A stretch of 64,000 bases of DNA from a virus. Both the position numbers and the translations under genes were made by a program. This document shows, piece after piece, positions 1 through 64,000 of the stretch (position 1 is the first letter of the stretch; each line of letters opens with the position of its first letter). Location of the stretch: IMG/VR virus record IMGVR_UViG_3300020457_000004, positions 1-64,000 of that record, one strand, 5' to 3'. The notes beneath the pieces were generated by a model. It worked only from the letters and a program-made list of their open reading frames with translations. It had not been told where the DNA came from and ran no database searches.

Positions 1-16
1 CAAATGTCAAGCAGAA

Positions 17-469
17 TTATGAGTTAAGTAAGAGTTGAAAAAACTCCATATTGCCTATTAAAAAGCCTAAAACAGCGGCACCACCCATCATCATCCATTG
101 TCTCTTTTCTAGTGACCTTATCCTATCGTCATGATGTTGAGCGTGTTCTCCCACTAATTCTCGTAATTCCATCACCGCATCCATGACTTTATCGCCATGG
201 GATTTTAGGTCTTTTGCAAGTTCTCTATTGGTTGTAGATATACGCGAATGTAATTGTTCGTACTTTTCCTCAAAAGTATCGTATGTTCTTTCTATGTCCA
301 CTTCTGTGGCTGATATTCTTTGTTCATGCACCGCTAAAACTTCTTTTATGGTAGTATTTAATTCTGTTATTTTCTCTATGGATGTGTCAAGTCTACCAAA
401 CAAACCTGTCATTTGTTTAATATCTGATTCCATAACTGCGATTTTTGTTTGTAGGTTAGCTTCTACCAT
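17..469 (-). CDS. Coiled-coil protein with C-terminal membrane anchor
   Basis: 150 residues. The first ~120 are charged and heptad-like, consistent with a long coiled coil. Residues ~127-147 are hydrophobic (MMMGGAAVLGFLIG...), a single C-terminal transmembrane segment. The start overlaps the end of the upstream 181-residue gene by 14 bases, so the two are probably cotranscribed. Not recognised as a named family. A tail-anchored coiled coil in a late phage operon could be virion-associated or membrane-associated at lysis; nothing in the sequence decides between these. Confidence 0.75.
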   Translation of the reverse strand: MVEANLQTKIAVMESDIKQMTGLFGRLDTSIEKITELNTTIKEVLAVHEQRISATEVDIERTYDTFEEKYEQLHSRISTTNRELAKDLKSHGDKVMDAVMELRELVGEHAQHHDDRIRSLEKRQWMMMGGAAVLGFLIGNMEFFQLLLNS

Positions 470-1001
470 TACTCTGCCTCTTCTTTTTTCTTCTCTGAAG
501 AGGCATCAGACTAGGGTTTCTGCCTGGCTCTCCTTGAGCTCCAGTCCCTATTCCAGCAATTGCGCCACCGCCCATTGGGCCTGCTACATTTGCAATCTCC
601 TCATCCAAAGCGAAATAGGTGAACGGTGTCCTACCCATCTCTAACATTTTTGATTCTTTGATTACATTCTCATCCTCTGAATACAAATCAATCAATGCCT
701 CAAATTCACCATCTTCCATGTCATCTACATTTTGGTTTTCTCGTAGAAGTGCAATAGCGGCAGCAAATGTAAGAAGTCTCCTAGCAGTTCTATCTGGTGA
801 CTTCAGTAACGCTCTTTTTATTTTAAAAGCAAGTCGGTCTAGTAGAGTATAAGCATCCATCTCAGTAGCACCAGATGGTTCTTTTAACTTATTACCGTCT
901 TTGTCAACAATTCCCATCTGATATGCTGGATGTTTCGTAATAGGTTGTGAGAACATCCTAAGTATCCGATATGCGATAAGACTGTCAACAATTCTAGACA
1001 T
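456..1001 (-). CDS. Conserved-type phage hypothetical protein (181 aa)
   Basis: 181 residues. The N-terminal half is helical and rich in Arg/Leu (SLIAYRILRMF, ALLKSPDRTARRLL). A Gly/Ala-rich segment (GPMGGGAIAGIGTG) follows, and the C terminus is strongly basic (RRKKKRQ). Its ATG lies next to the stop of the 125-residue gene upstream at 1001, so it sits in the same unit. The surrounding genes look structural, and a Gly-rich, basic-tailed protein would fit a virion component, but I do not recognise the family and assign no function. Confidence 0.75.
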   Translation of the reverse strand: MSRIVDSLIAYRILRMFSQPITKHPAYQMGIVDKDGNKLKEPSGATEMDAYTLLDRLAFKIKRALLKSPDRTARRLLTFAAAIALLRENQNVDDMEDGEFEALIDLYSEDENVIKESKMLEMGRTPFTYFALDEEIANVAGPMGGGAIAGIGTGAQGEPGRNPSLMPLQRRKKKRQSNGRS

Positions 1002-1378
1002 TAAATTTCCCTTAATATTTTTATTACTTTCATGTCAAGTTGGATATCATCCCCCCTAACACCACCAGTAACAATTTGTTCCATTGGCATCCTGTTTAGA
1101 AATACCAAAAATGTTTTTAGTATAGACCAATGTTCTTTGTCTATTTTATAAAACAACAAAGGCGTTGCAGCCTTGTCAAAAACATTATACAAAACTATAA
1201 GATGATTAAGGATAAGTCTATCGTTTAAGACTTCTGTTCTTTCATACCTACGAAAAAGTCTCTTTAAGTACTTGAACCGTTTTACATCCTCTTCAAAATC
1301 ATCCATTCCAGAACACTCTGGACTATTATAATTTCTCAATGCATATACTAAATAATTATCTTCATTCAATTCAATCAT
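1001..1378 (-). CDS. Conserved T4-like phage hypothetical (125 aa, DUF7207-like)
   Basis: 125 residues, acidic N terminus, predicted all-helical middle (FKYLKRLFRRYERTEVLNDRLILNHLIVLYNVF) and an FYKIDKEHW motif. From memory this resembles a small conserved protein of T4-like phages (DUF7207 type). That assignment is recall and not a search result. It abuts the next gene at 1001. No signal peptide or membrane segment. Function unknown. Confidence 0.75.
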   Translation of the reverse strand: MIELNEDNYLVYALRNYNSPECSGMDDFEEDVKRFKYLKRLFRRYERTEVLNDRLILNHLIVLYNVFDKAATPLLFYKIDKEHWSILKTFLVFLNRMPMEQIVTGGVRGDDIQLDMKVIKILREI

Positions 1379-1398
1379 TCATAAAATCTTTTTATTAT

Positions 1399-1845
1399 CT
1401 AATTGGCGACTGTGGCTGTCCCCCCTATCATCCACCACTTACTATTAGTATATAGTAGGGTTGCCGTATCGCCTGCATTATTGAATGTAATGGTATCATG
1501 ACCTAAGTCTGAATCGTCTAGTGTCAGAGTTACCGCACTAGAATTGCCATCCATAACAATAATTTTCAATTGACCCTCTGTACCAGCACCAATGGTTAAT
1601 GTACCACCTGTGCCTGGGTTTGTCAATCTAGTCACATTCGTTGCGACTGAGATTGCGCCTGGCCCTGTTACTGTATCCGCGTCTGCGATTGATACCTTAT
1701 CTGAAAAAGATACAGGTGTCGCCACATCAGCGAATAGATTTGCAGCTGTCACACCTTTACTAGTAGAACTTTGTACTAGATAAAAGGTATCTGCGGCTGC
1801 TACAGATGTAGCAGCCGTTAATTCTGAAAGTTTACTATCAGCCAT
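1399..1845 (-). CDS. Putative virion structural or fibre-like protein (148 aa)
   Basis: 148 residues, rich in Thr/Ala/Gly/Asp with almost no Lys/Arg and beta-strand-like stretches (GTLTIGAGTEGQLKIIV, SAVTLTLDDSDLG, DTATLLYTNSKWWMIGG). The composition and the MADSKLSELTAAT opening are typical of small head- or tail-decorating proteins of marine T4-like phages. Its ATG shares one base with the stop of the 16-codon cysteine-rich ORF (TAATG), implying translational coupling. No enzyme motif. Structural role is inferred from composition and neighbours. Confidence 0.7.
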   Translation of the reverse strand: MADSKLSELTAATSVAAADTFYLVQSSTSKGVTAANLFADVATPVSFSDKVSIADADTVTGPGAISVATNVTRLTNPGTGGTLTIGAGTEGQLKIIVMDGNSSAVTLTLDDSDLGHDTITFNNAGDTATLLYTNSKWWMIGGTATVAN

Positions 1846-1895
1846 TAGTTACACTCTGGGCATGTACATGTACAACACTTGCAACATTTACACAT
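1845..1895 (-). CDS. Tiny cysteine-rich peptide ORF (16 aa, 8 Cys)
   Basis: Reads MCKCCKCCTCTCPECN then TAA. It starts with ATG at 1895 and is preceded by the ribosome site AAGGAG seven bases upstream. The stop overlaps the ATG of the 148-residue gene by one base (TAATG), the same junction used by other real genes here. Eight of sixteen residues are Cys, in CxCC and CxC spacing like a metallothionein-type or zinc-binding peptide. It could alternatively be a leader peptide that couples translation of the next gene. Family unknown. Confidence 0.55.
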   Translation of the reverse strand: MCKCCKCCTCTCPECN

Positions 1896-1906
1896 GCTTT
1901 ATCTCC

Positions 1907-2497
1907 TTATGCAGTTGCGGTAATTGTTCCACCAGCGGTTGCTTGTGCAGCTGAGATTGCTCTCTCCGCATTTCCACCACCGATTGCGTCTACCATTGTA
2001 GAACCGTTGAGGTCAATCGATTGAGCTGCGAATGAAAGTACATCGTCTGCAACAATTGTTGAGCCACCAGCACCTATCGTAGCACTAAATGTAAGTTTTT
2101 CACCAGTAAACGGTAAACTTCCATCCATTGTTAATGTAACACTAGATGCTGAACCGCCACCTGCTTGGTTGTTCGCTACATACATTAGAGGTGAAGCACC
2201 AGCGACTGTGATTTCCTCATTATAGTGAACATTAATTTTAAGTGTTCCACCATCGGATACATCAAAAGCTGTGCTTTCCCAATCTACAGCATCAATAGTT
2301 GCTTGTCCTAGTGAAGTTGCAAGTGAACCAAGTGCAACTAAAACTTCTGGAGTGGCACTTGTATTGCCATTTCCTGTCATAGTTGACCCAGCTTTTACAA
2401 CCCAACCACTAGAGTTAGCAAAGACATCTTCTTTCTGGTCTGCTGTTAACCACTTTGGTTTTGATTCGTCTGAATCATTTGCTCCCCATCCACTCAT
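1907..2497 (-). CDS. Virion structural protein (196 aa)
   Basis: 196 residues opening with MSGWGANDSDESKPKWLT, an N terminus I associate with a small structural protein of T4-like cyanophages and relatives. The rest is Gly/Ser/Thr/Ala-rich beta sequence (GGTLKINVHYNEEITVAGASPLMYV, SSVTLTMDGSLPFTGEKL). The start has a good ribosome site (AGGAG). It is followed by the 16-codon Cys-rich ORF and the 148-residue beta-rich protein, forming a small structural block. Its exact place in the particle is unknown. Confidence 0.75.
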   Translation of the reverse strand: MSGWGANDSDESKPKWLTADQKEDVFANSSGWVVKAGSTMTGNGNTSATPEVLVALGSLATSLGQATIDAVDWESTAFDVSDGGTLKINVHYNEEITVAGASPLMYVANNQAGGGSASSVTLTMDGSLPFTGEKLTFSATIGAGGSTIVADDVLSFAAQSIDLNGSTMVDAIGGGNAERAISAAQATAGGTITATA

Positions 2498-2530
2498 TTT
2501 TTCTCTCCTATGTGTTTTTGGTTATTAAAA

Positions 2531-4660
2531 CTATTTTGCATGATTCATGAAGTCCTTATGACTTGCATGGGCCTGCGATTGCATTTTTTCTTTATCAGCG
2601 GGTTTGCTACTCATGTATTTATTCAAGAATTTAGCGGCGTGTGCTTTGGAAACTGTGTGATGTTTACCATCTTTGAATTGCACTTTTTTGCCTACTGATA
2701 TTGCCTTCCTCATTTGAGGTACGATATGTTCGATTTCTTTGGCGTTCTTCGCGTCTGATACTTTAGGTGCATCCTTCTTCAATGGTGCAAGACCTCTCTT
2801 GTCATCCGCTTTGAAGTCCCTAGCAGCATCTCTAAATGCTTTGTTCTCATTTACTGCATCGTGAGCGCCATCTACTTTGTTAAAGAATTTCTTCTTCTCT
2901 TCTGGTGACATATTAGCAAGAGATTTACCTGTCTTCTTCAACATAGAATTAAACTTTTCTTTGTAAGACATCTCAATAATTTCATTGAAATCTTCTACAC
3001 CATCAAACAAGTCCAACCACTCCTCTTTCATGTTCTCTTCGTTTGCTTTTCTTAATGCTTTAGAAGCAACAGGATGGTCGGATAAACCTTTCTTGATTTT
3101 CTCCATTGCCTTAGCAGCACCTGTCATGTTACCACCTTTGTATCTCTTATCAAACGCGATACCTTTAGCCTGTCTAAGTTCCTTGTCGGTGTAGTTGTTT
3201 TTAAGAACTGATTGATATCCCTCTGCCATTTCGATATCCATTGCATCTAACTCTGGTAGTCCTTCTAGTTCTTCCTTGAGTTTTGCGTTGGCTTTGGTAA
3301 CCGCCTTGTCCATTTGTTTACTTATGGACTTGAGGGTTTTCTTACCCTTAGCATCCGCGTGTGCCTGATAGATGTCAAGAGTATTCTTAGCGACACCCTC
3401 TTTCATGAGTTCATCATGGTTCTTTTTAGCATATGCGTTTGCTTCTTTTTCAGTTTCAAAAGTTGCGACTTTTTTACCTTTCATGTTATACACACAAAAC
3501 TTGTTATCGCCTTCTTTTTTAACATGACTAGTAGGATTCATATTGTGTTCTTTGTCGGGATTATACCCATCACCCTTTTCTGCTTTCATCATGCCATACG
3601 CTTCTTTCATGCCTGGGTCAGTTTCTTTTTCTTCTCTGCCCTTCTTATCAGAAAGTCTTTTAGCTTTTTTCTCTGCCTTTAGTCTTTCCTCTTCGGACTG
3701 CCTAGTAGCCATGTCTTTGAATTTTCCTTCAGCCATGGCTTTTGCTTGAGCGAAAGGATTTTTTGTCCAATCAATATCCATTTTTTGTTCCCCTTGATTA
3801 ACTTCATCCGTCATGAAACCTTTCATAGGCCCTTTCTGGATGGTGTTCTTTTTGATTATATTTGATAACTTGTCGCGTTTCTCTGCACTCTTTTTCTTTG
3901 CTCTTTCTTTAGCAGCAGCCGCGTCTTTGTTTGAAATTCTAAATCCGCCAGTATTGTGTGATGCTTTATCACTTGACATTGCACCGTACTCGTCTAGTTG
4001 TTCTTCTTCTTGCACACCTTTAGGTCTTAATTTATTCTTTGCCTTCATTTTTTGTTTTATTTTGGCGGTGTCTTCTGGAGATTTTTCTGGGGGTCTGTTA
4101 AATTCATTACCATTATCGGAATCCAGAATTTTTTTAGACATGATTGAACCATACTCGTCCAATTGCTCTTCGCTCATGAGGTCATCGTGATTCTTTTTAG
4201 CATACTCATTTGCTTCTTTTTCTGTCTCAAAAGTAGCAACTTTCTTACCTTTAGTATTGTATACGCAGAACTTGTTGTCACCTTCTTTCTTGACATGACT
4301 AGTAGGATCCATATTATGTTTATTATCAGAATCAGAATCGTTACCCTTTTCTTCTTCTTCTGTTTGATATCTTTTCTGTTGTACAGAAGTTCTTGCTCTA
4401 TTGAACACAGTATCGTCACCCAATACGATGAACATCATACCGTTCAATAGTGTATTGACCGCGTTTCTTTCATTCGGCGCAGGCACTTTACCTTGGTTGA
4501 ATTTATCTAAACCGCGTTTTAAAATGGGTAATTGTGATGCAGGCATTAGTCCCTGTCTCACTAACATATCAAGGCGTCTTGACATATCTGCTTCTAATAA
4601 GGGAAAGCTTTCTCCTTGTGTAAGAACTTCCCTAATTACTCTATCTAGTCTGCTGGACAT
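2531..4660 (-). CDS. Large Lys/Glu-rich virion-associated protein with internal duplication
   Basis: 709 residues, very rich in Lys, Glu, Asp and Ala, largely helical or disordered. A ~47-residue module containing TSHVKKEGDNKFCVYN, GKKVATFETEKEANEYAKKNH occurs twice (residues ~115-161 and ~372-418), and EEQLDEYG also recurs near residues 165 and 220. The N-terminal ~75 residues (MSSRLDRVIREVLTQG...) are ordered-looking and may be the conserved head of the family. It has its own late-type promoter (4695-4702) about 35 bases upstream. Probably an internal or core structural protein. Function not assigned. Confidence 0.75.
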   Translation of the reverse strand: MSSRLDRVIREVLTQGESFPLLEADMSRRLDMLVRQGLMPASQLPILKRGLDKFNQGKVPAPNERNAVNTLLNGMMFIVLGDDTVFNRARTSVQQKRYQTEEEEKGNDSDSDNKHNMDPTSHVKKEGDNKFCVYNTKGKKVATFETEKEANEYAKKNHDDLMSEEQLDEYGSIMSKKILDSDNGNEFNRPPEKSPEDTAKIKQKMKAKNKLRPKGVQEEEQLDEYGAMSSDKASHNTGGFRISNKDAAAAKERAKKKSAEKRDKLSNIIKKNTIQKGPMKGFMTDEVNQGEQKMDIDWTKNPFAQAKAMAEGKFKDMATRQSEEERLKAEKKAKRLSDKKGREEKETDPGMKEAYGMMKAEKGDGYNPDKEHNMNPTSHVKKEGDNKFCVYNMKGKKVATFETEKEANAYAKKNHDELMKEGVAKNTLDIYQAHADAKGKKTLKSISKQMDKAVTKANAKLKEELEGLPELDAMDIEMAEGYQSVLKNNYTDKELRQAKGIAFDKRYKGGNMTGAAKAMEKIKKGLSDHPVASKALRKANEENMKEEWLDLFDGVEDFNEIIEMSYKEKFNSMLKKTGKSLANMSPEEKKKFFNKVDGAHDAVNENKAFRDAARDFKADDKRGLAPLKKDAPKVSDAKNAKEIEHIVPQMRKAISVGKKVQFKDGKHHTVSKAHAAKFLNKYMSSKPADKEKMQSQAHASHKDFMNHAK

Positions 4661-4694
4661 TTGGTATCTCCAATATAAATTTGTTTATTGGTAT

Positions 4695-4702
4695 TATTTA
4701 TA
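4695..4702 (-). promoter_or_regulatory. T4-type late promoter octamer
   Basis: TATAAATA on the minus strand, about 35 bases upstream of the 709-residue gene start. Matches the T4 late -10 element recognised by gp55. Confidence 0.7.
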
Positions 4703-4745
4703 AAGTTCAAGTGCTAGGGTTCTTAATAATCACAAGAACATAATG

Positions 4746-4955
4746 TTAAACTAAGTAATCTATGGTGTGTGAGTTAGTAACTGTTTGTTTATTACCATTA
4801 ACATCATAAATTGTTGTGTTGTAAATATCTTGTTTTACTTGAACTTGTCCATTTTCACCAGACAACACCTTAGTCACAACTTGCCTATCTGTCCAAGAGT
4901 GCATAGTAGTCGATGTTGGAGCAATTGGTGTTATGTGTATATTTGTTCCGTCCAT
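4746..4955 (-). CDS. Small hypothetical protein (69 aa)
   Basis: 69 residues, Thr-rich and beta-like (QVQVKQDIYNTTIYDVNGNKQTV). The ATG overlaps the stop of the upstream 77-residue gene by one base (TAATG), which supports translation. No membrane segment or known motif. Last gene before an 85-base gap that holds the late promoter of the next gene and an imperfect GTTCTT...AAGAAC inverted repeat. Function unknown. Confidence 0.65.
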   Translation of the reverse strand: MDGTNIHITPIAPTSTTMHSWTDRQVVTKVLSGENGQVQVKQDIYNTTIYDVNGNKQTVTNSHTIDYLV

Positions 4956-5188
4956 TAGTAAATCTTTTTAATTTGGTAGTCAAAGGGTTCAGTAGTTCTT
5001 ATTTCAATCTGATTGTTATCTATATCTATACCTCTAAAATGGGTTTGTTTTTTGGTTTGTATTTTTTTCATAAAAAATACCTTTTTGCTTCTTACTTTCT
5101 CATCAGCAAATGGATTCAGTTTTTCTTTATTAAACCAAATAGTAACTTCGTATTCCTCTAACCAGAGTCTTTTCAACCACTCTATCAT
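4955..5188 (-). CDS. Small hypothetical protein (77 aa)
   Basis: 77 residues, basic and aromatic (MIEWLKRLWLEEYEVTIWF). Alternating hydrophobic residues suggest a small beta sheet, and KVFFMKKIQTKKQTHFRG gives a basic surface. One base separates it from the DUF5872-like gene upstream, and its stop overlaps the next ATG. Not recognised. Size and position fit the short conserved late hypotheticals of T4-like phages. Confidence 0.65.
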   Translation of the reverse strand: MIEWLKRLWLEEYEVTIWFNKEKLNPFADEKVRSKKVFFMKKIQTKKQTHFRGIDIDNNQIEIRTTEPFDYQIKKIY

Positions 5189-5189
5189 A

Positions 5190-5666
5190 TCAGTCCTCTA
5201 CTTTTGAACCAGCCCTCCATTGCTTACAACTCCAGTATCTTGCTTTCCAGCGCGGGCCTGGATTGTCGCAATTGTGCCTTGCTCGAAATGACTTCCTTCT
5301 CTCTGGGTCATCTCGTTTAATCTCCATGTTAGGGTCACCAAAGGATACTTTTACAACATTTCCTTTGTCGTTCTTAACATGCACAAAAAATTTCTTACTA
5401 CCGCCTCTCTGGACTTTACCTAATTTGACTTTTTTCTTTTCACCCTCTTCTGTAATGATAGTGATTTCTTCGCCAGTCTCTTCAGATAAAGATTCAGATA
5501 CAGTCTTCCATCCACCACCAGCAGCTTTATACTTCTTAGCAGCCCACCCATTAGCATATGCTGATGGATAGACATCGAACTTCGCCTTTGCCTGTGATTT
5601 AAATTTAGACCATAACTTTGGATTGGTCGGTACATTTTTTTCTATTAGTTGTTTGAATGTAATCAT
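5190..5666 (-). CDS. DUF5872-like conserved phage protein
   Basis: 158 residues. Residues ~17-50 contain LWSKFKSQAKAKFDVYPSAYANGWAAKKYK, a signature I recognise from DUF5872 proteins of phages and giant viruses. A beta-rich middle (EEITIITEEGEKKKVKLGK) follows. The C terminus has a second conserved-looking block, FGDPNMEIKRDDPERRKSFRARHNC, ending KARYWSCKQW. The C-terminal block with paired Cys may bind metal. The start overlaps the end of the 761-residue gene by four bases. Biochemical role unknown. Confidence 0.75.
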   Translation of the reverse strand: MITFKQLIEKNVPTNPKLWSKFKSQAKAKFDVYPSAYANGWAAKKYKAAGGGWKTVSESLSEETGEEITIITEEGEKKKVKLGKVQRGGSKKFFVHVKNDKGNVVKVSFGDPNMEIKRDDPERRKSFRARHNCDNPGPRWKARYWSCKQWRAGSKVED

Positions 5667-7948
5667 TTCGTTTTCTTCGCCGCCTTTGGTTTGCTTGCTA
5701 ATTTTGGTTTAGCAAATGTTTTTTTACTTGCCTTAAACTTTTTACCCTTCTGTTTTGAAGCAGAAGCCAATGCTTTCTTTGGATTATACTTCTTCGCCTT
5801 CTGGGATTTCTGTCTTGAACCAGATTTTAATCTCTTCATTTCGTTCTTACGAACAATAGGTATCATCCTCTGAGCAATCCTAGATACTAATCCAGAAAAT
5901 CTCATGACCATACCTTCGATACGAGCTTTTTCAGCGGGTGGTAAAGAACCTATGTCTCTCCCTCTCGCAATTCTAGCTTTCAACATATTCCTCGCACCAC
6001 GAGTAGCACGCCTCTTCAACCTAGTTGGGTCAGCTGCCCTTCTCGCGGCTCTCATACGAGCAACTTTAAGTTTTTGTCTATTTCTCCTAGCAGCGAATCG
6101 TCTTTTCATTCTACCTTGAATGGATAGAACCTCTGTTATTTGTACTTCATCGTGCCAATCGTTGTCTTGGTCTATTTCTTCAAAATCTTCCATTTCATCT
6201 TCGTCATACATCCCAAGAGCTACCATATCTTCAAATGAGAGTTCATCAACTTCTCTCTCAAGTTCTTCTATTTCTTGTTCTTGAAATATTGCAGACCAAT
6301 CGTTATCAAGGGTAATAATTCCCTCAAAATCCATATCTTGTTCTTCTTTTACTGCCTTGTAGTGGTTATTGTTTCCATTAGACCTATTCTTTTTAGTGGT
6401 CTTACCAGGCTCGCCAGGCGTCAACGCTTTCATATATGCAGTTGCCTCTGGAGTGCCCCATTCATATTTGTATTCCTCATCCACATCGGTTTTAACCATA
6501 ATTGGTTTTCCACCCTTACCTTTCCTGTCTGCAACTGGGTCTTTTCTGCGTTTCCTTCTGGCAGATGTTGCTCTGTCATCTTTGGACATACTATGAGCTT
6601 TTGAACGAGGCATACACTTTGGTTTACCTTCGCCAGGCTCTCTTGCACAATCTCCTTTGATTTCACCATCTGTACCCACGCGAACCCAATCACCTTTTGG
6701 GCCTTTACCAAACCACTTGCGTAAATCTTCCATTGCCATTTGAGCTCTTTCTTCATTAGATAGTTTTGGGAATCCTTGTGGGGCAGTAGATTTTCCGTAT
6801 ACTGGTTTACCACCCTTAGTACCCAATTTTACTTTTGTGGTTTTAGACTTAGTTCTGTTGAAAGAGTTTGATTTGGAATCCCTGTCAAAAACTCCTTCAG
6901 TAGAAAGTTTAGCGGCAATCGCCATCTCTCTGCGTTTCTTTTTAGATTTACCTTTAAACTGAGGTGCATCACTCTTGTAAAAATCTTTGATGACATCACC
7001 CATATCCATCTTCTTGATATCTTCGGTTGGGCCATATCCCTTTGGTGTTACATCTCTGATAGTGGTCTTGATTTTTGGTTGTTTCTTATCTGGACTCCAC
7101 TTACCATCTTTCCATGTACCCTTGATTACATTTCCTTTCTTATCGAAATGTCTTTTTAAATGCGGTGGTAATTCTTCTTTGATTCTTTGTTTTAGTTCTT
7201 TTTTACCATATGTGATACAAGGGTCTTGTCCACACCCACAATTCTTTTTTTCTTCTTTAATGTTGCGTTGTTGTTTCTGGTCTTTAATCCATGCTTTCGC
7301 CCGTCTGTCTTGTGGTGGTCTCCTTGACCAAGACATAAGACTTCTATATACAGACATCGCACCGCTTTTAAAGTCTGCGCCATCTGAGTTATCTACAATA
7401 AACATATTTTGTTTGAAGAGGTTTGAAAATCTACCTATATTTTTTTGTACTGACTGCCACATTGGAGTAATTGCAGCTGGGCCCAATGTTCTAGTTCTTG
7501 CTTGGTCTCTAGCAACAGCAGTATCTAGGTCTGTATTAACCATTATCATGGCAGTCTCATAACCCAGTTTTTCCAAATCTTTTTTCTGTTTTGATATCTT
7601 GTCGTACTCTCTACCAGTACCGTCAATAACTAATCCAAGTCTTCCGTTTAGATAACTGTCTTGTCTTTTCTGTGTTAAAAACTTAGCGCGGTCTCTGAGA
7701 GATTGACCTTTTGTTGAGAATATATCCGCTGCTTTCATAGATAAACCAGCGTTTTTTAATGCGAGTTCAAATTGTGTGTCAGAGTTGACTACTTTGAAAC
7801 CTAGTGAATTTAGACCTGTTTGACCAACCATAAAAGACTTACCAGACCCAGGCCCGCCGGCAAGGAAAACTGCTTTGAAGATAGCAGGGTCATTAACTCC
7901 CTCTTCAAGCTCGGGTATGTCTACAAAGGCTGCAAAGGTCTTTTCCAT
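5663..7948 (-). CDS. P-loop kinase (zeta-toxin-like) fused to basic phage modules
   Basis: 761 residues in at least three parts. Residues ~25-210 are a P-loop kinase: Walker A GGPGSGKS at 31-38, VNSD near 54-57, VIDGTG at 107-112 and an ARTR arginine segment, a layout like zeta-toxin or polynucleotide-kinase-type enzymes. A NCGCGQDPC cluster lies at ~236-244. Residues ~390-500 carry a WFGKGPKGDWVRVGTDG...CMPRSKA block that I recall as DUF6321-like. An acidic stretch is followed by ~150 very basic residues (RMKRRFAARRNRQ) suited to binding DNA or the virion interior. Substrate unknown. Confidence 0.75.
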   Translation of the reverse strand: MEKTFAAFVDIPELEEGVNDPAIFKAVFLAGGPGSGKSFMVGQTGLNSLGFKVVNSDTQFELALKNAGLSMKAADIFSTKGQSLRDRAKFLTQKRQDSYLNGRLGLVIDGTGREYDKISKQKKDLEKLGYETAMIMVNTDLDTAVARDQARTRTLGPAAITPMWQSVQKNIGRFSNLFKQNMFIVDNSDGADFKSGAMSVYRSLMSWSRRPPQDRRAKAWIKDQKQQRNIKEEKKNCGCGQDPCITYGKKELKQRIKEELPPHLKRHFDKKGNVIKGTWKDGKWSPDKKQPKIKTTIRDVTPKGYGPTEDIKKMDMGDVIKDFYKSDAPQFKGKSKKKRREMAIAAKLSTEGVFDRDSKSNSFNRTKSKTTKVKLGTKGGKPVYGKSTAPQGFPKLSNEERAQMAMEDLRKWFGKGPKGDWVRVGTDGEIKGDCAREPGEGKPKCMPRSKAHSMSKDDRATSARRKRRKDPVADRKGKGGKPIMVKTDVDEEYKYEWGTPEATAYMKALTPGEPGKTTKKNRSNGNNNHYKAVKEEQDMDFEGIITLDNDWSAIFQEQEIEELEREVDELSFEDMVALGMYDEDEMEDFEEIDQDNDWHDEVQITEVLSIQGRMKRRFAARRNRQKLKVARMRAARRAADPTRLKRRATRGARNMLKARIARGRDIGSLPPAEKARIEGMVMRFSGLVSRIAQRMIPIVRKNEMKRLKSGSRQKSQKAKKYNPKKALASASKQKGKKFKASKKTFAKPKLASKPKAAKKTK

Positions 7949-7956
7949 AGTAACAC

Positions 7957-7964
7957 TATTTATA
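7957..7964 (-). promoter_or_regulatory. T4-type late promoter octamer
   Basis: TATAAATA nine bases upstream of the 761-residue gene's ATG, overlapping the end of the 74-residue gene. The distance would give a very short leader. Confidence 0.55.
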
Positions 7965-8184
7965 ATATTTTGATTAGTGTCGAAAGGTGCGTTACTATCA
8001 TTTCAGCAAATACTTTAAGTTTTTCTTCCTTAATATCTGCTTTTATTGCCTCTACATCTGTAAAATCTTCAACGAGTTCTTTATACTCATCTGGGGACAA
8101 CATTCCTTCATCTACTAAATGATTTAACTCTTTTAACTTTTGTTCATAGTGTTCTAAGAGTTTCCCCTGTGTTAGTTCTGACAT
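7960..8184 (-). CDS. Small helical hypothetical protein (74 aa)
   Basis: 74 residues, acidic, with two predicted helices (KLLEHYEQKLKELNHLVDEGMLSPDEYKELVEDF). The LVDEGMLSPDEY phrase resembles short SHOCT-like segments (GxIT/SxEEF), but the match is loose. ATG overlaps the lipoprotein gene's stop by one base. No membrane segment. Function unknown. Confidence 0.65.
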   Translation of the reverse strand: MSELTQGKLLEHYEQKLKELNHLVDEGMLSPDEYKELVEDFTDVEAIKADIKEEKLKVFAEMIVTHLSTLIKIL

Positions 8185-8564
8185 TATTTTCTCCTACTAC
8201 CACTCAATTCAAGAGCGCGGTCTGTTACTTCATTTATATTTCGCCATTTCAAATTGCAGTAAGCATCGGATGGCGATTCCCTTTCATGCAATTCACCAAC
8301 CAAGTCATAGATTTGGTGGTAAATTTCAGCATTATTTCCATTTAATGTATGTTCCGCGTATTTAGATAGAAATGCAGACTTCTCATGCGCCTCGTGAATG
8401 TCTTCTTTTGAACAATCAGTAGATTCTGATATCAAATTTAAACGAACCAATTCACTAAACTCTGTACTGTCAAATTTATCTGGTAATCCACCAGTTATAG
8501 CACTACATCCCATAACAAATAATACCATAATAGATGGTAACCACATATACATAAAATTCCTCAT
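8184..8564 (-). CDS. Putative lipoprotein (126 aa)
   Basis: 126 residues. N-terminal signal MRNFMYMWLPSIMVLFVMGC ends in a plausible lipobox (VMGC, Cys20), so the mature protein would be lipid-anchored in the Gram-negative envelope. The mature part is acidic and helical with two further Cys. It lies directly downstream of the T4-type lysozyme gene (overlapping it by one base). It may act in lysis or superinfection exclusion, but this is inference from location only. Confidence 0.7.
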   Translation of the reverse strand: MRNFMYMWLPSIMVLFVMGCSAITGGLPDKFDSTEFSELVRLNLISESTDCSKEDIHEAHEKSAFLSKYAEHTLNGNNAEIYHQIYDLVGELHERESPSDAYCNLKWRNINEVTDRALELSGSRRK

Positions 8565-9169
8565 TAGATTTCCTCTAATTTACTCATTAATCTTTCTGCT
8601 CTATTGGTAACTTGGTCATACCATTTAGAGTCGCGTCCCTCGACAGCAGCTTGTTTCCAATCTTGTTTTTCTAATGCCTTATGCATATTTTTAAACTTCA
8701 TAAGTCTCGGCAATCCCATGTTAAATATCATATTGATATTGATATTTTGGACTTCTTCGGGCCACTCACAAAATCCAGACCAGCCGTATAAATTAACGGC
8801 GTCTCGGCAGGCAATTCCGATATCTTGTCTAAAGAGTTCGATAACTCTTTCTTCTGAGACTTCATCTCCGACTTCGTATTCTGATTCCTCGTCCTCTTCT
8901 TTAATGAGATGGCCGATTCCACAGGTGGGATACCCAAGGTGGTCAAGATAGACTTCATATTTTACTCCTTCATCCTCTTTTAGTTGTTCAAGAAGTTCTT
9001 CTCTATCTGCTACTTCTTCATAATATTCATCTGGTAAATCAGTTGGGTCAGAAATGCCTGGCCCGTTTTCTTTGAATCCGTACACACCCCATTTACCATC
9101 ATGCGGTGCCTCTGTTTCATCGAATTCTAATCCTGTTGTGGGAAGTAATCCCTCTAAATGTTTAGACAT
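8564..9169 (-). CDS. T4-type lysozyme (glycoside hydrolase family 24)
   Basis: 201 residues. Residues ~58-200 match phage T4 lysozyme: the catalytic triad motifs appear as DEG (Glu67), YLD (Asp76) and GYPTCGIGH (Thr82), the counterparts of T4 Glu11, Asp20 and Thr26, with TNRAERLM near the end. It cleaves the N-acetylmuramic acid-N-acetylglucosamine bond of peptidoglycan. There is a ~57-residue acidic N-terminal extension absent from T4 E lysozyme and no signal peptide, so export would need a holin. It could be the endolysin or a virion-associated lysozyme. Start supported by GAGGA seven bases upstream. Confidence 0.88.
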   Translation of the reverse strand: MSKHLEGLLPTTGLEFDETEAPHDGKWGVYGFKENGPGISDPTDLPDEYYEEVADREELLEQLKEDEGVKYEVYLDHLGYPTCGIGHLIKEEDEESEYEVGDEVSEERVIELFRQDIGIACRDAVNLYGWSGFCEWPEEVQNININMIFNMGLPRLMKFKNMHKALEKQDWKQAAVEGRDSKWYDQVTNRAERLMSKLEEI

Positions 9170-9172
9170 GTT

Positions 9173-9760
9173 TTATCCTCTTAAAAATTGTGAAAAAGTG
9201 TGATGTGTATTTTCTTTTAACTCCATTCCCTTTTTCACATCTTTGAATAAAGCTTGAGACCCACTATAACCAGCAGGCAACCCTCTTTTGAATGAGTTAA
9301 AATCGTTATTTTTTGCAAATAGTCTCATTTTACTAGCACTTATACCTGTTACGCCTTCCGCGTCTGGGTCTCTTTGTCCAGCAGATATTACATCTATTTG
9401 GTCAAACTTGAAATCTTTTCCGTTGTATCTATCCAGTATTCTCTGGAACTCTTGAACCCTATCTGAACCAGCAACCATAATAACCTTGTCGTACTTCCCT
9501 GTAATCAATCCTAGTTGTTTTATAAAGTTTGGATTAACTCTATCAGATGCTTTAAATTTAGTTTGCGGAAACATCTTTTTAAGATGGGCAACTTTTTTCT
9601 GTGGGGTCAATGGATTCTTATGTTTATCTTGACTATGACTAACTACAATAAGATGGTCTGCCCTTTCTCTTTGAGCAAGTTGTTTTACCTTCTGGACAAG
9701 TTTTCCATGCCCAGCTGTGGGTGGATTCATCCTACCAAATGCATATACTAATGTTTTCAT
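9173..9760 (-). CDS. Cytidylyltransferase-like nucleotidyltransferase (NadM-like)
   Basis: 195 residues. The opening YAFGRMNPPTAGH holds the TxGH form of the HxGH nucleotide-binding motif, and ISASKMR near residue 140 corresponds to the ISxTxxR motif of this superfamily, as in NMN or phosphopantetheine adenylyltransferases. It would transfer a nucleotide to a phosphorylated substrate with release of pyrophosphate. The C-terminal 40 residues are an added tail. It overlaps the ligase-like gene upstream by four bases, suggesting related roles such as NAD or RNA-end metabolism. Substrate is not deducible. Confidence 0.8.
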   Translation of the reverse strand: MKTLVYAFGRMNPPTAGHGKLVQKVKQLAQRERADHLIVVSHSQDKHKNPLTPQKKVAHLKKMFPQTKFKASDRVNPNFIKQLGLITGKYDKVIMVAGSDRVQEFQRILDRYNGKDFKFDQIDVISAGQRDPDAEGVTGISASKMRLFAKNNDFNSFKRGLPAGYSGSQALFKDVKKGMELKENTHHTFSQFLRG

Positions 9761-11010
9761 CTATCCCACGCCTTAATTGCTGTAAAGTTATTATAACTGA
9801 ATTCCATTCTATCTACTAGTTTAACAGCGTTACCCGAAACTCTATCTATGGCAACATATCCCTCTGGATTTGTAACCTTGAATCCCTGTTTGGTTCTAAC
9901 AAAAGTATCCATTAACTGTTTTACTCTATTTAATTTACCAACAATTATCATCTTCGCCTCTACCATAGAGTTCTGGAAATTGATAACATTGGTAAGAAGA
10001 GCAGTATACTGACTTAGTTCTCTTAGGGTTTCTGTTTTTCTTTTCTCTAGTTGACTCTTAGATTTCTCTGTCTTTAACTTATTTATCTCCGAATCAAATT
10101 TGTCTTCTACCCATTTCGCGTATCCAGAAACATGTCCAGATACATTAGATATCTTCGCACCCACTTTTACTTTTGAATTATTGTAGGTTTTGATATTGGC
10201 GCCAACCATTTTACCAGTAAACCCATTTTGGAATTTTAAGAATCTGCCTAATTGTGCTGAATTTATTTGTTTGAATATTCTACCACATTGCGATAGTTTT
10301 GTAGTCACGGCAGCTGTTTCTGTTTTTGTAAATGTAGAAGTACCACTAGTATCTCTATAACTAGCATCGTCCATCCATACATTTTTTGACTTTCTGAGAC
10401 CACTAATGTTTACACCAAATGATGCCTTCATACTTTCCAATGTGTTACCTGTATATGAAGTATGCCATACCACACCGATTTTAGCCGCTTTAATTTTCTG
10501 TTCCAGTTCTGACATTTTGGGAACAGCATAGACTATGGTATTTGGTTGGAATGTGGTGAATCTTTCACCATTAATGGTCTCGGATTCAAGTGAACCAGAA
10601 GTGAACATTAAGTCACCCTGTAATACACCCTTGATTCCGAGTTTGCTGAATTCTTGTAATGCGATTGTAAAGGCGGGTTTTAGTGCTTGTGGTAATTTAC
10701 TATCTTTGTTTATCTCTTGCGTGGACTTATATAATAGTGGTGTTTTATTGAATACACCCTTTTTAGCAACAAAGAATTTACCATCGCTGGGGTCTGTACC
10801 AGCAAATATAGCGGGAGCACCATCCCACTTGACTGTCATGTTTACAGATGAACGAGAACTTCCCGACAGCATATCTCTTAATGACTGTAGGAAATTAATT
10901 GCACCACGAGCACCACCTATCCCGAAATTAAGAATTTCGTCTTCTAGGTGTTCAAGATGAAGGTTCTTGCCTTGTGCATCTTCGTTTAGATATGATAAAA
11001 ATCCGACCAT
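9757..11010 (-). CDS. DUF6267-like protein with ligase-type nucleotidyltransferase motifs
   Basis: 417 residues. KWDGAP at 61-66 matches motif I (KxDG) of ATP-dependent DNA/RNA ligases. FVAKKG at 80-85, LQGDLMF at 130-136 (motif III-like), PEGYVAI with Glu383 (motif IV-like) and AVKLV with Lys397 (motif V-like) follow in the correct order. A long basic helix lies around 280-345. I recall the family as DUF6267. The motif set suggests a covalent nucleotidyl-lysine enzyme. Activity and substrate are inferred only. Own late octamer at 11045-11052. Confidence 0.75.
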   Translation of the reverse strand: MVGFLSYLNEDAQGKNLHLEHLEDEILNFGIGGARGAINFLQSLRDMLSGSSRSSVNMTVKWDGAPAIFAGTDPSDGKFFVAKKGVFNKTPLLYKSTQEINKDSKLPQALKPAFTIALQEFSKLGIKGVLQGDLMFTSGSLESETINGERFTTFQPNTIVYAVPKMSELEQKIKAAKIGVVWHTSYTGNTLESMKASFGVNISGLRKSKNVWMDDASYRDTSGTSTFTKTETAAVTTKLSQCGRIFKQINSAQLGRFLKFQNGFTGKMVGANIKTYNNSKVKVGAKISNVSGHVSGYAKWVEDKFDSEINKLKTEKSKSQLEKRKTETLRELSQYTALLTNVINFQNSMVEAKMIIVGKLNRVKQLMDTFVRTKQGFKVTNPEGYVAIDRVSGNAVKLVDRMEFSYNNFTAIKAWDR

Positions 11011-11044
11011 TAATTACTTCTTCCATAAACATTGTGTTTCTCAC

Positions 11045-11052
11045 TATTTATA
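11045..11052 (-). promoter_or_regulatory. T4-type late promoter octamer
   Basis: TATAAATA on the minus strand, 34 bases upstream of the ligase-like gene's ATG, in the gap after the 157-residue gene. Confidence 0.7.
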
Positions 11053-11061
11053 AAAAACCAG

Positions 11062-11535
11062 CTAGGCGTTTTCTGGCTCGGATTTATTTTTATCGCTTTT
11101 TGCTTTAGAAAGGCCTTTAGGTTTTTTGAGGGCCCTTAACTCAGCACGAACTGTTTTGAGTTCTTCCTTGACTTTTAATTTTTCTTTTATCTCGTGGTCT
11201 AGGCCAATCTTTTTTTCTTCATAGTTCTTTAAAAGTATCTGTACATTAGCATTCGCTTTAACCAACTGGTCACGCAAGGCGACTCTTGCCGCTTCAGCAA
11301 CTGCAAAGTTTCTTTCTAGTAGTTTCATTTGAGCAAAGACTTTCCATTTTTCAATGTAATCTAACTCTAATGCGTGGGATAATGCTTTGACTGTTTCAGC
11401 ATCGATATCTTCATCATATAAGTTATCAAATTCATCCATTAATTTTGGATTTACAACTTGCTCTTTTAAGTTTAATTCTTCGGGTGGTTTAACTACGAAT
11501 TCCGCACCGTCAAGAATCTTTTTTATTTCCGTCAT
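11062..11535 (-). CDS. Coiled-coil hypothetical protein (157 aa)
   Basis: 157 residues. Residues ~55-140 form a long charged helix (EKWKVFAQMKLLERNFAVAEAARVALRDQL...), and the tail is Lys-rich (KKPKGLSKAKSDKNK). No membrane segment or enzyme motif. It stands as a separate late unit: a terminator (11552-11574) and a TATAAATA octamer (11577-11584) precede it and another octamer follows it. Possibly a structural or scaffolding helper. Not recognised. Confidence 0.7.
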   Translation of the reverse strand: MTEIKKILDGAEFVVKPPEELNLKEQVVNPKLMDEFDNLYDEDIDAETVKALSHALELDYIEKWKVFAQMKLLERNFAVAEAARVALRDQLVKANANVQILLKNYEEKKIGLDHEIKEKLKVKEELKTVRAELRALKKPKGLSKAKSDKNKSEPENA

Positions 11536-11551
11536 AATTTACCTCATAATT

Positions 11552-11574
11552 AAAAAAGGGGACTCATCGTCCCC
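11552..11574 (-). terminator. Rho-independent terminator
   Basis: On the minus strand a six-base stem GGGGAC/GTCCCC with a five-base loop is followed by six T. It ends the lipoprotein transcript (11599-12483). Confidence 0.85.
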
Positions 11575-11576
11575 AT

Positions 11577-11584
11577 TATTTATA
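11577..11584 (-). promoter_or_regulatory. T4-type late promoter octamer
   Basis: TATAAATA 42 bases upstream of the 157-residue gene, overlapping the upstream edge of the terminator. Termination and restart are therefore back to back. Confidence 0.65.
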
Positions 11585-11598
11585 CAACTTTTATGTAA

Positions 11599-12483
11599 CT
11601 ATTCGCAATTGAATACTCCATTGCCGTCATTATTACATGTAATAGGGGTTCCTAAATCAGTTCCAAATTGCTTGATTGTTGCGTTAAAATCTGCAAGAAT
11701 CTGAGCAAAGTTAGTATCACTACCAGCAGTATAAGTTAACCAATCTTCATTGGTTTCATGAATACTTACCATACCTTGAATACCTAAAGTTTCAGCTGCA
11801 TCAACACCATACTGACCCATAGTGAGTATATTATTCATGCCAACTGTAGAAACAGTACCAACGGTAGTTAATCCTGTGGTAGCAATACTATCAACTGTAG
11901 TAAAACCAGTTGTAGCAATACTATCAGCAGTATCTAACCCAGCGAGACCAAGTGTAACAGTTTGGTTACCAGCGGTATTCAATGCACCAAATCCAGCGAG
12001 AGCAACATCAACTGTTGCCTGTCCACCAGCAGCTGCAACATCAGCCCATTGTCCACCCATGTTACTAATCATGGTTTGTTGACCTAATTGGATATCCGCG
12101 TTTGCCTGCATGGAAGCCATTTGAACTTCAGCAGCCTTGTTAGCAGCGTTCTTAGCAACATTTGCTTGAACAATACCCAACCCCAGAGTTCCGATAGTTG
12201 GTGTCAAAACTTGCGCCCATTTAAGAGCAGAAGATTCGACATATTGCGGAACTATTGTGTCTTCATTTGATAGTGCGATTGCCATAACAGCTGCGGATGC
12301 AGCCTGACCATCACCACTAGATGCGACTTGAGCGAGAGCTCGATATCGTGCTTCAGACACTTTCGCTTTCGCTTCTGCTGCCCTTTGCACGGCTTCATAG
12401 TAATTACCACCAGAGGCTGAAGCACACCCTACATTTACTACTGAAATCAAAAAGATTGCAGTAATCATTTTATACCATTTCAT
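11599..12483 (-). CDS. Lipoprotein with 11-residue tandem repeats
   Basis: 294 residues from the ATG at 12483, chosen because AGAGGA lies seven bases upstream and a lipoprotein signal follows directly (MKWYKMITAIFLISVVNVGC, Cys20); an in-frame start 24 codons upstream lacks these. The mature part begins with an Ala-rich helix. Residues ~186-251 then hold six consecutive 11-residue units with Gly at position 3 (LAGLDTADSIA, TTGFTTVDSIA, TTGLTTVGTVS and three more). Probably an envelope-anchored helical rod. Flanked by its own late-like promoter and a terminator. Function unknown. Confidence 0.75.
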   Translation of the reverse strand: MKWYKMITAIFLISVVNVGCASASGGNYYEAVQRAAEAKAKVSEARYRALAQVASSGDGQAASAAVMAIALSNEDTIVPQYVESSALKWAQVLTPTIGTLGLGIVQANVAKNAANKAAEVQMASMQANADIQLGQQTMISNMGGQWADVAAAGGQATVDVALAGFGALNTAGNQTVTLGLAGLDTADSIATTGFTTVDSIATTGLTTVGTVSTVGMNNILTMGQYGVDAAETLGIQGMVSIHETNEDWLTYTAGSDTNFAQILADFNATIKQFGTDLGTPITCNNDGNGVFNCE

Positions 12484-12535
12484 AACAATGTCCTCTTTTC
12501 GGTTATGAATTGAGCGTGTCATATTGACACTTACA

Positions 12536-12543
12536 TATTTATG
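12536..12543 (-). promoter_or_regulatory. Late-like promoter octamer (one mismatch)
   Basis: CATAAATA on the minus strand, about 52 bases upstream of the repeat lipoprotein start. Confidence 0.45.
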
Positions 12544-12579
12544 TTGAAATAGCAATGCGTAGAGTGGTAATATTCACAA

Positions 12580-12900
12580 TTAGGAACCGTCTGTGATAGA
12601 ACCTAATTTCTTTTTGACTCGTTTCATACTGTCACGGACAGCGACAGACTTCTTGTCCTTCTTTCCATAGTCATCGGCAAGTTTAGATGTTGGATTAGCA
12701 TCAGCAATTTTAGATAAGACATCCTTGAATCCACCATCGGGTTTCACCCTGTCACCAACCCCACCAAAATTTAAAGCTGGTGCGGATGGTACTTGTCTGA
12801 AATGAGGATTCTTTTCCATCATCTTTTCTTTGGCATCTATCTTCATCATGACTTCAAAGATTTCGCCTGTTTCTGTATTTTCTATTTCGTAAATTGGCAC
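12580..12900 (-). CDS. FmdB-like small phage protein lacking the zinc cysteines
   Basis: 106 residues. The N terminus MPIYEIENTETGEIFEVMMKI has the look of FmdB-family zinc-ribbon proteins (MPxYEF..C..C), but no Cys is present, as in versions common in T4-like marine phages. The rest is basic and probably disordered (KLADDYGKKDKKSVAVRDSMKRVKKK). The ATG overlaps the stop of the membrane protein gene by one base. Role unknown. Confidence 0.7.
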   Translation of the reverse strand: MPIYEIENTETGEIFEVMMKIDAKEKMMEKNPHFRQVPSAPALNFGGVGDRVKPDGGFKDVLSKIADANPTSKLADDYGKKDKKSVAVRDSMKRVKKKLGSITDGS

Positions 12901-13271
12901 TAAAAACCTCCTCTATAATGGGTCAATAAACCTATGAGAAGAAGTGCGGTACTGATAACATTCATGATGATAATCGCTCTATCTTTCCATAGTATTCCAA
13001 CATATGTCCAACCAATCATACCAACAAACCCAAACCACATATCATATATGCGTGGATAATCTGCAGCTCTAATTGTAAGTGCTATTAGTATTAATATAGA
13101 TGAAAACCATTTAATATACCAACTAAGGTCATATTTTGGTGTAGCAGATTTAAATATGCGATTAGAGTTTTCAAGTTCTTCAGGCGCAAACTTGGGATTC
13201 GTCAACTCATCCTCCTCTTTCTGTTCTCCTAGAAAAAGTTCTAGTTGTCTATATTCTCGTTCATCACTCAT
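12900..13271 (-). CDS. Small membrane protein (123 aa)
   Basis: 123 residues: a ~45-residue charged N-terminal part (DEREYRQLELFLGEQKEEDEL), then about three hydrophobic stretches (WYIKWFSSILILIALTI, MWFGFVGMIGWTYVGIL, AIIIMNVISTALLLIGLL). Predicted inner-membrane protein. It overlaps the upstream 74-residue gene by eight bases. A holin-like role is conceivable given three membrane segments, but no family is recognised and it is not beside the lysozyme. Confidence 0.7.
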   Translation of the reverse strand: MSDEREYRQLELFLGEQKEEDELTNPKFAPEELENSNRIFKSATPKYDLSWYIKWFSSILILIALTIRAADYPRIYDMWFGFVGMIGWTYVGILWKDRAIIIMNVISTALLLIGLLTHYRGGF

Positions 13272-13488
13272 CTTTGGGCATATATAATTGTTGTTCTACT
13301 TTGGGCATACCAAGAACTTCTCTTGCACAGTCCCTTACTTCTGCTGTGACCGCGAAGCCAAATCCTTCTGGGTCTAACAATCTATATATGAACTTATAGG
13401 CATCCAATATGTTTTGAGCCATAGGTTCTTTATCATCCGACCAACTACTTATCTCTTCTGAAATTTCTTTCAGTATTGTATCACTCAT
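13264..13488 (-). CDS. Small acidic hypothetical protein (74 aa)
   Basis: 74 residues, helical and acidic (MSDTILKEISEEISSWSDDKE, AQNILDAYKFIYRLLD), with no membrane segment. First gene after the terminator at 13505-13536, so it begins a new transcript, and its 3' end overlaps the membrane protein gene. Not recognised. Confidence 0.65.
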   Translation of the reverse strand: MSDTILKEISEEISSWSDDKEPMAQNILDAYKFIYRLLDPEGFGFAVTAEVRDCAREVLGMPKVEQQLYMPKDE

Positions 13489-13504
13489 AAATTCATCCTG
13501 TATA

Positions 13505-13536
13505 TAAAAAAGTTGAGGGGCGTTTTCATTCCCCTC
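13505..13536 (-). terminator. Rho-independent terminator
   Basis: Minus strand GAGGGG...CCCCTC stem with a ten-base loop, then AAC and six T. It ends the transcript of the 127- and 135-residue genes. Confidence 0.8.
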
Positions 13537-13596
13537 GCGGATGTTCGGTCATCAACCTATACAGACTTTAGCAGGCATCCTGTATTCGCCTTAAAA

Positions 13597-14004
13597 CTAT
13601 GAAGCGTTTTTAAGTTTTTCCTCTTCCCACTCCAAGTCATCAAGTTCATACTCAAAATCATCTTTCTTATTTTCAGCATCCCTTTTCATGTCTTCAAATG
13701 GTTCTACCAAATTGTACATGGCAGATTCCAGATTGTTAACTGCCTCACGAACTTCGTTGATTTTCCATTCAAGGTCTTTTTTCAGTTCTTGACTTTTTTC
13801 AAGACTCAACTTCAGTCCCAAGTCATCGGCAATCCCTTCAACAGTAAGATAAATGTTACTAGGAACATCATTGTACTTGATAACTTTTGTTTCTTCATTC
13901 ACCTTGCGAACAGCAGAATCAATATTATCTACAATCTCTTCCCATTTATTTATCTGGGTTTTAAGGAAACCTTTTTCAGCAATTATATCACCAATCATTC
14001 TCAT
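13597..14004 (-). CDS. Coiled-coil hypothetical protein (135 aa)
   Basis: 135 residues, strongly acidic, almost wholly helical with heptads (INKWEEIVDNIDSAVRKVNEETK, LEWKINEVREAVNNLESAMYNL, ELDDLEWEEEKLKN). It lies four bases after the 127-residue gene and shares that gene's early promoter, ending at a terminator, so both probably act early. No known motif. Function unknown. Confidence 0.7.
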   Translation of the reverse strand: MRMIGDIIAEKGFLKTQINKWEEIVDNIDSAVRKVNEETKVIKYNDVPSNIYLTVEGIADDLGLKLSLEKSQELKKDLEWKINEVREAVNNLESAMYNLVEPFEDMKRDAENKKDDFEYELDDLEWEEEKLKNAS

Positions 14005-14008
14005 TCTC

Positions 14009-14392
14009 CTACCGTAAGTACTGAGGGCCAGTCCATCTTACCCAACCAGTTCCTTTGCCTTCCATCATGGCAAACACATTGCCTCTAGGTTTGTTCCTAG
14101 CGGGGGCAGCCCAACCAGCGGGTTTTAAAACATCACCCTTTTGAAATAATTTATCATTGTCACCCTTGACAATGAATCCCCAAACTGAATTGTCTGAAAT
14201 AATCTTGATGTATTTCTGACCTTCTTTGACAACCAGTTTATCAGCGAACTCAGCAATGCGAGCATCTCGCCTCTCTTCTCCGCCAAAATCATTGACTTCA
14301 AAAGAACGAGTAGACCACCTCGCGTAGTCTTCGTTGATTAAGGTTAGTAGGTTTTCGATTTCTTTTTGCATATTTTCTCTCACTTCTCTCAT
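14009..14392 (-). CDS. Early hypothetical protein of the GATC-promoter group (127 aa)
   Basis: 127 residues, from ATG at 14392; a second Met at codon 8 is also possible. Helical N terminus (MQKEIENLLTLINEDYARW), then a beta-rich part (KYIKIISDNSVWGFIVKGDNDKLFQKGDVLKPAGW). Conserved-looking aromatic C terminus (GTGWVRWTGPQYLR). Driven by a promoter almost identical to that of the MoxR ATPase gene. The family is seen in T4-like marine phages as I recall, without known function. Confidence 0.7.
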   Translation of the reverse strand: MREVRENMQKEIENLLTLINEDYARWSTRSFEVNDFGGEERRDARIAEFADKLVVKEGQKYIKIISDNSVWGFIVKGDNDKLFQKGDVLKPAGWAAPARNKPRGNVFAMMEGKGTGWVRWTGPQYLR

Positions 14393-14402
14393 TTATACGA
14401 TC

Positions 14403-14431
14403 ATGATCCCATATTTTGACCCAAATGTCAA
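14403..14431 (-). promoter_or_regulatory. Early promoter with GATCAT -10 box
   Basis: Minus strand TTGACA (14426-14431), 17-base spacer ending TGG (extended -10), GATCAT (14403-14408). The -10 lies inside the palindrome GATCATGATC with two Dam sites. Shares TTTGGCCCTTGAC and AATATGGGATCATGATC with the promoter at 29601-29629. Confidence 0.75.
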
Positions 14432-14484
14432 GGGCCAAAGCGAAAAAAAGTGAAATTAAATATCCTTCTAAATCAACAACTTAC

Positions 14485-14703
14485 CTATAATCTTGCTCTG
14501 GGTGAGTTTAAAAACTGGTTTACCCTGTTTATAGCCTCCCCTTTTTGCATCCTCTGACACTTTTTATGACTGCTGGCACCTATGGTTTCGCAGTATATGA
14601 GAGTATCATCTGTATTGTTCTTGAATGTGGGTGGTGGTTTACCCTGTCCGCTAGCACATCCCGCTAGCAAAATAATCGTTGCGAGACCAACCGCAATTTT
14701 CAC
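14485..14703 (-). CDS. Small lipoprotein (72 aa)
   Basis: 72 residues with signal MKIAVGLATIILLAGC (lipobox LAGC, Cys16). The mature ~57-residue part has Cys-x9-Cys (YCETIGASSHKKC) that could form a disulfide in the periplasm. Next gene after the holin candidate in the lysis region, so a role in lysis or envelope change is plausible but inferred. Confidence 0.7.
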   Translation of the reverse strand: MKIAVGLATIILLAGCASGQGKPPPTFKNNTDDTLIYCETIGASSHKKCQRMQKGEAINRVNQFLNSPRARL

Positions 14704-14730
14704 TAGTTTTATTCTCCTTATATCTAGGGG

Positions 14731-15123
14731 TTATTGTTTACTGAATGCCTTACCAGCTTCTGCAATCCCGAAAGCACCCAATGTGACTACCACAAATGAA
14801 GTGTAGATTGTATCCGATATAGTTATATCTTGTCCCCAAAATCCTGTTACTAGGTCAACAATACCAAACGCAAGCATCATGATAAATGATGCAAATCCTA
14901 TAATGGATTTCTCGTTGATATCGTTCTCGTCCCTAAACAAAGCACCAAATGAAAATTTTGTACTTGGTGTAGCGGCTTTGGTTGTCATCTTCAACTCTTT
15001 TGTGATTTTTTCCATTTCCCTAATCTTGTCTTGAGCTTCGTCAAGTTTCAAAATTAAGTCGGTGTATCTATCTAAATCAACATCTACTTTATTAGTTCCT
15101 GTGTCAATCGTTTCCTTTGCCAT
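14731..15123 (-). CDS. Membrane protein, holin candidate
   Basis: 130 residues. N-terminal ~50 are a charged coiled coil (DRYTDLILKLDEAQDKIREMEKI). Two hydrophobic segments follow at ~74-97 (IIGFASFIMMLAFGIVDLVTGF) and ~105-124 (TIYTSFVVVTLGAFGIAEAG). It overlaps the o-spanin-like lipoprotein gene by 20 bases, in the order i-spanin, o-spanin, membrane protein. A holin role is inferred from that position. T4 holin T has one membrane segment and no similarity was seen. Confidence 0.6.
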   Translation of the reverse strand: MAKETIDTGTNKVDVDLDRYTDLILKLDEAQDKIREMEKITKELKMTTKAATPSTKFSFGALFRDENDINEKSIIGFASFIMMLAFGIVDLVTGFWGQDITISDTIYTSFVVVTLGAFGIAEAGKAFSKQ

Positions 15124-15523
15124 CTGATTCTTCTCCTAATGGTTCTTCATCATCTGACATAACAGTTCTATAATACACAATCACTTCTTTAGTTTCTTTC
15201 ACGAATCGTTTAATCTCTTGCAGATTATACGCCATGAGCTCATAGTCTGGAACAGACATGGCCATAAAGACCATCTTTCCAGATTCCTTTTCTATCTTAG
15301 TAAGAAATTCGTCTAAATTTTTATCAGATACGACATACCACTTAGGTTCTTTCATATCGATGGGTCTAGGATACACAGGATGCTGTATAGGTATACGCAC
15401 CTCTACGGTTTTGATTTCTACCTCACGCGGTTGTTTTGGTATTAAAGAACAACCACTAATTATCAGCATCAAACTCAAAACTGGAATCAGTTTCGAGGCT
15501 GTCAAATACTTCTTTTGTTGCAT
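15104..15523 (-). CDS. Outer-membrane spanin-like lipoprotein
   Basis: 139 residues. Signal MQQKKYLTASKLIPVLSLMLIISGC with lipobox ISGC (Cys25), followed by a Pro-rich stretch (IPKQPREVEIKTVEVRIPIQHPVYPRP), as in o-spanins. The gene begins inside the 3' end of the i-spanin-like gene (68-base overlap in another frame), the classic Rz/Rz1 arrangement. It would sit in the outer membrane and join the i-spanin to fuse the membranes at lysis. The C-terminal ~80 residues are longer than in most o-spanins. Confidence 0.7.
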   Translation of the reverse strand: MQQKKYLTASKLIPVLSLMLIISGCSLIPKQPREVEIKTVEVRIPIQHPVYPRPIDMKEPKWYVVSDKNLDEFLTKIEKESGKMVFMAMSVPDYELMAYNLQEIKRFVKETKEVIVYYRTVMSDDEEPLGEESDGKGND

Positions 15524-15839
15524 TATTCACCCTTGGTTCAATTAGGCCTGGTTTAGCAGCTGCAAGTTTACTAAGGTCATGTCTGCGGAAAATATCAAGG
15601 TATCTTGACATCTCTGCTTCAATAACAGCATTCTTTGAAGTCAACTCACCAAGCGCTTTAGCTTGTGTTTCGTATTGTTTAGACATCTTATCAATGGTTT
15701 CATTTTGTGTAGCAACTTGTAATTCCATTGCCATATTATATTCACGAAGCTCGATGAGTTCTGCCTGAGTATTTGTGTAATACAAGTACCCGACAAGACC
15801 ACCAGCTAAAATGACACCAAATAATACTTTACTAATCAT
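15456..15839 (-). CDS. Inner-membrane spanin-like protein (i-spanin)
   Basis: 127 residues: N-terminal membrane segment (VLFGVILAGGLVGYLYY, residues ~5-21), a ~65-residue periplasmic coiled coil (ELIELREYNMAMELQVATQNETI...), then RRHDLSKLAAAKPGLIEPRVNNATK, a C-terminal motif I associate with Rz-like proteins of T4-like phages. Overlaps the lipoprotein gene downstream. A late octamer (15845-15852) lies six bases upstream of its ATG. Confidence 0.75.
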   Translation of the reverse strand: MISKVLFGVILAGGLVGYLYYTNTQAELIELREYNMAMELQVATQNETIDKMSKQYETQAKALGELTSKNAVIEAEMSRYLDIFRRHDLSKLAAAKPGLIEPRVNNATKEVFDSLETDSSFEFDADN

Positions 15840-15844
15840 ATTAC

Positions 15845-15852
15845 TATTTATA
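15845..15852 (-). promoter_or_regulatory. T4-type late promoter octamer
   Basis: TATAAATA immediately upstream of the i-spanin start, at the end of gp41. This would switch on the lysis genes late; the leader would be very short. Confidence 0.5.
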
Positions 15853-17227
15853 CTTTTATCTGACTCAAGTTCATACGAGAACCAAAATTTCCTTTATCAA
15901 ATACTGGTTGGTCATCTTCCTGTCCAGAGTCTACCAGATTTTGTTGGGCATCTTCTAAATCATATAATCTCATCTTCGCCCTATCAACACCAATCATAAA
16001 TCGTTTGTTTCTTGTAGGGTCACTATATCTGTTCTTCAATTGTTTGACCATCATATGACCTTGTTGTTCTAGTTCTTCTGTACTGATAAGGGCAAACATC
16101 AAATCAGCGGTTGCAGGCAGTCCAAAACTTTCTGAGGTATCTGTCAAATCCACATCACTATTGTTGAATCCACCTCGCGTGGTCTGTGTTGCGGATACTA
16201 TTGGTAGGTCATACTCTACTGCTAGTCCCCTTAGTTCCTCAGCGATTGCCTTGACTATAGTATATGAGTTTGCACCAGCATTGTTTCTTAGTCTTTGACT
16301 TACACAAATATTTAGATAATCGATAAAAATTATGTCTGGATAAAAATTTTGTTTGAGTTTCAACTCTTCAAGAAGTGCTCTAAAATGTCCAGCATGAGCA
16401 GTTGCAGTAGGATACTCTTTAACAATTAATCTACCATCAACTTTGTTTTGAATTTTTTGAATACGGTCTGTGTACATAGACTTGGATAGGTCTCTCAAAT
16501 CTTGCATGGAAACATCCATCATGTTTGCATCGATTCTTTCAGCGATTCTTTCCTCTGCCATTTCTAATGTAATGTACAGAACATTCTTACCTTGGGCAAT
16601 CATAGAAGCACCCACATGACACATGAAAAGAGATTTACCCACACCTGTACCAGCAAGAGCAATATTAAGTGTCTTGTTTATCAATCCACCTTCAGTAATC
16701 TTGTTGAAATATTCTAAATCAAATGGTAATTTTTCTTCGTGTCTGTGATAAAAATCAAATCGTGCTTCCGCATCACCAACATAATCGTGACCAATGTTAT
16801 TATCAAACCCAACACTAAGAGCATCGGATAATATAGAAGGCAGAGCATCTACTGAATGGGTTTTATCCTGTCCATCGATAATCTGAATAGATTGCATGAT
16901 AGCATTGTAAACTGCCTTGTCCTTACAGAATTTTTCTGTTTGGTCAATCAACCATCTTTCATCTTCATTGGTCGGACTGAGACTATTGATAAGTTCTTCA
17001 CACTTACCATAAAGGTCTTCAGTAATTTTTCTATTATCTTGTAGTGCGATTTTGATTGCACTTTTTTGTGGTGGAGAATTGTATGCGGTAACATAATCAC
17101 GCACACACTTAAATACCTCACGATACTCTGCATCTAAAAAATAAGATGCTTTTATATGTGCAATTGATTGTCTGACATAATCTTCGTTATGTATCAGATT
17201 CGATAGTATTGTCTGTTCTAATCTCAT
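15848..17227 (-). CDS. 41: Replicative DNA helicase gp41
   Basis: 459 residues, close to T4 gp41 (475). DnaB-type helicase: N-terminal helical domain, linker, then a RecA-like motor with Walker A AGTGVGKS near residues 193-200, IIFIDYLNI (Walker B), SATQTTRG (motif H3-like) and DLMFALIS. It unwinds the fork as a hexamer and pairs with the primase, which is not in this window. Overlaps the small zinc-finger gene by 41 bases and follows UvsX and gp43, a replication operon. Confidence 0.93.
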   Translation of the reverse strand: MRLEQTILSNLIHNEDYVRQSIAHIKASYFLDAEYREVFKCVRDYVTAYNSPPQKSAIKIALQDNRKITEDLYGKCEELINSLSPTNEDERWLIDQTEKFCKDKAVYNAIMQSIQIIDGQDKTHSVDALPSILSDALSVGFDNNIGHDYVGDAEARFDFYHRHEEKLPFDLEYFNKITEGGLINKTLNIALAGTGVGKSLFMCHVGASMIAQGKNVLYITLEMAEERIAERIDANMMDVSMQDLRDLSKSMYTDRIQKIQNKVDGRLIVKEYPTATAHAGHFRALLEELKLKQNFYPDIIFIDYLNICVSQRLRNNAGANSYTIVKAIAEELRGLAVEYDLPIVSATQTTRGGFNNSDVDLTDTSESFGLPATADLMFALISTEELEQQGHMMVKQLKNRYSDPTRNKRFMIGVDRAKMRLYDLEDAQQNLVDSGQEDDQPVFDKGNFGSRMNLSQIKV

Positions 17228-17363
17228 TATAAAAATCTTCCTTCACAATTTCGACACACTCCTCACAGAGATATGCTTCTCCAGAGTCATGTCGAAAACA
17301 AATACAAGCATCGTTCTCTAAGTCAATGCTCTTTTCACACCTATCACACTTCGGAGTAGGCAT
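17187..17363 (-). CDS. Small zinc-finger protein (58 aa)
   Basis: 58 residues from the ATG at 17363 (MPTPKCDRCEKSI). GAGG nine bases upstream supports this over the GTG six codons earlier. Two CxxC pairs (CDRC and CEEC, plus an intervening CICFRH) predict one zinc site. It overlaps both UvsX (20 bases) and gp41 (41 bases), so it is translationally nested between two replication genes. Possibly a helper of the replisome. No family recognised. Confidence 0.65.
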   Translation of the reverse strand: MPTPKCDRCEKSIDLENDACICFRHDSGEAYLCEECVEIVKEDFYNEIRTDNTIESDT

Positions 17364-18402
17364 CCTTAATATCCTCTTCACTAACTTCTGACTGCATGAT
17401 ACTGTCAGCAGACATTAAGTATCTGTCTTCAATCCACTTGATGAAAGTTTTGTCACTAAGGATTGGAATCCAGAATTCTTTGTTGTATGTATCTTTAATT
17501 CTGACCTTCTTTGCATCATCGTCACCAGATTTCGCATACCATCCATTTGAAGGTTTGACCACATGACCAGACTCAAGAGCCATATCAAGGAGACCAGACC
17601 ACTTGCTGATGCCACCTTCCCAAGTGACCTCGATGGGTATCCGTGACTTCTCGCGTACAAATCTTGACTTCTCGACATTAATAATAAAGTTGTATCCTAC
17701 AACTTCCTTCCCTTCTTTTTCTTGTTGTCTACCAATGATAAAGATATTGTCAGCACTATAATATACACCAGTTCCCCCAGACACTACATCTTTGGGAAAC
17801 AAGCCGATTTCTTTATAAGTGTGGTTTACAACCACCGCTGGAATATCTTTGATTGTTAGGTGAGGAGTCACCATACGAAACAGGGATTTCATTTGTTTTG
17901 CACGAGTCATATCGGCAACCGATTTACCATCAAGCGCATCATCAACTTCTTTACGCGAGGCAAGGTTACCTACTGAGTCCACAATAATAATTACTCGGTC
18001 ACCTCTTTCGATACCTTGGAGTTGGGACATCACATCGTGCTTGAGTTGTTCTATGTCTGTGACAGGCGTGTGAACAACCCTATCTGTATCTATGCCGAAA
18101 CTGTCGAAATATCCTTGAGGAGCGCCGAACTCTGAGTCATAAAATAACACCACTCCATCATCATATTTATCCAAATAAGATTTTGACAATAACATGGCAA
18201 AAGCAGTCTTGAAATGTTTGGATGGGCCAGCAAAAACTGTTAGACCTGTACTCAATCCACCATCCAACTTACCACTCAATGCCACATTCAAGGCGGGTAC
18301 AGTTGTCTGAACCACATCTTTGTTGTTCAGAAATTTACTCTTGGATAAAACTTCAGTTTGTTTTATCGTTGAGTTCTTTTTTAATTTATCTAATGTACTC
18401 AT
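17344..18402 (-). CDS. uvsX: UvsX RecA-like recombinase
   Basis: 352 residues from the ATG at 18402, chosen because AGGAG lies five bases upstream; a GTG two codons earlier is less likely. RecA-like core with Walker A GPSKHFKT, VLFYDSEFG, IIIVDSVGNL (Walker B) and VVVNHTY. It forms filaments on single-stranded DNA for strand exchange and recombination-dependent replication, aided by UvsY (also here). Nearly the length of T4 UvsX (391, shorter C terminus here). Confidence 0.95.
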   Translation of the reverse strand: MSTLDKLKKNSTIKQTEVLSKSKFLNNKDVVQTTVPALNVALSGKLDGGLSTGLTVFAGPSKHFKTAFAMLLSKSYLDKYDDGVVLFYDSEFGAPQGYFDSFGIDTDRVVHTPVTDIEQLKHDVMSQLQGIERGDRVIIIVDSVGNLASRKEVDDALDGKSVADMTRAKQMKSLFRMVTPHLTIKDIPAVVVNHTYKEIGLFPKDVVSGGTGVYYSADNIFIIGRQQEKEGKEVVGYNFIINVEKSRFVREKSRIPIEVTWEGGISKWSGLLDMALESGHVVKPSNGWYAKSGDDDAKKVRIKDTYNKEFWIPILSDKTFIKWIEDRYLMSADSIMQSEVSEEDIKDAYSEV

Positions 18403-18410
18403 ATTCACTC

Positions 18411-20915
18411 CTAAAATAACGACTCCAATGTTGCTACTGGTCTAGTCTTCCAATCCAAACTGGTGACTATAGTAGTCAATGGGTCAATAAATGCTTTCTC
18501 AAACATTGTTTCATAATCAATGTAACGATGCAAATCAAACTCTTTCGGCATAAGACCATTCATCGCCACGGTATTTTCTCTCACATGATTAGGTTCTTTC
18601 AGATAGAGAAATTTAATCTTGTCACCATCTTGAATGGTTTGATACTTCTTCTCTAGTTTCTGAGTCCTAATCAAGTGATTGTAAACTAAGGCACCCCGAA
18701 CATGCATCGGTGTTCCTTTAGTATAAACTGTTTCTCTTGAGGCATACTTATCAATGTTGTTACATCCGCGTGGGAAGGCAATTTCTTCTGGAGACATCTT
18801 AGAAAATGCCTGCCATGTATCCTCAACAAAATCCTGTAATTCTTTTTCATCCTTGTTCAAACATAACTCAACTGCCTTTTTGAGACTTGAACGAACTGGT
18901 GCTGGTGTAGAAGACCTTACAATCTCCAGACCCATCACCTTCAGTTTGGGTTCTTTGTATCGAACACCTTCATTGTCCCATACATTCAATGCGTATCTTT
19001 TCTTTGCAACCCAGATACCAGTATCCGCAATCGCCTCGCGTTTGAAGAATATCTTGGGTTGGAATACATTCATGTACTCACCAAGTTCAACCATTCTACC
19101 ATTGATTGCTGGTTCTAGTTTGTTCTCGACAAAGTTGTCAAGTATGTTGATAATCTCATCACGAGATTTACCCTGTAGATGTTCTTCCACCATCTTATCA
19201 AGAGTCACATAACAACTATCAGTATCAGTATAGAAAGAATACTCAACATCCTCTGTACCAAGAAACTTGTTTAGAAACTCATCAACTGCCTTACCAGTAT
19301 CACGAATGATTAACTGACCAGTTAGTGTGATTGCCTCTGCGATGCGTTCATCAAAATATCTGAACCACTTGTTACCTATCGCACCAAAAAGAGAGTTCAA
19401 TTGAATCTTTCTTGCCATCTGGAAGTTGTTGAACTTCGCAATATCTTTCTTGAGTTCTGGATTCTTGGTATCCTCAAAATCTTGTTCTGCTTTCTTCATC
19501 AGTTTTTTGTACTTCTGTCTGTCATCAAAAAACTTCTGAGTAATTTCTGCCATGAATCCTTGCGTGTTTCTAGCAAACATATAACCGTTGGCTGCCATGG
19601 ATAAGTCTGCTTCCTTCAATCTCTTGAGAACATGTTTCCTTTCCAGAATACTATCAACCGTACAGTCCAGAGGTCTGTGTCCCTCTGCCAACATCTCTGG
19701 CGATAGATTGTGTTGCATGATGATAGATGGATACAGAGAAGTCGCATCAACTGATACAACCCACTTGTACTTACCCACCTTCGGGTCTTGCACATAACCA
19801 CCAGCAAATCCCTTAGAGAAGTGTTCCTTCTTCTGAGGAATCATAATGTTCTTTTCAAGTAGATGATTGAATAACAAACAATCCCAAGTTCTCACAGATG
19901 AAAAGATATCATTGTAATTACATTTACAGTCATATCCCATTGTGATAATCAGTTCCAAGAATTTCATCTTGTCATCAAGTTCGTCAACCAGAACAGTATC
20001 GATGATGTTGTAGTCAATGAATCGATTCCAATCATTCTCATAGAACTCGCGGAATGTTTCATATCCACTTTCCAATTTCTTCTTACCAAGTTCTACCTCG
20101 GCAATGTAATCAAGTCGATAACTTTCTTGGAAAGTATAAGTAAACTTTTTGTACAAATCCATGTAGTCAAGTTGAATGATACCCTTCATATCAACCTTCA
20201 ACAATTCACGATTGTTGTGACCCTTGATGACTTTCTTCCTAGTCATCCCATATGGACTGAGATTATTCTTCGCGTTGTTACCAAACATCCTGTCAATTCT
20301 ACCAACCAAATATGGCATATCAAATAGTTCTAGGTTCCATCCAGTAACTACATCGGGATAATCTTGTGCCCACCATGTCATGAATTTTTCCAATAAGTCA
20401 TACTCATCGGAACAATAAGTGTAATTGACATTGAGGTCTTTTGTTTCTTCGCCAGGCTTCCACTCACCAGAACCCCAAGTAAATATTTCTTTGGTGTAAT
20501 TGTCTACGAGTGTGATAAGAAGAACCTCTTCGATAGGATTCTCTGTATCTGGGAAACCATGTTCGGCAGTTGTCTCAATATCAATTGAGAAAATCCGCAT
20601 TTTACTGAGGTCAAACTCAATATCTTGCGGATACATAGAAGACAAATACTGATAGGTCAAATCAGTTTGACCATAGATAGGATAATTATCTACCTTAGAA
20701 TATTTGTCTAGGAATTCTTTGCAGTCGCCATTATCTCCAAACTGAATTGGTTTTAGATAGTGACCATCAATGTTAGTAAATTCAGAAGGTTCATTACTTC
20801 TGACATACAAGGTTGGCTGGAAAGGATGTTTTTCAGTAAAACGCTCCCCATTCCTTACTCCACGAGTAAGAATAGAATTTCCATATTGCCACGCATAAGT
20901 GTAAAAGTTAGACAT
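18411..20915 (-). CDS. 43: Family B DNA polymerase gp43
   Basis: 834 residues (T4 gp43 898). 3'-5' exonuclease ExoI motif DIETT at 112-116, polymerase motif A DATSLYPSI, motif B region KIQLNSLFGAIGN, motif C YTDTDS. It copies the phage genome with clamp gp45. First gene of its unit, under the promoter at 20944-20972. No clear ribosome site precedes its ATG, and the short leader contains an A4-T4 weak hairpin, which would suit translational control as known for T4 gene 43 (inference). Confidence 0.96.
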   Translation of the reverse strand: MSNFYTYAWQYGNSILTRGVRNGERFTEKHPFQPTLYVRSNEPSEFTNIDGHYLKPIQFGDNGDCKEFLDKYSKVDNYPIYGQTDLTYQYLSSMYPQDIEFDLSKMRIFSIDIETTAEHGFPDTENPIEEVLLITLVDNYTKEIFTWGSGEWKPGEETKDLNVNYTYCSDEYDLLEKFMTWWAQDYPDVVTGWNLELFDMPYLVGRIDRMFGNNAKNNLSPYGMTRKKVIKGHNNRELLKVDMKGIIQLDYMDLYKKFTYTFQESYRLDYIAEVELGKKKLESGYETFREFYENDWNRFIDYNIIDTVLVDELDDKMKFLELIITMGYDCKCNYNDIFSSVRTWDCLLFNHLLEKNIMIPQKKEHFSKGFAGGYVQDPKVGKYKWVVSVDATSLYPSIIMQHNLSPEMLAEGHRPLDCTVDSILERKHVLKRLKEADLSMAANGYMFARNTQGFMAEITQKFFDDRQKYKKLMKKAEQDFEDTKNPELKKDIAKFNNFQMARKIQLNSLFGAIGNKWFRYFDERIAEAITLTGQLIIRDTGKAVDEFLNKFLGTEDVEYSFYTDTDSCYVTLDKMVEEHLQGKSRDEIINILDNFVENKLEPAINGRMVELGEYMNVFQPKIFFKREAIADTGIWVAKKRYALNVWDNEGVRYKEPKLKVMGLEIVRSSTPAPVRSSLKKAVELCLNKDEKELQDFVEDTWQAFSKMSPEEIAFPRGCNNIDKYASRETVYTKGTPMHVRGALVYNHLIRTQKLEKKYQTIQDGDKIKFLYLKEPNHVRENTVAMNGLMPKEFDLHRYIDYETMFEKAFIDPLTTIVTSLDWKTRPVATLESLF

Positions 20916-20943
20916 AATAAAACCGATTTTTCATTTAGAGGAT

Positions 20944-20972
20944 AGTATACACGATTGTGTATCAGAAGTCAA
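20944..20972 (-). promoter_or_regulatory. Early promoter of gp43
   Basis: Minus strand TTGACT (20967-20972), 17-base spacer, TATACT (20944-20949). TCTG follows the -35 directly, as in the other early promoters of this phage. Confidence 0.8.
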
Positions 20973-20977
20973 GCAAA

Positions 20978-21385
20978 TTATCCTGTAAATTTCGGTTTTG
21001 TTTTCATCTCTGTAGATTGCGTGTGAGTAAATTTATTCAACCATTCCTTTATCAAATCTTCCTTGGGGTCATAAATGTATTCCAATTGACCATATGGTAC
21101 AAATAGGATACCTTTACTAGCAGGAGATTGTGGAACAAATGCAATTTTGAATTGTCCTTGTTTCCCCTCTGTAGGAAGATATTTGATGTTTGCTGGATTG
21201 GTAATAATATATCTACTACCTTGGTCATCCTTTTGTAGATAACAAATCATCTCTTCAGCACCAGAAATTTTAATGCCACATATTTGCTGAGGACTATCTT
21301 CAGACTCCTCGCGTGTCATTTCCTCTGGTGGAATATCTAATTTGACTTCTTCTACAACCTTTTTTTCACTTTTCTTTTTTGCCAT
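20978..21385 (-). CDS. Hypothetical protein (135 aa)
   Basis: 135 residues. Lys/Glu-rich first ~35, then a globular beta-containing region (QICGIKISGAEEMICYLQKDDQGSRYIITNP, IAFVPQSPASKGILFVPYGQLEYIY). Ends TKPKFTG. It sits between the small 33-residue membrane ORF and gp43. No known motif; possibly an early accessory protein. Confidence 0.7.
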   Translation of the reverse strand: MAKKKSEKKVVEEVKLDIPPEEMTREESEDSPQQICGIKISGAEEMICYLQKDDQGSRYIITNPANIKYLPTEGKQGQFKIAFVPQSPASKGILFVPYGQLEYIYDPKEDLIKEWLNKFTHTQSTEMKTKPKFTG

Positions 21386-21401
21386 TATTTCCTCTTGATA
21401 A

Positions 21402-21503
21402 TTATATAAGTTGACCTAAGCTATATATCATGGTTGCAAAAGTAACCAATGATATAAGATAGATTCCGTATGTATTTGATTTACGGAATACTTCCTTTTT
21501 CAT
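21402..21503 (-). CDS. Small membrane protein ORF (33 aa)
   Basis: 33 residues starting MKKEVFRKSNTYG, then one hydrophobic helix (IYLISLVTFATMIYSLGQLI). AAGGAG lies six bases upstream of the ATG at 21503, a strong ribosome site. Fills the gap between hsp20 and the 135-residue gene. Typical single-span phage microprotein; function unknown. Confidence 0.6.
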   Translation of the reverse strand: MKKEVFRKSNTYGIYLISLVTFATMIYSLGQLI

Positions 21504-21524
21504 ATCTCTCCTTCTTGAGTAGGT

Positions 21525-21542
21525 GGGGGGCTCATGCCCCCC
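21525..21542. other. GC-rich hairpin downstream of hsp20
   Basis: Perfect seven-base stem GGGGGGC/GCCCCCC with a four-base loop, six bases past the hsp20 stop. No T-run follows on the minus strand, so it is more likely a stability or processing hairpin, or a weak terminator. Confidence 0.55.
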
Positions 21543-21548
21543 TGTTAT

Positions 21549-21998
21549 TTACTTGGTCTTAATCTTAATTGTTTGAGCTTTCTTTTCTTCTGGAATAACA
21601 TTCTTCAAAGAAACTCTAAGAATACCATCTGTCAATTTAGCACCCTCGACAACAACTGTGTCAGCGAGACTCCATGACTTTTTGAATTTTCTTTGAGCAA
21701 TACCTTGATGAATGAAATCAGATGTTTCTTCCGATTCTTGATTCCCCTCAACAGTAAGCGTACCGTCTTTCACTTCAATTGTTAAATCAGATTCTTTAAA
21801 TCCAGCGAGAGCCATTTGAATCTCGTAGTTTTCTTCATCTAATTTTTCGATGTTGAAAGGTGGGTATGAATTCACATTCAACTCAAAGTTCTGGTTGAGT
21901 AAATCAATTACTCTATCGAACCCTACGAATTGTCTGCGAATGTGTGGAAATGCAGAGACAAGATTGTCCCAATGCGCTTGTGTGCTTAATGTATTCAT
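21549..21998 (-). CDS. Small heat-shock protein Hsp20 (IbpA-like)
   Basis: 149 residues. Alpha-crystallin domain at ~45-140: MALAGFKESDLTIEVKDGTLTVEG, a WSLADTV stretch, and LTDGILRVSLKN with the conserved G-x-L core. N terminus NTLSTQAHWDNLVSAFPH. ATP-independent holdase that keeps unfolding proteins soluble; T4-like marine phages often carry one. Strong ribosome site AAGGAGG. Promoter is of the GATCAT type, also overlapping a late octamer. Confidence 0.92.
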   Translation of the reverse strand: MNTLSTQAHWDNLVSAFPHIRRQFVGFDRVIDLLNQNFELNVNSYPPFNIEKLDEENYEIQMALAGFKESDLTIEVKDGTLTVEGNQESEETSDFIHQGIAQRKFKKSWSLADTVVVEGAKLTDGILRVSLKNVIPEEKKAQTIKIKTK

Positions 21999-22056
21999 GT
22001 TTTCCTCCTTATTAAGCGAGTTAAAAGTGTAGACCTCACCCGAGCATCTACTACTA

Positions 22057-22064
22057 TATTTATA
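22057..22064 (-). promoter_or_regulatory. T4-type late promoter octamer at hsp20
   Basis: TATAAATA overlapping the last base of the early -10 box; hsp20 could be expressed in both phases. Confidence 0.55.
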
Positions 22065-22093
22065 TGATCTGGGGACTTTTTTTCCAAAGTCAA
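22064..22093 (-). promoter_or_regulatory. Early promoter of hsp20 with GATCAT -10 box
   Basis: Minus strand TTGACT (22088-22093), 18-base spacer, GATCAT (22064-22069). A T-tract (TTTTTTTCGC) lies just upstream of the -35. Confidence 0.65.
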
Positions 22094-22103
22094 GCGAAAA
22101 AAA

Positions 22104-22403
22104 TTATAAACCAGCAATCATCATGATTTCTGATTCTGTCTCCCTATCAATTAAAGTTACACGACCAGATGGTTTGTCCAAAATACAAGTAACATATTTT
22201 GCACCTATAGAACCTCTGACCCTGTATTTGGCCACCGCGTTGGTACGATTAAAATCCATACCCTTTAGGATTGGCCGACCTTGAAGATTTGTACTGATTG
22301 CAGATTTACATGCCATATGTAATTCTTCATTGGGGCCTGCAACGCCCTCTATGGGTAGTAACATAGCGAAAATGACAGCAGCAACTGTCAACACTTTTTT
22401 CAT
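22104..22403 (-). CDS. Secreted small protein (99 aa)
   Basis: 99 residues from ATG at 22403, which has AAGGAG seven bases upstream; a longer in-frame start overlapping regA lacks this. Signal peptide MKKVLTVAAVIFAMLLPIEGVAGP, cleavage likely near residue 22. Mature part is basic with two Cys (MACKSAIS, YVTCILD), possibly a periplasmic disulfide protein. Function unknown; oddly placed between RegA and Hsp20. Confidence 0.7.
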   Translation of the reverse strand: MKKVLTVAAVIFAMLLPIEGVAGPNEELHMACKSAISTNLQGRPILKGMDFNRTNAVAKYRVRGSIGAKYVTCILDKPSGRVTLIDRETESEIMMIAGL

Positions 22404-22426
22404 TAAAGTTCTCCTTTTATTCAAGG

Positions 22427-22843
22427 TTATCGTTTTCGCCCGATATTGTATTTCGTAACGAGCGTCCATTCATCCTTCTCTTTGAAGGACAAAATCTTTA
22501 TCTGACTCATAGGAGCCACTTCTTCTTCAATAGATTCATCAAGAAGCTTAACTAGACCCCAATCACTTAACAATTTAGCAATTGCGTTTCGTCTTTTTAA
22601 ATCGTTCTCAGTCAAGTCTGCTTCTTTACCATCTAAAGCAAAAAGTTCCTTGAAGTGAGTTATAAAATACCTACCTTGTTTATGGAGAATATGGCAAGAC
22701 TGATACAATGTCCTGTCCTTTTTAGATGCCACCCCAATACGCGACAAAGTTTCCCTAACCTTTAAAAAATCATCCTCTTTTTCTAAAACTATTTCTACTG
22801 GTTTGTAGTCGGGGAAATCAATGTCAAAAAAATCATCCACCAT
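22427..22843 (-). CDS. regA: RegA translational repressor
   Basis: 138 residues (T4 RegA 122). The motif LYQSCHILHKQGRYFITHFKELF and the NDLKRRNAIAKLLSDWGL helix are RegA hallmarks. It binds start regions of many early mRNAs and blocks ribosomes. Downstream of gp44-gp62, as in T4. The N-terminal FFDIDFPD and C-terminal ~20 residues are extra or variable. A CATAAATA late-like box lies at 22881-22888. Confidence 0.92.
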   Translation of the reverse strand: MVDDFFDIDFPDYKPVEIVLEKEDDFLKVRETLSRIGVASKKDRTLYQSCHILHKQGRYFITHFKELFALDGKEADLTENDLKRRNAIAKLLSDWGLVKLLDESIEEEVAPMSQIKILSFKEKDEWTLVTKYNIGRKR

Positions 22844-22880
22844 GATAATACCTTCATAATTTTGTTAATTAATATGAAAG

Positions 22881-22888
22881 TATTTATG
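22881..22888 (-). promoter_or_regulatory. Late-like promoter octamer upstream of regA (one mismatch)
   Basis: CATAAATA about 38 bases upstream of the regA ATG, in the 51-base gap after gp62. Confidence 0.4.
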
Positions 22889-22894
22889 GTTTTA

Positions 22895-23338
22895 CTATTT
22901 TCCACCCTTCTTCAATAAGCCTTTTATCGCCTCGATATCTGCCTCACTCAATAATCTGAGTGCTTCTTGGGCCCGAACATTACTGTAACCAAAATATTCT
23001 TTTACAATTTCTAGATGTTCTTCTTTCTCTGGTTTTAACCACTTGTTAAATCTTTTTTTCTTACGAACAAAACCACGCAAAAAATCATACTGCATTTTTG
23101 CATCCAAGTGTGGTCTAGAATTCATTTCATTAGATGCCACAACCGTATCGATTCCATGAGACAATGACTTGTTCACGATAAAAGGATTGTATTGTTTCTC
23201 AGACCAATCATCTACAATCAAATTTTCTTTGGTGTAGTTGATACTGTTAGCAAAGTCAAAAGGACTAATTGCTTTTTTCTTTACCTTGAACTCTTCAGCA
23301 TCATAGGTCTTTACTGGTTCACCTAATCCTTCAATCAT
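22895..23338 (-). CDS. 62: Clamp loader small subunit gp62
   Basis: 147 residues (T4 gp62 187, shorter here). SPFDFANSINYTKENLI near residue 25 and NPFIVNKSLSHGIDTV are the conserved T4-like gp62 blocks. It forms the clamp loader with gp44 and lacks an ATPase motif. Overlaps gp44 by four bases, the expected coupling of the complex. Ends in a Lys-rich tail. Confidence 0.92.
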   Translation of the reverse strand: MIEGLGEPVKTYDAEEFKVKKKAISPFDFANSINYTKENLIVDDWSEKQYNPFIVNKSLSHGIDTVVASNEMNSRPHLDAKMQYDFLRGFVRKKKRFNKWLKPEKEEHLEIVKEYFGYSNVRAQEALRLLSEADIEAIKGLLKKGGK

Positions 23339-24264
23339 TTAAATTCAACACTCGCCATGATATCAGTTAGACACGCGGTCAAGTTAATCTCTTGGTCTGC
23401 CACAAATGCACTCTTGTACTGGTAGTCAGCAATCAATAGTACCAAGTGGGGTACTTGTTTTACCTTATCGATAAGAGAGTCATAGACCTTCCTGTAAACA
23501 CCTTGTGGGTCATTGTCAACATTATTGACTACCCATTGTCTCATCTTCTTCCAATCCTTATCCTTGAGACTGTCAATCAATCCCTTGGTGTTTATCTCAG
23601 CAATGTTACTTAGAATACCACTATCGATAGAACCACTCCTAGAATATCTCTGAAGTTCATTAATAACCCTACGATAGTCTGGGAAGTGTTTCATCAATAG
23701 TTCCGCGAGAACATTCTGTTCGTATGGAATACCTTCTTGTATTAGGATTTTTTGCATCCTTCCCATGAACTTCTGTGCCATCTCTGGTCTATCTTTCTTA
23801 TCAATCTTAAAATCGACAACAGATGTTCTACTGTGAAGAGGTTCGATAATTCGATTCTTGAAATTGCATGTGAAAATAAATCTGCAATTGCCAGAAAACT
23901 CCTCAATAAAAGCTCTAAGTGCTGGTTGTGTTGAGTTAGGATTTAGATAGTCTGCCTCGTCTAGGATAACAACCTTCGCCTTACTTTCAAAACTAACTGT
24001 ACTCGCAAAGTCTCTTATCTTAGTACGCAATACATCGATACCACTTTCATCAGAACCGTTGATAACAATGTAGTCACAACCAAGTTCATTACAAAGTGCT
24101 CTCGCCACCGTGGTTTTACCTGTACCAGCAGTCCCACACAAAAGCATATTGGATATTTCACCAGCATCAACATACTCTTGGAAAGTTTTTTTCAAACCAT
24201 CTGGTAAAATACAATCGGAAATAGTTTGGGGTCTATACTTCTCTACCCATAGAAACTCATTCAT
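23335..24264 (-). CDS. 44: Clamp loader ATPase gp44
   Basis: 309 residues (T4 319). AAA+ RFC-type ATPase: WVEKYRPQTI opening, Walker A GTAGTGKT at 44-51, Walker B VVILDEAD, sensor 1 FIFTCNFKNRI, and SRTS (the SRC-type arginine finger). It loads sliding clamp gp45 on primed DNA together with gp62. In an operon with gp45 upstream and gp62/RegA downstream. Confidence 0.96.
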   Translation of the reverse strand: MNEFLWVEKYRPQTISDCILPDGLKKTFQEYVDAGEISNMLLCGTAGTGKTTVARALCNELGCDYIVINGSDESGIDVLRTKIRDFASTVSFESKAKVVILDEADYLNPNSTQPALRAFIEEFSGNCRFIFTCNFKNRIIEPLHSRTSVVDFKIDKKDRPEMAQKFMGRMQKILIQEGIPYEQNVLAELLMKHFPDYRRVINELQRYSRSGSIDSGILSNIAEINTKGLIDSLKDKDWKKMRQWVVNNVDNDPQGVYRKVYDSLIDKVKQVPHLVLLIADYQYKSAFVADQEINLTACLTDIMASVEFK

Positions 24265-24455
24265 CCTTGCACCCTTTTTTCTAATACCTCAATCTGGTAT
24301 TCACGATTCTTGTTCCAAGTTTCCTCAGAACGGTCTACCATAACAGGTTTGCCTTTGACAAACTTGCCAGACTTTACCTGTTTGGGAGTAAACTTTGCTT
24401 TCAGCAAGTTACCCAATGCTACCTTTCTTCTTTCTTTCACATTCTTTTTTCTCAA
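24261..24455 (-). CDS. Small basic hypothetical protein (64 aa)
   Basis: 64 residues, highly basic (MRKKNVKERRKVALGNLLKAKF), no Cys, no membrane segment. Overlaps gp44 and the NTase-cupin gene by four bases on each side, so it is clearly translated in the operon. May bind nucleic acid. Size does not match T4 gp33; family unknown. Confidence 0.7.
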   Translation of the reverse strand: MRKKNVKERRKVALGNLLKAKFTPKQVKSGKFVKGKPVMVDRSEETWNKNREYQIEVLEKRVQG

Positions 24456-25219
24456 TGTACTATCTCCTGTCTTTCTATGTCATCTTCTTCAACATAAGAA
24501 CCATGTTGTATTTCAATTATCTTTAGGGGTTCATTACCCACATTTGTTATTTGATGCCATTCGTAGGGTATTATACTGAAGTTCTGACCAGAAGTCAAGT
24601 ACTCATAAGTATAATTTTCTGGTTTACCTTTACTGGTTTTAATCATTGCCATACCATTTACGACATGCCAAATTTCCCCACGATAAAAGTGTCTTTGGTA
24701 ACTAATGCTTTTATTAATGTCAATGTTTAGTATTTTTACTTTAGCAGTTTGTTCCGCGTGAATAACTTTATAGTCACCCCATGCTCTTTCTACATTGTTT
24801 ACCGAACTACTAGAATAAGTTTTATCTCCACCAACACCAAAAACAAACTCTAAATGAGCCATGGAAAATTTTTCTCTTAGTTCCATCTCTGGTATGTTTT
24901 CTTCTGTCCTGTCACCACCATTAGCAAATATAAACTTGTGGTCTATTCCATGACTAGCAATTGCTCTTTCAATAAAGTCTTTAGCAGTATCGTCATCATC
25001 ATTGAAAGGAACTACATGGTCAACACATTCTAGGTTCATCAATATATCCATCCTGTCAAATGCTGACATAAAGGGTGACCCCTTCTTTCTGGTCAACCAC
25101 TCATCACTATTCAAACCAACTGATAGATGGTCACCCAACTTTCTTGCCTCTTGTAGTAGGTTAAGATGACCTTTATGTAGTGGGTCAAAACCACCAGATA
25201 CTAAAACAATTGTACTCAT
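24452..25219 (-). CDS. Nucleotidyltransferase-cupin fusion protein
   Basis: 255 residues. Residues 1-~135: cytidylyltransferase fold with SGGFDPLHKGH (HxGH motif as HKGH at ~15-18), similar to RfaE/TagD-type sugar or polyol phosphate nucleotidyltransferases. The usual ISxTxxR position reads YSSSSVNNV, which is degenerate. Residues ~160-245: a cupin like the mannose-6-phosphate-isomerase half of ManC (WHVVNGMAMI, YIIPYEWHQITN-type stretch). Likely makes or alters an activated sugar; fits with the glycosyltransferase genes elsewhere in the window. In the clamp-loader operon, four-base overlaps. Confidence 0.82.
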   Translation of the reverse strand: MSTIVLVSGGFDPLHKGHLNLLQEARKLGDHLSVGLNSDEWLTRKKGSPFMSAFDRMDILMNLECVDHVVPFNDDDDTAKDFIERAIASHGIDHKFIFANGGDRTEENIPEMELREKFSMAHLEFVFGVGGDKTYSSSSVNNVERAWGDYKVIHAEQTAKVKILNIDINKSISYQRHFYRGEIWHVVNGMAMIKTSKGKPENYTYEYLTSGQNFSIIPYEWHQITNVGNEPLKIIEIQHGSYVEEDDIERQEIVH

Positions 25220-26031
25220 AATATTCCTCTTAAAGATGCCCCACCACCAGATATATTCCTCGCGTTATGGAGAACTTCATCATATGTGAAGTGAGGTTGT
25301 TCGATTTCAAATTTTGGATTGGATGTTTTATCAAACCATTTTAGGTCATGGTCTTTTGGATAAGTTCTAGTCCATTCCATATTTGATTTTTTCAATAATT
25401 TTTTTGCTTTCTTATTCAGCGGAAAGATATATCTAAACATATACCCTTCTATTTTTTTGATTCCCTTCTCTTGCATAAAATCTGAAGTCAACCAAAAAAC
25501 TCTCTCTTTGCCAGAGAACTTTGCGTTCTCCTCACATAACTTTCTTGTTGCTCTTGGGTGAACCTTCTCACCATTTATTTCATATACTTGAGTGAAGTAT
25601 TGTCCACCGTATAAAAAATTACTTGCCTGATATACATATCCACACTTACCCATGATACCATCTGCCATTGTATAAAGAAACAATACATCTGGACAATTAT
25701 CTTTTATCCATCTCACAGTTTTCTTTATCATTTGTGATTCGGAATTGGTTGGCATTTCATCCGTCATGCACATCTTACCAATCTCCCAGTAATGCTTTGA
25801 CTCCAGACCTGTAAACATTTTATTGATTGTTTGTCTAGGTTGTGTTCCCCATCCCAGAGTCAAAACGCCTACTAATTCACCTTCCAAGAAACACCCCAAA
25901 TAGTGTTTCGTAAGTTTAGGCATCATAGGTGAATAATGATGCGTTTGTATAAAATCTATTGCGAGTTCTTTTGATAAAGGTTTTAAATCGTAATCAACTT
26001 TATGCAAACTGTTCTTCTGTTCCCAATCCAT
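25216..26031 (-). CDS. Mom-like DNA modification protein (GNAT fold)
   Basis: 271 residues from ATG at 26031; a TTG two codons earlier is also open. Resembles phage Mu Mom: HHYSPMMP near the N terminus, YLGCFLEGELVGVLTLGWG, and ADGIMGKCGYVYQASNFLYGG, the Mom-type acetyltransferase core. Mu Mom makes a carbamoylmethyl-like change on adenine that blocks restriction. About 100 extra C-terminal residues. The family match is from motif recall. It starts 32 bases inside the peroxiredoxin gene. Confidence 0.75.
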   Translation of the reverse strand: MDWEQKNSLHKVDYDLKPLSKELAIDFIQTHHYSPMMPKLTKHYLGCFLEGELVGVLTLGWGTQPRQTINKMFTGLESKHYWEIGKMCMTDEMPTNSESQMIKKTVRWIKDNCPDVLFLYTMADGIMGKCGYVYQASNFLYGGQYFTQVYEINGEKVHPRATRKLCEENAKFSGKERVFWLTSDFMQEKGIKKIEGYMFRYIFPLNKKAKKLLKKSNMEWTRTYPKDHDLKWFDKTSNPKFEIEQPHFTYDEVLHNARNISGGGASLRGIL

Positions 26032-26614
26032 CTTCAAGATTTAATTCGTGCTGTCTACCTACTGGACTAACAGTTTGAATATACTCCATCATAGTTAAGG
26101 GGTCAGACACTTCATATGGGTCTGTTGGACAATCGTCACCACATCCATCTTCGACAAATGCGACTTCAACTACTCCATCATTTGCGAGTAAAGAATATCT
26201 CCATGACCTAGCGCCAAATCCTAGATTGTCTTTCCTTACCAATGCACCCATTTGCTCAGTAAAATAAGCACTACCATCTGGAATTAATTTGACATTATCG
26301 ATGTCCAACCAATCACCCCACTTGTTCATAACAAAACTATCATTAACAGATAGACAATACACTTCATCAATACCATTTGCTTTGAACAATTCGTAATTAT
26401 TGTCATAGTCTGGTAGTTGATAAGTAGAACATGTTGGAGTAAAAGCGCCTGGCAAAGAAAAAAGAACTACCCTTTTATCCTTGAACAAGTCAGTTGAATT
26501 AACCATCTGCCAAATGTATGGGTTATCATCACCCTGTGCCACCATATTTTCATCCCTCACCCTCATGTGAAAAGTGATATCTTGTGGCAGTTTTTGACCA
26601 ACTTCGATTTTCAT
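26000..26614 (-). CDS. Peroxiredoxin (Prx5-like)
   Basis: 204 residues. LPGAFTPTCSTYQLPDY holds the peroxidatic Cys62 in the PxxxTxxC motif; KWGDWLDI and FGARSWRYSLL are also Prx5/AhpE-like. Reduces hydroperoxides. A C-terminal DGCGDDC could supply resolving thiols. Redox partner might be the glutaredoxin encoded at 39975-40226. Ribosome site AAGGAG lies in the tail of the 54-residue gene. Confidence 0.88.
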   Translation of the reverse strand: MKIEVGQKLPQDITFHMRVRDENMVAQGDDNPYIWQMVNSTDLFKDKRVVLFSLPGAFTPTCSTYQLPDYDNNYELFKANGIDEVYCLSVNDSFVMNKWGDWLDIDNVKLIPDGSAYFTEQMGALVRKDNLGFGARSWRYSLLANDGVVEVAFVEDGCGDDCPTDPYEVSDPLTMMEYIQTVSPVGRQHELNLEDGLGTEEQFA

Positions 26615-26779
26615 TTATTTCTCCTTCAACTTTTCTTTGTCATGTGCTAACCAATTGTATATTTTTTTGGTTACCCATAACTGAAATCTTCTTATAAAAT
26701 TACCTCTAGGCATTAACCAGCCGGCCATGAAAGATAATATCATTCCATAAACGGCAATCATTCCTTCAACCCAAGCCAT
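26615..26779 (-). CDS. Small membrane protein (54 aa)
   Basis: 54 residues: MAWVEGMIAVYGMILSFMAGW gives one membrane helix, then a basic tail (PRGNFIRRFQLWVTKKIYNW) that should stay in the cytoplasm. Its ATG overlaps the gp45 stop (TAATG) and its stop abuts the peroxiredoxin ATG, with AAGGAG inside its last codons. Translational coupling on both sides is strong support. Function unknown. Confidence 0.7.
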   Translation of the reverse strand: MAWVEGMIAVYGMILSFMAGWLMPRGNFIRRFQLWVTKKIYNWLAHDKEKLKEK

Positions 26780-27429
26780 TAAATATTTGAACTCGGTTCT
26801 AGTGCCAAGAAATAGGTTCTCTTCGCGTTAGAAAATTTGAATACTTTCTTCTGGGAAACAGTAACCTCATAATCATCCGCGATTACTTTTAGGTTTTCAA
26901 TTCCTAGTCTAGCATCAAACTCTACATTAGCATTACCAATGTCGGTAGTGAATGAATTACTCTTAGGAGTATTCGGGTCACCCACACTAAGAACTACATT
27001 GCCACCATTGGCGACAACACTAAGAGTAGGAGCAGAGATTACACTCGCTGCCCTGTAGATAGTGTTGAGTTGTTCTTTGGTAATATTGAATTGATAGAAA
27101 GCATCAATTTCAATTTCTTTATCTGGAGCTGCCACGATAATAGATGGTTCCGCGTAATAAAACTTGAACCTTCCAGCATCGGACTTACATGTCAGATAAT
27201 CATCGGAAAAATCAATCTCAGTATCCTCACTCATTGTGACCAAAGATAGAAATTGATTTAAGTCATAGATTGCGAACTCCTGTGGGAAGCTCTCTTCGAT
27301 TGTGCCCTTTGCAAAAATAGACTTAGAAGCGGACACAGTTGATAAACTACTACCAGACTTAACCAATAAATTGGTATTAATCGTAGCAAAGTTTTTCAAC
27401 AACTCCAAAGTACTTTTGGATAGTTTCAT
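26779..27429 (-). CDS. 45: Sliding clamp gp45
   Basis: 216 residues from the ATG at 27429 (MKLSKSTLELLKNF), with GAGG seven bases upstream; T4 gp45 is 228. Conserved blocks: LELLKNFATINTNLLV, the EIDFSDDYLTCKSDAGRFKFYY region, and a C terminus NAKRTYFLALE. Trimeric processivity clamp for gp43 and, in T4, the activator of late transcription with gp55. First gene of the clamp-loader operon. Confidence 0.95.
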   Translation of the reverse strand: MKLSKSTLELLKNFATINTNLLVKSGSSLSTVSASKSIFAKGTIEESFPQEFAIYDLNQFLSLVTMSEDTEIDFSDDYLTCKSDAGRFKFYYAEPSIIVAAPDKEIEIDAFYQFNITKEQLNTIYRAASVISAPTLSVVANGGNVVLSVGDPNTPKSNSFTTDIGNANVEFDARLGIENLKVIADDYEVTVSQKKVFKFSNAKRTYFLALEPSSNI

Positions 27430-27457
27430 AATATACCTCAATCAAATTAAACATCAT

Positions 27458-27487
27458 ATACTAACATTTGTTAGGGGCAAATGTCAA
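27458..27487 (-). promoter_or_regulatory. Early promoter of gp45 operon
   Basis: Minus strand TTGACA (27482-27487), 18-base spacer ending TGT (extended -10), TAGTAT (27458-27463). TTTG follows the -35. Confidence 0.7.
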
Positions 27488-27496
27488 CCCCATTTT

Positions 27497-27847
27497 TTAT
27501 ACTTCGCCAGTAGTAATCTCTTCTGTCATACCATTAGCAGTCAAGTAATCTTTATAAGAAGTCTCTGATAAGTGACCAGTTCCATTGTAAGGTGCAGCCG
27601 CAAATAAGGCATCCCTGTCCACTATATACGCATTGTAAGCGTCTTCATCAGCGAAATCTAAATCCCATTTAAAAGAAAGATTGTCTTCAGCAATAGTCAA
27701 TGTTACTGTAACATCTGACCTCGCGTCAAGCCAATTCCTAAAATGTGTACCGTTTGTCTCGAAATCAGAACTAGCGTCCTCGGCAAAAAAATACCAATTG
27801 GCTGAAGTATCTGGTCGAGTACTTGTATAAGTTAATCTATATGCCAT
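27497..27847 (-). CDS. Hypothetical late protein (116 aa)
   Basis: 116 residues, acidic, aromatic (MAYRLTYTSTRPDTSANWYFFAED), DVTVTLTIAEDNLSFKWDLDF suggesting beta strands. Preceded by a late octamer and an RNA-structure candidate (27870-27952). Ends just before the gp45 promoter. No family recognised. Confidence 0.7.
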   Translation of the reverse strand: MAYRLTYTSTRPDTSANWYFFAEDASSDFETNGTHFRNWLDARSDVTVTLTIAEDNLSFKWDLDFADEDAYNAYIVDRDALFAAAPYNGTGHLSETSYKDYLTANGMTEEITTGEV

Positions 27848-27869
27848 TGTTCATTCCTCTAATAAAATT

Positions 27870-27952
27870 CTTACTCTCTTATTTATAATAAAAGTGTCGG
27901 GAACTTGATACTTCTTGTGAGAGAGTAAGAGAGAGGCGTACCAAGTCCCGAC
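27870..27952 (-). other. Candidate RNA pseudoknot or terminator-like hairpin
   Basis: Minus strand: a stem of about 15 pairs, GTCGGGA-CTTGGTAC with GTATCAAGTTCCCGAC (27938-27952 with 27896-27911, one bulge, one G-U), 26-base loop, then ACTTTTATT. Eleven loop bases (TCTTACTCTCT) are perfectly complementary to AGAGAGTAAGA at 27869-27879, just upstream of the next gene. Could end the MoxR transcript or regulate the 116-residue gene. Confidence 0.5.
27880..27887 (-). promoter_or_regulatory. T4-type late promoter octamer
   Basis: TATAAATA 33 bases upstream of the 116-residue gene, between the hairpin and its loop-complementary tract. Confidence 0.65.
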
Positions 27953-27972
27953 TGCCCGCTGGGGGCAAACTG

Positions 27973-28338
27973 TTAAAAGGGTATATCGTCTTCAGCTGAA
28001 GTCTCTTCAGCGATATGTCCCTCAAACTGTGCGTACTGGCGAACTTGCTCACTCTCTGCTTCTTGCTCACCAATGTCATGTACATGCAATGCGATAATAG
28101 CATAGTGCAGTACCTTTAATAAATCTTTACGGTTAGTACCGTCTTTTTTTCCATACCTCTGGGCATACTTCAAAATGTTTCCAATACAAAATCCCATCCC
28201 ATGACCACCGTCAATAATAAATTCGGTTGCCTGATATTTGTTCTGGGAATAATGTTGCCCATAAGTTTCATCTATATAAGATTGGAGCTCTTGAATAAGA
28301 GCCCCTTCATTATATTTGTAGTCTGGACTAGAAGTCAT
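27973..28338 (-). CDS. DUF3310-like protein
   Basis: 121 residues from the ATG at 28338 (MTSSPDYKYNEG); GAGGAG about ten bases upstream supports it, while the longer in-frame ORF lies antisense-like across the MoxR gene and is not credible. HGMGFCIGNILKYAQRYGKKDGTNRKDLLKVLHYAIIAL matches the DUF3310 signature (FxxGNxxKYxxRxGKK). Often near nucleotide metabolism genes in phages; function unknown. Acidic tail ending EDDIPF. Overlaps the MoxR gene by 11 bases. Confidence 0.75.
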   Translation of the reverse strand: MTSSPDYKYNEGALIQELQSYIDETYGQHYSQNKYQATEFIIDGGHGMGFCIGNILKYAQRYGKKDGTNRKDLLKVLHYAIIALHVHDIGEQEAESEQVRQYAQFEGHIAEETSAEDDIPF

Positions 28339-29566
28339 AACTATCATTCTCCTCAGCAGCAGCTTTTTCACCTTCTTCGGCAGGACTGTCCATGATATCT
28401 TCAACCGTGGCACCAGCATCCACCTTAGTGTAAAGGTCAATGAAGGCAGACTTAGTGTCGGTATCAAACCTATTGACACACAACTGAATTGCCTTGAGTC
28501 TATCAGAGAACATGGCGTATGCCTTGACAATGTGTTCCAACCTTCTAGTGGAAACCAACTCATCGATTCCACCTTCGTAGAAAGTCTTTCTGATTATGTC
28601 AGCCCACATGACCAACTTGTCAGCAAAGTCTTCATCGACACACTCAGCAACACCCATTTTGTTCATGACAATTTTCTTCTCTTGAACACTAGAAGGATAT
28701 TCCTGTTCAACCGTGATAGCGAACCTTTCTAGGAACGCCTCATCCAGAACTTGAGCACCCATGAACTTACCGTCATCGGAACCTCTACCTTTTGTATTCG
28801 CGGTAGCAATCACATTGAAACCTTTAGCAGGCGTGACAACCTCACCAGACTTCTTATTGAAGTAAGGTTTCCCTTCAAGGATTGCCTGAAGGCACATCAA
28901 CTTGTTAGAACCCCTATCAATCTCATCCAGAATGAGAATCGCACCTCTCTTCATGGCAGTCAGCACAGGGCCTTCCCTGTAAACCACATTACCATCTACG
29001 AGAGTGTTACCACCAATCAAGTCATCCTCATCGGTTTCGATAGAGATGTTAACCCTAATGGCTTCTTTCTTGAGTTTGGCGCAAACCTGTTCCACCATCA
29101 TAGTCTTACCGTTACCAGAAAGACCACAAATGAAAGTCGGATAGAACATACCAGACTTGATGATGTTCACCAAATCTTTATGAAACCCAAATGGGACATA
29201 AGTACTATCTGAATCTGGAATTAAATTCTCGATTTCCACCGCAAGTTTAGCCTGTTTTACAATCTTGGCATCCAATGATTGAGACTGAATTGTCTCAATT
29301 GGTTCCAAGGTAGATACCGACTCTTCAAGGGCAGGCGCCTCAGCGGCGACAGGTTTGAGAGCAGTATTACCTACAGTCATTAGAGTTGCCATGTTTGGCG
29401 AAAATTGGTTCCTACCAACTTTACACTCTTTGAAAAACCACATGGGATTTTTCAGTCCATTCGATTTTGCAATCTGCATTGCCTCCGCCTTGGAGAACAC
29501 AGCAGACGCGGAATTGTTCACATCGGCAAGGGCCTGAAGGAACTGTTCTTTCTGTTTTACACTCAT
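28328..29566 (-). CDS. MoxR/CobS-like AAA+ ATPase
   Basis: 412 residues. N-terminal ~110 residues may bind substrate (MWFFKECKVGRNQFSP). AAA+ module: Walker A GLSGNGKT at 148-155, EDDLIGG, Walker B ILILDEIDRG at ~210-219, and FNVIATANTKG sensor 1, with a C-terminal lid. The family includes CobS, NorQ and MoxR, which work with VWA-domain partners to insert metals or remodel proteins; T4-like cyanophages carry similar genes named cobS. The VWA partner is encoded immediately upstream (29679-32108). Promoter of the GATCAT group. Confidence 0.88.
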   Translation of the reverse strand: MSVKQKEQFLQALADVNNSASAVFSKAEAMQIAKSNGLKNPMWFFKECKVGRNQFSPNMATLMTVGNTALKPVAAEAPALEESVSTLEPIETIQSQSLDAKIVKQAKLAVEIENLIPDSDSTYVPFGFHKDLVNIIKSGMFYPTFICGLSGNGKTMMVEQVCAKLKKEAIRVNISIETDEDDLIGGNTLVDGNVVYREGPVLTAMKRGAILILDEIDRGSNKLMCLQAILEGKPYFNKKSGEVVTPAKGFNVIATANTKGRGSDDGKFMGAQVLDEAFLERFAITVEQEYPSSVQEKKIVMNKMGVAECVDEDFADKLVMWADIIRKTFYEGGIDELVSTRRLEHIVKAYAMFSDRLKAIQLCVNRFDTDTKSAFIDLYTKVDAGATVEDIMDSPAEEGEKAAAEENDSYDF

Positions 29567-29600
29567 AATTTACCTCTCACTTTTTCTCAATTACTTGATC

Positions 29601-29629
29601 ATGATCCCATATTTGGGGGCAGAAGTCAA
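29601..29629 (-). promoter_or_regulatory. Early promoter of MoxR gene with GATCAT -10 box
   Basis: Minus strand TTGACT (29624-29629), 17-base spacer ending TGG, GATCAT (29601-29606) inside palindrome GATCATGATC. Near-duplicate of the promoter at 14403-14431. Confidence 0.75.
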
Positions 29630-29678
29630 GGGCCAAAATGAATTTTTTTTCATTTTCTTTCCCTGTAAAATCAACCAC

Positions 29679-32108
29679 TTACGCGACCTCATCAATAAAT
29701 CTGTTCAAGAACTGTCTGGAATTGGACTTGCCTTTCTGGAAATTCTTGAACCCTCTCAAAATGTCAGCCTTCTTATCAGACTTGACTTCAAACTCTGCCT
29801 CTTCATTAAGAGACTTAGCACCTTTCAGAATGAAAGTAGCATCACTTCCCAACCTAGACTCGCAAGCCATGAAGTTATTGTTTTTCCAATTAGTTGACTT
29901 TTCTTTATCAAAGTTTTCATCATACTCGGCATACTGACCTGTCATATCAGTCCATGCCTGTCTCGCTTCTCTAATGTTGTTATCAACTAGGAAGAAGTGA
30001 ACTATTCTGGAACCGACAAACTTTTTGTAGTAGTCGAAAGTAACAGCAGTAGCACTTTCATAAGAGACCCTACCGTAGTTTGTTCCATACATTCCCTTGA
30101 TGTTAGTGGTGACTGACAAACCGTTGCCTTTCAATTGGAACTTACCAATCTCGGTTCTCTCTTCACCGTATCCATAACCAAACTCTTTTGAGATGGCATT
30201 TTCATATCTGAACCTACCACTCTCTTCATACTTACCTTCAGAGATTACTTCCAAGTCAGAAGTGTTTCCACCATCGGAAAGAACAATTGTATTCATAACT
30301 TCAATTCTGTTTCTTTCTTTGAACTCTTTAGCAATCTTAGCACCAACTATCATACAACTTGACAGCGGAGTAGAACCAAGATAAAGATGGTAAGGAACAT
30401 TATATCTTTCCAGCCTTGGTTTCATATCTCTCCACTCAAATGAAGTTTTGTAACCAAGTAACTTTTTGAAACATCTATTGTACTCACTCTGAGGCAATTC
30501 AGAAGATATCAACTGAAGCAATCCGAAACCACCAGACTCAATAAACAACTCACCATCATTAGCAGATTGGAAAGCAGAAGCCCTAGAGGCATTCCCGAAC
30601 TTCTCACTCTGGAGTGAGTTAGCACAGTTTGAAAAACCGTACACATCAAATGGGATACCAACTTTTTTACAGAAGGCAACTTGAATTAGTGTCTGTTCAA
30701 TAGTACCAGCCATGTGTCTACCCATTGAACCAGAGAAGTCTACAAACATCATCATGCCATGGTTCTGACCATCTGGCACAGTAGTACTTGATAGGAACAA
30801 GTCTTCAGTCAACTTGTATGCCCACAACTTATCTTCATTCAACTTACCAGTTTTGTTGACTTGAGCCTTCCTCAATAGGGTGGCTTTTTTCTTCATCTCA
30901 AACTGCATGACTAGTTGATTAATTGAACCCTTGTTTCTTTGCATGAATTCATCAAGCAAAGTTTTCTCTACATCCTTAGCAGAACCAGCAGGAATGTCAT
31001 CATACCTTCCACCGCAAACATACTCAAAATCTTGAGCAGGCCAAACATCGGTAGTTGGGAAAATAAAGTACTTAGACTTGAACTTAGGCATAGTAGCAGT
31101 AACAACACCATTGGTCTTGCCAGATTCTACTAGGTTTTGTTCAGCATCTCTAAACGCTTCATCGGTAAATGACTTAGGTTCCGCGTCATCAAACTCATAT
31201 GGATTAGCACCATCAGTATTATCAGAACCTTCCATGATATCGCCATCTTCTGGGTCACCAGACTCAGAAGAATCTTCAGTATTTTTTGACTCTTCTCTAG
31301 AAGGAGTAGTATCTTCAGTCTCTTCTTCAGTCTCTTCACCTTCACCAGACTCAGAACCACTCTCTTCACCTTCTTCAGTTTCTTCACCAGACTCGGACTC
31401 GCCTTCACCTTCATTCTCATCCGATTCTTGTTCACCGTATGGTGATTCTGACCATTCGCCATTCTCATCTTGAGCGAAGTCATCTTCATCTTCATCTTCA
31501 CCGAACTGGGGCATACCCATTTGTTCATCTAAAAGATCTTGCATCGCGTCTTCAGTCTTAGAGAAGTCATACAACTCCTCAGCAATGGCGACAACCTCAT
31601 CCCAAGTCTCAGCAGCGAAACACTTGTCAAGCATGACCTGTTCCTCAGCGGTGAATTGTAGAGTAAGGAAAGCACCAACCTTAGCGTGAAGATTGATTCT
31701 ATCAATTAGTGGTAATTCTTGGGGAGTCTTTTGTAATTTTGAAAGACCGAAAAAGTCTTTCTTGTAAAGCATTTGATATCCTTTATAGAATGACTTGACC
31801 AAGCCTGGATATCTGATTTTAACTAGTCTCTCATTCCTAACATCTTCTACAACATTCAAGAATGATTTGAAATTTGCACCCTTACTAGAAGAGGCAGAGT
31901 GCCAACCTTCAGCGGGAGTTACGAGAGCGTGACCAACTTCATGACCAATCAATAAATCATACAAGAAATCAGGCATGTCCTTCCAATTGGGAAGTACAAT
32001 TTTCCTAGACTTCAAATCGAAGTACGCGGTAGGTACATTCCTATGTTCAATCGAAACATCCTCAGTAGCGAGGAGTTTCGCAAGGTATGATTTAGAAGTT
32101 ATGTCCAT
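29679..32108 (-). CDS. CobT/NorD-like VWA protein with metallopeptidase motif
   Basis: 809 residues. HEVGH at 56-60 is a zinc-peptidase HExxH motif, followed by VVEDVRNERL, which may supply a further ligand. Residues ~205-320 are extremely acidic low complexity (E/S/G-rich), as in CobT. A von Willebrand A domain follows with the MIDAS DFSGS at 457-461 and later VLSDGG. Such proteins pair with MoxR AAA+ ATPases, here the adjacent gene. Target unknown; may process or chaperone virion or host proteins. Own GATCAT promoter. Confidence 0.85.
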   Translation of the reverse strand: MDITSKSYLAKLLATEDVSIEHRNVPTAYFDLKSRKIVLPNWKDMPDFLYDLLIGHEVGHALVTPAEGWHSASSSKGANFKSFLNVVEDVRNERLVKIRYPGLVKSFYKGYQMLYKKDFFGLSKLQKTPQELPLIDRINLHAKVGAFLTLQFTAEEQVMLDKCFAAETWDEVVAIAEELYDFSKTEDAMQDLLDEQMGMPQFGEDEDEDDFAQDENGEWSESPYGEQESDENEGEGESESGEETEEGEESGSESGEGEETEEETEDTTPSREESKNTEDSSESGDPEDGDIMEGSDNTDGANPYEFDDAEPKSFTDEAFRDAEQNLVESGKTNGVVTATMPKFKSKYFIFPTTDVWPAQDFEYVCGGRYDDIPAGSAKDVEKTLLDEFMQRNKGSINQLVMQFEMKKKATLLRKAQVNKTGKLNEDKLWAYKLTEDLFLSSTTVPDGQNHGMMMFVDFSGSMGRHMAGTIEQTLIQVAFCKKVGIPFDVYGFSNCANSLQSEKFGNASRASAFQSANDGELFIESGGFGLLQLISSELPQSEYNRCFKKLLGYKTSFEWRDMKPRLERYNVPYHLYLGSTPLSSCMIVGAKIAKEFKERNRIEVMNTIVLSDGGNTSDLEVISEGKYEESGRFRYENAISKEFGYGYGEERTEIGKFQLKGNGLSVTTNIKGMYGTNYGRVSYESATAVTFDYYKKFVGSRIVHFFLVDNNIREARQAWTDMTGQYAEYDENFDKEKSTNWKNNNFMACESRLGSDATFILKGAKSLNEEAEFEVKSDKKADILRGFKNFQKGKSNSRQFLNRFIDEVA

Positions 32109-32135
32109 ATGTCTCTCACTCTCAATTACAGTACT

Positions 32136-32164
32136 ATGATCGCATATCCCATAGCAGATGTCAA
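32136..32164 (-). promoter_or_regulatory. Early promoter of VWA gene with GATCAT -10 box
   Basis: Minus strand TTGACA (32159-32164), 17-base spacer ending TGC, GATCAT (32136-32141). Same extended -10 logic as the MoxR promoter. Confidence 0.75.
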
Positions 32165-32228
32165 GTAAAAGCTGCCTCTCTAAGTCATTGATTTACAAGG
32201 AAAAACAAAAAAAGTTTAATTTTTTTCG

Positions 32229-32384
32229 CTAAAATTGTTCAGAAATCCACTTATCTACCGCTTCCATTTGCGCTTTTATCGCTTCTGCTTGGTCTACTAT
32301 CGACTTTTTTTGGAATTTTAACTTATTTTTCTGGTGTTCTGTCATATCTTCTTGAGATATCATTTCCTCTTCTTGTTCGGCCAT
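32229..32384 (-). CDS. Small acidic hypothetical protein (51 aa)
   Basis: 51 residues from ATG at 32384 (MAEQEEEMISQED); TAGGAG seven bases upstream decides this start over one nine codons earlier. Helical, charged, ends VDKWISEQF. Last gene of the long operon that includes gp46/gp47. No motif. The size and charge would suit a transcription co-activator or small regulator, but nothing specific shows this. Confidence 0.6.
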   Translation of the reverse strand: MAEQEEEMISQEDMTEHQKNKLKFQKKSIVDQAEAIKAQMEAVDKWISEQF

Positions 32385-32410
32385 GCGTTTTCTCCTATAA
32401 AATTTACCCA

Positions 32411-32776
32411 CTATATACGCTCAAAGTATCTTGTTACTGCCTGTATCTTTTCGATTTGTTTATCTATGATTACATCCCTGTTTGGCCAATGAATATAGTC
32501 TTTTTCTGGATTCCTTTTTAAATTCTTTAACAATGGTAGTATCAAGTCTTCTGCATCGCGTAGTTTATTAGCGACATCACTTTCTACCAAAGCTCTGTGT
32601 TCATTTATCATACCAGAATTATCTGCTGATAAAATCCTAGACTCTAACTGTTCTAGTTTGTCCATTATCTTATCTATTTGGTCTGTAGGTATTTCCGCCT
32701 GTACAGGAACTTCTTGTCTTTCTCCTGCTGGTATATCGTCTACTGCGGTAAACCCAAAATCAAAATCATCTGCCAT
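32411..32776 (-). CDS. Coiled-coil hypothetical protein (121 aa)
   Basis: 121 residues. Acidic start MADDFDFGFTAVDDIP, a form I recall from T4-like marine phages. Then a coiled coil (QIDKIMDKLEQLESRI) and DVIIDKQIEKIQAVTRYF. The ribosome site TAGGAG is formed by the stop codon of the ATT-start ORF upstream. Function unknown. Confidence 0.7.
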   Translation of the reverse strand: MADDFDFGFTAVDDIPAGERQEVPVQAEIPTDQIDKIMDKLEQLESRILSADNSGMINEHRALVESDVANKLRDAEDLILPLLKNLKRNPEKDYIHWPNRDVIIDKQIEKIQAVTRYFERI

Positions 32777-32785
32777 GTTTCTCTC

Positions 32786-32935
32786 CTAAAATGAATGGAT
32801 ATATAACATCCAATCAATTAATAATATTAACCCAGCCTGTATTGTTACTGCCCCTAAAACTATGCATGATGGTAATACGGCATTGGCTAGAATGGGATTA
32901 TCTTTGACCCATTGTTCAAGTTCGTTTTCGTTAAT
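32786..32935 (-). CDS. Probable ATT-start small membrane protein (49 aa)
   Basis: 49 codons then TAG. No ATG/GTG/TTG is usable: an in-frame stop lies two codons upstream of ATT at 32935, and AGGAG sits six bases before it. Sequence runs NENELEQWVKDNP, then a hydrophobic helix (AVLPSCIVLGAVTIQAGLILLI). Its stop forms the TAGGAG ribosome site of the next gene, exactly as the IscA stop forms TAGGAG for this ORF. The repeated architecture and filled gap support translation from a rare start. Confidence 0.55.
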   Translation of the reverse strand: MNENELEQWVKDNPILANAVLPSCIVLGAVTIQAGLILLIDWMLYIHSF

Positions 32936-32944
32936 TGTTTACTC

Positions 32945-33268
32945 CTATATTGCCGATGCGAATTGTATGCTTTCTCCGCACCCACAAGCACTTACTTCAT
33001 TTGGATTGGTTACTTGAATGTGAGACCCGCCTAGGTCTTTTTCAAATACTATTTCACTACCGTGTAAAAACATTTCCGCGTAGTCATCTACAACCAATAT
33101 ATCTTCTATCAGTACACCACGCTCAGAATTATCAGTATACTCCCATGTATAACTAAATCCGGCACAACCGCCACCCTTGACGCCAAGTCGTACATACTTA
33201 GCACTAGGTTTCTCATCTAAAAGTTTTTTCCAATATTTTTTTGCATCGTCAGTTAATGTTATCTGCAT
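32945..33268 (-). CDS. A-type iron-sulfur carrier (IscA/HesB family)
   Basis: 107 residues. Cluster ligands Cys35 (GGGCAGFSY) and Cys95/Cys97 (ACGCGES) are all present in the standard C-x(n)-CxC layout, full length for the family. Carries and hands over [2Fe-2S]/[4Fe-4S] clusters. Overlaps the IscU-like gene by 20 bases, suggesting a phage Fe-S assembly pair. Family members are known in marine phages. Confidence 0.93.
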   Translation of the reverse strand: MQITLTDDAKKYWKKLLDEKPSAKYVRLGVKGGGCAGFSYTWEYTDNSERGVLIEDILVVDDYAEMFLHGSEIVFEKDLGGSHIQVTNPNEVSACGCGESIQFASAI

Positions 33269-33719
33269 GTGGTTCCTCTTTGGGCATGGTCATTTGTTCT
33301 AACCATGTAGTATTACGACCAGCTTTCTTCTCAGCCCAATCTTGTATCGCTCTTTTGATACTATCTTCTGCAAGCACCGAGCAATGTATCTTGATAGGCG
33401 GAAGTGCTAGGGCATCAGCGATGTCTTTATCTTTAATCATTTTCGCATCTTCGATGTGTAATCCTTTCAGCATTTCAACAAACATACTAGATGATGCGAT
33501 AGCTGAACCACAACCATATGTCTTAAACTTAACATCCTGTATAATATCTGTTTCGGGGTCAAGTTTAAGGTCTAATTTCATGACATCACCACATGCCGGC
33601 GCGCCTGTCATCCCTGTTGCTACATTGGGGTCATTGGGGTCAAATCTACCCACCCCATGAGCTTGGGGGTTATTTGTTACTTCTTCAAATCTTTTTATTA
33701 CTTCTTTACTATATGCCAT
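33249..33719 (-). CDS. Iron-sulfur scaffold protein (IscU/NifU-N family)
   Basis: 156 residues. The three scaffold cysteines are present: Cys43 (PACGD, with Asp45), Cys70 (YGCGSAIASSS) and Cys113 (IHCS). LPPIK at 106-110 matches the HscA-recognition motif LPPVK of IscU, so it could use the host chaperone. A ~30-residue C-terminal tail (AGRNTTWLEQMTM...) is extra. No IscS desulfurase is in the window, so sulfur would come from the host. Confidence 0.93.
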   Translation of the reverse strand: MAYSKEVIKRFEEVTNNPQAHGVGRFDPNDPNVATGMTGAPACGDVMKLDLKLDPETDIIQDVKFKTYGCGSAIASSSMFVEMLKGLHIEDAKMIKDKDIADALALPPIKIHCSVLAEDSIKRAIQDWAEKKAGRNTTWLEQMTMPKEEPHADNIN

Positions 33720-33746
33720 AGTTACGGTCTCTATTCATATGTGATA

Positions 33747-34280
33747 CTATTTATTATTTTCAATAGCTCTTTTTAATTTTTTGTGAAATTTTTTCGCCTT
33801 CTTTATCGCTCTGTCTAGTTTTACTTTAGATACCCTTTGAGTAAAATTTTGACCTAACATGTGGTCATACTCATGTAAGGCAACCCTTGCCCATAAACCC
33901 TCAAATTCTTCGATTACAACCTCATTTTCTTCGTTCTTATATGACATTGTACACTTAATAGGTCTACGCACCATCAGCGTGATGCCTGGCGCCGAGAGAC
34001 ACCCTTCTTCCATAGTATCAGTTTCTTCACTATATGTAGTTAACTCTGGGTTAAATAAAACTCTTTTAAAGTTATAGTCTGGGCCTTTATCTACACCCAT
34101 CGTAAACATTCTCGCGTTTCTTCCTACTTGGTTCGCTGATAGTCCTACACCACCTAGTTCCCTCTGTCTATTCCAAATCAGTTCAGCAAATTCTTTTGCA
34201 TCCTGTTTATCAAAATCAAACTCAGTTGGCGGAACCTTCAACATTGGATGGTTCAATGGTAATAATTCTAAATCGTTCAT
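33747..34280 (-). CDS. def: Peptide deformylase
   Basis: 177 residues. All three motifs: GVGLSANQ (44-51), EGCLS (92-96) and HEYDH (136-140), giving the metal ligands Cys94, His136 and His140 with Glu137 catalytic. Removes the formyl group from nascent N-terminal Met. Phage deformylases are common in marine myoviruses. C-terminal Lys-rich helix. Overlaps gp46 by four bases. Confidence 0.94.
   Translation of the reverse strand: MNDLELLPLNHPMLKVPPTEFDFDKQDAKEFAELIWNRQRELGGVGLSANQVGRNARMFTMGVDKGPDYNFKRVLFNPELTTYSEETDTMEEGCLSAPGITLMVRRPIKCTMSYKNEENEVVIEEFEGLWARVALHEYDHMLGQNFTQRVSKVKLDRAIKKAKKFHKKLKRAIENNK
33748..33755 (-). promoter_or_regulatory. Late-like octamer upstream of IscU gene (one mismatch)
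   Basis: AATAAATA about 29 bases upstream of the IscU ATG, overlapping the stop region of the deformylase gene. Confidence 0.3.
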
Positions 34281-35947
34281 GACATCACACTATAGTTTCT
34301 TATCTTTTCAAATTTAATCTGATTTCTAAATTTATCAAACAACTGGTCACCCTTGTGAGAAATCACAAACACATTGGTTTCCTCTCCTATGGTATTCAAT
34401 AGGTTCATTACATAGTCAACCCCATTGTTATCCAAGGAACTGTCAAATACTTCATCTAGTAATAACAGGTTGGTACTCGCACTATTTTTCATTTTAGCAA
34501 TTGTACGCCATGTAAATAATAATGCCAAGTCTATTCTTTGTTTCTCACCCTCACTAAAACTGGAGTAAGAAAACTTATCTCTATGTCTGGACTTTATTGT
34601 TTCATTGAACTTTTCATCTAAATCAAAGTGAACAAAGAAATCCATAGCAGCCAAATATTTATTCACCAACTGATTGATGATTGGTAGATACTGTCTTATA
34701 ACTCTAGTCTTAATTCCTGTGTCTTTAAGCAGACTAGCAGCGGCAGTATTATAATGTTGTTCTTCACCCTTACTAGTTTTTTCTTTGTTTTTATTTGTTA
34801 GGTCAACAGCCATTTCTTTAAGTCTGTTTCTCTCATCATCTATATCAGCAACATTAGTTTCTGCTTCATTTAGTTCCAAAGTTAATCTATTCTTGTATCT
34901 TTCTTGAGTTATAAGTTCACTTTGAATCTCTGTTATGTCAGTCACAATCTGGTCATACTTTTCTATTGCATCGTGGACAGAACTATACTCTGCATCCATA
35001 TCGTGTAAACCAGTTTCTAACTCTTGTATTCTTTCTGATTTTTCTTTTTGTTTTTCTTCTTTGAACTCATGGGTTAATCCTTGTTTACAGGTAGGGCATT
35101 CTTCTGTGTCGTGGTAGAAGTCAAGTTCTTTTCTTGCTTTTCTGAGGTTAGAGTTGAGTTTGTCTTTGAGAGCATCCAGTTTGCGTTTCCGTTCTTTCGG
35201 GTCATCATGACTCTCCTTCTCTGCTGTTGTCTCTGCAAGTTTTGTCTCAAGTTCAGTAGTCGCCTCGATGAGCTCATCAATTTTCTCCTTAATTTTATCA
35301 ACTTTAATTTTCTTGTCCTTTTCCAACTGTTCAATATACTTTCTTTGAACCGTTGCTTTGGATTTTGCTACTTCCACTTCTGATTCCACATCTCTAATTT
35401 CATCTCTAAGGACGGCAATCTTCTCGCGTAACACTTGATTCATAGTCGTAAATATTTCGATATCAAGTATGTCCTCGATAATTTCTCGGCGAGATGCTGT
35501 AGGCAACTGCATAAATGGCGTAAAGGAAGCACTTCCCAGTATTACTATTTGAGTAAACGATTTGAAGTTCATCTTCAATATACTTTCTTCAAGGTATTTC
35601 TGTGTATCTCTTACAGCAGCATCTTGGTCTAACATCTGCCCGTTACAATATACCTCAAAGATACTTGGTTTAACACCGCGAATAACTTTAAACTCTTTAC
35701 CGCCTATTCTAAACTCTATTTCAACAATCATCTTTTTATTGTTGATTGAGTTTATCAACTGAGTTTTACTAATCTTACGGAATGGTTTATTAAATAAAGA
35801 AAAACATACAGCATCAAGCATTGTGGATTTACCACTACCATTCTCACCTACCACTAGAGTGCTAGGACTTCGATTAAACTCTATCTCTGTAAAACTATTT
35901 CCTGTAGACAAGAAATTTTTCCATCTTATTTTTTCAAATGTAATCAT
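34277..35947 (-). CDS. 46: Recombination nuclease subunit gp46 (SbcC/Rad50-like)
   Basis: 556 residues (T4 560). Walker A GENGSGKS at 34-41, coiled-coil arms around a zinc hook CPTC at 284-287, signature SFSEGEKQRIDLAL and Walker B LLLLDEVFD. With gp47 it resects DNA ends for recombination and host DNA breakdown. Unusually, an SGNH-like gene separates it from gp47; overlaps that gene by four bases. Confidence 0.95.
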   Translation of the reverse strand: MITFEKIRWKNFLSTGNSFTEIEFNRSPSTLVVGENGSGKSTMLDAVCFSLFNKPFRKISKTQLINSINNKKMIVEIEFRIGGKEFKVIRGVKPSIFEVYCNGQMLDQDAAVRDTQKYLEESILKMNFKSFTQIVILGSASFTPFMQLPTASRREIIEDILDIEIFTTMNQVLREKIAVLRDEIRDVESEVEVAKSKATVQRKYIEQLEKDKKIKVDKIKEKIDELIEATTELETKLAETTAEKESHDDPKERKRKLDALKDKLNSNLRKARKELDFYHDTEECPTCKQGLTHEFKEEKQKEKSERIQELETGLHDMDAEYSSVHDAIEKYDQIVTDITEIQSELITQERYKNRLTLELNEAETNVADIDDERNRLKEMAVDLTNKNKEKTSKGEEQHYNTAAASLLKDTGIKTRVIRQYLPIINQLVNKYLAAMDFFVHFDLDEKFNETIKSRHRDKFSYSSFSEGEKQRIDLALLFTWRTIAKMKNSASTNLLLLDEVFDSSLDNNGVDYVMNLLNTIGEETNVFVISHKGDQLFDKFRNQIKFEKIRNYSVMS

Positions 35948-36816
35948 AAATTTTTGATAAAAGGTACTACCATCTCCTCTGCATATTTTTTATGTTGTAT
36001 CACCGTGGGGTGCATAATGTTATTTTTCCTGTCCCAACCCAATCTAGTTTCTTCTACGAATTTAGTTTTAGTGTTTTCATAACACCACTCAAATTCACCA
36101 CTAGGTATAAAGTTTTCCCAATTAATTAAATTACTAATCCAAGATATCTCTGGGTCTTGGTAAACTTCACTCTGTTCACTAAAACAATTTTCGGCATATC
36201 TATGAAAAAAATATTTTATGTTTCTATTGATTAGAAACTCCTGTGTTCCCATGACGCATTGCAAACTGTGTATGATTCTTTGTACTTCATTCGCCCAAGT
36301 TTTAAAATAAATAGACCTTCCTATTTCAACATACTCTCTTGCTTTTGGATTAAATTTTACAAACGGTGTTTTTGAGTTGAGTTGTTCCTCTATGAAATAT
36401 ACGGTGGCTGGATTAAAAGGAATCCATTCTCCGTTACAATCTTTAATTGGTCTTCTTGGGTGGAATGGTACACCTTTAGCACCTATTTTTGGTTCCGAAT
36501 CATGTTTATAAATTTCAGTTCTATCATAACTAGACCACATAACACCAACCGTTATTGCCGATGTTGGGTATCCCATTTCAAACATCCTAGAAAGTGTATA
36601 CAACACTTGTCTCATAATCATGTTATTACCAACACCAGCAAAAGCAGCATTGATACAAACCATATCTAATTCGTCAGCAGTATGTTCTCCCCATGAATTA
36701 CTAGTGCCATCATTGGGAAGATTATTTTCTGGCCATTGATTAGTTGGTGCGGTAAACGAACATCCAGAAACTACCAGATATTTTTTACCTTCTTCATACT
36801 CTGGTATGTGTAACAT
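35944..36816 (-). CDS. SGNH-hydrolase-like protein
   Basis: 290 residues. VVSGCSFTAP near residue 16 fits block I of SGNH/GDSL hydrolases (GxS), NAAFAGVGNN resembles block II/III (G...GxN), and MHPTVIQHKKYAEEMV near the end fits block V (DxxH-like HPxxxxH). Possibly an esterase acting on acylated sugars; I recall DUF6071 as similar. Inserted between gp46 and gp47 with four-base and zero-base junctions. Confidence 0.65.
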   Translation of the reverse strand: MLHIPEYEEGKKYLVVSGCSFTAPTNQWPENNLPNDGTSNSWGEHTADELDMVCINAAFAGVGNNMIMRQVLYTLSRMFEMGYPTSAITVGVMWSSYDRTEIYKHDSEPKIGAKGVPFHPRRPIKDCNGEWIPFNPATVYFIEEQLNSKTPFVKFNPKAREYVEIGRSIYFKTWANEVQRIIHSLQCVMGTQEFLINRNIKYFFHRYAENCFSEQSEVYQDPEISWISNLINWENFIPSGEFEWCYENTKTKFVEETRLGWDRKNNIMHPTVIQHKKYAEEMVVPFIKNL

Positions 36817-37869
36817 CTAAACCTCTATGTGTTGTGCTTCTACATATAAGGATTGCAATACACTCTTTAATCTTTCTTTGTCTAAATCTGTTACGGTATT
36901 ATCAACATAATCATTTAACAATGTAATTGTATCATCAAGTTTCAAATCCATTTCTCCTACCGCGTTATCCTCAAACTCTGAAAAGTCTTCTATAATCTTT
37001 AACTCCACTAGATTACAACTGTATAATGAGTCAATCAGTTTGTCAAACTTAGCAAAGTTTTCTTTCTTTACAACAATAACTTTTACACATCCGCCAACTA
37101 AATTAGTCAAATCATATTCTACATCATCATCAACATCATTATAGAATATCTTATGAAACATTCTAAATGGATTTTGCATGAATTCTAATTCATTAGTTTG
37201 CGTATCATAGATATTGAACCCTCTATTATCGTTGAAATCAGACCATGTAATTTCATAAGGGTTACCAAGATACACCACATTATCCCTAGCAGAACGGTGA
37301 TGGTAATGACCACTACAAACCAAATCGAAGCGCTCAAAGGCATTATGATCCATTCCATGCTCATTTGGCAGACCTTTATACATTTGGAACCCAGCGAATT
37401 CAAAGTGGCCGAAACATACTTCTGCGTCAGTTCTTTTGACCATTTCCATAGTAGACTCATAATTATCGCTACATATCCAAGGAACAAATAAAATTTTTCT
37501 CCCATCAAATTCTAACTCTGTAATTTCTGGATATACGATGACATTATCATACTCTTGTAATAGTAATTCTGGTGCATTGACATCATTGGTGTTTTTGAAA
37601 TAAGTATCGTGGTTGCCTGGCACCACATGCATATCTATATTTAGGTCTTTTGCTTGGTTGAAGAAATACTCTTTACAACTCTTGAGTGTGTTGTAATTCA
37701 TATACTTTCTTCTATCAAAGATATCACCCAAATGCATAATTGTTTTTATCTCTCTTTCCGCTAGTGCTGGAAAGAAGAACTCATCATAGAATTTTCTGAA
37801 ATACGAATCAAACGGCAAACTGTCTGACCTCGCACCAAAGTGTGTATCGTTAACTAACGCTATCTTCAT
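36817..37869 (-). CDS. 47: Recombination nuclease subunit gp47 (SbcD/Mre11-like)
   Basis: 350 residues (T4 339). Metallophosphatase motifs in order: VNDTHFGAR, LGDIFDRR, VPGNHD, and GHYHHRS. Dimanganese nuclease that works with gp46. It overlaps the glycosyltransferase-like gene upstream by 20 bases. Confidence 0.95.
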   Translation of the reverse strand: MKIALVNDTHFGARSDSLPFDSYFRKFYDEFFFPALAEREIKTIMHLGDIFDRRKYMNYNTLKSCKEYFFNQAKDLNIDMHVVPGNHDTYFKNTNDVNAPELLLQEYDNVIVYPEITELEFDGRKILFVPWICSDNYESTMEMVKRTDAEVCFGHFEFAGFQMYKGLPNEHGMDHNAFERFDLVCSGHYHHRSARDNVVYLGNPYEITWSDFNDNRGFNIYDTQTNELEFMQNPFRMFHKIFYNDVDDDVEYDLTNLVGGCVKVIVVKKENFAKFDKLIDSLYSCNLVELKIIEDFSEFEDNAVGEMDLKLDDTITLLNDYVDNTVTDLDKERLKSVLQSLYVEAQHIEV

Positions 37870-38851
37870 TCAATACCCCATTCATTTTATGAGAGAATAT
37901 CTCATAGTATCCCTCAAGAGTTAATAGTTTCTTACCATAGTTCATTCTATACTCTTCAAGTTTTTTATCTAACAAACTTTCATCCCTCAACTCCATGACC
38001 TTAGATTTCAAATCATCAAAGTCTTCTATTCTTTGCCAAGGGTCTATGTTATATGTGTTGTTCTTGTCGTACTGTTTCCACACAAAAGGTATCATTCCTA
38101 TTGCGAGTGCCTCCACATATCTAGATGTAGTAGCAGTCTCATCCTTCCAGTTAAAACATAATGTCCATCTGCATGGTTCTAACATAGGATATAATTGATT
38201 CCAATCTTTTATCCACGAAGCCTGTCTTTGAATACCAGATGGAAATCCACCAATCAAACATGTGCTTAAGTCTGGGTCACGATAAATCTTTCTAATAATC
38301 TTATCGCGGTTACACCCTGTCTTCATGCGTCCCCAATATCCAAAGTCGGTTCTCTTTGCCGTAGTGAATAGTGGGTTGCCAAATTTGTTTCTTATAAAGT
38401 GATACTTCATTCCGTGTATGTTACCAGAGAAATCAATCTCATCAATCTCTGTGTAAGATTTGATTGGCACATTCTGTAGTGTTTCTTCTCTGTATAACTT
38501 TTCGTCATCACCTCTATCACTTCTCATGACAATAACATGTTTGTCTTTAAAGAATGGTATGATGTTATCCATGTGGGCCTGTGACTTCGCCAAGTCTTTT
38601 GGATTCATTTGTAACTCACCATGATATCTAAACTCACTATCACTAGGGATTACTATCGCGTCAGCCCATTCTATTGACTCTGGTGTTCTCTTGGGTCTAG
38701 TACCATCAAATGATATGTTATAGGTTCCGTACTGGTGTTGGGGGTTTGCCCTCATCCACTTCACATAGTTCTCTAAAAAACTATCTAGTACCGTTTGTAG
38801 TGGGCCTTCATACTTTACATTAGACCGCAATCTAGCACATGTTATCTTCAT
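37850..38851 (-). CDS. Putative glycosyltransferase (GT-B-like)
   Basis: 333 residues. The segment CFNWKDETATTSRYVEALAIGMIPFVW (residues ~228-255) looks like the acceptor/donor loop of exostosin- or GT-B-type transferases, where a conserved Glu precedes G-x-P(F/V). Ends with helical YYEIFSHKMNG. Lies downstream of a cytidylyltransferase and a cupin, giving a sugar-activation-and-transfer group. The family was not identified with certainty. Confidence 0.55.
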   Translation of the reverse strand: MKITCARLRSNVKYEGPLQTVLDSFLENYVKWMRANPQHQYGTYNISFDGTRPKRTPESIEWADAIVIPSDSEFRYHGELQMNPKDLAKSQAHMDNIIPFFKDKHVIVMRSDRGDDEKLYREETLQNVPIKSYTEIDEIDFSGNIHGMKYHFIRNKFGNPLFTTAKRTDFGYWGRMKTGCNRDKIIRKIYRDPDLSTCLIGGFPSGIQRQASWIKDWNQLYPMLEPCRWTLCFNWKDETATTSRYVEALAIGMIPFVWKQYDKNNTYNIDPWQRIEDFDDLKSKVMELRDESLLDKKLEEYRMNYGKKLLTLEGYYEIFSHKMNGVLNEDSVS

Positions 38852-39180
38852 ACTTTTCTCTTTCCGTCAAACACACAAATGAAATATAAATCATTGTCAT
38901 CTGAACTATTATAAACTTTGTGAAAGACACCATCTTGAATTGGTACTATATCGCCAGCCTTAACATTGGTGTATAACGAATCTAATTCTATGATACCTTC
39001 ACCTTCAATAAAAAAATATACCTCTTCTTGACCATCGTGTTCATGTCCAGTAGTTTCCTGTCCACCACGCAATCGCGTACTACTAATTACTAATGTGTTA
39101 CCAAAAGGATTATCCTTGACAATATATCTATCGTCTTCCTTAGCAACATATCCACCAATGTCATTTTGGTTTAGGAGCAT
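38848..39180 (-). CDS. Cupin-fold protein
   Basis: 110 residues. Cupin motif 1 GHEHDGQEEVYFFIEGEG gives the His/His/Glu metal ligands and motif 2 GDIVPIQDGVFHKVYN the last His. Typical of sugar epimerase/isomerase-like single-domain cupins. Overlaps the cytidylyltransferase gene by 20 bases, the same order as the fused NTase-cupin at 24452-25219. Confidence 0.85.
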   Translation of the reverse strand: MLLNQNDIGGYVAKEDDRYIVKDNPFGNTLVISSTRLRGGQETTGHEHDGQEEVYFFIEGEGIIELDSLYTNVKAGDIVPIQDGVFHKVYNSSDDNDLYFICVFDGKRKV

Positions 39181-39568
39181 TCCTCACTCGTTTTCTTAAA
39201 TCTGTAGAAGAGAAAGTGTGTGCTCTACTGGTATAGTAAACCTCTATGGGTAAATGACTCCCTGTAAACATCTCATCTTTATACTCTTCACCGACAAATC
39301 TTATGTCAATTCGTTTCGTATTGAGTATATCCATCAAACAACTTTCCCTGTCGTATGGGATAACCTCATCAACATATCTGAGACCATACAACTGAATGTA
39401 TCGCTCGTATATACTTTGTACTGGTTTGTTTTTATTTGACCTGTCTAGTGTGGGGTCTGTTTGTAATCCCACCATAAGAAAGTCACAATTATCTTTTGCC
39501 TCTTCAAGCATAACTACATGACCAGCGTGTAGTAAATCAAATGCACCACAAGTAAATCCTACTTTCAT
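39161..39568 (-). CDS. Cytidylyltransferase (TagD-like)
   Basis: 135 residues, the length of glycerol-3-phosphate cytidylyltransferases. TCGAFDLLHAGH (HxGH as HAGH) at ~7-18, GEEYKDE and the FSSTDLRKR (ISTTxxR-like) motif near the C terminus are all present, unlike in the fused paralogue. Would make a CDP-polyol. Next to a cupin and a glycosyltransferase-like gene. Confidence 0.88.
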   Translation of the reverse strand: MKVGFTCGAFDLLHAGHVVMLEEAKDNCDFLMVGLQTDPTLDRSNKNKPVQSIYERYIQLYGLRYVDEVIPYDRESCLMDILNTKRIDIRFVGEEYKDEMFTGSHLPIEVYYTSRAHTFSSTDLRKRVRNAPKPK

Positions 39569-39978
39569 TTTATTATCCTTGTAAAATTATCTAAGTCAAC
39601 AAAGTGTGGAGTGAAACTATAAATGTCACCAATCTCTTTACAATGACTCAAAACACTTCTACTTATTTTATGACTGCCTGTTATAATATAAACCTCGTCA
39701 TATTGATACTGTTTATAATACTTCCAAATTTTATGTGGTAGTTTTTCTTCTACACTACCCCCAACATTTTGATTTGTACAATCAGCATAAAATATTTGTT
39801 CGTCCTTGGTAATAATGAAATCAATTTCTCTCGCACCAGATTTAGCTCTTGTATATCCAATAGAGTTTTGCTTACAAAACTTTTCAACCAATAGTTCTAG
39901 TCTCTTACCAGAGTTTTCTGGTCTTCCTAGTATTGGTTCGTCTATATCCTCTACAACTAAACCAAGGGAGTTTTTCAT
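39565..39978 (-). CDS. PD-(D/E)xK nuclease-like protein, atypical
   Basis: 137 residues. Layout resembles restriction-type nucleases: Glu28 helix, SGAREIDFII (Asp53), then FYADCTNQNVGGSVEEKLPHKI, where related proteins have (D/E)CKxQ followed by GSVxEK. Thr68 stands where the catalytic Lys is expected, so it may be inactive or use a shifted residue. Overlaps glutaredoxin and TagD-like genes by four bases. Confidence 0.55.
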   Translation of the reverse strand: MKNSLGLVVEDIDEPILGRPENSGKRLELLVEKFCKQNSIGYTRAKSGAREIDFIITKDEQIFYADCTNQNVGGSVEEKLPHKIWKYYKQYQYDEVYIITGSHKISRSVLSHCKEIGDIYSFTPHFVDLDNFTRIIK

Positions 39979-40226
39979 TGTCTGTCAGCCCACCACTCCA
40001 TTTTTTCAAAGTCATTGAAACCACCAATCAGTTCACCGTCCACAAATATCTGTGGGAATGTTCTGGCGTGAGGTGATTTTTCAAGCAGTTCATCAAATGT
40101 AAAATCTTCATCTAACATTTTTTTCTCATACTTGATATGTGTTGTTTCTTGTACTATTTGTTGTGCAATATGCACAGCCCTGTCACAGAAGGGGCAATCT
40201 GGTTTTGAATAAATTTCTATGTTCAT
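39975..40226 (-). CDS. Glutaredoxin
   Basis: 83 residues. Active site CPFC at 11-14 (dithiol), the TFPQIFVDG cis-Pro motif and GGFNDFEKM glutathione-binding loop. Reduces disulfides or serves Fe-S and peroxiredoxin chemistry; a ribonucleotide reductase, the usual T4 partner, is not in this window. Four-base overlaps on both sides. Confidence 0.93.
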   Translation of the reverse strand: MNIEIYSKPDCPFCDRAVHIAQQIVQETTHIKYEKKMLDEDFTFDELLEKSPHARTFPQIFVDGELIGGFNDFEKMEWWADRQ

Positions 40227-41335
40227 CTTATTATATCTATTTTGTTAATTGTTTCAGAATTCCAGACTTCCAAATCTTTTCTTATTCTTCCATCTGAGAC
40301 CAAGTTGCTATATCTTTTGACGGCTTTCTTTTTCCACCAATCAATAACATTTTCTAGTTCAAACCTATCAAAGTTTTCTGCCTTCTCTAGTGTATTTGTT
40401 TTACCAAGAAGAACATCGCGTACATTCTTATATCCATACTCTGACATATAAAATCTTTTTTGTGTAGTCACATCGGTTGACTTCTTGATTACATCATCAA
40501 ACAACTCATATGCTTTCACATCATGTTCTTTTAGGTTTGCCTTGAGAACTTGAATCATCTTTGTTTGGTATTTAAGTTTTCTACTAGATGCACCCTTGTG
40601 AATAAGAACTTCACCACCATTCTTTTCTTCAAACCAATCGCGTAAATGAAAATAAATTTCTTCACCCATAGTTAGTAAGAATGATGACATGGTATCTCCT
40701 TTATATCTTAGGAACGGTCTCATACCATCGTACATACTAGCACCCTTTATGTTACCATATAAAGATGTAGTTTCAAACAAACAAAACTCTGTATTGTATT
40801 TCTTGTTCAACATCCTTCGTACTTCATGCGAACAACAAATGGCAGCCAATAACTTACCACCTAGATAATTAAATCCAAATGGTTGTACTGGAACTATATT
40901 AAACCCCATGATTGCCCTCTTGTTAAAGATAGGCAAGTCGGGGACACCACCAAGAAAATCATTCCTTGGTTTGGAGTTTATTAACGGTGACCCCAACTTG
41001 ATAAAACCAACTGCTGTGTTTGTATTCGTTTCTTTCACAATCAGTTTTAATTCTTTGCCTGGCGCTTGGTCTGGTGAAAAAGATGCAGTCATCTCTAGCA
41101 TCTGGTCAAACACCTCATTGTTCATTTGAACAACTGAAAAATTCATTTCTTCTGGATGCATATCCCAACTCTGAAACATATCATCCTCTACACTCATACC
41201 AAAGAGAGGCGGAGGCAATGCCTTCACTCTTTCGATTTTTCTCGCACGAAAGTAATCGTCAATCCTTTCAAACTTTGAAAAGTAATCAACAACTATCTTG
41301 CTAGCATATATGGTATCTTCTTTTGATAATATCAT
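40223..41335 (-). CDS. DruA-like (DUF4338-type) protein
   Basis: 370 residues. AVGFIKLGSP, GGKLLAAICCSHEVRRMLNKKYNTEFCLFETTSLYG and NIKGASMYDGMRPFLRYKG parallel the DUF4338/DruA layout (vGxxxlg, NLaSrxL, pxLxETFV, GTxYxAANW) and distantly the Mom-type GNAT layout. DruA is the common protein of Druantia defence systems; what phage copies do is unknown. The assignment is a remote motif match, not a search result. Overlaps the gene upstream by four bases. Confidence 0.6.
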   Translation of the reverse strand: MILSKEDTIYASKIVVDYFSKFERIDDYFRARKIERVKALPPPLFGMSVEDDMFQSWDMHPEEMNFSVVQMNNEVFDQMLEMTASFSPDQAPGKELKLIVKETNTNTAVGFIKLGSPLINSKPRNDFLGGVPDLPIFNKRAIMGFNIVPVQPFGFNYLGGKLLAAICCSHEVRRMLNKKYNTEFCLFETTSLYGNIKGASMYDGMRPFLRYKGDTMSSFLLTMGEEIYFHLRDWFEEKNGGEVLIHKGASSRKLKYQTKMIQVLKANLKEHDVKAYELFDDVIKKSTDVTTQKRFYMSEYGYKNVRDVLLGKTNTLEKAENFDRFELENVIDWWKKKAVKRYSNLVSDGRIRKDLEVWNSETINKIDIIR

Positions 41336-41871
41336 GCGACATTCATAAACTCTGGTACATCGCGGTTAGTCCATTTAGCGAAACCTTTTTTCTCTTCTCT
41401 GTAATAGGTTCTGTATCCATCAAGAGCGTTGGACTGTTTACAATAATCTGGCATACATTGTGGTGGTTCATTCCAAGAACCATGTGGTATATTCTTTGGT
41501 GACTCAGATAACAATTCACGCAACTTGGAATCGGTCATGTGTATTCTACCATACCTGTATGTGTACTCATCACAAAGATTAGTAAACATGTTGTACATGT
41601 ATTGATACTGAGAATTGTTTTCACGAACCCATATAGCAGATGGGTGATTGATGTGTGACGCTTTGTATAAGACACCATCCATATTAGAATTGTCTAGTCG
41701 CCACCGTTTGATTTTCCTACCACTAGATGCGTCAATCCATTGTGTACCATCCAACATTCTGTGGGCGGTAGACAATAACTGAGCATACTCAATAACCATC
41801 TTCACGACATGTTTGTCGCAATGCATTTTTACTGATATGGTAGGGGTTTTATGTAAATAAAATATGTTCAT
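41332..41871 (-). CDS. Conserved T4-like phage protein, possible DNA glycosylase-like (179 aa)
   Basis: 179 residues. CDKHVVKMVIEYAQLLSTAHRM near the start, HINHPSAIWVRENNSQYQYMY and EYTYRYGRIH, ending FAKWTNRDVPEF. I recall this protein from many T4-like marine phages, sometimes labelled pyrimidine-dimer glycosylase-like; I cannot confirm that. First gene of the long early operon under the consensus promoter at 41910-41938. Confidence 0.7.
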   Translation of the reverse strand: MNIFYLHKTPTISVKMHCDKHVVKMVIEYAQLLSTAHRMLDGTQWIDASSGRKIKRWRLDNSNMDGVLYKASHINHPSAIWVRENNSQYQYMYNMFTNLCDEYTYRYGRIHMTDSKLRELLSESPKNIPHGSWNEPPQCMPDYCKQSNALDGYRTYYREEKKGFAKWTNRDVPEFMNVA

Positions 41872-41909
41872 AATAAAGAAAACTCCAATTAAACTTTATA
41901 TAACTACAC

Positions 41910-41938
41910 ATTATACGCTATCTGCGGGCAAAAGTCAA
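41910..41938 (-). promoter_or_regulatory. Consensus sigma70 promoter of the gp46/gp47 operon
   Basis: Minus strand TTGACT (41933-41938), 17-base spacer, TATAAT (41910-41915); TTTG follows the -35. About 40 bases upstream of the 179-residue gene. Confidence 0.85.
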
Positions 41939-42540
41939 GTACTTTTTTCTGCATCTTTCAACTCTGGTATTTTCTCCTTTGCCATCTTCATTGCTTCCTT
42001 GTCATCCAGATATTTCGGACGCCTTTTAGGAACCTTCTTATCTTGTTCTGCGTACTGAGCATTATGTTTTTCCGCTTCATCGATTTGTTTTTTCATATAC
42101 TCTACGAATTCAGCAGAACCCCCATGACCTTCTTCGCCATCTATGATAGATTGCATGTCAATGTTCTGGATGTACTTGTACTTAGTGTCAAGTTGTTTCT
42201 TTTCTTTTTGTATCCTTCTTAGAAAAGCATAGTATGTAATCTGCGTGAAGTACGCAAATGGATTCTTTGACTTTTCTGGATTGAAGTTATCAATGTATGT
42301 GATACAGTTTTCTATACCATCCAAAATCATTTCTTCTCTGAATGTATAGTTTACGAAATTTGATTTGTATGCGAGGTGGTTTGCAATTTTTACAAAACAC
42401 TCTCCGATATACTCTGTGACACGCGGTTTATCTTTTCCTTTCTCTGCGGCCTCCAATACCGATTCTCGGTATGCAGTCATAGCAACAAGGAATTCTTTGT
42501 TGTTCACATAGTGTCGATTAGTTTCTGATTTCTTATTCAT
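41935..42540 (-). CDS. 55: Late-transcription sigma factor gp55
   Basis: 201 residues from Met at 42540; an ATG four codons earlier (42552) is also open but overlaps the predicted -10 box. Conserved gp55 blocks: YIGECFVKIANHLAYKSNF, EEMILDGIENCITYIDNFNPEKSKNPFAYFTQITYYAFLRRI (sigma region 2-like). Directs host RNA polymerase to TATAAATA late promoters, many of which are visible here. The stop lies inside the next promoter's -35. Confidence 0.92.
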   Translation of the reverse strand: MNKKSETNRHYVNNKEFLVAMTAYRESVLEAAEKGKDKPRVTEYIGECFVKIANHLAYKSNFVNYTFREEMILDGIENCITYIDNFNPEKSKNPFAYFTQITYYAFLRRIQKEKKQLDTKYKYIQNIDMQSIIDGEEGHGGSAEFVEYMKKQIDEAEKHNAQYAEQDKKVPKRRPKYLDDKEAMKMAKEKIPELKDAEKST

Positions 42541-42550
42541 AATGTTGTCC

Positions 42551-42579
42551 ATTCTATAATAAAGTTACGCAAAAGTCAA
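42551..42579 (-). promoter_or_regulatory. Early promoter of gp55
   Basis: Minus strand TTGACT (42574-42579), 17-base spacer, TAGAAT (42551-42556). Predicted start of RNA near 42544 leaves only a few bases before the internal ATG at 42540. Confidence 0.65.
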
Positions 42580-42601
42580 GCAAAAAAATAAAATATTTTT
42601 C

Positions 42602-42631
42602 TTGACAACTGCCCAAGGTTTCATGTATAAT
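42602..42631 (+). promoter_or_regulatory. Plus-strand consensus sigma70 promoter
   Basis: TTGACA (42602-42607), 18-base spacer, TATAAT (42626-42631) on the plus strand, with ACTG after the -35 as in the minus-strand set. Divergent from the gp55 promoter; no plus-strand gene follows. Confidence 0.7.
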
Positions 42632-42637
42632 GAGTTG

Positions 42638-42681
42638 TCGTTTAAGGATAGCTATATCTAATGTAGTATCCTTTTCTTTTT
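42638..42681 (+). ncRNA. Candidate ~45-nt antisense RNA
   Basis: Runs from the expected start of the plus-strand promoter to a hairpin AAGGATA...TATCCTT (42644-42673, inner CTA/TAG pairing) followed by TTCTTTTT. The RNA would be antisense to the stop codon and last codons of the 136-residue gene. Confidence 0.4.
42644..42681 (+). terminator. Plus-strand terminator-like hairpin
   Basis: Seven-base stem AAGGATA/TATCCTT extended by CTA/TAG with one bulge, then a T-rich tract with one C. On the minus strand no T-run follows. Confidence 0.55.
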
Positions 42682-43068
42682 ACCTATCAATTCGTCCACC
42701 ATTTCTTTAAGTGTTTCGTGGTCGAACATATCTTCTTCCTCATCATTTTCAAACTCCTCATCAATTGGTGGCGGGAGGTCGATTGGGTTGTTGAAATACC
42801 CATCTTTTAAATTTTCATATCCAGCGTGATACCCTTCACTTAGGGGCGCGATTGCGACTATATTATTTGTATTCACTTCAAAAACAGTTTCGTTAGAAAA
42901 TGACATCCACGGTCTTATTGAATAAGCTTCAGTTGTCATAGATACTGGCAATCTTAAAATTTCCATAGGATAGTGTAATGTTATCTTACCCAAAATTTCG
43001 GATTCTTCAACACTCGCTACTATCTGTAGCCCACTATCAAATACAATTATTTTTGGTTCGTTTGTCAT
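42658..43068 (-). CDS. Hypothetical protein, possibly Sm-like (136 aa)
   Basis: 136 residues. Residues ~5-90 contain beta-strand-like segments (KIIVFDSGLQIVASV, GKITLHYPMEILRL, NNIVAIAPLSEG), an order compatible with an Sm/LSm small barrel. An acidic linker and a helical C terminus (HETLKEMVDELIGKKK) follow. Conserved in related phages as I recall. Overlaps UvsW by four bases. Function unknown. Confidence 0.7.
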   Translation of the reverse strand: MTNEPKIIVFDSGLQIVASVEESEILGKITLHYPMEILRLPVSMTTEAYSIRPWMSFSNETVFEVNTNNIVAIAPLSEGYHAGYENLKDGYFNNPIDLPPPIDEEFENDEEEDMFDHETLKEMVDELIGKKKRILH

Positions 43069-44576
43069 ATCTTTCCTTGTGAGTCTAGCTTCACTACTTT
43101 GTAATCAAAGGATTCTTCATTATACATTTTAATTCTTTCTAACAGGTGGTTCAGAGTATAATTTTTTCTCTGTTTCCATGAAAGGTCATCACCAATATCA
43201 AACAAATTACATTTTGTTTTTATTTCACTTTTCCGAAGTCCTCTTCCAATCGACTGTAGATTTCTAATTCTACTCTTACTTGGAGAGGCAAACACAATAT
43301 TATTAAGGTTCCTTATATTTATACCTGTAGAAAAGGTTCCGTAACTGGCAATGATGATTGTATTATCAGATTTTTCTGTTAATGACCTAATTTTTTCTCT
43401 TTGGTCTGTTTCTGTGCCACCAAATACAAAATGAACTGGGCGGTCTGTCATTTTAGATATTATATCATATAGTTTCTGACCATGTTTTTCTACATACTGA
43501 TATAATAAAAGAGTATTTCCCTTCTGTGCTACAGTTAGTTTACTTATAATATTATTTCTGCCCGCGTGTCCGACTATAAAATCCATCTCTTCTTTGTAAG
43601 GCATCTTAGATACAAGTTTTCTTTCCTCATCTGGATACTCCAACAACATACAGACAATTTTTAAGTCTGCAAGTTCTTTCTTATCCATTAGTTTTTTGGT
43701 ACTAGTAACCTTATATACCTTACCAAACACACCCTCTAAGACTAATCTATGCGTTTGTGTACCATCTAATGTACCAGTAGTACCTATTCTAAATCTGGCG
43801 TTCGTGCATTTATCCATGAGAGTCATCAAAGACTTTGCTTTGAATAGGTGTGCCTCGTCACCGTACACTACATCAAATTCTTCAAACCATTTCTTTGGAT
43901 ACTTGTAGATAGATTGCCATGTTGATATAACAATGTCCGCTTTGTTTGTTTTTTCTTTACCACCGTATATCCTATGACAGTACTTTGATACATCAAAACC
44001 ATTGTGTGTGGAGTAATCAGCGAAGTCTCCGTACATTTGTTCTACTAAACTGGTAGTAGGGACTACAATAAGTTGTTTTCGTCCTAAGGCGTGATGATAT
44101 CGCGCCAGATTGTATATTATGAGGGACTTACCACTAGCGGTAGGGGAAAGTAAAAGAGTCCTGCCACCGTTGATTGCATCGAATACAGCGTCTTGTTGAT
44201 AGTCTCTTATCTGAATAGGTTTCCAGTTACTATGAAGTTTTAATTTACTGGCGAATTCTTTGACCTCATCGCGTGACATCTCCTCGCCAATCTCACCCAT
44301 CTCCAACTTGACTTCATACTCAAGTTGTTTTGCAAATTCTAATAGGTAAGGCAAAAGACCAACATATAGTTCTCGTCTGGATAGATTGTATAAACGAATC
44401 TTCCCATCCCAATGTCGGTTCCTATATGAAGGCATAAATGAGGCGCCAGGCACCTCAAAGGTAAAGAAATCTGATATCTCTTTTGTTATACCCTCATCGG
44501 AAGCTTCCACATACATATGCACATGGTCTTTCTGTTTGACAAATATCATAGTAGGCCAGATTGTGTCTTGTTCCAT
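43065..44576 (-). CDS. uvsW: UvsW helicase
   Basis: 503 residues, the same size as T4 UvsW. N-terminal substrate domain, then SF2 motifs: Walker A SPTASGKS, DEAH box GDEAH, TGT (motif III), and QSIGRGLRKS (motif VI). Unwinds R-loops and branched DNA and helps switch from origin to recombination-dependent replication. Overlaps UvsY by 31 bases. Confidence 0.95.
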   Translation of the reverse strand: MEQDTIWPTMIFVKQKDHVHMYVEASDEGITKEISDFFTFEVPGASFMPSYRNRHWDGKIRLYNLSRRELYVGLLPYLLEFAKQLEYEVKLEMGEIGEEMSRDEVKEFASKLKLHSNWKPIQIRDYQQDAVFDAINGGRTLLLSPTASGKSLIIYNLARYHHALGRKQLIVVPTTSLVEQMYGDFADYSTHNGFDVSKYCHRIYGGKEKTNKADIVISTWQSIYKYPKKWFEEFDVVYGDEAHLFKAKSLMTLMDKCTNARFRIGTTGTLDGTQTHRLVLEGVFGKVYKVTSTKKLMDKKELADLKIVCMLLEYPDEERKLVSKMPYKEEMDFIVGHAGRNNIISKLTVAQKGNTLLLYQYVEKHGQKLYDIISKMTDRPVHFVFGGTETDQREKIRSLTEKSDNTIIIASYGTFSTGINIRNLNNIVFASPSKSRIRNLQSIGRGLRKSEIKTKCNLFDIGDDLSWKQRKNYTLNHLLERIKMYNEESFDYKVVKLDSQGKI

Positions 44577-44989
44577 TCAACAGCATTTTTGATGTCCCAA
44601 GTCCTCGAATTTAAACTACGCAATACCCTGTCCAAAAAATCTACTGTTGTTTCTAAGTACCAAATTTTATCTTGTTGTTTTATAATATCCCCATCTCCAT
44701 CTAGTACTGCTCTCATGTCAGATTTGAGTACGGAATTTTTATACCAAGGTTCCCAACCAAGTTGGTCAAGTTCCTCTTTGGATAATTCTCCACGAAAGTA
44801 TTCTGACTTAACTCTTTCAAGTCTTGCCAAGTCCGCCTGTGCTTTTCTTAATTGTAATTTAAAGTTAGCAAGGTGAGTTACATATTTTGCGTGAAGATTT
44901 GGTGTACCTATAGATTCGGCACCAAGGTCAAGTTCATCGATTTTACAATCTTCAGCCCACATATCTTGAAGTTCGTTCAATGTAGCCAT
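44546..44989 (-). CDS. uvsY: UvsY recombination mediator
   Basis: 147 residues (T4 137). LQDMWAEDCKIDELDLGAESIGTPNLHAKYVTHL is the conserved UvsY start, followed by a basic helical region that binds single-stranded DNA. Loads UvsX onto gp32-coated DNA. Ribosome site AAGGA seven bases upstream. Confidence 0.92.
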   Translation of the reverse strand: MATLNELQDMWAEDCKIDELDLGAESIGTPNLHAKYVTHLANFKLQLRKAQADLARLERVKSEYFRGELSKEELDQLGWEPWYKNSVLKSDMRAVLDGDGDIIKQQDKIWYLETTVDFLDRVLRSLNSRTWDIKNAVEWNKTQSGLL

Positions 44990-45005
44990 AATATATCCTT
45001 CAATG

Positions 45006-45593
45006 TTAAGTTACAGATTTAATATTAAATATCCTATATTTAAAAGATGCAAGTCCAACAAAGTATGGTGAGTCTCCACCAGATATGTCAAAGTCTAATC
45101 CACTCAATGCAATTGGAAAAGCATCTTTGAATAAAATTTCTTGATTTGGATTATTGTTAGAGTCGAGTACAAACAAACTCGCGTCACTAACTTGTCCAAT
45201 TGATTCTTGTTTAGCTGTTCTTTGTCCACCAGTTCTCCATTGTTGAGACTTAACAAACTCAGTAAACTGAGAATGTTTCTCTGGGAACCCTAGTCCAACT
45301 AACCAGTTATACAGTTCGATATAGTTTGTCATATCTTCTTGTATTAGGAATCTTATATTTAGGTCACCAAAAGTAATCTTATCGCCTGGAAATGGTATAT
45401 CCTGTAGCGGTGTAGTTTGTACTGGGAAACCAATAGTCATGTCTGGAATATTTGCACCTTGACAAAAGAACGCGACATTAGGAAGATTATGGACTTGGAA
45501 CTTAAACCCATTGGGTCTAAGATAGTCAAGTTCCGTCCCCGATTGAGCGGCGAAATTACCTTCTGATACATTTGGTGTTACTGTAAATGCCAT
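45006..45593 (-). CDS. Tail-tube-related structural protein (gp19/gp54/gp3-like)
   Basis: 195 residues. FKFQVHNLPNVAFFCQGANIPDMTIG near the start, FGDLNIRFLIQEDMTNYIELYNWLVGLG in the middle, and a closing beta region. Resembles the tail-tube fold family; in related phages the gene between gp23 and UvsY is labelled gp3 or a tube protein. I cannot choose among these. The dual promoter at 45618-45646 drives it. Confidence 0.7.
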   Translation of the reverse strand: MAFTVTPNVSEGNFAAQSGTELDYLRPNGFKFQVHNLPNVAFFCQGANIPDMTIGFPVQTTPLQDIPFPGDKITFGDLNIRFLIQEDMTNYIELYNWLVGLGFPEKHSQFTEFVKSQQWRTGGQRTAKQESIGQVSDASLFVLDSNNNPNQEILFKDAFPIALSGLDFDISGGDSPYFVGLASFKYRIFNIKSVT

Positions 45594-45617
45594 GGTTTTA
45601 AACCTAAAATGATTAAT

Positions 45618-45646
45618 ATTATACTGCTATTTATAACAAATGTCAA
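45618..45646 (-). promoter_or_regulatory. Consensus sigma70 promoter with embedded late octamer
   Basis: Minus strand TTGACA (45641-45646), 17-base spacer, TATAAT (45618-45623): a full consensus match. The late octamer TATAAATA (45628-45635) lies inside the spacer. TTTG follows the -35 and a T8 tract precedes it. Confidence 0.85.
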
Positions 45647-45649
45647 GCG

Positions 45650-45675
45650 AAAAAAAAGGGAGTCTTGCGACTCCC
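45650..45675 (-). terminator. Terminator of the major capsid transcript
   Basis: Minus strand seven-base stem GGGAGTC/GACTCCC with loop GCAA, then eight T. The T-run directly abuts the next promoter. Confidence 0.92.
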
Positions 45676-45720
45676 TCTAAAACTGTTGTTTTTACTGGTT
45701 GGTTGTCCCAACTCTTATTG

Positions 45721-46986
45721 TTACATAAGGTTAGTAACTTTAACAGACCTGTAGTACTGGTTTCTATCAGCAGTAAATGTGTCTGCATCTGTAGTACCGT
45801 CAGATTGTGTTACATATGGGTTAGCAATCATACCATATCTAGTTTTGAAACCGATTTTCGGTTGGAAAGTAGATGGGTCAATCGCACGAACCATTTGTAA
45901 AGGTACATACGGACAGTAGAACAGACCAGCGTCATAAGGTGAAGTTCCTTTATAACCGGCAACATAGAACTGAGAAGCAGCACCTGTGTTAGCAGAATAA
46001 GGGTCAACATACACTCTGTAGCGTCCGTTAAGAACACCAGCGAAAGTGTTACCTGTGTCATCGACATTAAGATTAGTGTCAAGAGCAGGAGCGTAATCTA
46101 ATACACCAGCCATTGAAAGTGCAGAGGCAACATCTGAAGAACAGATGATGAAGTTACCTTTTCCTCTACGAGTATCTTGAGCGATAACATTAGCATCTCG
46201 TTCAATGTTGAACAAGAGACCCTTGAACCTTTCTACAGACCAACGACCATTTGAATCAACATCAAGGTCGAAAGTACCAGCAGATGCAGTCGAAGCAGCA
46301 CCTGTCTTAGCAACTTTGTAGATAGTTCTAATTACTTCTCGGTTAATCTCAGCGAGAATTTCCTGTGACAGAATGTTTGATAATTCTGACTCAGCGTCAA
46401 GACCGTGAACTGCTTTAAGGTCTTGAGCAAGTTCCACAGTATATTCTGCTTTTAATGCCCTTGACTTAGCGGTTACAGTTGTCTTCTCGATTGAGAATGC
46501 CATTTGGTTCAAAGTAACTGTGTCACCGAACAATTCTGCATTGTCTCTAGTTACACCAGTACCAGTTGTGTATGAACCGTCAACTGGATTCGACCCAGCG
46601 TGAGTACCTGTACCAGCAAAGTCAGTATCAGCCTCATTGTACAGAGCTTCTGTACCTGTTTGAGAGGTGTAGTGTGACTTCATGGCAAAGATAAGACCTG
46701 TTGGGCCTGTCATAGGTTGAACACCACAGACATCATACGCCATCAAATTAGGAAGAGCTCGTCTTACTAATGAGATAAGGATGGGGTCATAAGTGTCAAT
46801 CGCAGATGACATATTATTTGCGTGAACTGCTTCAGAGATTATTGATTTCTCTTCTTGCAATGCCTTTTCTTGGTTTTCAAGAATTACAGCAGTTACCGCT
46901 TTACGATAACTATCCTTGATTTCGCCAAGGTCGGGGTGATCCAATACTGGACTCCACTTTTTTTGGATTTCTTCTGAAAGATACAT
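45721..46986 (-). CDS. 23: Major capsid protein gp23
   Basis: 421 residues (T4 gp23 521). N-terminal ~65 residues are the helical propeptide, with the expected gp21 cleavage near SEAVHANN. ALPNLMAYDVCGVQPMTGPTGLIFAM is the T4-type signature, and VKSHYTSQ and KIGFKTRYGMIANPY regions are typical. HK97-fold shell protein. Ribosome site AGGAG; late octamer at 47029-47036; strong terminator after it. Confidence 0.97.
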   Translation of the reverse strand: MYLSEEIQKKWSPVLDHPDLGEIKDSYRKAVTAVILENQEKALQEEKSIISEAVHANNMSSAIDTYDPILISLVRRALPNLMAYDVCGVQPMTGPTGLIFAMKSHYTSQTGTEALYNEADTDFAGTGTHAGSNPVDGSYTTGTGVTRDNAELFGDTVTLNQMAFSIEKTTVTAKSRALKAEYTVELAQDLKAVHGLDAESELSNILSQEILAEINREVIRTIYKVAKTGAASTASAGTFDLDVDSNGRWSVERFKGLLFNIERDANVIAQDTRRGKGNFIICSSDVASALSMAGVLDYAPALDTNLNVDDTGNTFAGVLNGRYRVYVDPYSANTGAASQFYVAGYKGTSPYDAGLFYCPYVPLQMVRAIDPSTFQPKIGFKTRYGMIANPYVTQSDGTTDADTFTADRNQYYRSVKVTNLM

Positions 46987-47028
46987 TGTAGTCTCCTATT
47001 TTCTTTCTGGTTATTTACCTATTGGTAT

Positions 47029-47036
47029 TATTTATA
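47029..47036 (-). promoter_or_regulatory. T4-type late promoter of gp23
   Basis: TATAAATA 42 bases upstream of the capsid ATG. Confidence 0.8.
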
Positions 47037-47042
47037 ATAAAC

Positions 47043-48305
47043 TTATTTTTTAAGTTGTCTGGAAATCGCCTGAGCGTACTTGTTAACTGTACTACCTTCG
47101 TCAAGCATTGCCTCTGGAACTGTGTCAGTCATCGGTTCTGGTGACTCTTCAGTTAAGGTTTCTTGTTTAGGAAAGTAATTCTCTTTAACGACTGATACTT
47201 TTTCAGCGAACATCTCCGCACTTCCAAAGTCAACATCCTCAACTAGAGATGTAAGTTTCTCTTGTTCAGTAAGTGTTAAATCTTCGGAAATCTCACCAAT
47301 GATTTTAGAACGCATTAGCGATTCCCTATCAGTAGTAAGATTAATTTGTGCTTCCACAGACTCATTGAGTTTCTTTTTGAGTTCCTCAATTTCGTCTTGC
47401 ATTTCGCCAAGTACATCGTACTTGTCTTGTGGAACTTCGATGTAATGTTCAGCGAAAACTTGTTTCAGAGACTTAATAAAGTCTTCTGTAATTTCAGTCC
47501 TAAGACCACGCTCAATAGCAAGCTCGTTCTCTTTCATCCAGTTTTCAGCAACATAGTTAAGATATTGGTCAATTTTACCAACCATCTCTTCCTTGAAAGT
47601 TTCTCTTTCAATATTAGACTGTTCTTCTAGTTCTTTCTGAATGGTTTCCATTTCATTAGCGAGTCTTGCGGTGACTACTGTTTCAAATAATTCAGCAGCC
47701 TTTACTTTAAACTCTTCTGAGAGGTGTTCCTCATCAGCGAAAAGGTTTTGAATGTCATTTTCAAACAAAGTTTCTTCTTGTTCTTCTGTTTCTGACACTT
47801 CTGTGTCCTCCTCTTCTTCTGATTCGACTTCTTCTACTTCAGACTCAGAGACAACTTCTTCTTCGTTATCTACTTCATCTTCAGCGATTACTTCATCCTC
47901 TTCTATCTCTTCTTCTTCTGAAACTTTCTGGTTACGAATACCTTCAGAAGATTTCTGAGCAACTACAGATGCGGTGTCTTCACCACCTTCGTAGTTTGGT
48001 GCCTGACCAGCGCCTGAGTTAGCAGGCCTTGGTGAATCACCTATTTTTGATGCGGAAGCGGGGCCAATAGCAGATGTTAAACCACCATGCTTGTCTCCAG
48101 TTCCACTAAGGTCTTGAATTTCTGGATTAGGATTTGAGTTCCCTTGAGTTGGATTTACTTTATGCCCATCTGTTGCATTTGGCCTCAGATTGTTAGCAAC
48201 TCCACCCCTAGACTCCTCGTCCAGTTCTTGAGTCTCCTCGTTAAGAGCGGATTCTACTTCCTTACCCTTAGCGAGCATTTCTCTTATTTTGCTTTCTACG
48301 CCCAT
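47043..48305 (-). CDS. 22: Prohead scaffolding core protein gp22
   Basis: 420 residues (T4 269, longer here). N-terminal ~135 residues are Gly/Asn-rich and likely disordered; then a run of very acidic sequence and long helices (LFADEEHLSEEFKVKAAELFETVVTARL) typical of gp22. Ends VNKYAQAISRQLKK, the conserved gp22 tail. Builds the core that shapes the head and is later cut by gp21. Confidence 0.88.
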   Translation of the reverse strand: MGVESKIREMLAKGKEVESALNEETQELDEESRGGVANNLRPNATDGHKVNPTQGNSNPNPEIQDLSGTGDKHGGLTSAIGPASASKIGDSPRPANSGAGQAPNYEGGEDTASVVAQKSSEGIRNQKVSEEEEIEEDEVIAEDEVDNEEEVVSESEVEEVESEEEEDTEVSETEEQEETLFENDIQNLFADEEHLSEEFKVKAAELFETVVTARLANEMETIQKELEEQSNIERETFKEEMVGKIDQYLNYVAENWMKENELAIERGLRTEITEDFIKSLKQVFAEHYIEVPQDKYDVLGEMQDEIEELKKKLNESVEAQINLTTDRESLMRSKIIGEISEDLTLTEQEKLTSLVEDVDFGSAEMFAEKVSVVKENYFPKQETLTEESPEPMTDTVPEAMLDEGSTVNKYAQAISRQLKK

Positions 48306-48342
48306 GTTAATTTCTCCTTTGAGATTTGCGTTATACTGTATT

Positions 48343-48350
48343 TATTTATA
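48343..48350 (-). promoter_or_regulatory. T4-type late promoter of gp22
   Basis: TATAAATA 37 bases upstream of the gp22 ATG, in the gap after gp21. Confidence 0.75.
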
Positions 48351-48355
48351 AATCT

Positions 48356-49009
48356 TTAGATTTTTGACAACTTATCCATGAATGAACTGAACACTTCCAT
48401 CTTCGCTTCCTCTAGTTCACGAGAACCAGCCTTCTTAATTCGCCTTACAGCCAAGTCTATGTCCTGTTCCATCCATGTTCCTTCAACCATTACCCACTCT
48501 TTGTGTTCCATAATACCCCTTACAAAGGCATCTGGAGCGGATGGGTCTGCGACTATATCAGCAGCAGTTGAAAGTACAAAGTCATCTTGAACCTCGTTTA
48601 TGCCATTCTTTTCTTTTAAAGTTCCGAGTCCTCTGGAACTCACACCAAGGGAGGCACCTTCGTCAATAAGGTTCTTTACGATATTTCCCATAGGTGTATC
48701 AAGAATTTTTGCTTTTCCAATATAATTGGAACCATCTTCTTTCAAAGAAGTTATCATGTGCGATACACGATCTAAATTGATTGTAGGGCCATCTGGATGT
48801 CCTAACTCACCCATCGCCCTTTTCTTCTTAATGCTTTCTTTAACATAACGGTTTACTTCCCTTTGCATAATTTCGCGTGGGTATACTCTACCGTTCCTGT
48901 TTTTAAGGTCAGATTGGAGAAAGACACCTTCAATAAAAAGGTTTGTCTTACCGTTACTTTCTTCTTTGATATATTGAATATCTTCTGTTGTTTCTGTTAT
49001 AAGTTTCAT
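48356..49009 (-). CDS. 21: Prohead protease gp21
   Basis: 217 residues (T4 212). IEGVFLQSDLKNRNGRVYP at the start, MGELGHPDGPTINLDRVSH (catalytic His), and GVSSRGLGTL (catalytic Ser) are the U9 protease motifs. Cleaves head proteins during maturation. Between gp22 and the small structural gene. Confidence 0.95.
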   Translation of the reverse strand: MKLITETTEDIQYIKEESNGKTNLFIEGVFLQSDLKNRNGRVYPREIMQREVNRYVKESIKKKRAMGELGHPDGPTINLDRVSHMITSLKEDGSNYIGKAKILDTPMGNIVKNLIDEGASLGVSSRGLGTLKEKNGINEVQDDFVLSTAADIVADPSAPDAFVRGIMEHKEWVMVEGTWMEQDIDLAVRRIKKAGSRELEEAKMEVFSSFMDKLSKI

Positions 49010-49010
49010 A

Positions 49011-49400
49011 TTATCCTAAGCTCCCATCTGCGCCTTGGTGTTGTTGTGAACCATATCCACTAACCTTAGCAGTCTCTACTATTACTGTTCCCCCAGCACC
49101 ACCAGCAATAACGACATCTATATCTTGGTCATTCTGGTGATTGTCATTGAACCCATAAAAATCTAGTGAACCACTCTCCATCAATTCATAGAGAACATCA
49201 CTATTCCTTTGTATTTTAGCACTTGCACCACTTGATAATGTCCAATGAATTGCTTTAATATCTGCCTTTGGTGAACTCTGTGTCTCTGTACTCTTCTTCA
49301 GAGTGGTTGCGAGAGCAATGGTGCCTGTCGCAGCTGTCCCACGAACGGCACAAACTCCTTGGACTTGAGTAAGTTTTAAAACATCGACTACGACTGCCAT
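49011..49400 (-). CDS. Small structural protein between gp20 and gp21 (129 aa)
   Basis: 129 residues, Thr/Gly/Ala-rich beta sequence (VRGTAATGTIALATTL, IDVVIAGGAGGTVIVETAKVSGYGSQ). No enzyme motif. One base before gp21. Composition fits a head-decorating or core protein; T4 has no exact counterpart here. Function inferred from position. Confidence 0.7.
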   Translation of the reverse strand: MAVVVDVLKLTQVQGVCAVRGTAATGTIALATTLKKSTETQSSPKADIKAIHWTLSSGASAKIQRNSDVLYELMESGSLDFYGFNDNHQNDQDIDVVIAGGAGGTVIVETAKVSGYGSQQHQGADGSLG

Positions 49401-49413
49401 TTAGTTTCTCCTG

Positions 49414-49764
49414 TTAATTCTTTTTCTTGGAGTGGTTACCATGTGGGCCTTCTGCTAAAATTTCTAGAGCATAAGTCTCACACATTTCAACTCCGTGTTC
49501 AAACATAACCCGATACCAAGCAACTTCACCATCTTTATTTGGTTCAGCATGCTCACCTACTATGGGGCTTCCCTCTCCGAATTTGGGATGGACTACCTTA
49601 GTTGCACACATATGTGTTAATTTAGGGTCTTCCGAACTTCCCTGTTTTGGGGGAGTGACATGACCTTCCGCGCCGTCTTCGGTAGGCAGATTTGCAGTAG
49701 GTTGTTCCTTCTTAGGTTTTTCTACAGCCTGCGCTTCCTCGCGTAGTTCTTTAAATGTCTTCAT
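49414..49764 (-). CDS. Tudor-like small protein (116 aa)
   Basis: 116 residues. KVVHPKFGEGSPIVGE...GEVAWYRVMFEHGVEMC resembles the small Tudor-type barrel at the C terminus of UvrD/PcrA helicases (VxHxxFGxGxV...VxF). N-terminal ~45 residues are disordered. Seen near prohead genes in related phages. It may bind RNA polymerase or a head protein; unknown. Overlaps the gp68-like gene by 14 bases. Confidence 0.7.
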   Translation of the reverse strand: MKTFKELREEAQAVEKPKKEQPTANLPTEDGAEGHVTPPKQGSSEDPKLTHMCATKVVHPKFGEGSPIVGEHAEPNKDGEVAWYRVMFEHGVEMCETYALEILAEGPHGNHSKKKN

Positions 49765-50041
49765 CTGTTTCCCCTGTATCGGTTTCTGTTTGTTCTATTT
49801 CTTCCTCTGGTGCAGCCTCAAGTCCCATTTTCTGTAGTTCTGGGTCATTAAATATCGCATTAGATATTTCTTCCTTCCTCGCGGAAATTAATTCATCCGC
49901 CCTTGTACCCATTGCCTTTGCAAACTCATCGTTTGCTCCAGTATAGTCACCATCTGCCCACTTATCCATCATATTTCTGACAGCATCTTGTGGTGTTACT
50001 TCATCGGCAACTTCTACTTCTACATTATCTGTTTCACTCAT
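49751..50041 (-). CDS. Prohead core protein (gp67/gp68-like)
   Basis: 96 residues from ATG at 50041; GGAG six bases upstream supports it over an ATG four codons earlier. Acidic ends, helical middle (TPQDAVRNMMDKWADGDYTGANDEFAKAMG). Lies directly after portal gp20, the place of T4 prohead core genes 67/68. Assigned by position and size, not by clear similarity. Confidence 0.65.
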   Translation of the reverse strand: MSETDNVEVEVADEVTPQDAVRNMMDKWADGDYTGANDEFAKAMGTRADELISARKEEISNAIFNDPELQKMGLEAAPEEEIEQTETDTGETDEDI

Positions 50042-51554
50042 TATCTTCTCCATTAGTTATTTGAGGTTCTTCACCCCCTTCTTCTTGACCAGCTGCAATT
50101 TGCTCGTCCATAATATCAATCTCTTCATCCGAAAAACGCATAATGTTTTTCTGGACATATTCTTTACTAAACAACTGACCTATAAATGGTACTACACCGT
50201 TTAGTATTTCTAACCTACTTCTAAGAATCTCTTGTTCCTTAGACTCAGTATAATAAGCATCTTGTGCAAACATATACTGTAGGTCATTCCTAATCTCTGG
50301 CCATTCCTCTTCGTTAATGACCCCTTTTAAAACTAGTTGAGTTTTTAGTAGGTCATCAAATATCCCACTAAATCTATTTCTCAACTTTGAAATGAACTTT
50401 GTAAATTTAAGTTCATCTCTAGTAATCTCAGCAGACCGTCCAAAATTTAGACCTGTCTGTTGTTCCAGACGCGAAATCGGAACATTAAGTGATTGATATA
50501 GTTTCTTTTGGAAGTAAACTACATCTTCAATCTCACCTAAGTTCGCACCGCCTGGCAATGTTTGAATCTCTGTACCTCTACCACCTTCTTTTCGTGGTAA
50601 CCAGAAGTCTTCAAGCATTGACATAAACTTCTTGTCATCTCTTATCTCACCAGTATCACTATCATAAACAAGTTTGTTTCTGTAGCGACTCATCACATCT
50701 TTTAGATATTGTTCTGCTTTTCCTGTGGGCAGATTCCCAACATCTATATAAAAAATTCTTCTTTCGGGAGCCCGTGTGATACGATAAATCACCACCGCGT
50801 TCTCCATCATTCTCAATTGGTTAGCAGGGCGTATCGCTTTATGTAAATAAGATAGTGGTATATTCCTATCTTGGTCAACTAATCCAGATGTACAATATGT
50901 AACTGAGTCTTTGCTAACCTTAATTGCCTTATCATTAACTACATCTGTCTTGTATGACATTTGAGAGTTAGTGGCAATTCCCTTCTCATCAAATACAAAA
51001 TATTCTTGTACATCTTTTACGAGAGTTACTTGAGATTTTTTATCTTTCTCTTTCTTAATCTCTCTGACCTTTCGGATTTTCCTTGGGTCTACATAACGAA
51101 CATCTTTTATACCTTCTTTTTTCTTTTCAGTATCGATGACCTTGTGGAAAAAAATTCTTCCATCAATGTACCATCGTCTAAAATAATCTTGTGCCCGAAC
51201 ATTAAAGTCTAACATTCTAAGAACACCATCAAACTCTTGGATGATTGCCCTTTTAACGGTGGCAGATTGTTGAACCTTGTCAAGATTTAACTTGACTGGT
51301 TTCTCATCGTCCAAGTTTGCGATGGCATCATTGACAACATCCTCGATGGCTGCGTCAACATCTCCCATCATTGATATATCTCTATACCTTTTGATAAGTT
51401 GGGTTTCACTATTAGCAGTTCCTTCTATGTCGAAGTAAGTGCCGTAGTATCCACCCGCCCTTATACTTTCTAAAGACCCATCGTCATGAGGCGGAACGAA
51501 TGATTTTTCCGTCTTAGACTTGGATCTTGATATTTCAAATCCAAATAATTCCAT
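50034..51554 (-). CDS. 20: Portal protein gp20
   Basis: 506 residues (T4 524). VDAAIEDVVNDAIANLDDEKPVKLNLD, FRRWYIDGRIFFHKVID, APERRIFYIDVGNLPTGKAEQYL, and LEQQTGLNFGRSAEITRDELKF are the classic gp20 blocks used in myovirus surveys. Dodecameric gate for DNA packaging. Acidic C-terminal tail. Overlaps the core gene. Confidence 0.97.
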   Translation of the reverse strand: MELFGFEISRSKSKTEKSFVPPHDDGSLESIRAGGYYGTYFDIEGTANSETQLIKRYRDISMMGDVDAAIEDVVNDAIANLDDEKPVKLNLDKVQQSATVKRAIIQEFDGVLRMLDFNVRAQDYFRRWYIDGRIFFHKVIDTEKKKEGIKDVRYVDPRKIRKVREIKKEKDKKSQVTLVKDVQEYFVFDEKGIATNSQMSYKTDVVNDKAIKVSKDSVTYCTSGLVDQDRNIPLSYLHKAIRPANQLRMMENAVVIYRITRAPERRIFYIDVGNLPTGKAEQYLKDVMSRYRNKLVYDSDTGEIRDDKKFMSMLEDFWLPRKEGGRGTEIQTLPGGANLGEIEDVVYFQKKLYQSLNVPISRLEQQTGLNFGRSAEITRDELKFTKFISKLRNRFSGIFDDLLKTQLVLKGVINEEEWPEIRNDLQYMFAQDAYYTESKEQEILRSRLEILNGVVPFIGQLFSKEYVQKNIMRFSDEEIDIMDEQIAAGQEEGGEEPQITNGEDNE

Positions 51555-51580
51555 AATTTATACCTTCTTCAACTCGTAGA

Positions 51581-52099
51581 TTATTCTACATCATAATGCG
51601 TATATTGCCATGTCACAGTAAATTCTTCAAAGATGTCATTCTGTGCATAGTTCAACGCAATTTCTGACATCTGAATAGGAAATGCATTTCTTAAAGTGTA
51701 TGTACCATTAGGTAATACTGCATCATTCCTATCTAAATGTTCTACAATTATATCACTCTGGTAACCAGAAGGTGTCAAAGTGATAGCTTCGTTGGATTCA
51801 CGGTCATTCATACCATTCATCCATGCTTCAAACGGCGCTCGTAAACTAAAATCTGAGTCATTAACTACTGTAATAGTCCAAGGGTCGAATATCCTTTCGC
51901 CTGCAAGTTTAATCTCCCTACCTCTATATTGTATAATGGCAGGGTTTACATTGGAAGCGGGAAGGGCGGCCCCAGTTACGAGCAGACTGTAAGATGGGTC
52001 AACACCAGTAACATAAGAAGGGAAAGCAAGCTTAACCCTAAACTGATTAGGTCTTGCTCCACCAGCACCTAGTCTGGCCTTAAACTCTTCAATATTCAT
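51581..52099 (-). CDS. 19: Tail tube protein gp19
   Basis: 172 residues (T4 163). NQFRVKLAFPSY, GAALPASNVNPAIIQYRGREIKLAGERIFDPWTITVVNDSDF, and FPIQMSEIALNYAQNDIFEEFTVTWQYTHY are conserved gp19 blocks. Forms the tube inside the sheath. Ribosome site AGGAG. A GATAAATA late-like box lies at 52124-52131. Confidence 0.95.
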   Translation of the reverse strand: MNIEEFKARLGAGGARPNQFRVKLAFPSYVTGVDPSYSLLVTGAALPASNVNPAIIQYRGREIKLAGERIFDPWTITVVNDSDFSLRAPFEAWMNGMNDRESNEAITLTPSGYQSDIIVEHLDRNDAVLPNGTYTLRNAFPIQMSEIALNYAQNDIFEEFTVTWQYTHYDVE

Positions 52100-52123
52100 C
52101 TGTTTTTTCTCCTAACTTTATTT

Positions 52124-52131
52124 TATTTATC
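52124..52131 (-). promoter_or_regulatory. Late-like promoter octamer of gp19 (one mismatch)
   Basis: GATAAATA about 24 bases upstream of gp19's ATG. Confidence 0.45.
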
Positions 52132-52135
52132 TCTA

Positions 52136-54073
52136 TTAACCGCCAAGTTCTTCAAAAGATATTCCGCTTCTTGTCGCAACAAATGTTAGCGTTATGAAGT
52201 TAATAGACTTAGCAGGTTTGACAAATATGTCAGCCTTAAATTCGTTTGCGTCTATAACTTGCGGTGTATTGTTTGTTTCGTCACAAACAACGCGGAAATC
52301 AAAGATACCCCTTCTTCCTTGTACATCTCGCAAGAAAGGTTCTACTAGAGCAACAAACTGTGCCCTTGTAAATGCATCGTTGAACTCGAATAATTGGAAT
52401 TTAGCAGCAGTTGCAATTGCCTTTTCAAGGACAATAAACAATCTACGGACATTAATCCTGTTAAATGCACTTGGTGAATCAAGCATTGTCTTGTCTCCAA
52501 ACAATACAATACCAGAGCCAGGCGTTGAAATTACTGGGTTAACACCTTTAGCATAAAGTGTATCCCTCTGTGCCTTGGTAGGTGACCATGCGAGTTTGAT
52601 TGCATTTTTAATCTGTCCCCTATTAAGACCGCCAGGCGAGAACCAAGGGTCATCTGATTTATCTGTAACAACACAAGTACCAGCGACATCTCCGTTCAAA
52701 GGAACATAGACATATCTGTCATTGTACTTGTCGTACATGTATTTCCAACCAGAATCATATACTGCATAAGATGAACGAGTATATGCATTTAGGTCAGAGG
52801 TTGTAATAATTGATGTTGATTCTGAACCTTCGTTGTTTACTACGGCACTTCTCTGTGGAGAAATAAATACCATAGCATCTTTACGGATTTCAGCAACATT
52901 GTCGATAACATAATCACCTACAGCAGTTGGGTGAGCAGAAGTAAGAATTAAACTTACATCTACTAATTCGTCATTTGCGAATAGTTGATATCCTGCCTGT
53001 AAATCAGAATTAGCAGGAGAAGCATCAACACCACTTGCAAGTGAAGTTGAAACATCACTATCTGAAGAACCATTCAAGCAGGCAAAAACTGTTCCGCCAG
53101 CAGATGATGTTCCCCAGTTAGAACCATTTGTAGGATGATCCATCCAGTATATCCATTCTGAACGGTCATTGATTACATTCTTGTAAAAGTTTGTTTGGTT
53201 GATGTCATCTTTAGCATCGGATGCCTTAGATAATCCAGCAAATTTTTCTAGGACTGTTCCAGCAGTTCCAGTAATTTCTCCAGTTTCATCAATGACAATA
53301 ACATGAACCATGTCGCGTGAAGCACCATTGTTTTTTGCCCATGTAGTTGTGGTTGGTGTAAAATCAAACTGACTAGCATATGTCCATGCAGTTTGCAATG
53401 TAGATGTAGCAGTTGCAGATGAACCGTCACCACCAATAGTCACAGCAGGAGCGGATGAATATCCATAGCCTGGATGTGTAATTGTGATTGCGGAAACAGC
53501 ACCACCAGATATAGTTGCAGTTCCAGTAGCAGTAATACCACCTTGAGCGGGGGTAATTCCTGTTGGGTCAGCAAATGTGACTGTTGCGGATGTGTATCCA
53601 GAACCACCAGCGGTTACTGTTGCAGAACCTACTGACAATCCAGATGCAGATGCAATATCAGCGATTTCTACTTGAAGAGCATTACCTCGTGTGCCTGGGT
53701 ATTTTGCAGCCCATGGCCCTACAGAACCTTCTCCGTTGGAGTATGATTCTTGATATTGCTCTAGATTTTTAATTTGAACAGCAGTTCCAGTTGAGACTGC
53801 GTTTCTAGCAGCAGCTCCAACTTCTCTCACGGTTAATAAGTTTGAACCATAAGAAAGGAAACTTGATGCCACCATGTGGTCATAAAATATACTCAATGTG
53901 GGTTTACCGAACCTCTCAACAAGATTGTTCTCAGATTGTACTGAGATTATCTCATGAGCTGGGCCCCATTGAAAGTCTCCCACGATTCCACCAATAGTGG
54001 TGGCAACAGCGGGGACAACATTTGTGAGGTCTTTTTCTTGTACTAAGACGCCAGGCGATAATTGGAAAGCCAT
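52136..54073 (-). CDS. 18: Tail sheath protein gp18
   Basis: 645 residues (T4 659). PGVLVQEKDLTNVVPAVATTIGGIVGDFQWGP at the start and the C-terminal FDFRVVCDETNNTPQVIDANEFKADIFVKPAKSINFITLTF are sheath hallmarks. Residues ~150-240 hold an inserted beta module with GGSGYTSATVTF and YGYSSAPAVTIGG, also present in gp15. Contractile sheath. Ribosome site AAGGAG. Confidence 0.95.
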   Translation of the reverse strand: MAFQLSPGVLVQEKDLTNVVPAVATTIGGIVGDFQWGPAHEIISVQSENNLVERFGKPTLSIFYDHMVASSFLSYGSNLLTVREVGAAARNAVSTGTAVQIKNLEQYQESYSNGEGSVGPWAAKYPGTRGNALQVEIADIASASGLSVGSATVTAGGSGYTSATVTFADPTGITPAQGGITATGTATISGGAVSAITITHPGYGYSSAPAVTIGGDGSSATATSTLQTAWTYASQFDFTPTTTTWAKNNGASRDMVHVIVIDETGEITGTAGTVLEKFAGLSKASDAKDDINQTNFYKNVINDRSEWIYWMDHPTNGSNWGTSSAGGTVFACLNGSSDSDVSTSLASGVDASPANSDLQAGYQLFANDELVDVSLILTSAHPTAVGDYVIDNVAEIRKDAMVFISPQRSAVVNNEGSESTSIITTSDLNAYTRSSYAVYDSGWKYMYDKYNDRYVYVPLNGDVAGTCVVTDKSDDPWFSPGGLNRGQIKNAIKLAWSPTKAQRDTLYAKGVNPVISTPGSGIVLFGDKTMLDSPSAFNRINVRRLFIVLEKAIATAAKFQLFEFNDAFTRAQFVALVEPFLRDVQGRRGIFDFRVVCDETNNTPQVIDANEFKADIFVKPAKSINFITLTFVATRSGISFEELGG

Positions 54074-54133
54074 TTTGTTCTCCTTCGTATTTCGTTTTTA
54101 ATCTATCTTGACTAAATAGTTATTCCTAGCAAT

Positions 54134-54141
54134 TATTTATA
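54134..54141 (-). promoter_or_regulatory. T4-type late promoter of gp18
   Basis: TATAAATA about 60 bases upstream of gp18, overlapping the terminase stop codon. Confidence 0.65.
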
Positions 54142-55765
54142 AAAATTTTTCTTTCTCATCAGCCCATATCCAATAGTCACCATCCATAACTTGTGCTTCT
54201 GGTTCATGTCCGTCTACAACAAGCCCAAACGGTGTCAAATCATTTTCTATCATTCTCATCTGTGAATTGTATAGATTGTCACGAATATCTACATTAGTCA
54301 AATCCTTAAAAAATGTATTAGTTGATAACCAAGCAAATAGTACCATACACATTGCAAGGTCATCGTGGTATCCTTCATCAGCAGCAAATGTACCACTCCT
54401 TTCAACAAAAGTTGACAGTTCACTTATACATTCAGCATCAAATAATAAGAACTTCTGTTCTTCAATCAAACTTTTTAGTGCCAAACACCCCTGTCTTTTA
54501 ACTGCCTTTGATGTTCGTACACCTAGAGTACTTTGTTTTCCGAAGCCAGGCGAAACATATTGTTTGTTTTTTTCCTGTACACAACTAAAAATGTTCTCAT
54601 ACTCTAGTTCTTGGTGTAGTATATCGACTACCTGTTGTCCTATATCATTTGTTTCAAGTAAAACATACGCATCATTATAATCCTTTGCTACTTTTCCTAT
54701 AAAGTCTGGATATAACAATGGAGAAACTTTGTTATCTCTATACTTACCTACAACCTTAAACGGCATTTCTGTGATATCAACCACAATGAAAGCCGAAAAA
54801 TCTCCACCTATACCTCTAGCGGTATCTGCCGAGATTACATAGTATTTATCGTCTTGGGGTTCTTCATATATCTCTAGTCCATCCTTCCTATAAATTGGGT
54901 CGGTAGATGACATATTAGAAAGAGCTTTACCACTAATCAAAGTATTCGTTGACCCCAAGAAATCACACAATACTTCTTGGTTAAACTTCACTTCCCCTAA
55001 CAAATCAAACTGTTCTTGTGTCCACTTGTCATCGCGGCCTGGGATTTCAGTATGCGGTATAAACATATTCTCAAACCCATTAGTACCTTTCTCTGCCTCA
55101 TTCCAGAATTTCCAGAAATGATTATATCCCAAAGGCGTGGATGTCAATAGAATCTTTGTGGTCTCACCAGCAGAGATAGTAGGATATACAGATGCAAAAA
55201 ACTCATCTGCTATATTGTTTGGTATAATTGCAGCCTCATCAATGTACAACCAGTTAACTGATTTACCCCGAATACCAGATGATGTGGTTGCAGATGTAAA
55301 CACGCGAGAACCATTCTCTAAGTCCACATCCCCCTTGTTCCATGTCTTGACTCCCTGTTGCATCCATATAGGAAGATGTTCATACATAGTCTGATATCTT
55401 GACAACACCTCTCTGGCAGCCGCGGTCTTGTTAGCCATTATAGCGATGTTCTTGTCTGCATTGAATATAGAGTAATGTAATATACACGCGGCCGCTGTCA
55501 CCGTCTTGCCTTGCTGTCTACCTTCCATTAGAATAGTCTTTCGATTATTCATGATGAAATCTACTTTCCTTTTCTGACAGTCGTATAGCTTGAAAGGTTG
55601 TAGACCTTTATCCAAGGTTACTATTTGACAGTAATTCTCAATAAAATATATTGGGTCTTGTTCACACTTTACAAATTCTTCAAACTCCGTTTTTGTAAAA
55701 TCGTGTTGATACCCAATTGATTTTAGATTGGGGTTACCGTGATATGATGCTTCAGTTCCAGCCAT
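54137..55765 (-). CDS. 17: Terminase large subunit gp17
   Basis: 542 residues (T4 610). ATPase: Walker A EGRQQGKT at 81-88, Walker B LYIDEAAI (Asp176, Glu177), LLTSTPLG coupling motif. Nuclease half with VISADTARG (first Asp) and HDDLAMCM near the end. Packages DNA into the prohead. Overlaps the upstream glycosyltransferase-like gene by 14 bases. Confidence 0.97.
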   Translation of the reverse strand: MAGTEASYHGNPNLKSIGYQHDFTKTEFEEFVKCEQDPIYFIENYCQIVTLDKGLQPFKLYDCQKRKVDFIMNNRKTILMEGRQQGKTVTAAACILHYSIFNADKNIAIMANKTAAAREVLSRYQTMYEHLPIWMQQGVKTWNKGDVDLENGSRVFTSATTSSGIRGKSVNWLYIDEAAIIPNNIADEFFASVYPTISAGETTKILLTSTPLGYNHFWKFWNEAEKGTNGFENMFIPHTEIPGRDDKWTQEQFDLLGEVKFNQEVLCDFLGSTNTLISGKALSNMSSTDPIYRKDGLEIYEEPQDDKYYVISADTARGIGGDFSAFIVVDITEMPFKVVGKYRDNKVSPLLYPDFIGKVAKDYNDAYVLLETNDIGQQVVDILHQELEYENIFSCVQEKNKQYVSPGFGKQSTLGVRTSKAVKRQGCLALKSLIEEQKFLLFDAECISELSTFVERSGTFAADEGYHDDLAMCMVLFAWLSTNTFFKDLTNVDIRDNLYNSQMRMIENDLTPFGLVVDGHEPEAQVMDGDYWIWADEKEKFL

Positions 55766-56789
55766 TTACTTCCCCATGTGCTTGTTGTTTGATGTAATGA
55801 AAGAAGTCTGGTTCCTCTATATCTGGTAATCTGGGTATGTCTTCTGTCTCTAATATCATTTCAAAACATCTTCTGCGATTGTGTTCTCTCGCTAACTCTG
55901 TACCCCTTACTATTTCTTTCAAGGGATACTGTAATAAATTTGTAAATTGTTTGTAGAACTCTTTAAATCTTTCCCCTTCATCCTGTATATCATCAAACTG
56001 ATAGTCTACAAACCCATCATATAACATGAACCCCATTGATTTGAGTTCTTTATACATTCCTTGTCCACCAAACCCCATACATAATTTTCTATGCAAAAGA
56101 GGTTTAAAAGTTTTCTCAGTAAACCTAATGTGACTAGTCCTAGTCTCAACAAACAAATCTATGAGTATTTTGTCATAGAATTCTGCTGGACTCTGTGTTA
56201 CTGCCCATCCACCTTTCTTATGCAAAGGATGAGCTTGGTAAGAAAAATCCCAATTCTTTGACCAATCTAACATGAACTTCCTTTTAATATCAGTATATAC
56301 TCCTTGACGCAAGTTGGAACAATACTTATTGATTAAATTATCCTTTTCTAATAACTCCCACAACTTTTGTCTATATGGTCTCATAGAATGATTTAAACAA
56401 CAAAAGTGTGTATCTTCACTACCAGAGTAGTTTTTTATATTAGTTCTTTTTAGTTCGTCATCCCAATATGAACCATGTCCAATTACTTGCCACAAAAAAT
56501 ATAATCCATATGGTTTATGCACGGCATTTCTTGGTAATAATTTACTAGAGTCTATGTATGAACTATCGATAACAGTAAAACTTAAAGAAGGGAACTCTGA
56601 AAACAAATCTAACTTTATCAGTTCTTTCTTGGGTAAGAAGGGATTTAATATTTCCTCTTTTAAATTATGAACCACTAACCTATTTATCTTGTTTTCAGAT
56701 AGGTGTTCTTCTAACTTGGGAACGGTAAGGGCTTTCCTAAAATGTTCCATACACCAGTATTCAGCTGGATTCTGGGTCATCTGGGTCAT
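55752..56789 (-). CDS. Glycosyltransferase-like protein inserted between terminase genes
   Basis: 345 residues. RFTEKTFKPLLHRKLCMGFGGQGMYKELKSMGF (residues ~222-255) resembles a conserved block (EKTFKP...G.P.I) of phage and viral putative glycosyltransferases. Cys/His-rich middle (THFCCLNHSM). Sits between gp16 (28-base overlap) and gp17 (14-base overlap), whereas T4 has 16 and 17 adjacent. Function not certain. Confidence 0.55.
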   Translation of the reverse strand: MTQMTQNPAEYWCMEHFRKALTVPKLEEHLSENKINRLVVHNLKEEILNPFLPKKELIKLDLFSEFPSLSFTVIDSSYIDSSKLLPRNAVHKPYGLYFLWQVIGHGSYWDDELKRTNIKNYSGSEDTHFCCLNHSMRPYRQKLWELLEKDNLINKYCSNLRQGVYTDIKRKFMLDWSKNWDFSYQAHPLHKKGGWAVTQSPAEFYDKILIDLFVETRTSHIRFTEKTFKPLLHRKLCMGFGGQGMYKELKSMGFMLYDGFVDYQFDDIQDEGERFKEFYKQFTNLLQYPLKEIVRGTELAREHNRRRCFEMILETEDIPRLPDIEEPDFFHYIKQQAHGEVNGWN

Positions 56790-57219
56790 GGTCTATAATT
56801 TTTTCATTCTCTTTCTTTAGTGCTTTCAACATATCAGAAGTTGTACCAGTAAAAACTAGGTTGTTTGTTGTTTTACTAATAGTTCTTGGTTCATCTGAAT
56901 TCTTTTGAATTCGATGTTTCTTCTCTTGGACTTCCATCATATCCTTGGCTTGTTCACCCATAGTCTTAATGATTTGTCCAGCAACTTCATAAGCACGAGG
57001 ATTGTCACTATTTGTAGCAACATTCAAAATACCTTGAGCGGCTTCCTCCGCGTACTCGGCTGAGCGTTTCAAAAGATTCCTTGCTTCCTCAAAATCTTTA
57101 TCTAGTTTCTCATCTTCTTTTTCAGGCACAGCGGGAACGCCACCCTTTTTCTCAGCAAGTTCTGTAGTTACGGTGTTGAATGTTTTATCAAGTGCATCAA
57201 ATACTTTATTTTTTGGCAT
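56761..57219 (-). CDS. 16: Terminase small subunit gp16
   Basis: 152 residues (T4 164). Central coiled-coil helices ARNLLKRSAEYAEEAAQGILNVATNSDNPRAYEVAGQIIKTMG are characteristic of T4-type gp16. Regulates gp17 packaging activity. C terminus acidic (DHDPDDPESS). Follows gp15 by two bases. Confidence 0.93.
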   Translation of the reverse strand: MPKNKVFDALDKTFNTVTTELAEKKGGVPAVPEKEDEKLDKDFEEARNLLKRSAEYAEEAAQGILNVATNSDNPRAYEVAGQIIKTMGEQAKDMMEVQEKKHRIQKNSDEPRTISKTTNNLVFTGTTSDMLKALKKENEKIIDHDPDDPESS

Positions 57220-57221
57220 AA

Positions 57222-58217
57222 TTATACATAAGTTTGGTCAAACTCCTCCACAAACCTATAGGGGTCATCCTTATAGGGATTTGCATTATGATTAGGTGGT
57301 TCCTCAAATGTTACGGTAGGTGCATCTGAATAACCACTCCCAGCGTCATCTATAACAATTTTAGTTACTACTCCATCCGTTAACTCAGCATGTGCTCTCG
57401 CGTTACCAGTAAGAGTAATATTGGGTGGACTAGTATATCCTGCTCCACCGTATGTTATAGTAAATCCTGTAACCGAACCACCACTTATTGTTGCGGTTGC
57501 GGTTGGTAGTGTATTCCGTACTTCAAATGACTGTGTGACTCTCGGCCCACCAAATTCTGAATTCTCATATGTTTCTGCTATTGCTTTTTTGATAAACGAC
57601 TGATTACTTACAAAACCATAATAATTTAATTTCATGGTAAAGTTAAGTGTCCAGTTAATACTTTGTCTATCTGCAAATGCACCCTCAAATGTATCTTCGT
57701 AACTAACACTATCCAAAGTTATTTTTATATCTCTTTTAATACCTAACTCAGGCAAATCATTTATTGTCACATTGAAGTCTGGGTTAAAGTATGGGAAAAT
57801 CTGTTCTACTATCTGCAATGCATCTTCTTGATTTTTTGCAAACACATATAAAGATATGTTCATATCATATGGTGTAGATACAAAACTTGTTCTATATGAA
57901 TTTGTTTCCGCACCAGATGTAGTTATGTTCTTTTGTACAGGCGAAACCTTTCTTGATGGGTCATATTGAAACCCAACAATCTCAAATCCCATGCGAGGCA
58001 AACTAATTGCAACTTCTCCACGAGATTCGGTGTCTGGTATCGCCTCAATTCTAGTTAAAAACTTTTGTTTTGTAGAGTATGAAAGAGGTACACGAATCAC
58101 TTGTTCAGTAACCCCACCAGCATTTGACCTGTTTATTTGGATATTATTAAAAATAGTACCAAATGCAATTATGGCCTTGCGTGTGTGTTGATTATAAAAT
58201 TGTTTATTTTTAAACAT
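57222..58217 (-). CDS. 15: Tail completion protein gp15
   Basis: 331 residues (T4 272). FYNQHTRKAIIAFGTIFNNIQINR and SINWTLNFTMKLNYYGFVSNQSFIKKA are gp15 blocks. Residues ~240-310 are an added beta module with TYGGAGYTSPPNITLTG and AGSGYSDAPTVTFEEPP, matching the insert in gp18. Caps the tail before joining the head. Overlaps gp14 by one base. Confidence 0.92.
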   Translation of the reverse strand: MFKNKQFYNQHTRKAIIAFGTIFNNIQINRSNAGGVTEQVIRVPLSYSTKQKFLTRIEAIPDTESRGEVAISLPRMGFEIVGFQYDPSRKVSPVQKNITTSGAETNSYRTSFVSTPYDMNISLYVFAKNQEDALQIVEQIFPYFNPDFNVTINDLPELGIKRDIKITLDSVSYEDTFEGAFADRQSINWTLNFTMKLNYYGFVSNQSFIKKAIAETYENSEFGGPRVTQSFEVRNTLPTATATISGGSVTGFTITYGGAGYTSPPNITLTGNARAHAELTDGVVTKIVIDDAGSGYSDAPTVTFEEPPNHNANPYKDDPYRFVEEFDQTYV

Positions 58218-58969
58218 TATATTTCACCAAATGGATTCTTCTCTGTAAAGTCTAATATGTTAGATGCGGATTGTAATGAATCAAAGTCCTCGTTGTCCAC
58301 GCCAACATTTCCTCTACTGGTTTGGAAACTCTCTAGTATCAGAGTAGATTGGTCTTCTAGTCTTAACAAGTCGCCATTCTCCAACTGGAACTGGAACTGT
58401 AGAATATCAAGACTTTGCAAGTCTTCGATTCCATCGATATCACTATCACCAGTATCAAGTCTTTCTGAACTGTACTCAAAGAGTTCGCATTGAAGTCTGA
58501 ATGTATAAATTTTTCCTAACTGATAAAAAGGATTCTGAAACTCTACCAGTTTAATTTCAAACAAAGATTTTGTTTTTGGAAAGTATAACAAGTCACCTTC
58601 AGCGGGTCTTGCCGTTAACTGGAATGTACCACCAGCATCTTCTTCTCTATCAACCATCTGTTCCCACCTTCTCTTGGAAAGAACAAATGTTGCTTGGTCT
58701 CTAATTTCTATTCCAAACCTAGTGAATAGTTCTCCTTCGCCCTCATACCCTTCTACATTTTCCAAGTACATTTCGAGTGGATATTGTTGCGTGAACTTAG
58801 ACAATTCATCTTCATCAAAGATAGTGTCCCTGTTTACCAAAGTCCTAGGCATATAGTGAACATCATGTCCATATATCTTTAGACTTTCAATAACCAAGTC
58901 TTCTACTAATCGTTGTTCGTTAGCAGTTCCACTTGTATTGCCAGATTGGAAGTAAACATTGGTTGCCAT
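58217..58969 (-). CDS. 14: Neck protein gp14
   Basis: 250 residues (T4 256). NEQRLVEDLVIESLKIYGHDVHYMPRTLVNRD and FGIEIRDQATFVLSKRRWEQ are gp14 hallmarks; DLLYFPKTKSLFEIKLVEFQNPFYQLGKIYTF also fits. Joins head and tail with gp13. Four bases from gp13. Confidence 0.95.
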   Translation of the reverse strand: MATNVYFQSGNTSGTANEQRLVEDLVIESLKIYGHDVHYMPRTLVNRDTIFDEDELSKFTQQYPLEMYLENVEGYEGEGELFTRFGIEIRDQATFVLSKRRWEQMVDREEDAGGTFQLTARPAEGDLLYFPKTKSLFEIKLVEFQNPFYQLGKIYTFRLQCELFEYSSERLDTGDSDIDGIEDLQSLDILQFQFQLENGDLLRLEDQSTLILESFQTSRGNVGVDNEDFDSLQSASNILDFTEKNPFGEI

Positions 58970-58973
58970 TTAT

Positions 58974-59930
58974 TTACCCTGTCATCATCATTGGGGGTAA
59001 CTCATACTTCATTTGCATTTCATCTTCTATTATAGAAATTTCTTGAATTGCTTCTCCGTATATTTGGTCACCATTGAGTGTTACTCCGCCTGGCAACGCG
59101 ATTCCCCCGAACTTTTTCATGTTCTCACCCCATTGTCTTTTGATAAGAGCAGTAGCATATCTTTTCAAGAACATATCATCATAAACCTCTGTGAATGTAT
59201 CTGGGTCTATTATAGCATATGCTTCCGCGACAATATAATTATCTATATCAAAAGTTGCATCCATGTCCGTATCTAGATACATTCTGTTTGTTTTTCTGTT
59301 AAACCTAATAGCTCTTTCATTACTGAATATACTTTCTAATACATTCAAATGGGTCTTAACCATTGAGTAGTATGTGATATCAGCAGAAAGTAGATTGTAT
59401 AAGTCATTCAATGCAAACTGATAATCTACATCAAACAGTCCATCTGATTTACTACCCACGAGAGCACCGAACTTAAACGCTCTTATTATATTCAAAATAT
59501 TATTACCTATAGGGATATATCCATTTTCTATATCACCCTTCGATATACTTTGAATAGTTGCAGTAGTACCAGAGTCCGAACCTGTAATTACTTCACCTAC
59601 TTCAAATGCTGAAGCGGTAACTGATTTTTCATATATTACTGAAGTACCAGAACTTGACTCATGTATTGTTGATTTCGCACCAGATGTTCCACCAATGAAT
59701 GTTTCCCCTGCTGTGAATGTAGCACTACCTGTCAAAGTTATGGTAGACCCAGTTAACTTGTGTTTGATAAACGACCTCTCGACACCATCAAAATGGTATT
59801 CATTCCAATGTTGAAAGGCATCATCTATTCTATCTGATATTTGGTCTTCATCGACATTGATTTCGATGACAGGAGCTCCCAATCTTCGCAAACAATAGTC
59901 AATGAGTCCTTGTCTTGTGGATAACGCCAT
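58974..59930 (-). CDS. 13: Neck protein gp13
   Basis: 318 residues (T4 309). RQGLIDYCLRRLGAPVIEINVDEDQISDRIDDAFQHWNEYHFDG at the start and MFLKRYATALIKRQWGENMKKFGG are gp13 blocks. Residues ~57-130 form an inserted Gly/Thr/Ser beta repeat (TFTAGETFIGGTSGA, EVGEVITGSDSGTTATI). Late octamer at 59965-59972. Confidence 0.95.
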   Translation of the reverse strand: MALSTRQGLIDYCLRRLGAPVIEINVDEDQISDRIDDAFQHWNEYHFDGVERSFIKHKLTGSTITLTGSATFTAGETFIGGTSGAKSTIHESSSGTSVIYEKSVTASAFEVGEVITGSDSGTTATIQSISKGDIENGYIPIGNNILNIIRAFKFGALVGSKSDGLFDVDYQFALNDLYNLLSADITYYSMVKTHLNVLESIFSNERAIRFNRKTNRMYLDTDMDATFDIDNYIVAEAYAIIDPDTFTEVYDDMFLKRYATALIKRQWGENMKKFGGIALPGGVTLNGDQIYGEAIQEISIIEDEMQMKYELPPMMMTG

Positions 59931-59964
59931 GTGGACTCCTAAAAATAATTTTAATTTCTTCGAC

Positions 59965-59972
59965 TATTTATA
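59965..59972 (-). promoter_or_regulatory. T4-type late promoter of gp13
   Basis: TATAAATA 34 bases upstream of gp13's ATG, after the whisker-like gene. Confidence 0.8.
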
Positions 59973-59976
59973 AGAC

Positions 59977-61470
59977 TTAGGATTGGTCGTATGCGTATAG
60001 TAAGGCTTTGAGGGCGTCAATCTCTTGTTTTACAAACGCTGTAGTGGCAATTTGTGTTGTATTTGTCCCAGTTGACGCTGTTGGAGCGGTTGGTGTTCCT
60101 GTTAAAGCTGCACTAGCAAGAGGTGCCTTGGTAGCAATATTATTTGTTACTGTAGTAGAAAAGTTCTCATCATCTCCCAAAGCAGCTGCAAGTTCATTTA
60201 AAGTGTTTAAAGTTGATGGCGCAGAGTCAACAAGATTTGCAGTAGCTGTTTCAACATAGGCAGTTGTAGCAATCTTTGTACTATTATCACTCGCAGATTG
60301 TGTTGGCGCAGTAGGATTACCAGTAAGTGCTGGACTAGCAAGTGTTGCATACGCGCTTAAGTCTGGTGGTGTGTATGTAAATACACCAGTAGAATTATTA
60401 TATGAAATGCCACCGTCACCAGATGCAGATGCTTCACTACCCACAGACAATCCACTAAGGGTCACAAAACTACCAGATTGTTGAGCGTCAATTAATGTTC
60501 TAATCTCAGCTGCGGTTACACCAGTTGCAAGTGCTGGAGTTCCAGAGTTATCCAGTATTGCAGCTTGGTCACCAGAATCAATTGCAACTCCTTCCCACTT
60601 CTTAGTGGAAGAACTATATCGTAGGAACCTACCATCTGTTGTAGCAGATGAACGGTCAATATCATCTAAGAATTCTAGTCGAACTTCACCACCGCCACCG
60701 ATACCTTGCATAGCAAGAATCATTTGTCGGATATTTGTATTGATAGAGTCTATTTGTTTTTGAACACTAGCAGTCTCATCAACCTGTTCTTGTACAGATT
60801 CTTTTCTTTCCGCGAGATATTGAACTGCGAGTTCTTGTAATTGTCTTTCGTCCTTGTTCTTCTTCTCTACTGGTTTGAGATTAAGAATATCCATGACAGT
60901 ACTGTAAGCATCTTTAGTTACATTAAATGACTCTGGTTGCGCTTCTTCTGTTATCTCTTCTGTTTCTTGTACCGCACCAGCATATTTCATTTCTAACTTA
61001 TTAACCTTTGCTTCTAAGGCAGAAATATCTGGGTCTAATTTTCCTGTTGTATTTGGTTCTGGGGGTGGTAATTCTTCAGGCCACTCTTTATCCATATCTT
61101 CTGACATTTGACTTACTGGGCGAATGTCAAACTCTGAAGCCATTTTCTCTGGATTGATACCAGCAAAGAAATCGGGAGTTTCTTTTACTATCTTTTCTTC
61201 TGGTTCTTCATATATTAATGGAGTTACATCCTTAAACTCATCTCTAATTTCTTGTAACTTTTCTAATTTGTTTTTATTTTGTTCTTCAACTTCCGAAAGT
61301 TTTTTTAACTCGCTCTTAAATACTCCCCAGAAATCCTCTTGGACTTTTTTACTGTGGGACTTTTTCTTCTGAGATTTTTCTACTTCTTTGAGAATTTCTT
61401 CTTTTTGCAGTTGCTGGTTTCTAGTTTTTTCTTTTGCAATTGCCTCAAAGAGTTTTTTTAACTCATCCAT
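59977..61470 (-). CDS. Whisker/fibre-like structural protein
   Basis: 497 residues. N-terminal ~250 are coiled-coil and acidic (KLFEAIAKEKTRNQQLQKEEIL); then a fibre-like half with repeats ALTGNPTAPTQS...TKIATTAYV and ALTGTPTAPTAS...TQIATTAFV, common in phage tail fibres. C terminus KQEIDALKALLYAYDQS is coiled coil. Position before gp13 is where T4 has fibritin (wac), so it may be the whisker analogue. Confidence 0.7.
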   Translation of the reverse strand: MDELKKLFEAIAKEKTRNQQLQKEEILKEVEKSQKKKSHSKKVQEDFWGVFKSELKKLSEVEEQNKNKLEKLQEIRDEFKDVTPLIYEEPEEKIVKETPDFFAGINPEKMASEFDIRPVSQMSEDMDKEWPEELPPPEPNTTGKLDPDISALEAKVNKLEMKYAGAVQETEEITEEAQPESFNVTKDAYSTVMDILNLKPVEKKNKDERQLQELAVQYLAERKESVQEQVDETASVQKQIDSINTNIRQMILAMQGIGGGGEVRLEFLDDIDRSSATTDGRFLRYSSSTKKWEGVAIDSGDQAAILDNSGTPALATGVTAAEIRTLIDAQQSGSFVTLSGLSVGSEASASGDGGISYNNSTGVFTYTPPDLSAYATLASPALTGNPTAPTQSASDNSTKIATTAYVETATANLVDSAPSTLNTLNELAAALGDDENFSTTVTNNIATKAPLASAALTGTPTAPTASTGTNTTQIATTAFVKQEIDALKALLYAYDQS

Positions 61471-61640
61471 TACTCTTTCCTTTTTTCTTTCGGTTTCTCG
61501 AAATCTACCGTAACTCCAGAATCATTCCAAGACTTCTTTTCTTCTATGCTGTAGTCCTCGCCATACCTACCTCTATCACGGTTACCATCTCCGTTCAATT
61601 CGGTTAGGTCTTGTTGTGTTTCTTTAAAATTTTTTGCCAC
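61470..61640 (-). CDS. Small GTG-start charged protein (56 aa)
   Basis: 56 residues from GTG at 61640 (MAKNFKETQQDL...), with AAGGA eight bases upstream. Its stop overlaps the next ATG by one base (TAATG). Highly charged and probably disordered (GNRDRGRYGEDYSIEEKKSW, EKPKEKRKE). Twelve bases after the 111-residue structural gene. Function unknown. Confidence 0.6.
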   Translation of the reverse strand: MAKNFKETQQDLTELNGDGNRDRGRYGEDYSIEEKKSWNDSGVTVDFEKPKEKRKE

Positions 61641-61651
61641 TTTTCATTTCC

Positions 61652-61987
61652 TTATGATTTAGTTACTTGTGGTGTTACCGTTATTATGCCTTCCTGTACC
61701 CTCAATACTTCTGGTGCGTTTGTAATTTCAACATCATAAACATATCTACCAGACTTCAACGCGGCTGTTTGTGTTGCTGTCAAAGACAAAGTTATAACAC
61801 CAGTAGCATCAACTTGAGCGGTTGTAAAACTATTATAAGTAGTACTGTCATAGCTTTTTCGGAACTGTGATTCTGTCGTATAGCCTGTAAGGTTTTTAGC
61901 GGTTGACCCATCTGTAGTTACTGTTAGGGTCTCACTAAAAGTAGTACCTTGGTCTATCGTTATATTTTTAATTACTTTTTTTGCCAT
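61652..61987 (-). CDS. Small virion structural protein (111 aa)
   Basis: 111 residues, beta-rich (IKNITIDQGTTFSETLTVTTDG, GVITLSLTATQTAALKSGRYVYDVEITN), an Ig-like or BppU-like small domain common in tail or fibre proteins. First minus-strand gene of the structural block. Its ATG is only 19 bases from the divergent plus-strand gene, and a late octamer lies inside that gene (62066-62073). Confidence 0.75.
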   Translation of the reverse strand: MAKKVIKNITIDQGTTFSETLTVTTDGSTAKNLTGYTTESQFRKSYDSTTYNSFTTAQVDATGVITLSLTATQTAALKSGRYVYDVEITNAPEVLRVQEGIITVTPQVTKS

Positions 61988-62006
61988 GGAAAATACCTTT
62001 TAAATT

Positions 62007-62660
62007 ATGAGAACAATTGTCACCCTCAAATACGGAAACAAATACTCTGCCGATGATGTAAACACTATTTATAATATGTGTAAACCATATCTATTCGGTG
62101 GCAACTTTTGGTGTCGAACCGATGACCCAAAAGGATTAAAACAAGGAATACTTACACAGAAGTATACTGGTCTAGGCAACTGGGAAAAAATCTTACTTCT
62201 TGGTAAAAATTTTGGTGGCCGAACCATATATTTAGACCTCGATGTTATAGTTCAAGGTAACCTTACCCCTTTATTTGACCTTTGCGATGAACCTACCATA
62301 TGCGAAACATACTGGAAAGACTTTGGTGGCGCGTGGAACTCTAGTGTTATGGCATGGAAATGTGATAATGCCGCCTATATAACAGAAGCATTTTTCAAAA
62401 ACTTTGATTTAAACTTGCATAAATACGATGGTAAGGATGATAATTTTTTATATGATGGAAGGTTCTTTAAACGAACATTCCCAAAAGGATTGATATATTC
62501 GTTCCTTGCTGGGGTAGACATGGAAACAGATACCTCACCAAGAGCTCATCAAATAAAACCAGATTATCCAATTGTCTTGTTAAACGGACAAAATGAAGTC
62601 AATTACAATTTGAGACAAAAATATTATGATGCACTTTCTTTGCATGAAATGGGGGAATAA
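62007..62660 (+). CDS. Glycosyltransferase-like protein (DxD, 217 aa)
   Basis: 217 residues. TIYLDLDVIVQGN (DxD metal motif at ~75-80) with KYTGLGNWEKILLL before and GGAWNSSVMAWK after follow the GT8-type GT-A layout. One of only two clear plus-strand protein genes. No good ribosome site visible. Probably adds a sugar to DNA, a phage protein or a host glycan; acceptor unknown. Overlaps the next gene by 17 bases. Confidence 0.78.
   Translation: MRTIVTLKYGNKYSADDVNTIYNMCKPYLFGGNFWCRTDDPKGLKQGILTQKYTGLGNWEKILLLGKNFGGRTIYLDLDVIVQGNLTPLFDLCDEPTICETYWKDFGGAWNSSVMAWKCDNAAYITEAFFKNFDLNLHKYDGKDDNFLYDGRFFKRTFPKGLIYSFLAGVDMETDTSPRAHQIKPDYPIVLLNGQNEVNYNLRQKYYDALSLHEMGE
62066..62073 (-). promoter_or_regulatory. 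Late promoter octamer inside the divergent gene
   Basis: TATAAATA on the minus strand, 79 bases upstream of the 111-residue structural gene and within the coding region of the plus-strand glycosyltransferase gene. Confidence 0.5.
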
Positions 62661-64000
62661 GTACTCTCCAGAATATGTAAATAATCTATACAGAATGGTT
62701 CAGCAGAACTACACCAAAAGGTTTAAGTTCATATGCTACACAGACGAACCAGAAGATATACACAAGGATATTAAGATTCGGTCTATACCCAATGTAGACC
62801 CTCTCCATCCACGGCATTGGTTTGGTCAAGAAAACTTCTGTTGGGATAGAGCAAAGTTTCTTGTTCTCAATTCCCACCATTGGTTAAAAACCAAAGGGCC
62901 TTTCTGTTATCTGGATTTAGATGTCATAATTCAAAACAACATCGATGACATATTTGAACTATCGAAAACTCCGCACATGATTTATTCCAATTGGGAAAAT
63001 CCAAAAGTTCTCAATGACAGAAGATTTACAGACATGCGTGGCACATTATACAACTCTAGTGTCATGTTATGGTGTACTGACCAAGGGGAAAAGATTTACA
63101 ATGATGTAATGAAACACAAGGACACGGTGTTTAAAACCTTTTGGAAAGGAACCGATAACTACTACCCATACAGAGAACATCAAGCAGTAGGCGATAACTA
63201 TTGGTCGTTCTTACCTAGTGATTGGGTATACTCCTACAATAGAGGGAGACAACATCCCAATGATGTCACGCAACACCTGTATAGAGAAGGTGCAAAATTC
63301 TGTATCTTTGAAGCATCCGTTGGTGGTAGAAACAAAAACAATCTCAAACCACACGAGTTAAGAGATTACAATCTACTCACACATTGGCACGGCAAAACAG
63401 AATTTGAAAGATTGTGGTTACCCAAGTTTCCAGATAACTTCTTTGATAAAAATAAACATACCAATAAGATATCTCAGTTATTGCGTACTAAAGACTACGA
63501 TACACTAGAAGAAAAATTCTTCAAAGACTTACCACAACTAAAACAAGATTGGGAACAATATTCAAAAGAGTTTGAAACACTACGCGAGTGGATTGGATTT
63601 GAATCTTTAACAGATAGTATGCTACAAGAAAACTATATGGACAAGGATACAATATCAGACATAAAAGAACTTATTGAAACAAATGATTTGCAATCCCTTT
63701 CAGAAAAAATGATTAATGACTTCCCAGAGTTGGAAGAATATTTTAAAGGTACAATTTCTGAAGTGAAGGTACATGTACCAGAATTAGAAAGAGAGATATC
63801 TGACCTTATTTTTATACGACAAATAGAACCGCACCACAAGGATATTATCAAAGAACTATATGATTCTGGTGATATGATTTCAATGCATAAAAAGTTTCTC
63901 GCTGACTATCCAGATGACCCTGTACTGTTACAGGGTGATGAGTCTTTGTATTGGAACAAAGATGCAAATGAGATATATGACTTTTACAAACAGAGGTACA
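62644..64000 (+). CDS. Glycosyltransferase-like protein with repeat tail (partial, runs off the window)
   Basis: Open from ATG at 62644 to the window end (452 codons, no stop seen). MKWGNKYSPEYVNNLYRM..., then CYLDLDVIIQNN with the same DxD core as the preceding gene and MRGTLYNSSVMLW: a paralogue of it. After residue ~270 come helical units with a common phrase (DTLEEKFFKDLPQL, DLQSLSEKMINDFPELEEYF, DMISMHKKFLADYPD), repeat-like. 3' end lies beyond this window. Confidence 0.78.
   Translation, partial: MKWGNKYSPEYVNNLYRMVQQNYTKRFKFICYTDEPEDIHKDIKIRSIPNVDPLHPRHWFGQENFCWDRAKFLVLNSHHWLKTKGPFCYLDLDVIIQNNIDDIFELSKTPHMIYSNWENPKVLNDRRFTDMRGTLYNSSVMLWCTDQGEKIYNDVMKHKDTVFKTFWKGTDNYYPYREHQAVGDNYWSFLPSDWVYSYNRGRQHPNDVTQHLYREGAKFCIFEASVGGRNKNNLKPHELRDYNLLTHWHGKTEFERLWLPKFPDNFFDKNKHTNKISQLLRTKDYDTLEEKFFKDLPQLKQDWEQYSKEFETLREWIGFESLTDSMLQENYMDKDTISDIKELIETNDLQSLSEKMINDFPELEEYFKGTISEVKVHVPELEREISDLIFIRQIEPHHKDIIKELYDSGDMISMHKKFLADYPDDPVLLQGDESLYWNKDANEIYDFYKQRY

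What the first reader, a model, noticed from the sequence alone, without database searches (positions are those of the whole stretch)
42602..42681. Plus-strand promoter and terminator define a possible tiny antisense RNA
In an otherwise minus-strand region there is a consensus plus-strand promoter (TTGACA-18-TATAAT) followed within ~10 bases by a hairpin with a T-rich tail. The product would be ~45 nt, made of little more than the hairpin, and antisense to the end of the 136-residue gene. It lies back to back with the gp55 promoter. It could be a decoy or regulatory RNA, or simply a roadblock that separates the UvsW unit from gp55.
Basis: partly seen in the sequence, partly recalled or inferred. 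Interest (0 to 1): 0.58.

Follow-up and report, generated by a model that had tools for sequence, protein, structure and literature searches.

The report
Conserved backward promoter behind uvsW operon
A strong promoter that points backwards into the end of a DNA-repair operon is kept at the same spot across a whole family of marine T4-like phages, and in this phage it probably makes a tiny self-terminating RNA whose job is still unknown.

Summary
At 42602-42631 (+) there is a 12/12 sigma70 promoter (TTGACA-18-TATAAT), then a 7+6 bp hairpin (42644-42673) and a T-rich tail. In 12 distinct relatives both boxes are invariant while the spacer is only 69% identical, and the lower hairpin stem never varies. 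Chance is excluded.

It reaches beyond this phage. Of 80 gp55 loci, 63 have a backward promoter in the 250 nt before gp55 (shuffles: mean 0.76, maximum 3); four more have it behind an inserted gene. Named Prochlorococcus, Synechococcus, Pelagibacter and Methylophilales phages have it (Melnitz weakly); T4 does not. In the four insert loci it stays with the uvsW/Sm-like operon's end, not with gp55.

The strong terminator hairpin is special to the window's clade; elsewhere terminators are no commoner than chance. Outside the clade the predicted start sits in a dyad whose arms match within a phage and differ between phages.

Best reading: an early, cis-acting antisense promoter at the operon's 3' end. 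Its RNA and function are untested. I found no description in the papers I could search; the Syn9 paper was not held.

The parts
42602..42607 (+). -35 box TTGACA of the backward promoter
   Evidence: invariant in 12 of 12 rows
42626..42631 (+). -10 box TATAAT of the backward promoter
   Evidence: invariant in 12 of 12 rows
42634..42643 (+). predicted start region and conserved leader GTTGTCGTTT (start itself inferred, about 42637-42640)
   Evidence: 93% mean identity over the 4th to 12th base after the -10 box
42644..42673 (+). terminator-like hairpin; lower 7-bp stem AAGGATA/TATCCTT invariant, stop codon of the 136-aa gene inside
42674..42681 (+). T-rich tail TTCTTTTT (antisense of terminal Lys codons)
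42551..42579 (-). gp55 promoter TTGACT-17-TAGAAT, back to back with the backward promoter
42580..42601 (.). A+T-rich gap between the two -35 boxes (possible shared UP element, inferred)
42658..43068 (-). 136-aa gene, distant relative of phrog_471 / Sm-like family; its 3' end is overlapped
43065..44576 (-). UvsW helicase gene, same operon
41935..42552 (-). gp55 late sigma factor gene

Best explanation
This is a host-sigma70 promoter that fires backwards into the 3' end of the uvsW/Sm-like operon, a feature kept across the marine T4-like phages (Kyanoviridae). In the window's clade the transcript is predicted to stop after about 45 nt at a hairpin built around the upstream gene's stop codon. Shown: both boxes, their conservation and their place. 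Inferred: that RNA polymerase fires there. Most likely action (inferred): early in infection, while host sigma70 is in charge, polymerase loading and short antisense transcription at the operon's end interfere in cis with convergent transcription of uvsW and the Sm-like gene, or with their read-through towards gp55; the interference fades once gp55 redirects polymerase to late promoters.
For: Boxes invariant while the spacer drifts: 12 of 12 box positions against 6 of 18 spacer positions in 12 distinct rows. 63 of 80 gp55 loci have an antisense promoter of at least 10/12 in the 250 nt before gp55; 50 shuffle sets gave mean 0.76, max 3 of 80, and nine flanking control windows gave 0-6 of 62-78. 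L101, L105, L113 and L115 keep a 12/12 copy 37-48 nt past the Sm-like stop codon although a gene is inserted before gp55. Spacers of 16, 17 and 18 with intact boxes in different clades are what a promoter would show. Hairpin: lower stem invariant in 12 of 12; its 5' arm is non-coding, and the adjacent upper 5' arm keeps only 1 of 7 positions. Strong terminator-like fold in all 10 distinct window-clade members tested (-6.9 to -10.0 kcal/mol).
Against: No RNA data. The upper hairpin shows no covariation above shuffles (2 pairs with double changes; 366 of 500 shuffles reach it). Outside the window's clade a terminator is no commoner than in shuffles (7 of 72 elements at -5 kcal/mol or better, null 7%), so a tiny RNA cannot be the family-wide function. 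Seven of 80 loci show no sign of the promoter. In the window's clade the RNA reaches only the last few codons of the Sm-like gene, too short to silence uvsW by pairing along it. The timing part rests on general knowledge of T4-like phages, not on a call.
Confidence: 0.45

Rival explanations
1. Promoter competition: the backward promoter exists to hold off the gp55 promoter. Polymerase bound on one side excludes polymerase on the other, so gp55 expression is delayed or tuned.
For: 77 of 89 loci with a backward promoter of 10/12 or better also have a sense promoter of 10/12 or better; in many the -35 boxes share one heptamer (TTGACAA / TTGTCAA), form a 16-bp palindrome, or lie 2-46 bp apart.
Against: In L101, L105, L113 and L115 the two promoters are 259-301 bp apart, yet the backward one is a perfect 12/12. 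In the window the -35 boxes are 22 bp apart, so simultaneous binding is conceivable.
Confidence: 0.2
2. Trans-acting small RNA: the ~45-nt RNA with its conserved 5' leader (GUUGUCGUUUAAGGAUA) pairs with phage or host mRNAs, perhaps helped by the neighbouring Sm-like protein.
For: Leader 93% identical across the clade in a non-coding stretch while the first 3 nt after the -10 box are 62% identical. The neighbour belongs to an Sm-like family in cyanophages.
Against: The leader and its complement have no other match with up to 3 mismatches in the 64-kb window; the remaining 73 kb and host genomes were not searched for targets. The leader drifts in L030, L032 and L033, and outside the clade there is no terminator to make a small RNA.
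Confidence: 0.15
3. Replication origin of the T4 R-loop kind: the backward promoter makes the RNA that primes DNA synthesis next to the R-loop helicase gene uvsW.
For: Strong promoter and A+T-rich DNA next to uvsW; resemblance to T4 origins is recalled, not tested.
Against: GC skew stays on its course through 42.6 kb. A terminator 12 nt after the -10 box would leave almost no primer.
Confidence: 0.04
4. Chance match without function.
For: Promoter-like sites as a whole are no more frequent than in shuffles.
Against: Family-wide fixed position far above shuffles and flanking controls; boxes invariant with a drifting spacer.
Confidence: 0.02

Closest known systems
CfrI antisense RNA of cyanophage S-PM2 (psbA region)
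   Same: Antisense RNA in a marine T4-like phage; function unknown (passages of PMC2984593 and PMC5931967 read).
   Different: CfrI is ~225 nt and lies at psbA and a homing endonuclease gene. The present promoter is at the uvsW/Sm-like/gp55 junction, is family-wide, and its RNA (if made) is ~45 nt in this clade.
PeSL cassettes (promoter early stem-loop) of T4-like phages
   Same: An early promoter joined to a stem-loop in an intergenic gap (seen only as a passage in PMC4503421; the two PeSL papers were not held).
   Different: Described there as mediating gene shuffling. Here the promoter points backwards into the upstream operon, sits at one fixed place, and lacks a stem-loop terminator outside one clade.
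Divergent, overlapping promoter pairs
   Same: Two sigma70 promoters back to back with shared or abutting -35 boxes in many loci.
   Different: One side has no gene; four loci keep it although the pair has been pulled apart.

Membership tests
sigma70 promoter | -35 and -10 hexamers at 16-18 nt | tested here: met
   12/12 in the window and in 12 of 12 rows of the clade
sigma70 promoter | Transcription starts there in vivo | not testable with these tools
   No transcriptome data in the tools
Intrinsic terminator | Hairpin followed by a U-rich run | tested here: met
   -10.5 kcal/mol and tail TTCTTTTT; the stricter consensus scan did not list it
Intrinsic terminator | Stem kept by compensatory changes | tested here: inconclusive
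   Lower stem never varies; upper stem has 2 double changes, no more than shuffles
cis-antisense RNA | Transcript overlaps a gene on the other strand | tested here: inconclusive
   The predicted RNA overlaps 42658-42681 of the 136-aa gene by sequence; that the transcript exists was not testable
CfrI | Lies at psbA and a homing endonuclease gene | tested here: not met
   Neighbours are uvsW, the Sm-like relative and gp55
PeSL | Early promoter plus stem-loop found at shuffling points | tested here: inconclusive
   Promoter plus stem-loop present here but at a fixed place; a related promoter class recurs at 1-2 other places per phage, and the stem-loop is clade-specific
Known Rfam RNA family | Match at the family's gathering score | tested here: not met
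   0 matches in the window

The most novel reading that the evidence does not exclude
The Kyanoviridae share an undescribed regulatory device: a backward early promoter behind the uvsW/Sm-like operon, with a phage-specific dyad around its start site that recurs at a few forward promoters of the same phage. The dyad would be read by a co-evolving phage factor, or act through nascent RNA, to time the switch from early to late gene expression. The window's clade has turned it into a 45-nt self-terminating RNA.
Probability: 0.3. Interest if true: 0.75.

Novelty: new variant of a known kind. Interest (0 to 1): 0.55.

Why it matters
How marine T4-like phages time their genes is poorly understood: cyanomyoviruses lack motA and asiA homologues, and middle promoters were not found in several of these phages (PMC2984593 and PMC9004378, passages). 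A promoter kept at one place in phages of cyanobacteria, SAR11 and OM43, pointing against the uvsW operon next to the late sigma gene, gives a concrete and cheap test: strand-specific infection RNA-seq for P-HM2 has been made (PMC5082946, passages) and could be re-read at this one site.

Tried and rejected
Chance: rejected. Protein-coding plus-strand product: no plus-strand ORF of 40 aa or more starts between 42529 and 43695. Known RNA family or tRNA: none. The inverted repeat GACAACT...AGTTGTC around the promoter in the window: full length only in part of the clade, so not pursued. Origin of replication: no skew switch. RNA hairpin against DNA dyad at the start site: 15 G-T and 0 A-C mismatches looked like RNA, but swapped arms give 7.3 to 0.9 by composition alone, so inconclusive. 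Synonymous-codon constraint under the hairpin: the AGG and ATA codons are invariant, but 3 of 11 six-fold and 3 of 4 three-fold columns of the gene (these two included) are too, so weak.

Rows dropped or doubtful: of the four extra 17-mer hits, L011, L014 and L025 lie in unrelated open frames and L013 in an unrelated stretch at a locus end without the promoter. L055, L059 and L091 were dropped by hand from the dyad set, and L105 as too short. L021 was first aligned 3 nt out of register (redone in 99-100; the segment figures are not used). The fold test used 10 of the 12 window-clade rows (L008 fell out as a duplicate over 40 nt, L033 was not given). L153, L188, L189 and L200 among the 16 'elsewhere' hits look like cut-off gp55 loci, so 16 of 80 is an upper bound. 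The 80 loci are the best of 597 relatives and are not independent; 70 of 91 elements are distinct.

Full report
WHAT IS THERE. The window is 64 kb of a 137,116-base virus record, a marine T4-like phage. Around the finding all genes run on the minus strand: UvsW (43065-44576), a 136-aa protein (42658-43068), then gp55 (41935-42552). Between the last two, on the plus strand, lies TTGACA-18-TATAAT at 42602-42631. Twelve nt after it begins a hairpin, 42644-42673, at -10.5 kcal/mol (1 of 200 shuffles folds as well), followed by TTCTTTTT. The stop codon of the 136-aa gene is inside the hairpin, and the T-rich tail is the antisense of its terminal Lys codons. The gp55 promoter (42579-42551, minus) stands back to back with it.

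CLOSE RELATIVES. The 136-aa protein found 10 IMG/VR loci and none in the named phages by tblastn. A 17-mer just after the -10 box found 15 stretches: these 10 loci, one new (L021) and four unrelated places. A gp55 search added L030-L033. In the 12 distinct rows aligned the -35 and -10 boxes are invariant at 12 of 12 positions and the spacer at 6 of 18 (69% mean identity). The 4th to 12th bases after the -10 box are 93% identical. The lower stem is invariant on both sides, including the 7 non-coding bases of the 5' arm, whose upper neighbours keep 1 of 7. The named structure pairs in 87.2% of cells against 36.5-60.3% when slid, but covariation is not above shuffles. This supports a working promoter and a kept lower stem; it says nothing for the upper stem.

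THE WHOLE FAMILY. Mosig, a Pelagibacter phage, has TTGACA-16-TATAAT at the same place. P-HM2, P-SSM4, S-RSM4, S-SCSM1 and ACG-2014j and Syn9, P-SSM7 and P-RSM4 have TTGACA-17-TAnnnT; Melnitz has a weaker form, read by eye. An alignment of ten gp55 proteins (A2) brought 80 loci, the best of 597 relatives. 63 of 80 have an antisense promoter (TTGAC, TAnnnT, 10/12 or better) in the 250 nt before gp55; the same sequences shuffled give a mean of 0.76 and a maximum of 3; nine flanking windows give 0 to 6. Of the 17 others, L101, L105, L113 and L115 have a 12/12 copy further off, behind an inserted gene, making 67 of 80. L073, L076, L091 and L108 have a sub-threshold form like Melnitz, and L056 and L059 a TTTACA-17-TATAAA, both seen by eye. 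Seven show nothing: L053, L054, L055, L063, L065, L100 and L116. In L100 and L116 the upstream gene ends at or within 15 nt of gp55, and in L063 another gene lies upstream; the other four were not examined further. T4 itself has nothing above 7/12.

WHICH NEIGHBOUR IT BELONGS TO. In the four insert loci the backward promoter stays 37-48 nt behind the stop codon of the Sm-like gene and points at it, while the gp55 promoter is 259-301 bp away. The lasting partner is therefore the operon's end rather than gp55. No sense promoter of 10/12 or better was found for the inserted gene, so sense transcription probably passes through the backward promoter; a perfect roadblock is unlikely. Still, in most loci the two -35 boxes share bases, abut or lie within 46 bp, so competition is a live rival.

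THE HAIRPIN IS LOCAL. A fold-based terminator scan finds it in all 10 distinct window-clade members tested (-6.9 to -10.0 kcal/mol). Of the other 72 elements only 7 reach -5 kcal/mol, against 7% of shuffles. The tiny RNA is thus a feature of this clade; elsewhere the transcript, if made, would run on into the Sm-like gene or end in another way.

THE DYAD AT THE START SITE. Outside the window's clade the bases between the -10 box and about +9 form a dyad: AACCT-TTGTAG-AGGTT, AACGG-TGT-CCGTT, CAGCA-TG-TGCTG, GACTA-TG-TAGTC and others. Of 62 distinct sequences 48 have at least 4 Watson-Crick pairs (one mismatch allowed); with arms swapped between phages the mean is 22.7 and the maximum 33 of 62 (mean pair number z about 8). 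Similar promoters with the same phage-specific left arm recur once or twice elsewhere in single genomes, there pointing forward into genes: before nblA in S-SCSM1, next to nrdC in S-RSM4 and ACG-2014j, and in Melnitz and P-RSM4. The left arm should lie upstream of the RNA, so an RNA hairpin is hard to form; and the loop varies from 2 to about 7 nt, which does not suit a dimer with fixed spacing. I leave this unexplained (note).

HOW IT MOST LIKELY WORKS. Shown: a conserved, consensus-strength backward promoter fixed behind the uvsW/Sm-like operon, and a conserved terminator-like stem in this clade. Inferred: early host-sigma70 polymerase uses it, and loading or short antisense transcription there interferes in cis with the convergent operon or its read-through, until gp55 takes over. 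That uvsW is a late gene in T4 is recalled, from no call; it fits but proves nothing. Confidence 0.45.

LITERATURE. [quoted passage not shown] also PMC5931967, passages). The P-HM2 study made strand-specific libraries and counted antisense reads; the passages I saw report antisense RNAs for the host (PMC5082946, passages; supplements not read). The Melnitz paper predicts promoters, and the word antisense does not occur in its main text (PMC9004378, term counts and passages). The Syn9 paper and the two PeSL papers are not held; that the Syn9 paper maps start sites is recalled. My searches for a description of this promoter were made; none of the listings or passages I saw describes it. That is not proof that it is unpublished.

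VERDICT. Observation confirmed; interpretation partly supported; a new variant of a known kind (phage antisense promoter or RNA), with an unexplained start-site dyad as its most unusual aspect.

Noticed in passing
L105, L113, L115, L101, L078 upstream of gp55; window 42551-42540: In Pelagibacter-type loci the gp55 promoter's -10 box lies only about 6-10 nt before the likely ATG, so the late sigma mRNA from it would be leaderless or nearly so.
   Followed up: no
window 42552 versus 42540 (minus strand): The first ATG of the gp55 ORF (42552) overlaps the -10 box of its promoter; the ATG at 42540 is the likelier start.
   Followed up: no
window 42658-43068: The 136-aa protein is a distant relative of phrog_471 ('methylamine utilization'); a P-HM2 member scores as Pfam Sm_like (4.5e-10), so this may be a phage LSm-type protein beside uvsW.
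   Followed up: partly
window 45618-45678 (minus strand): A strong terminator hairpin directly followed by a 12/12 promoter whose spacer holds TTATAAATA, close to the T4 late-promoter motif: a terminator/early/late composite before the next gene.
   Followed up: no
S-SCSM1 208836-208872, S-RSM4 177760-177796, ACG-2014j 16707-16743, P-RSM4 53261-53298, Melnitz 39729 and 73657: Forward promoters that share the phage-specific bases around the start site with that phage's backward promoter.
   Followed up: partly
Melnitz MZ577097, for example 3952, 32277, 66590, 73149: Many promoters share the spacer as well, roughly TTGAC[AT]TTTGTTATAAAAACATGTATA[AC]T: a promoter class with a conserved spacer.
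   Followed up: no
Mosig 21290-21400; Melnitz 132367-132462; P-SSM7 122082-122180: Annotated tiny hypothetical proteins that lie in the gap before gp55 and are probably over-predictions.
   Followed up: no
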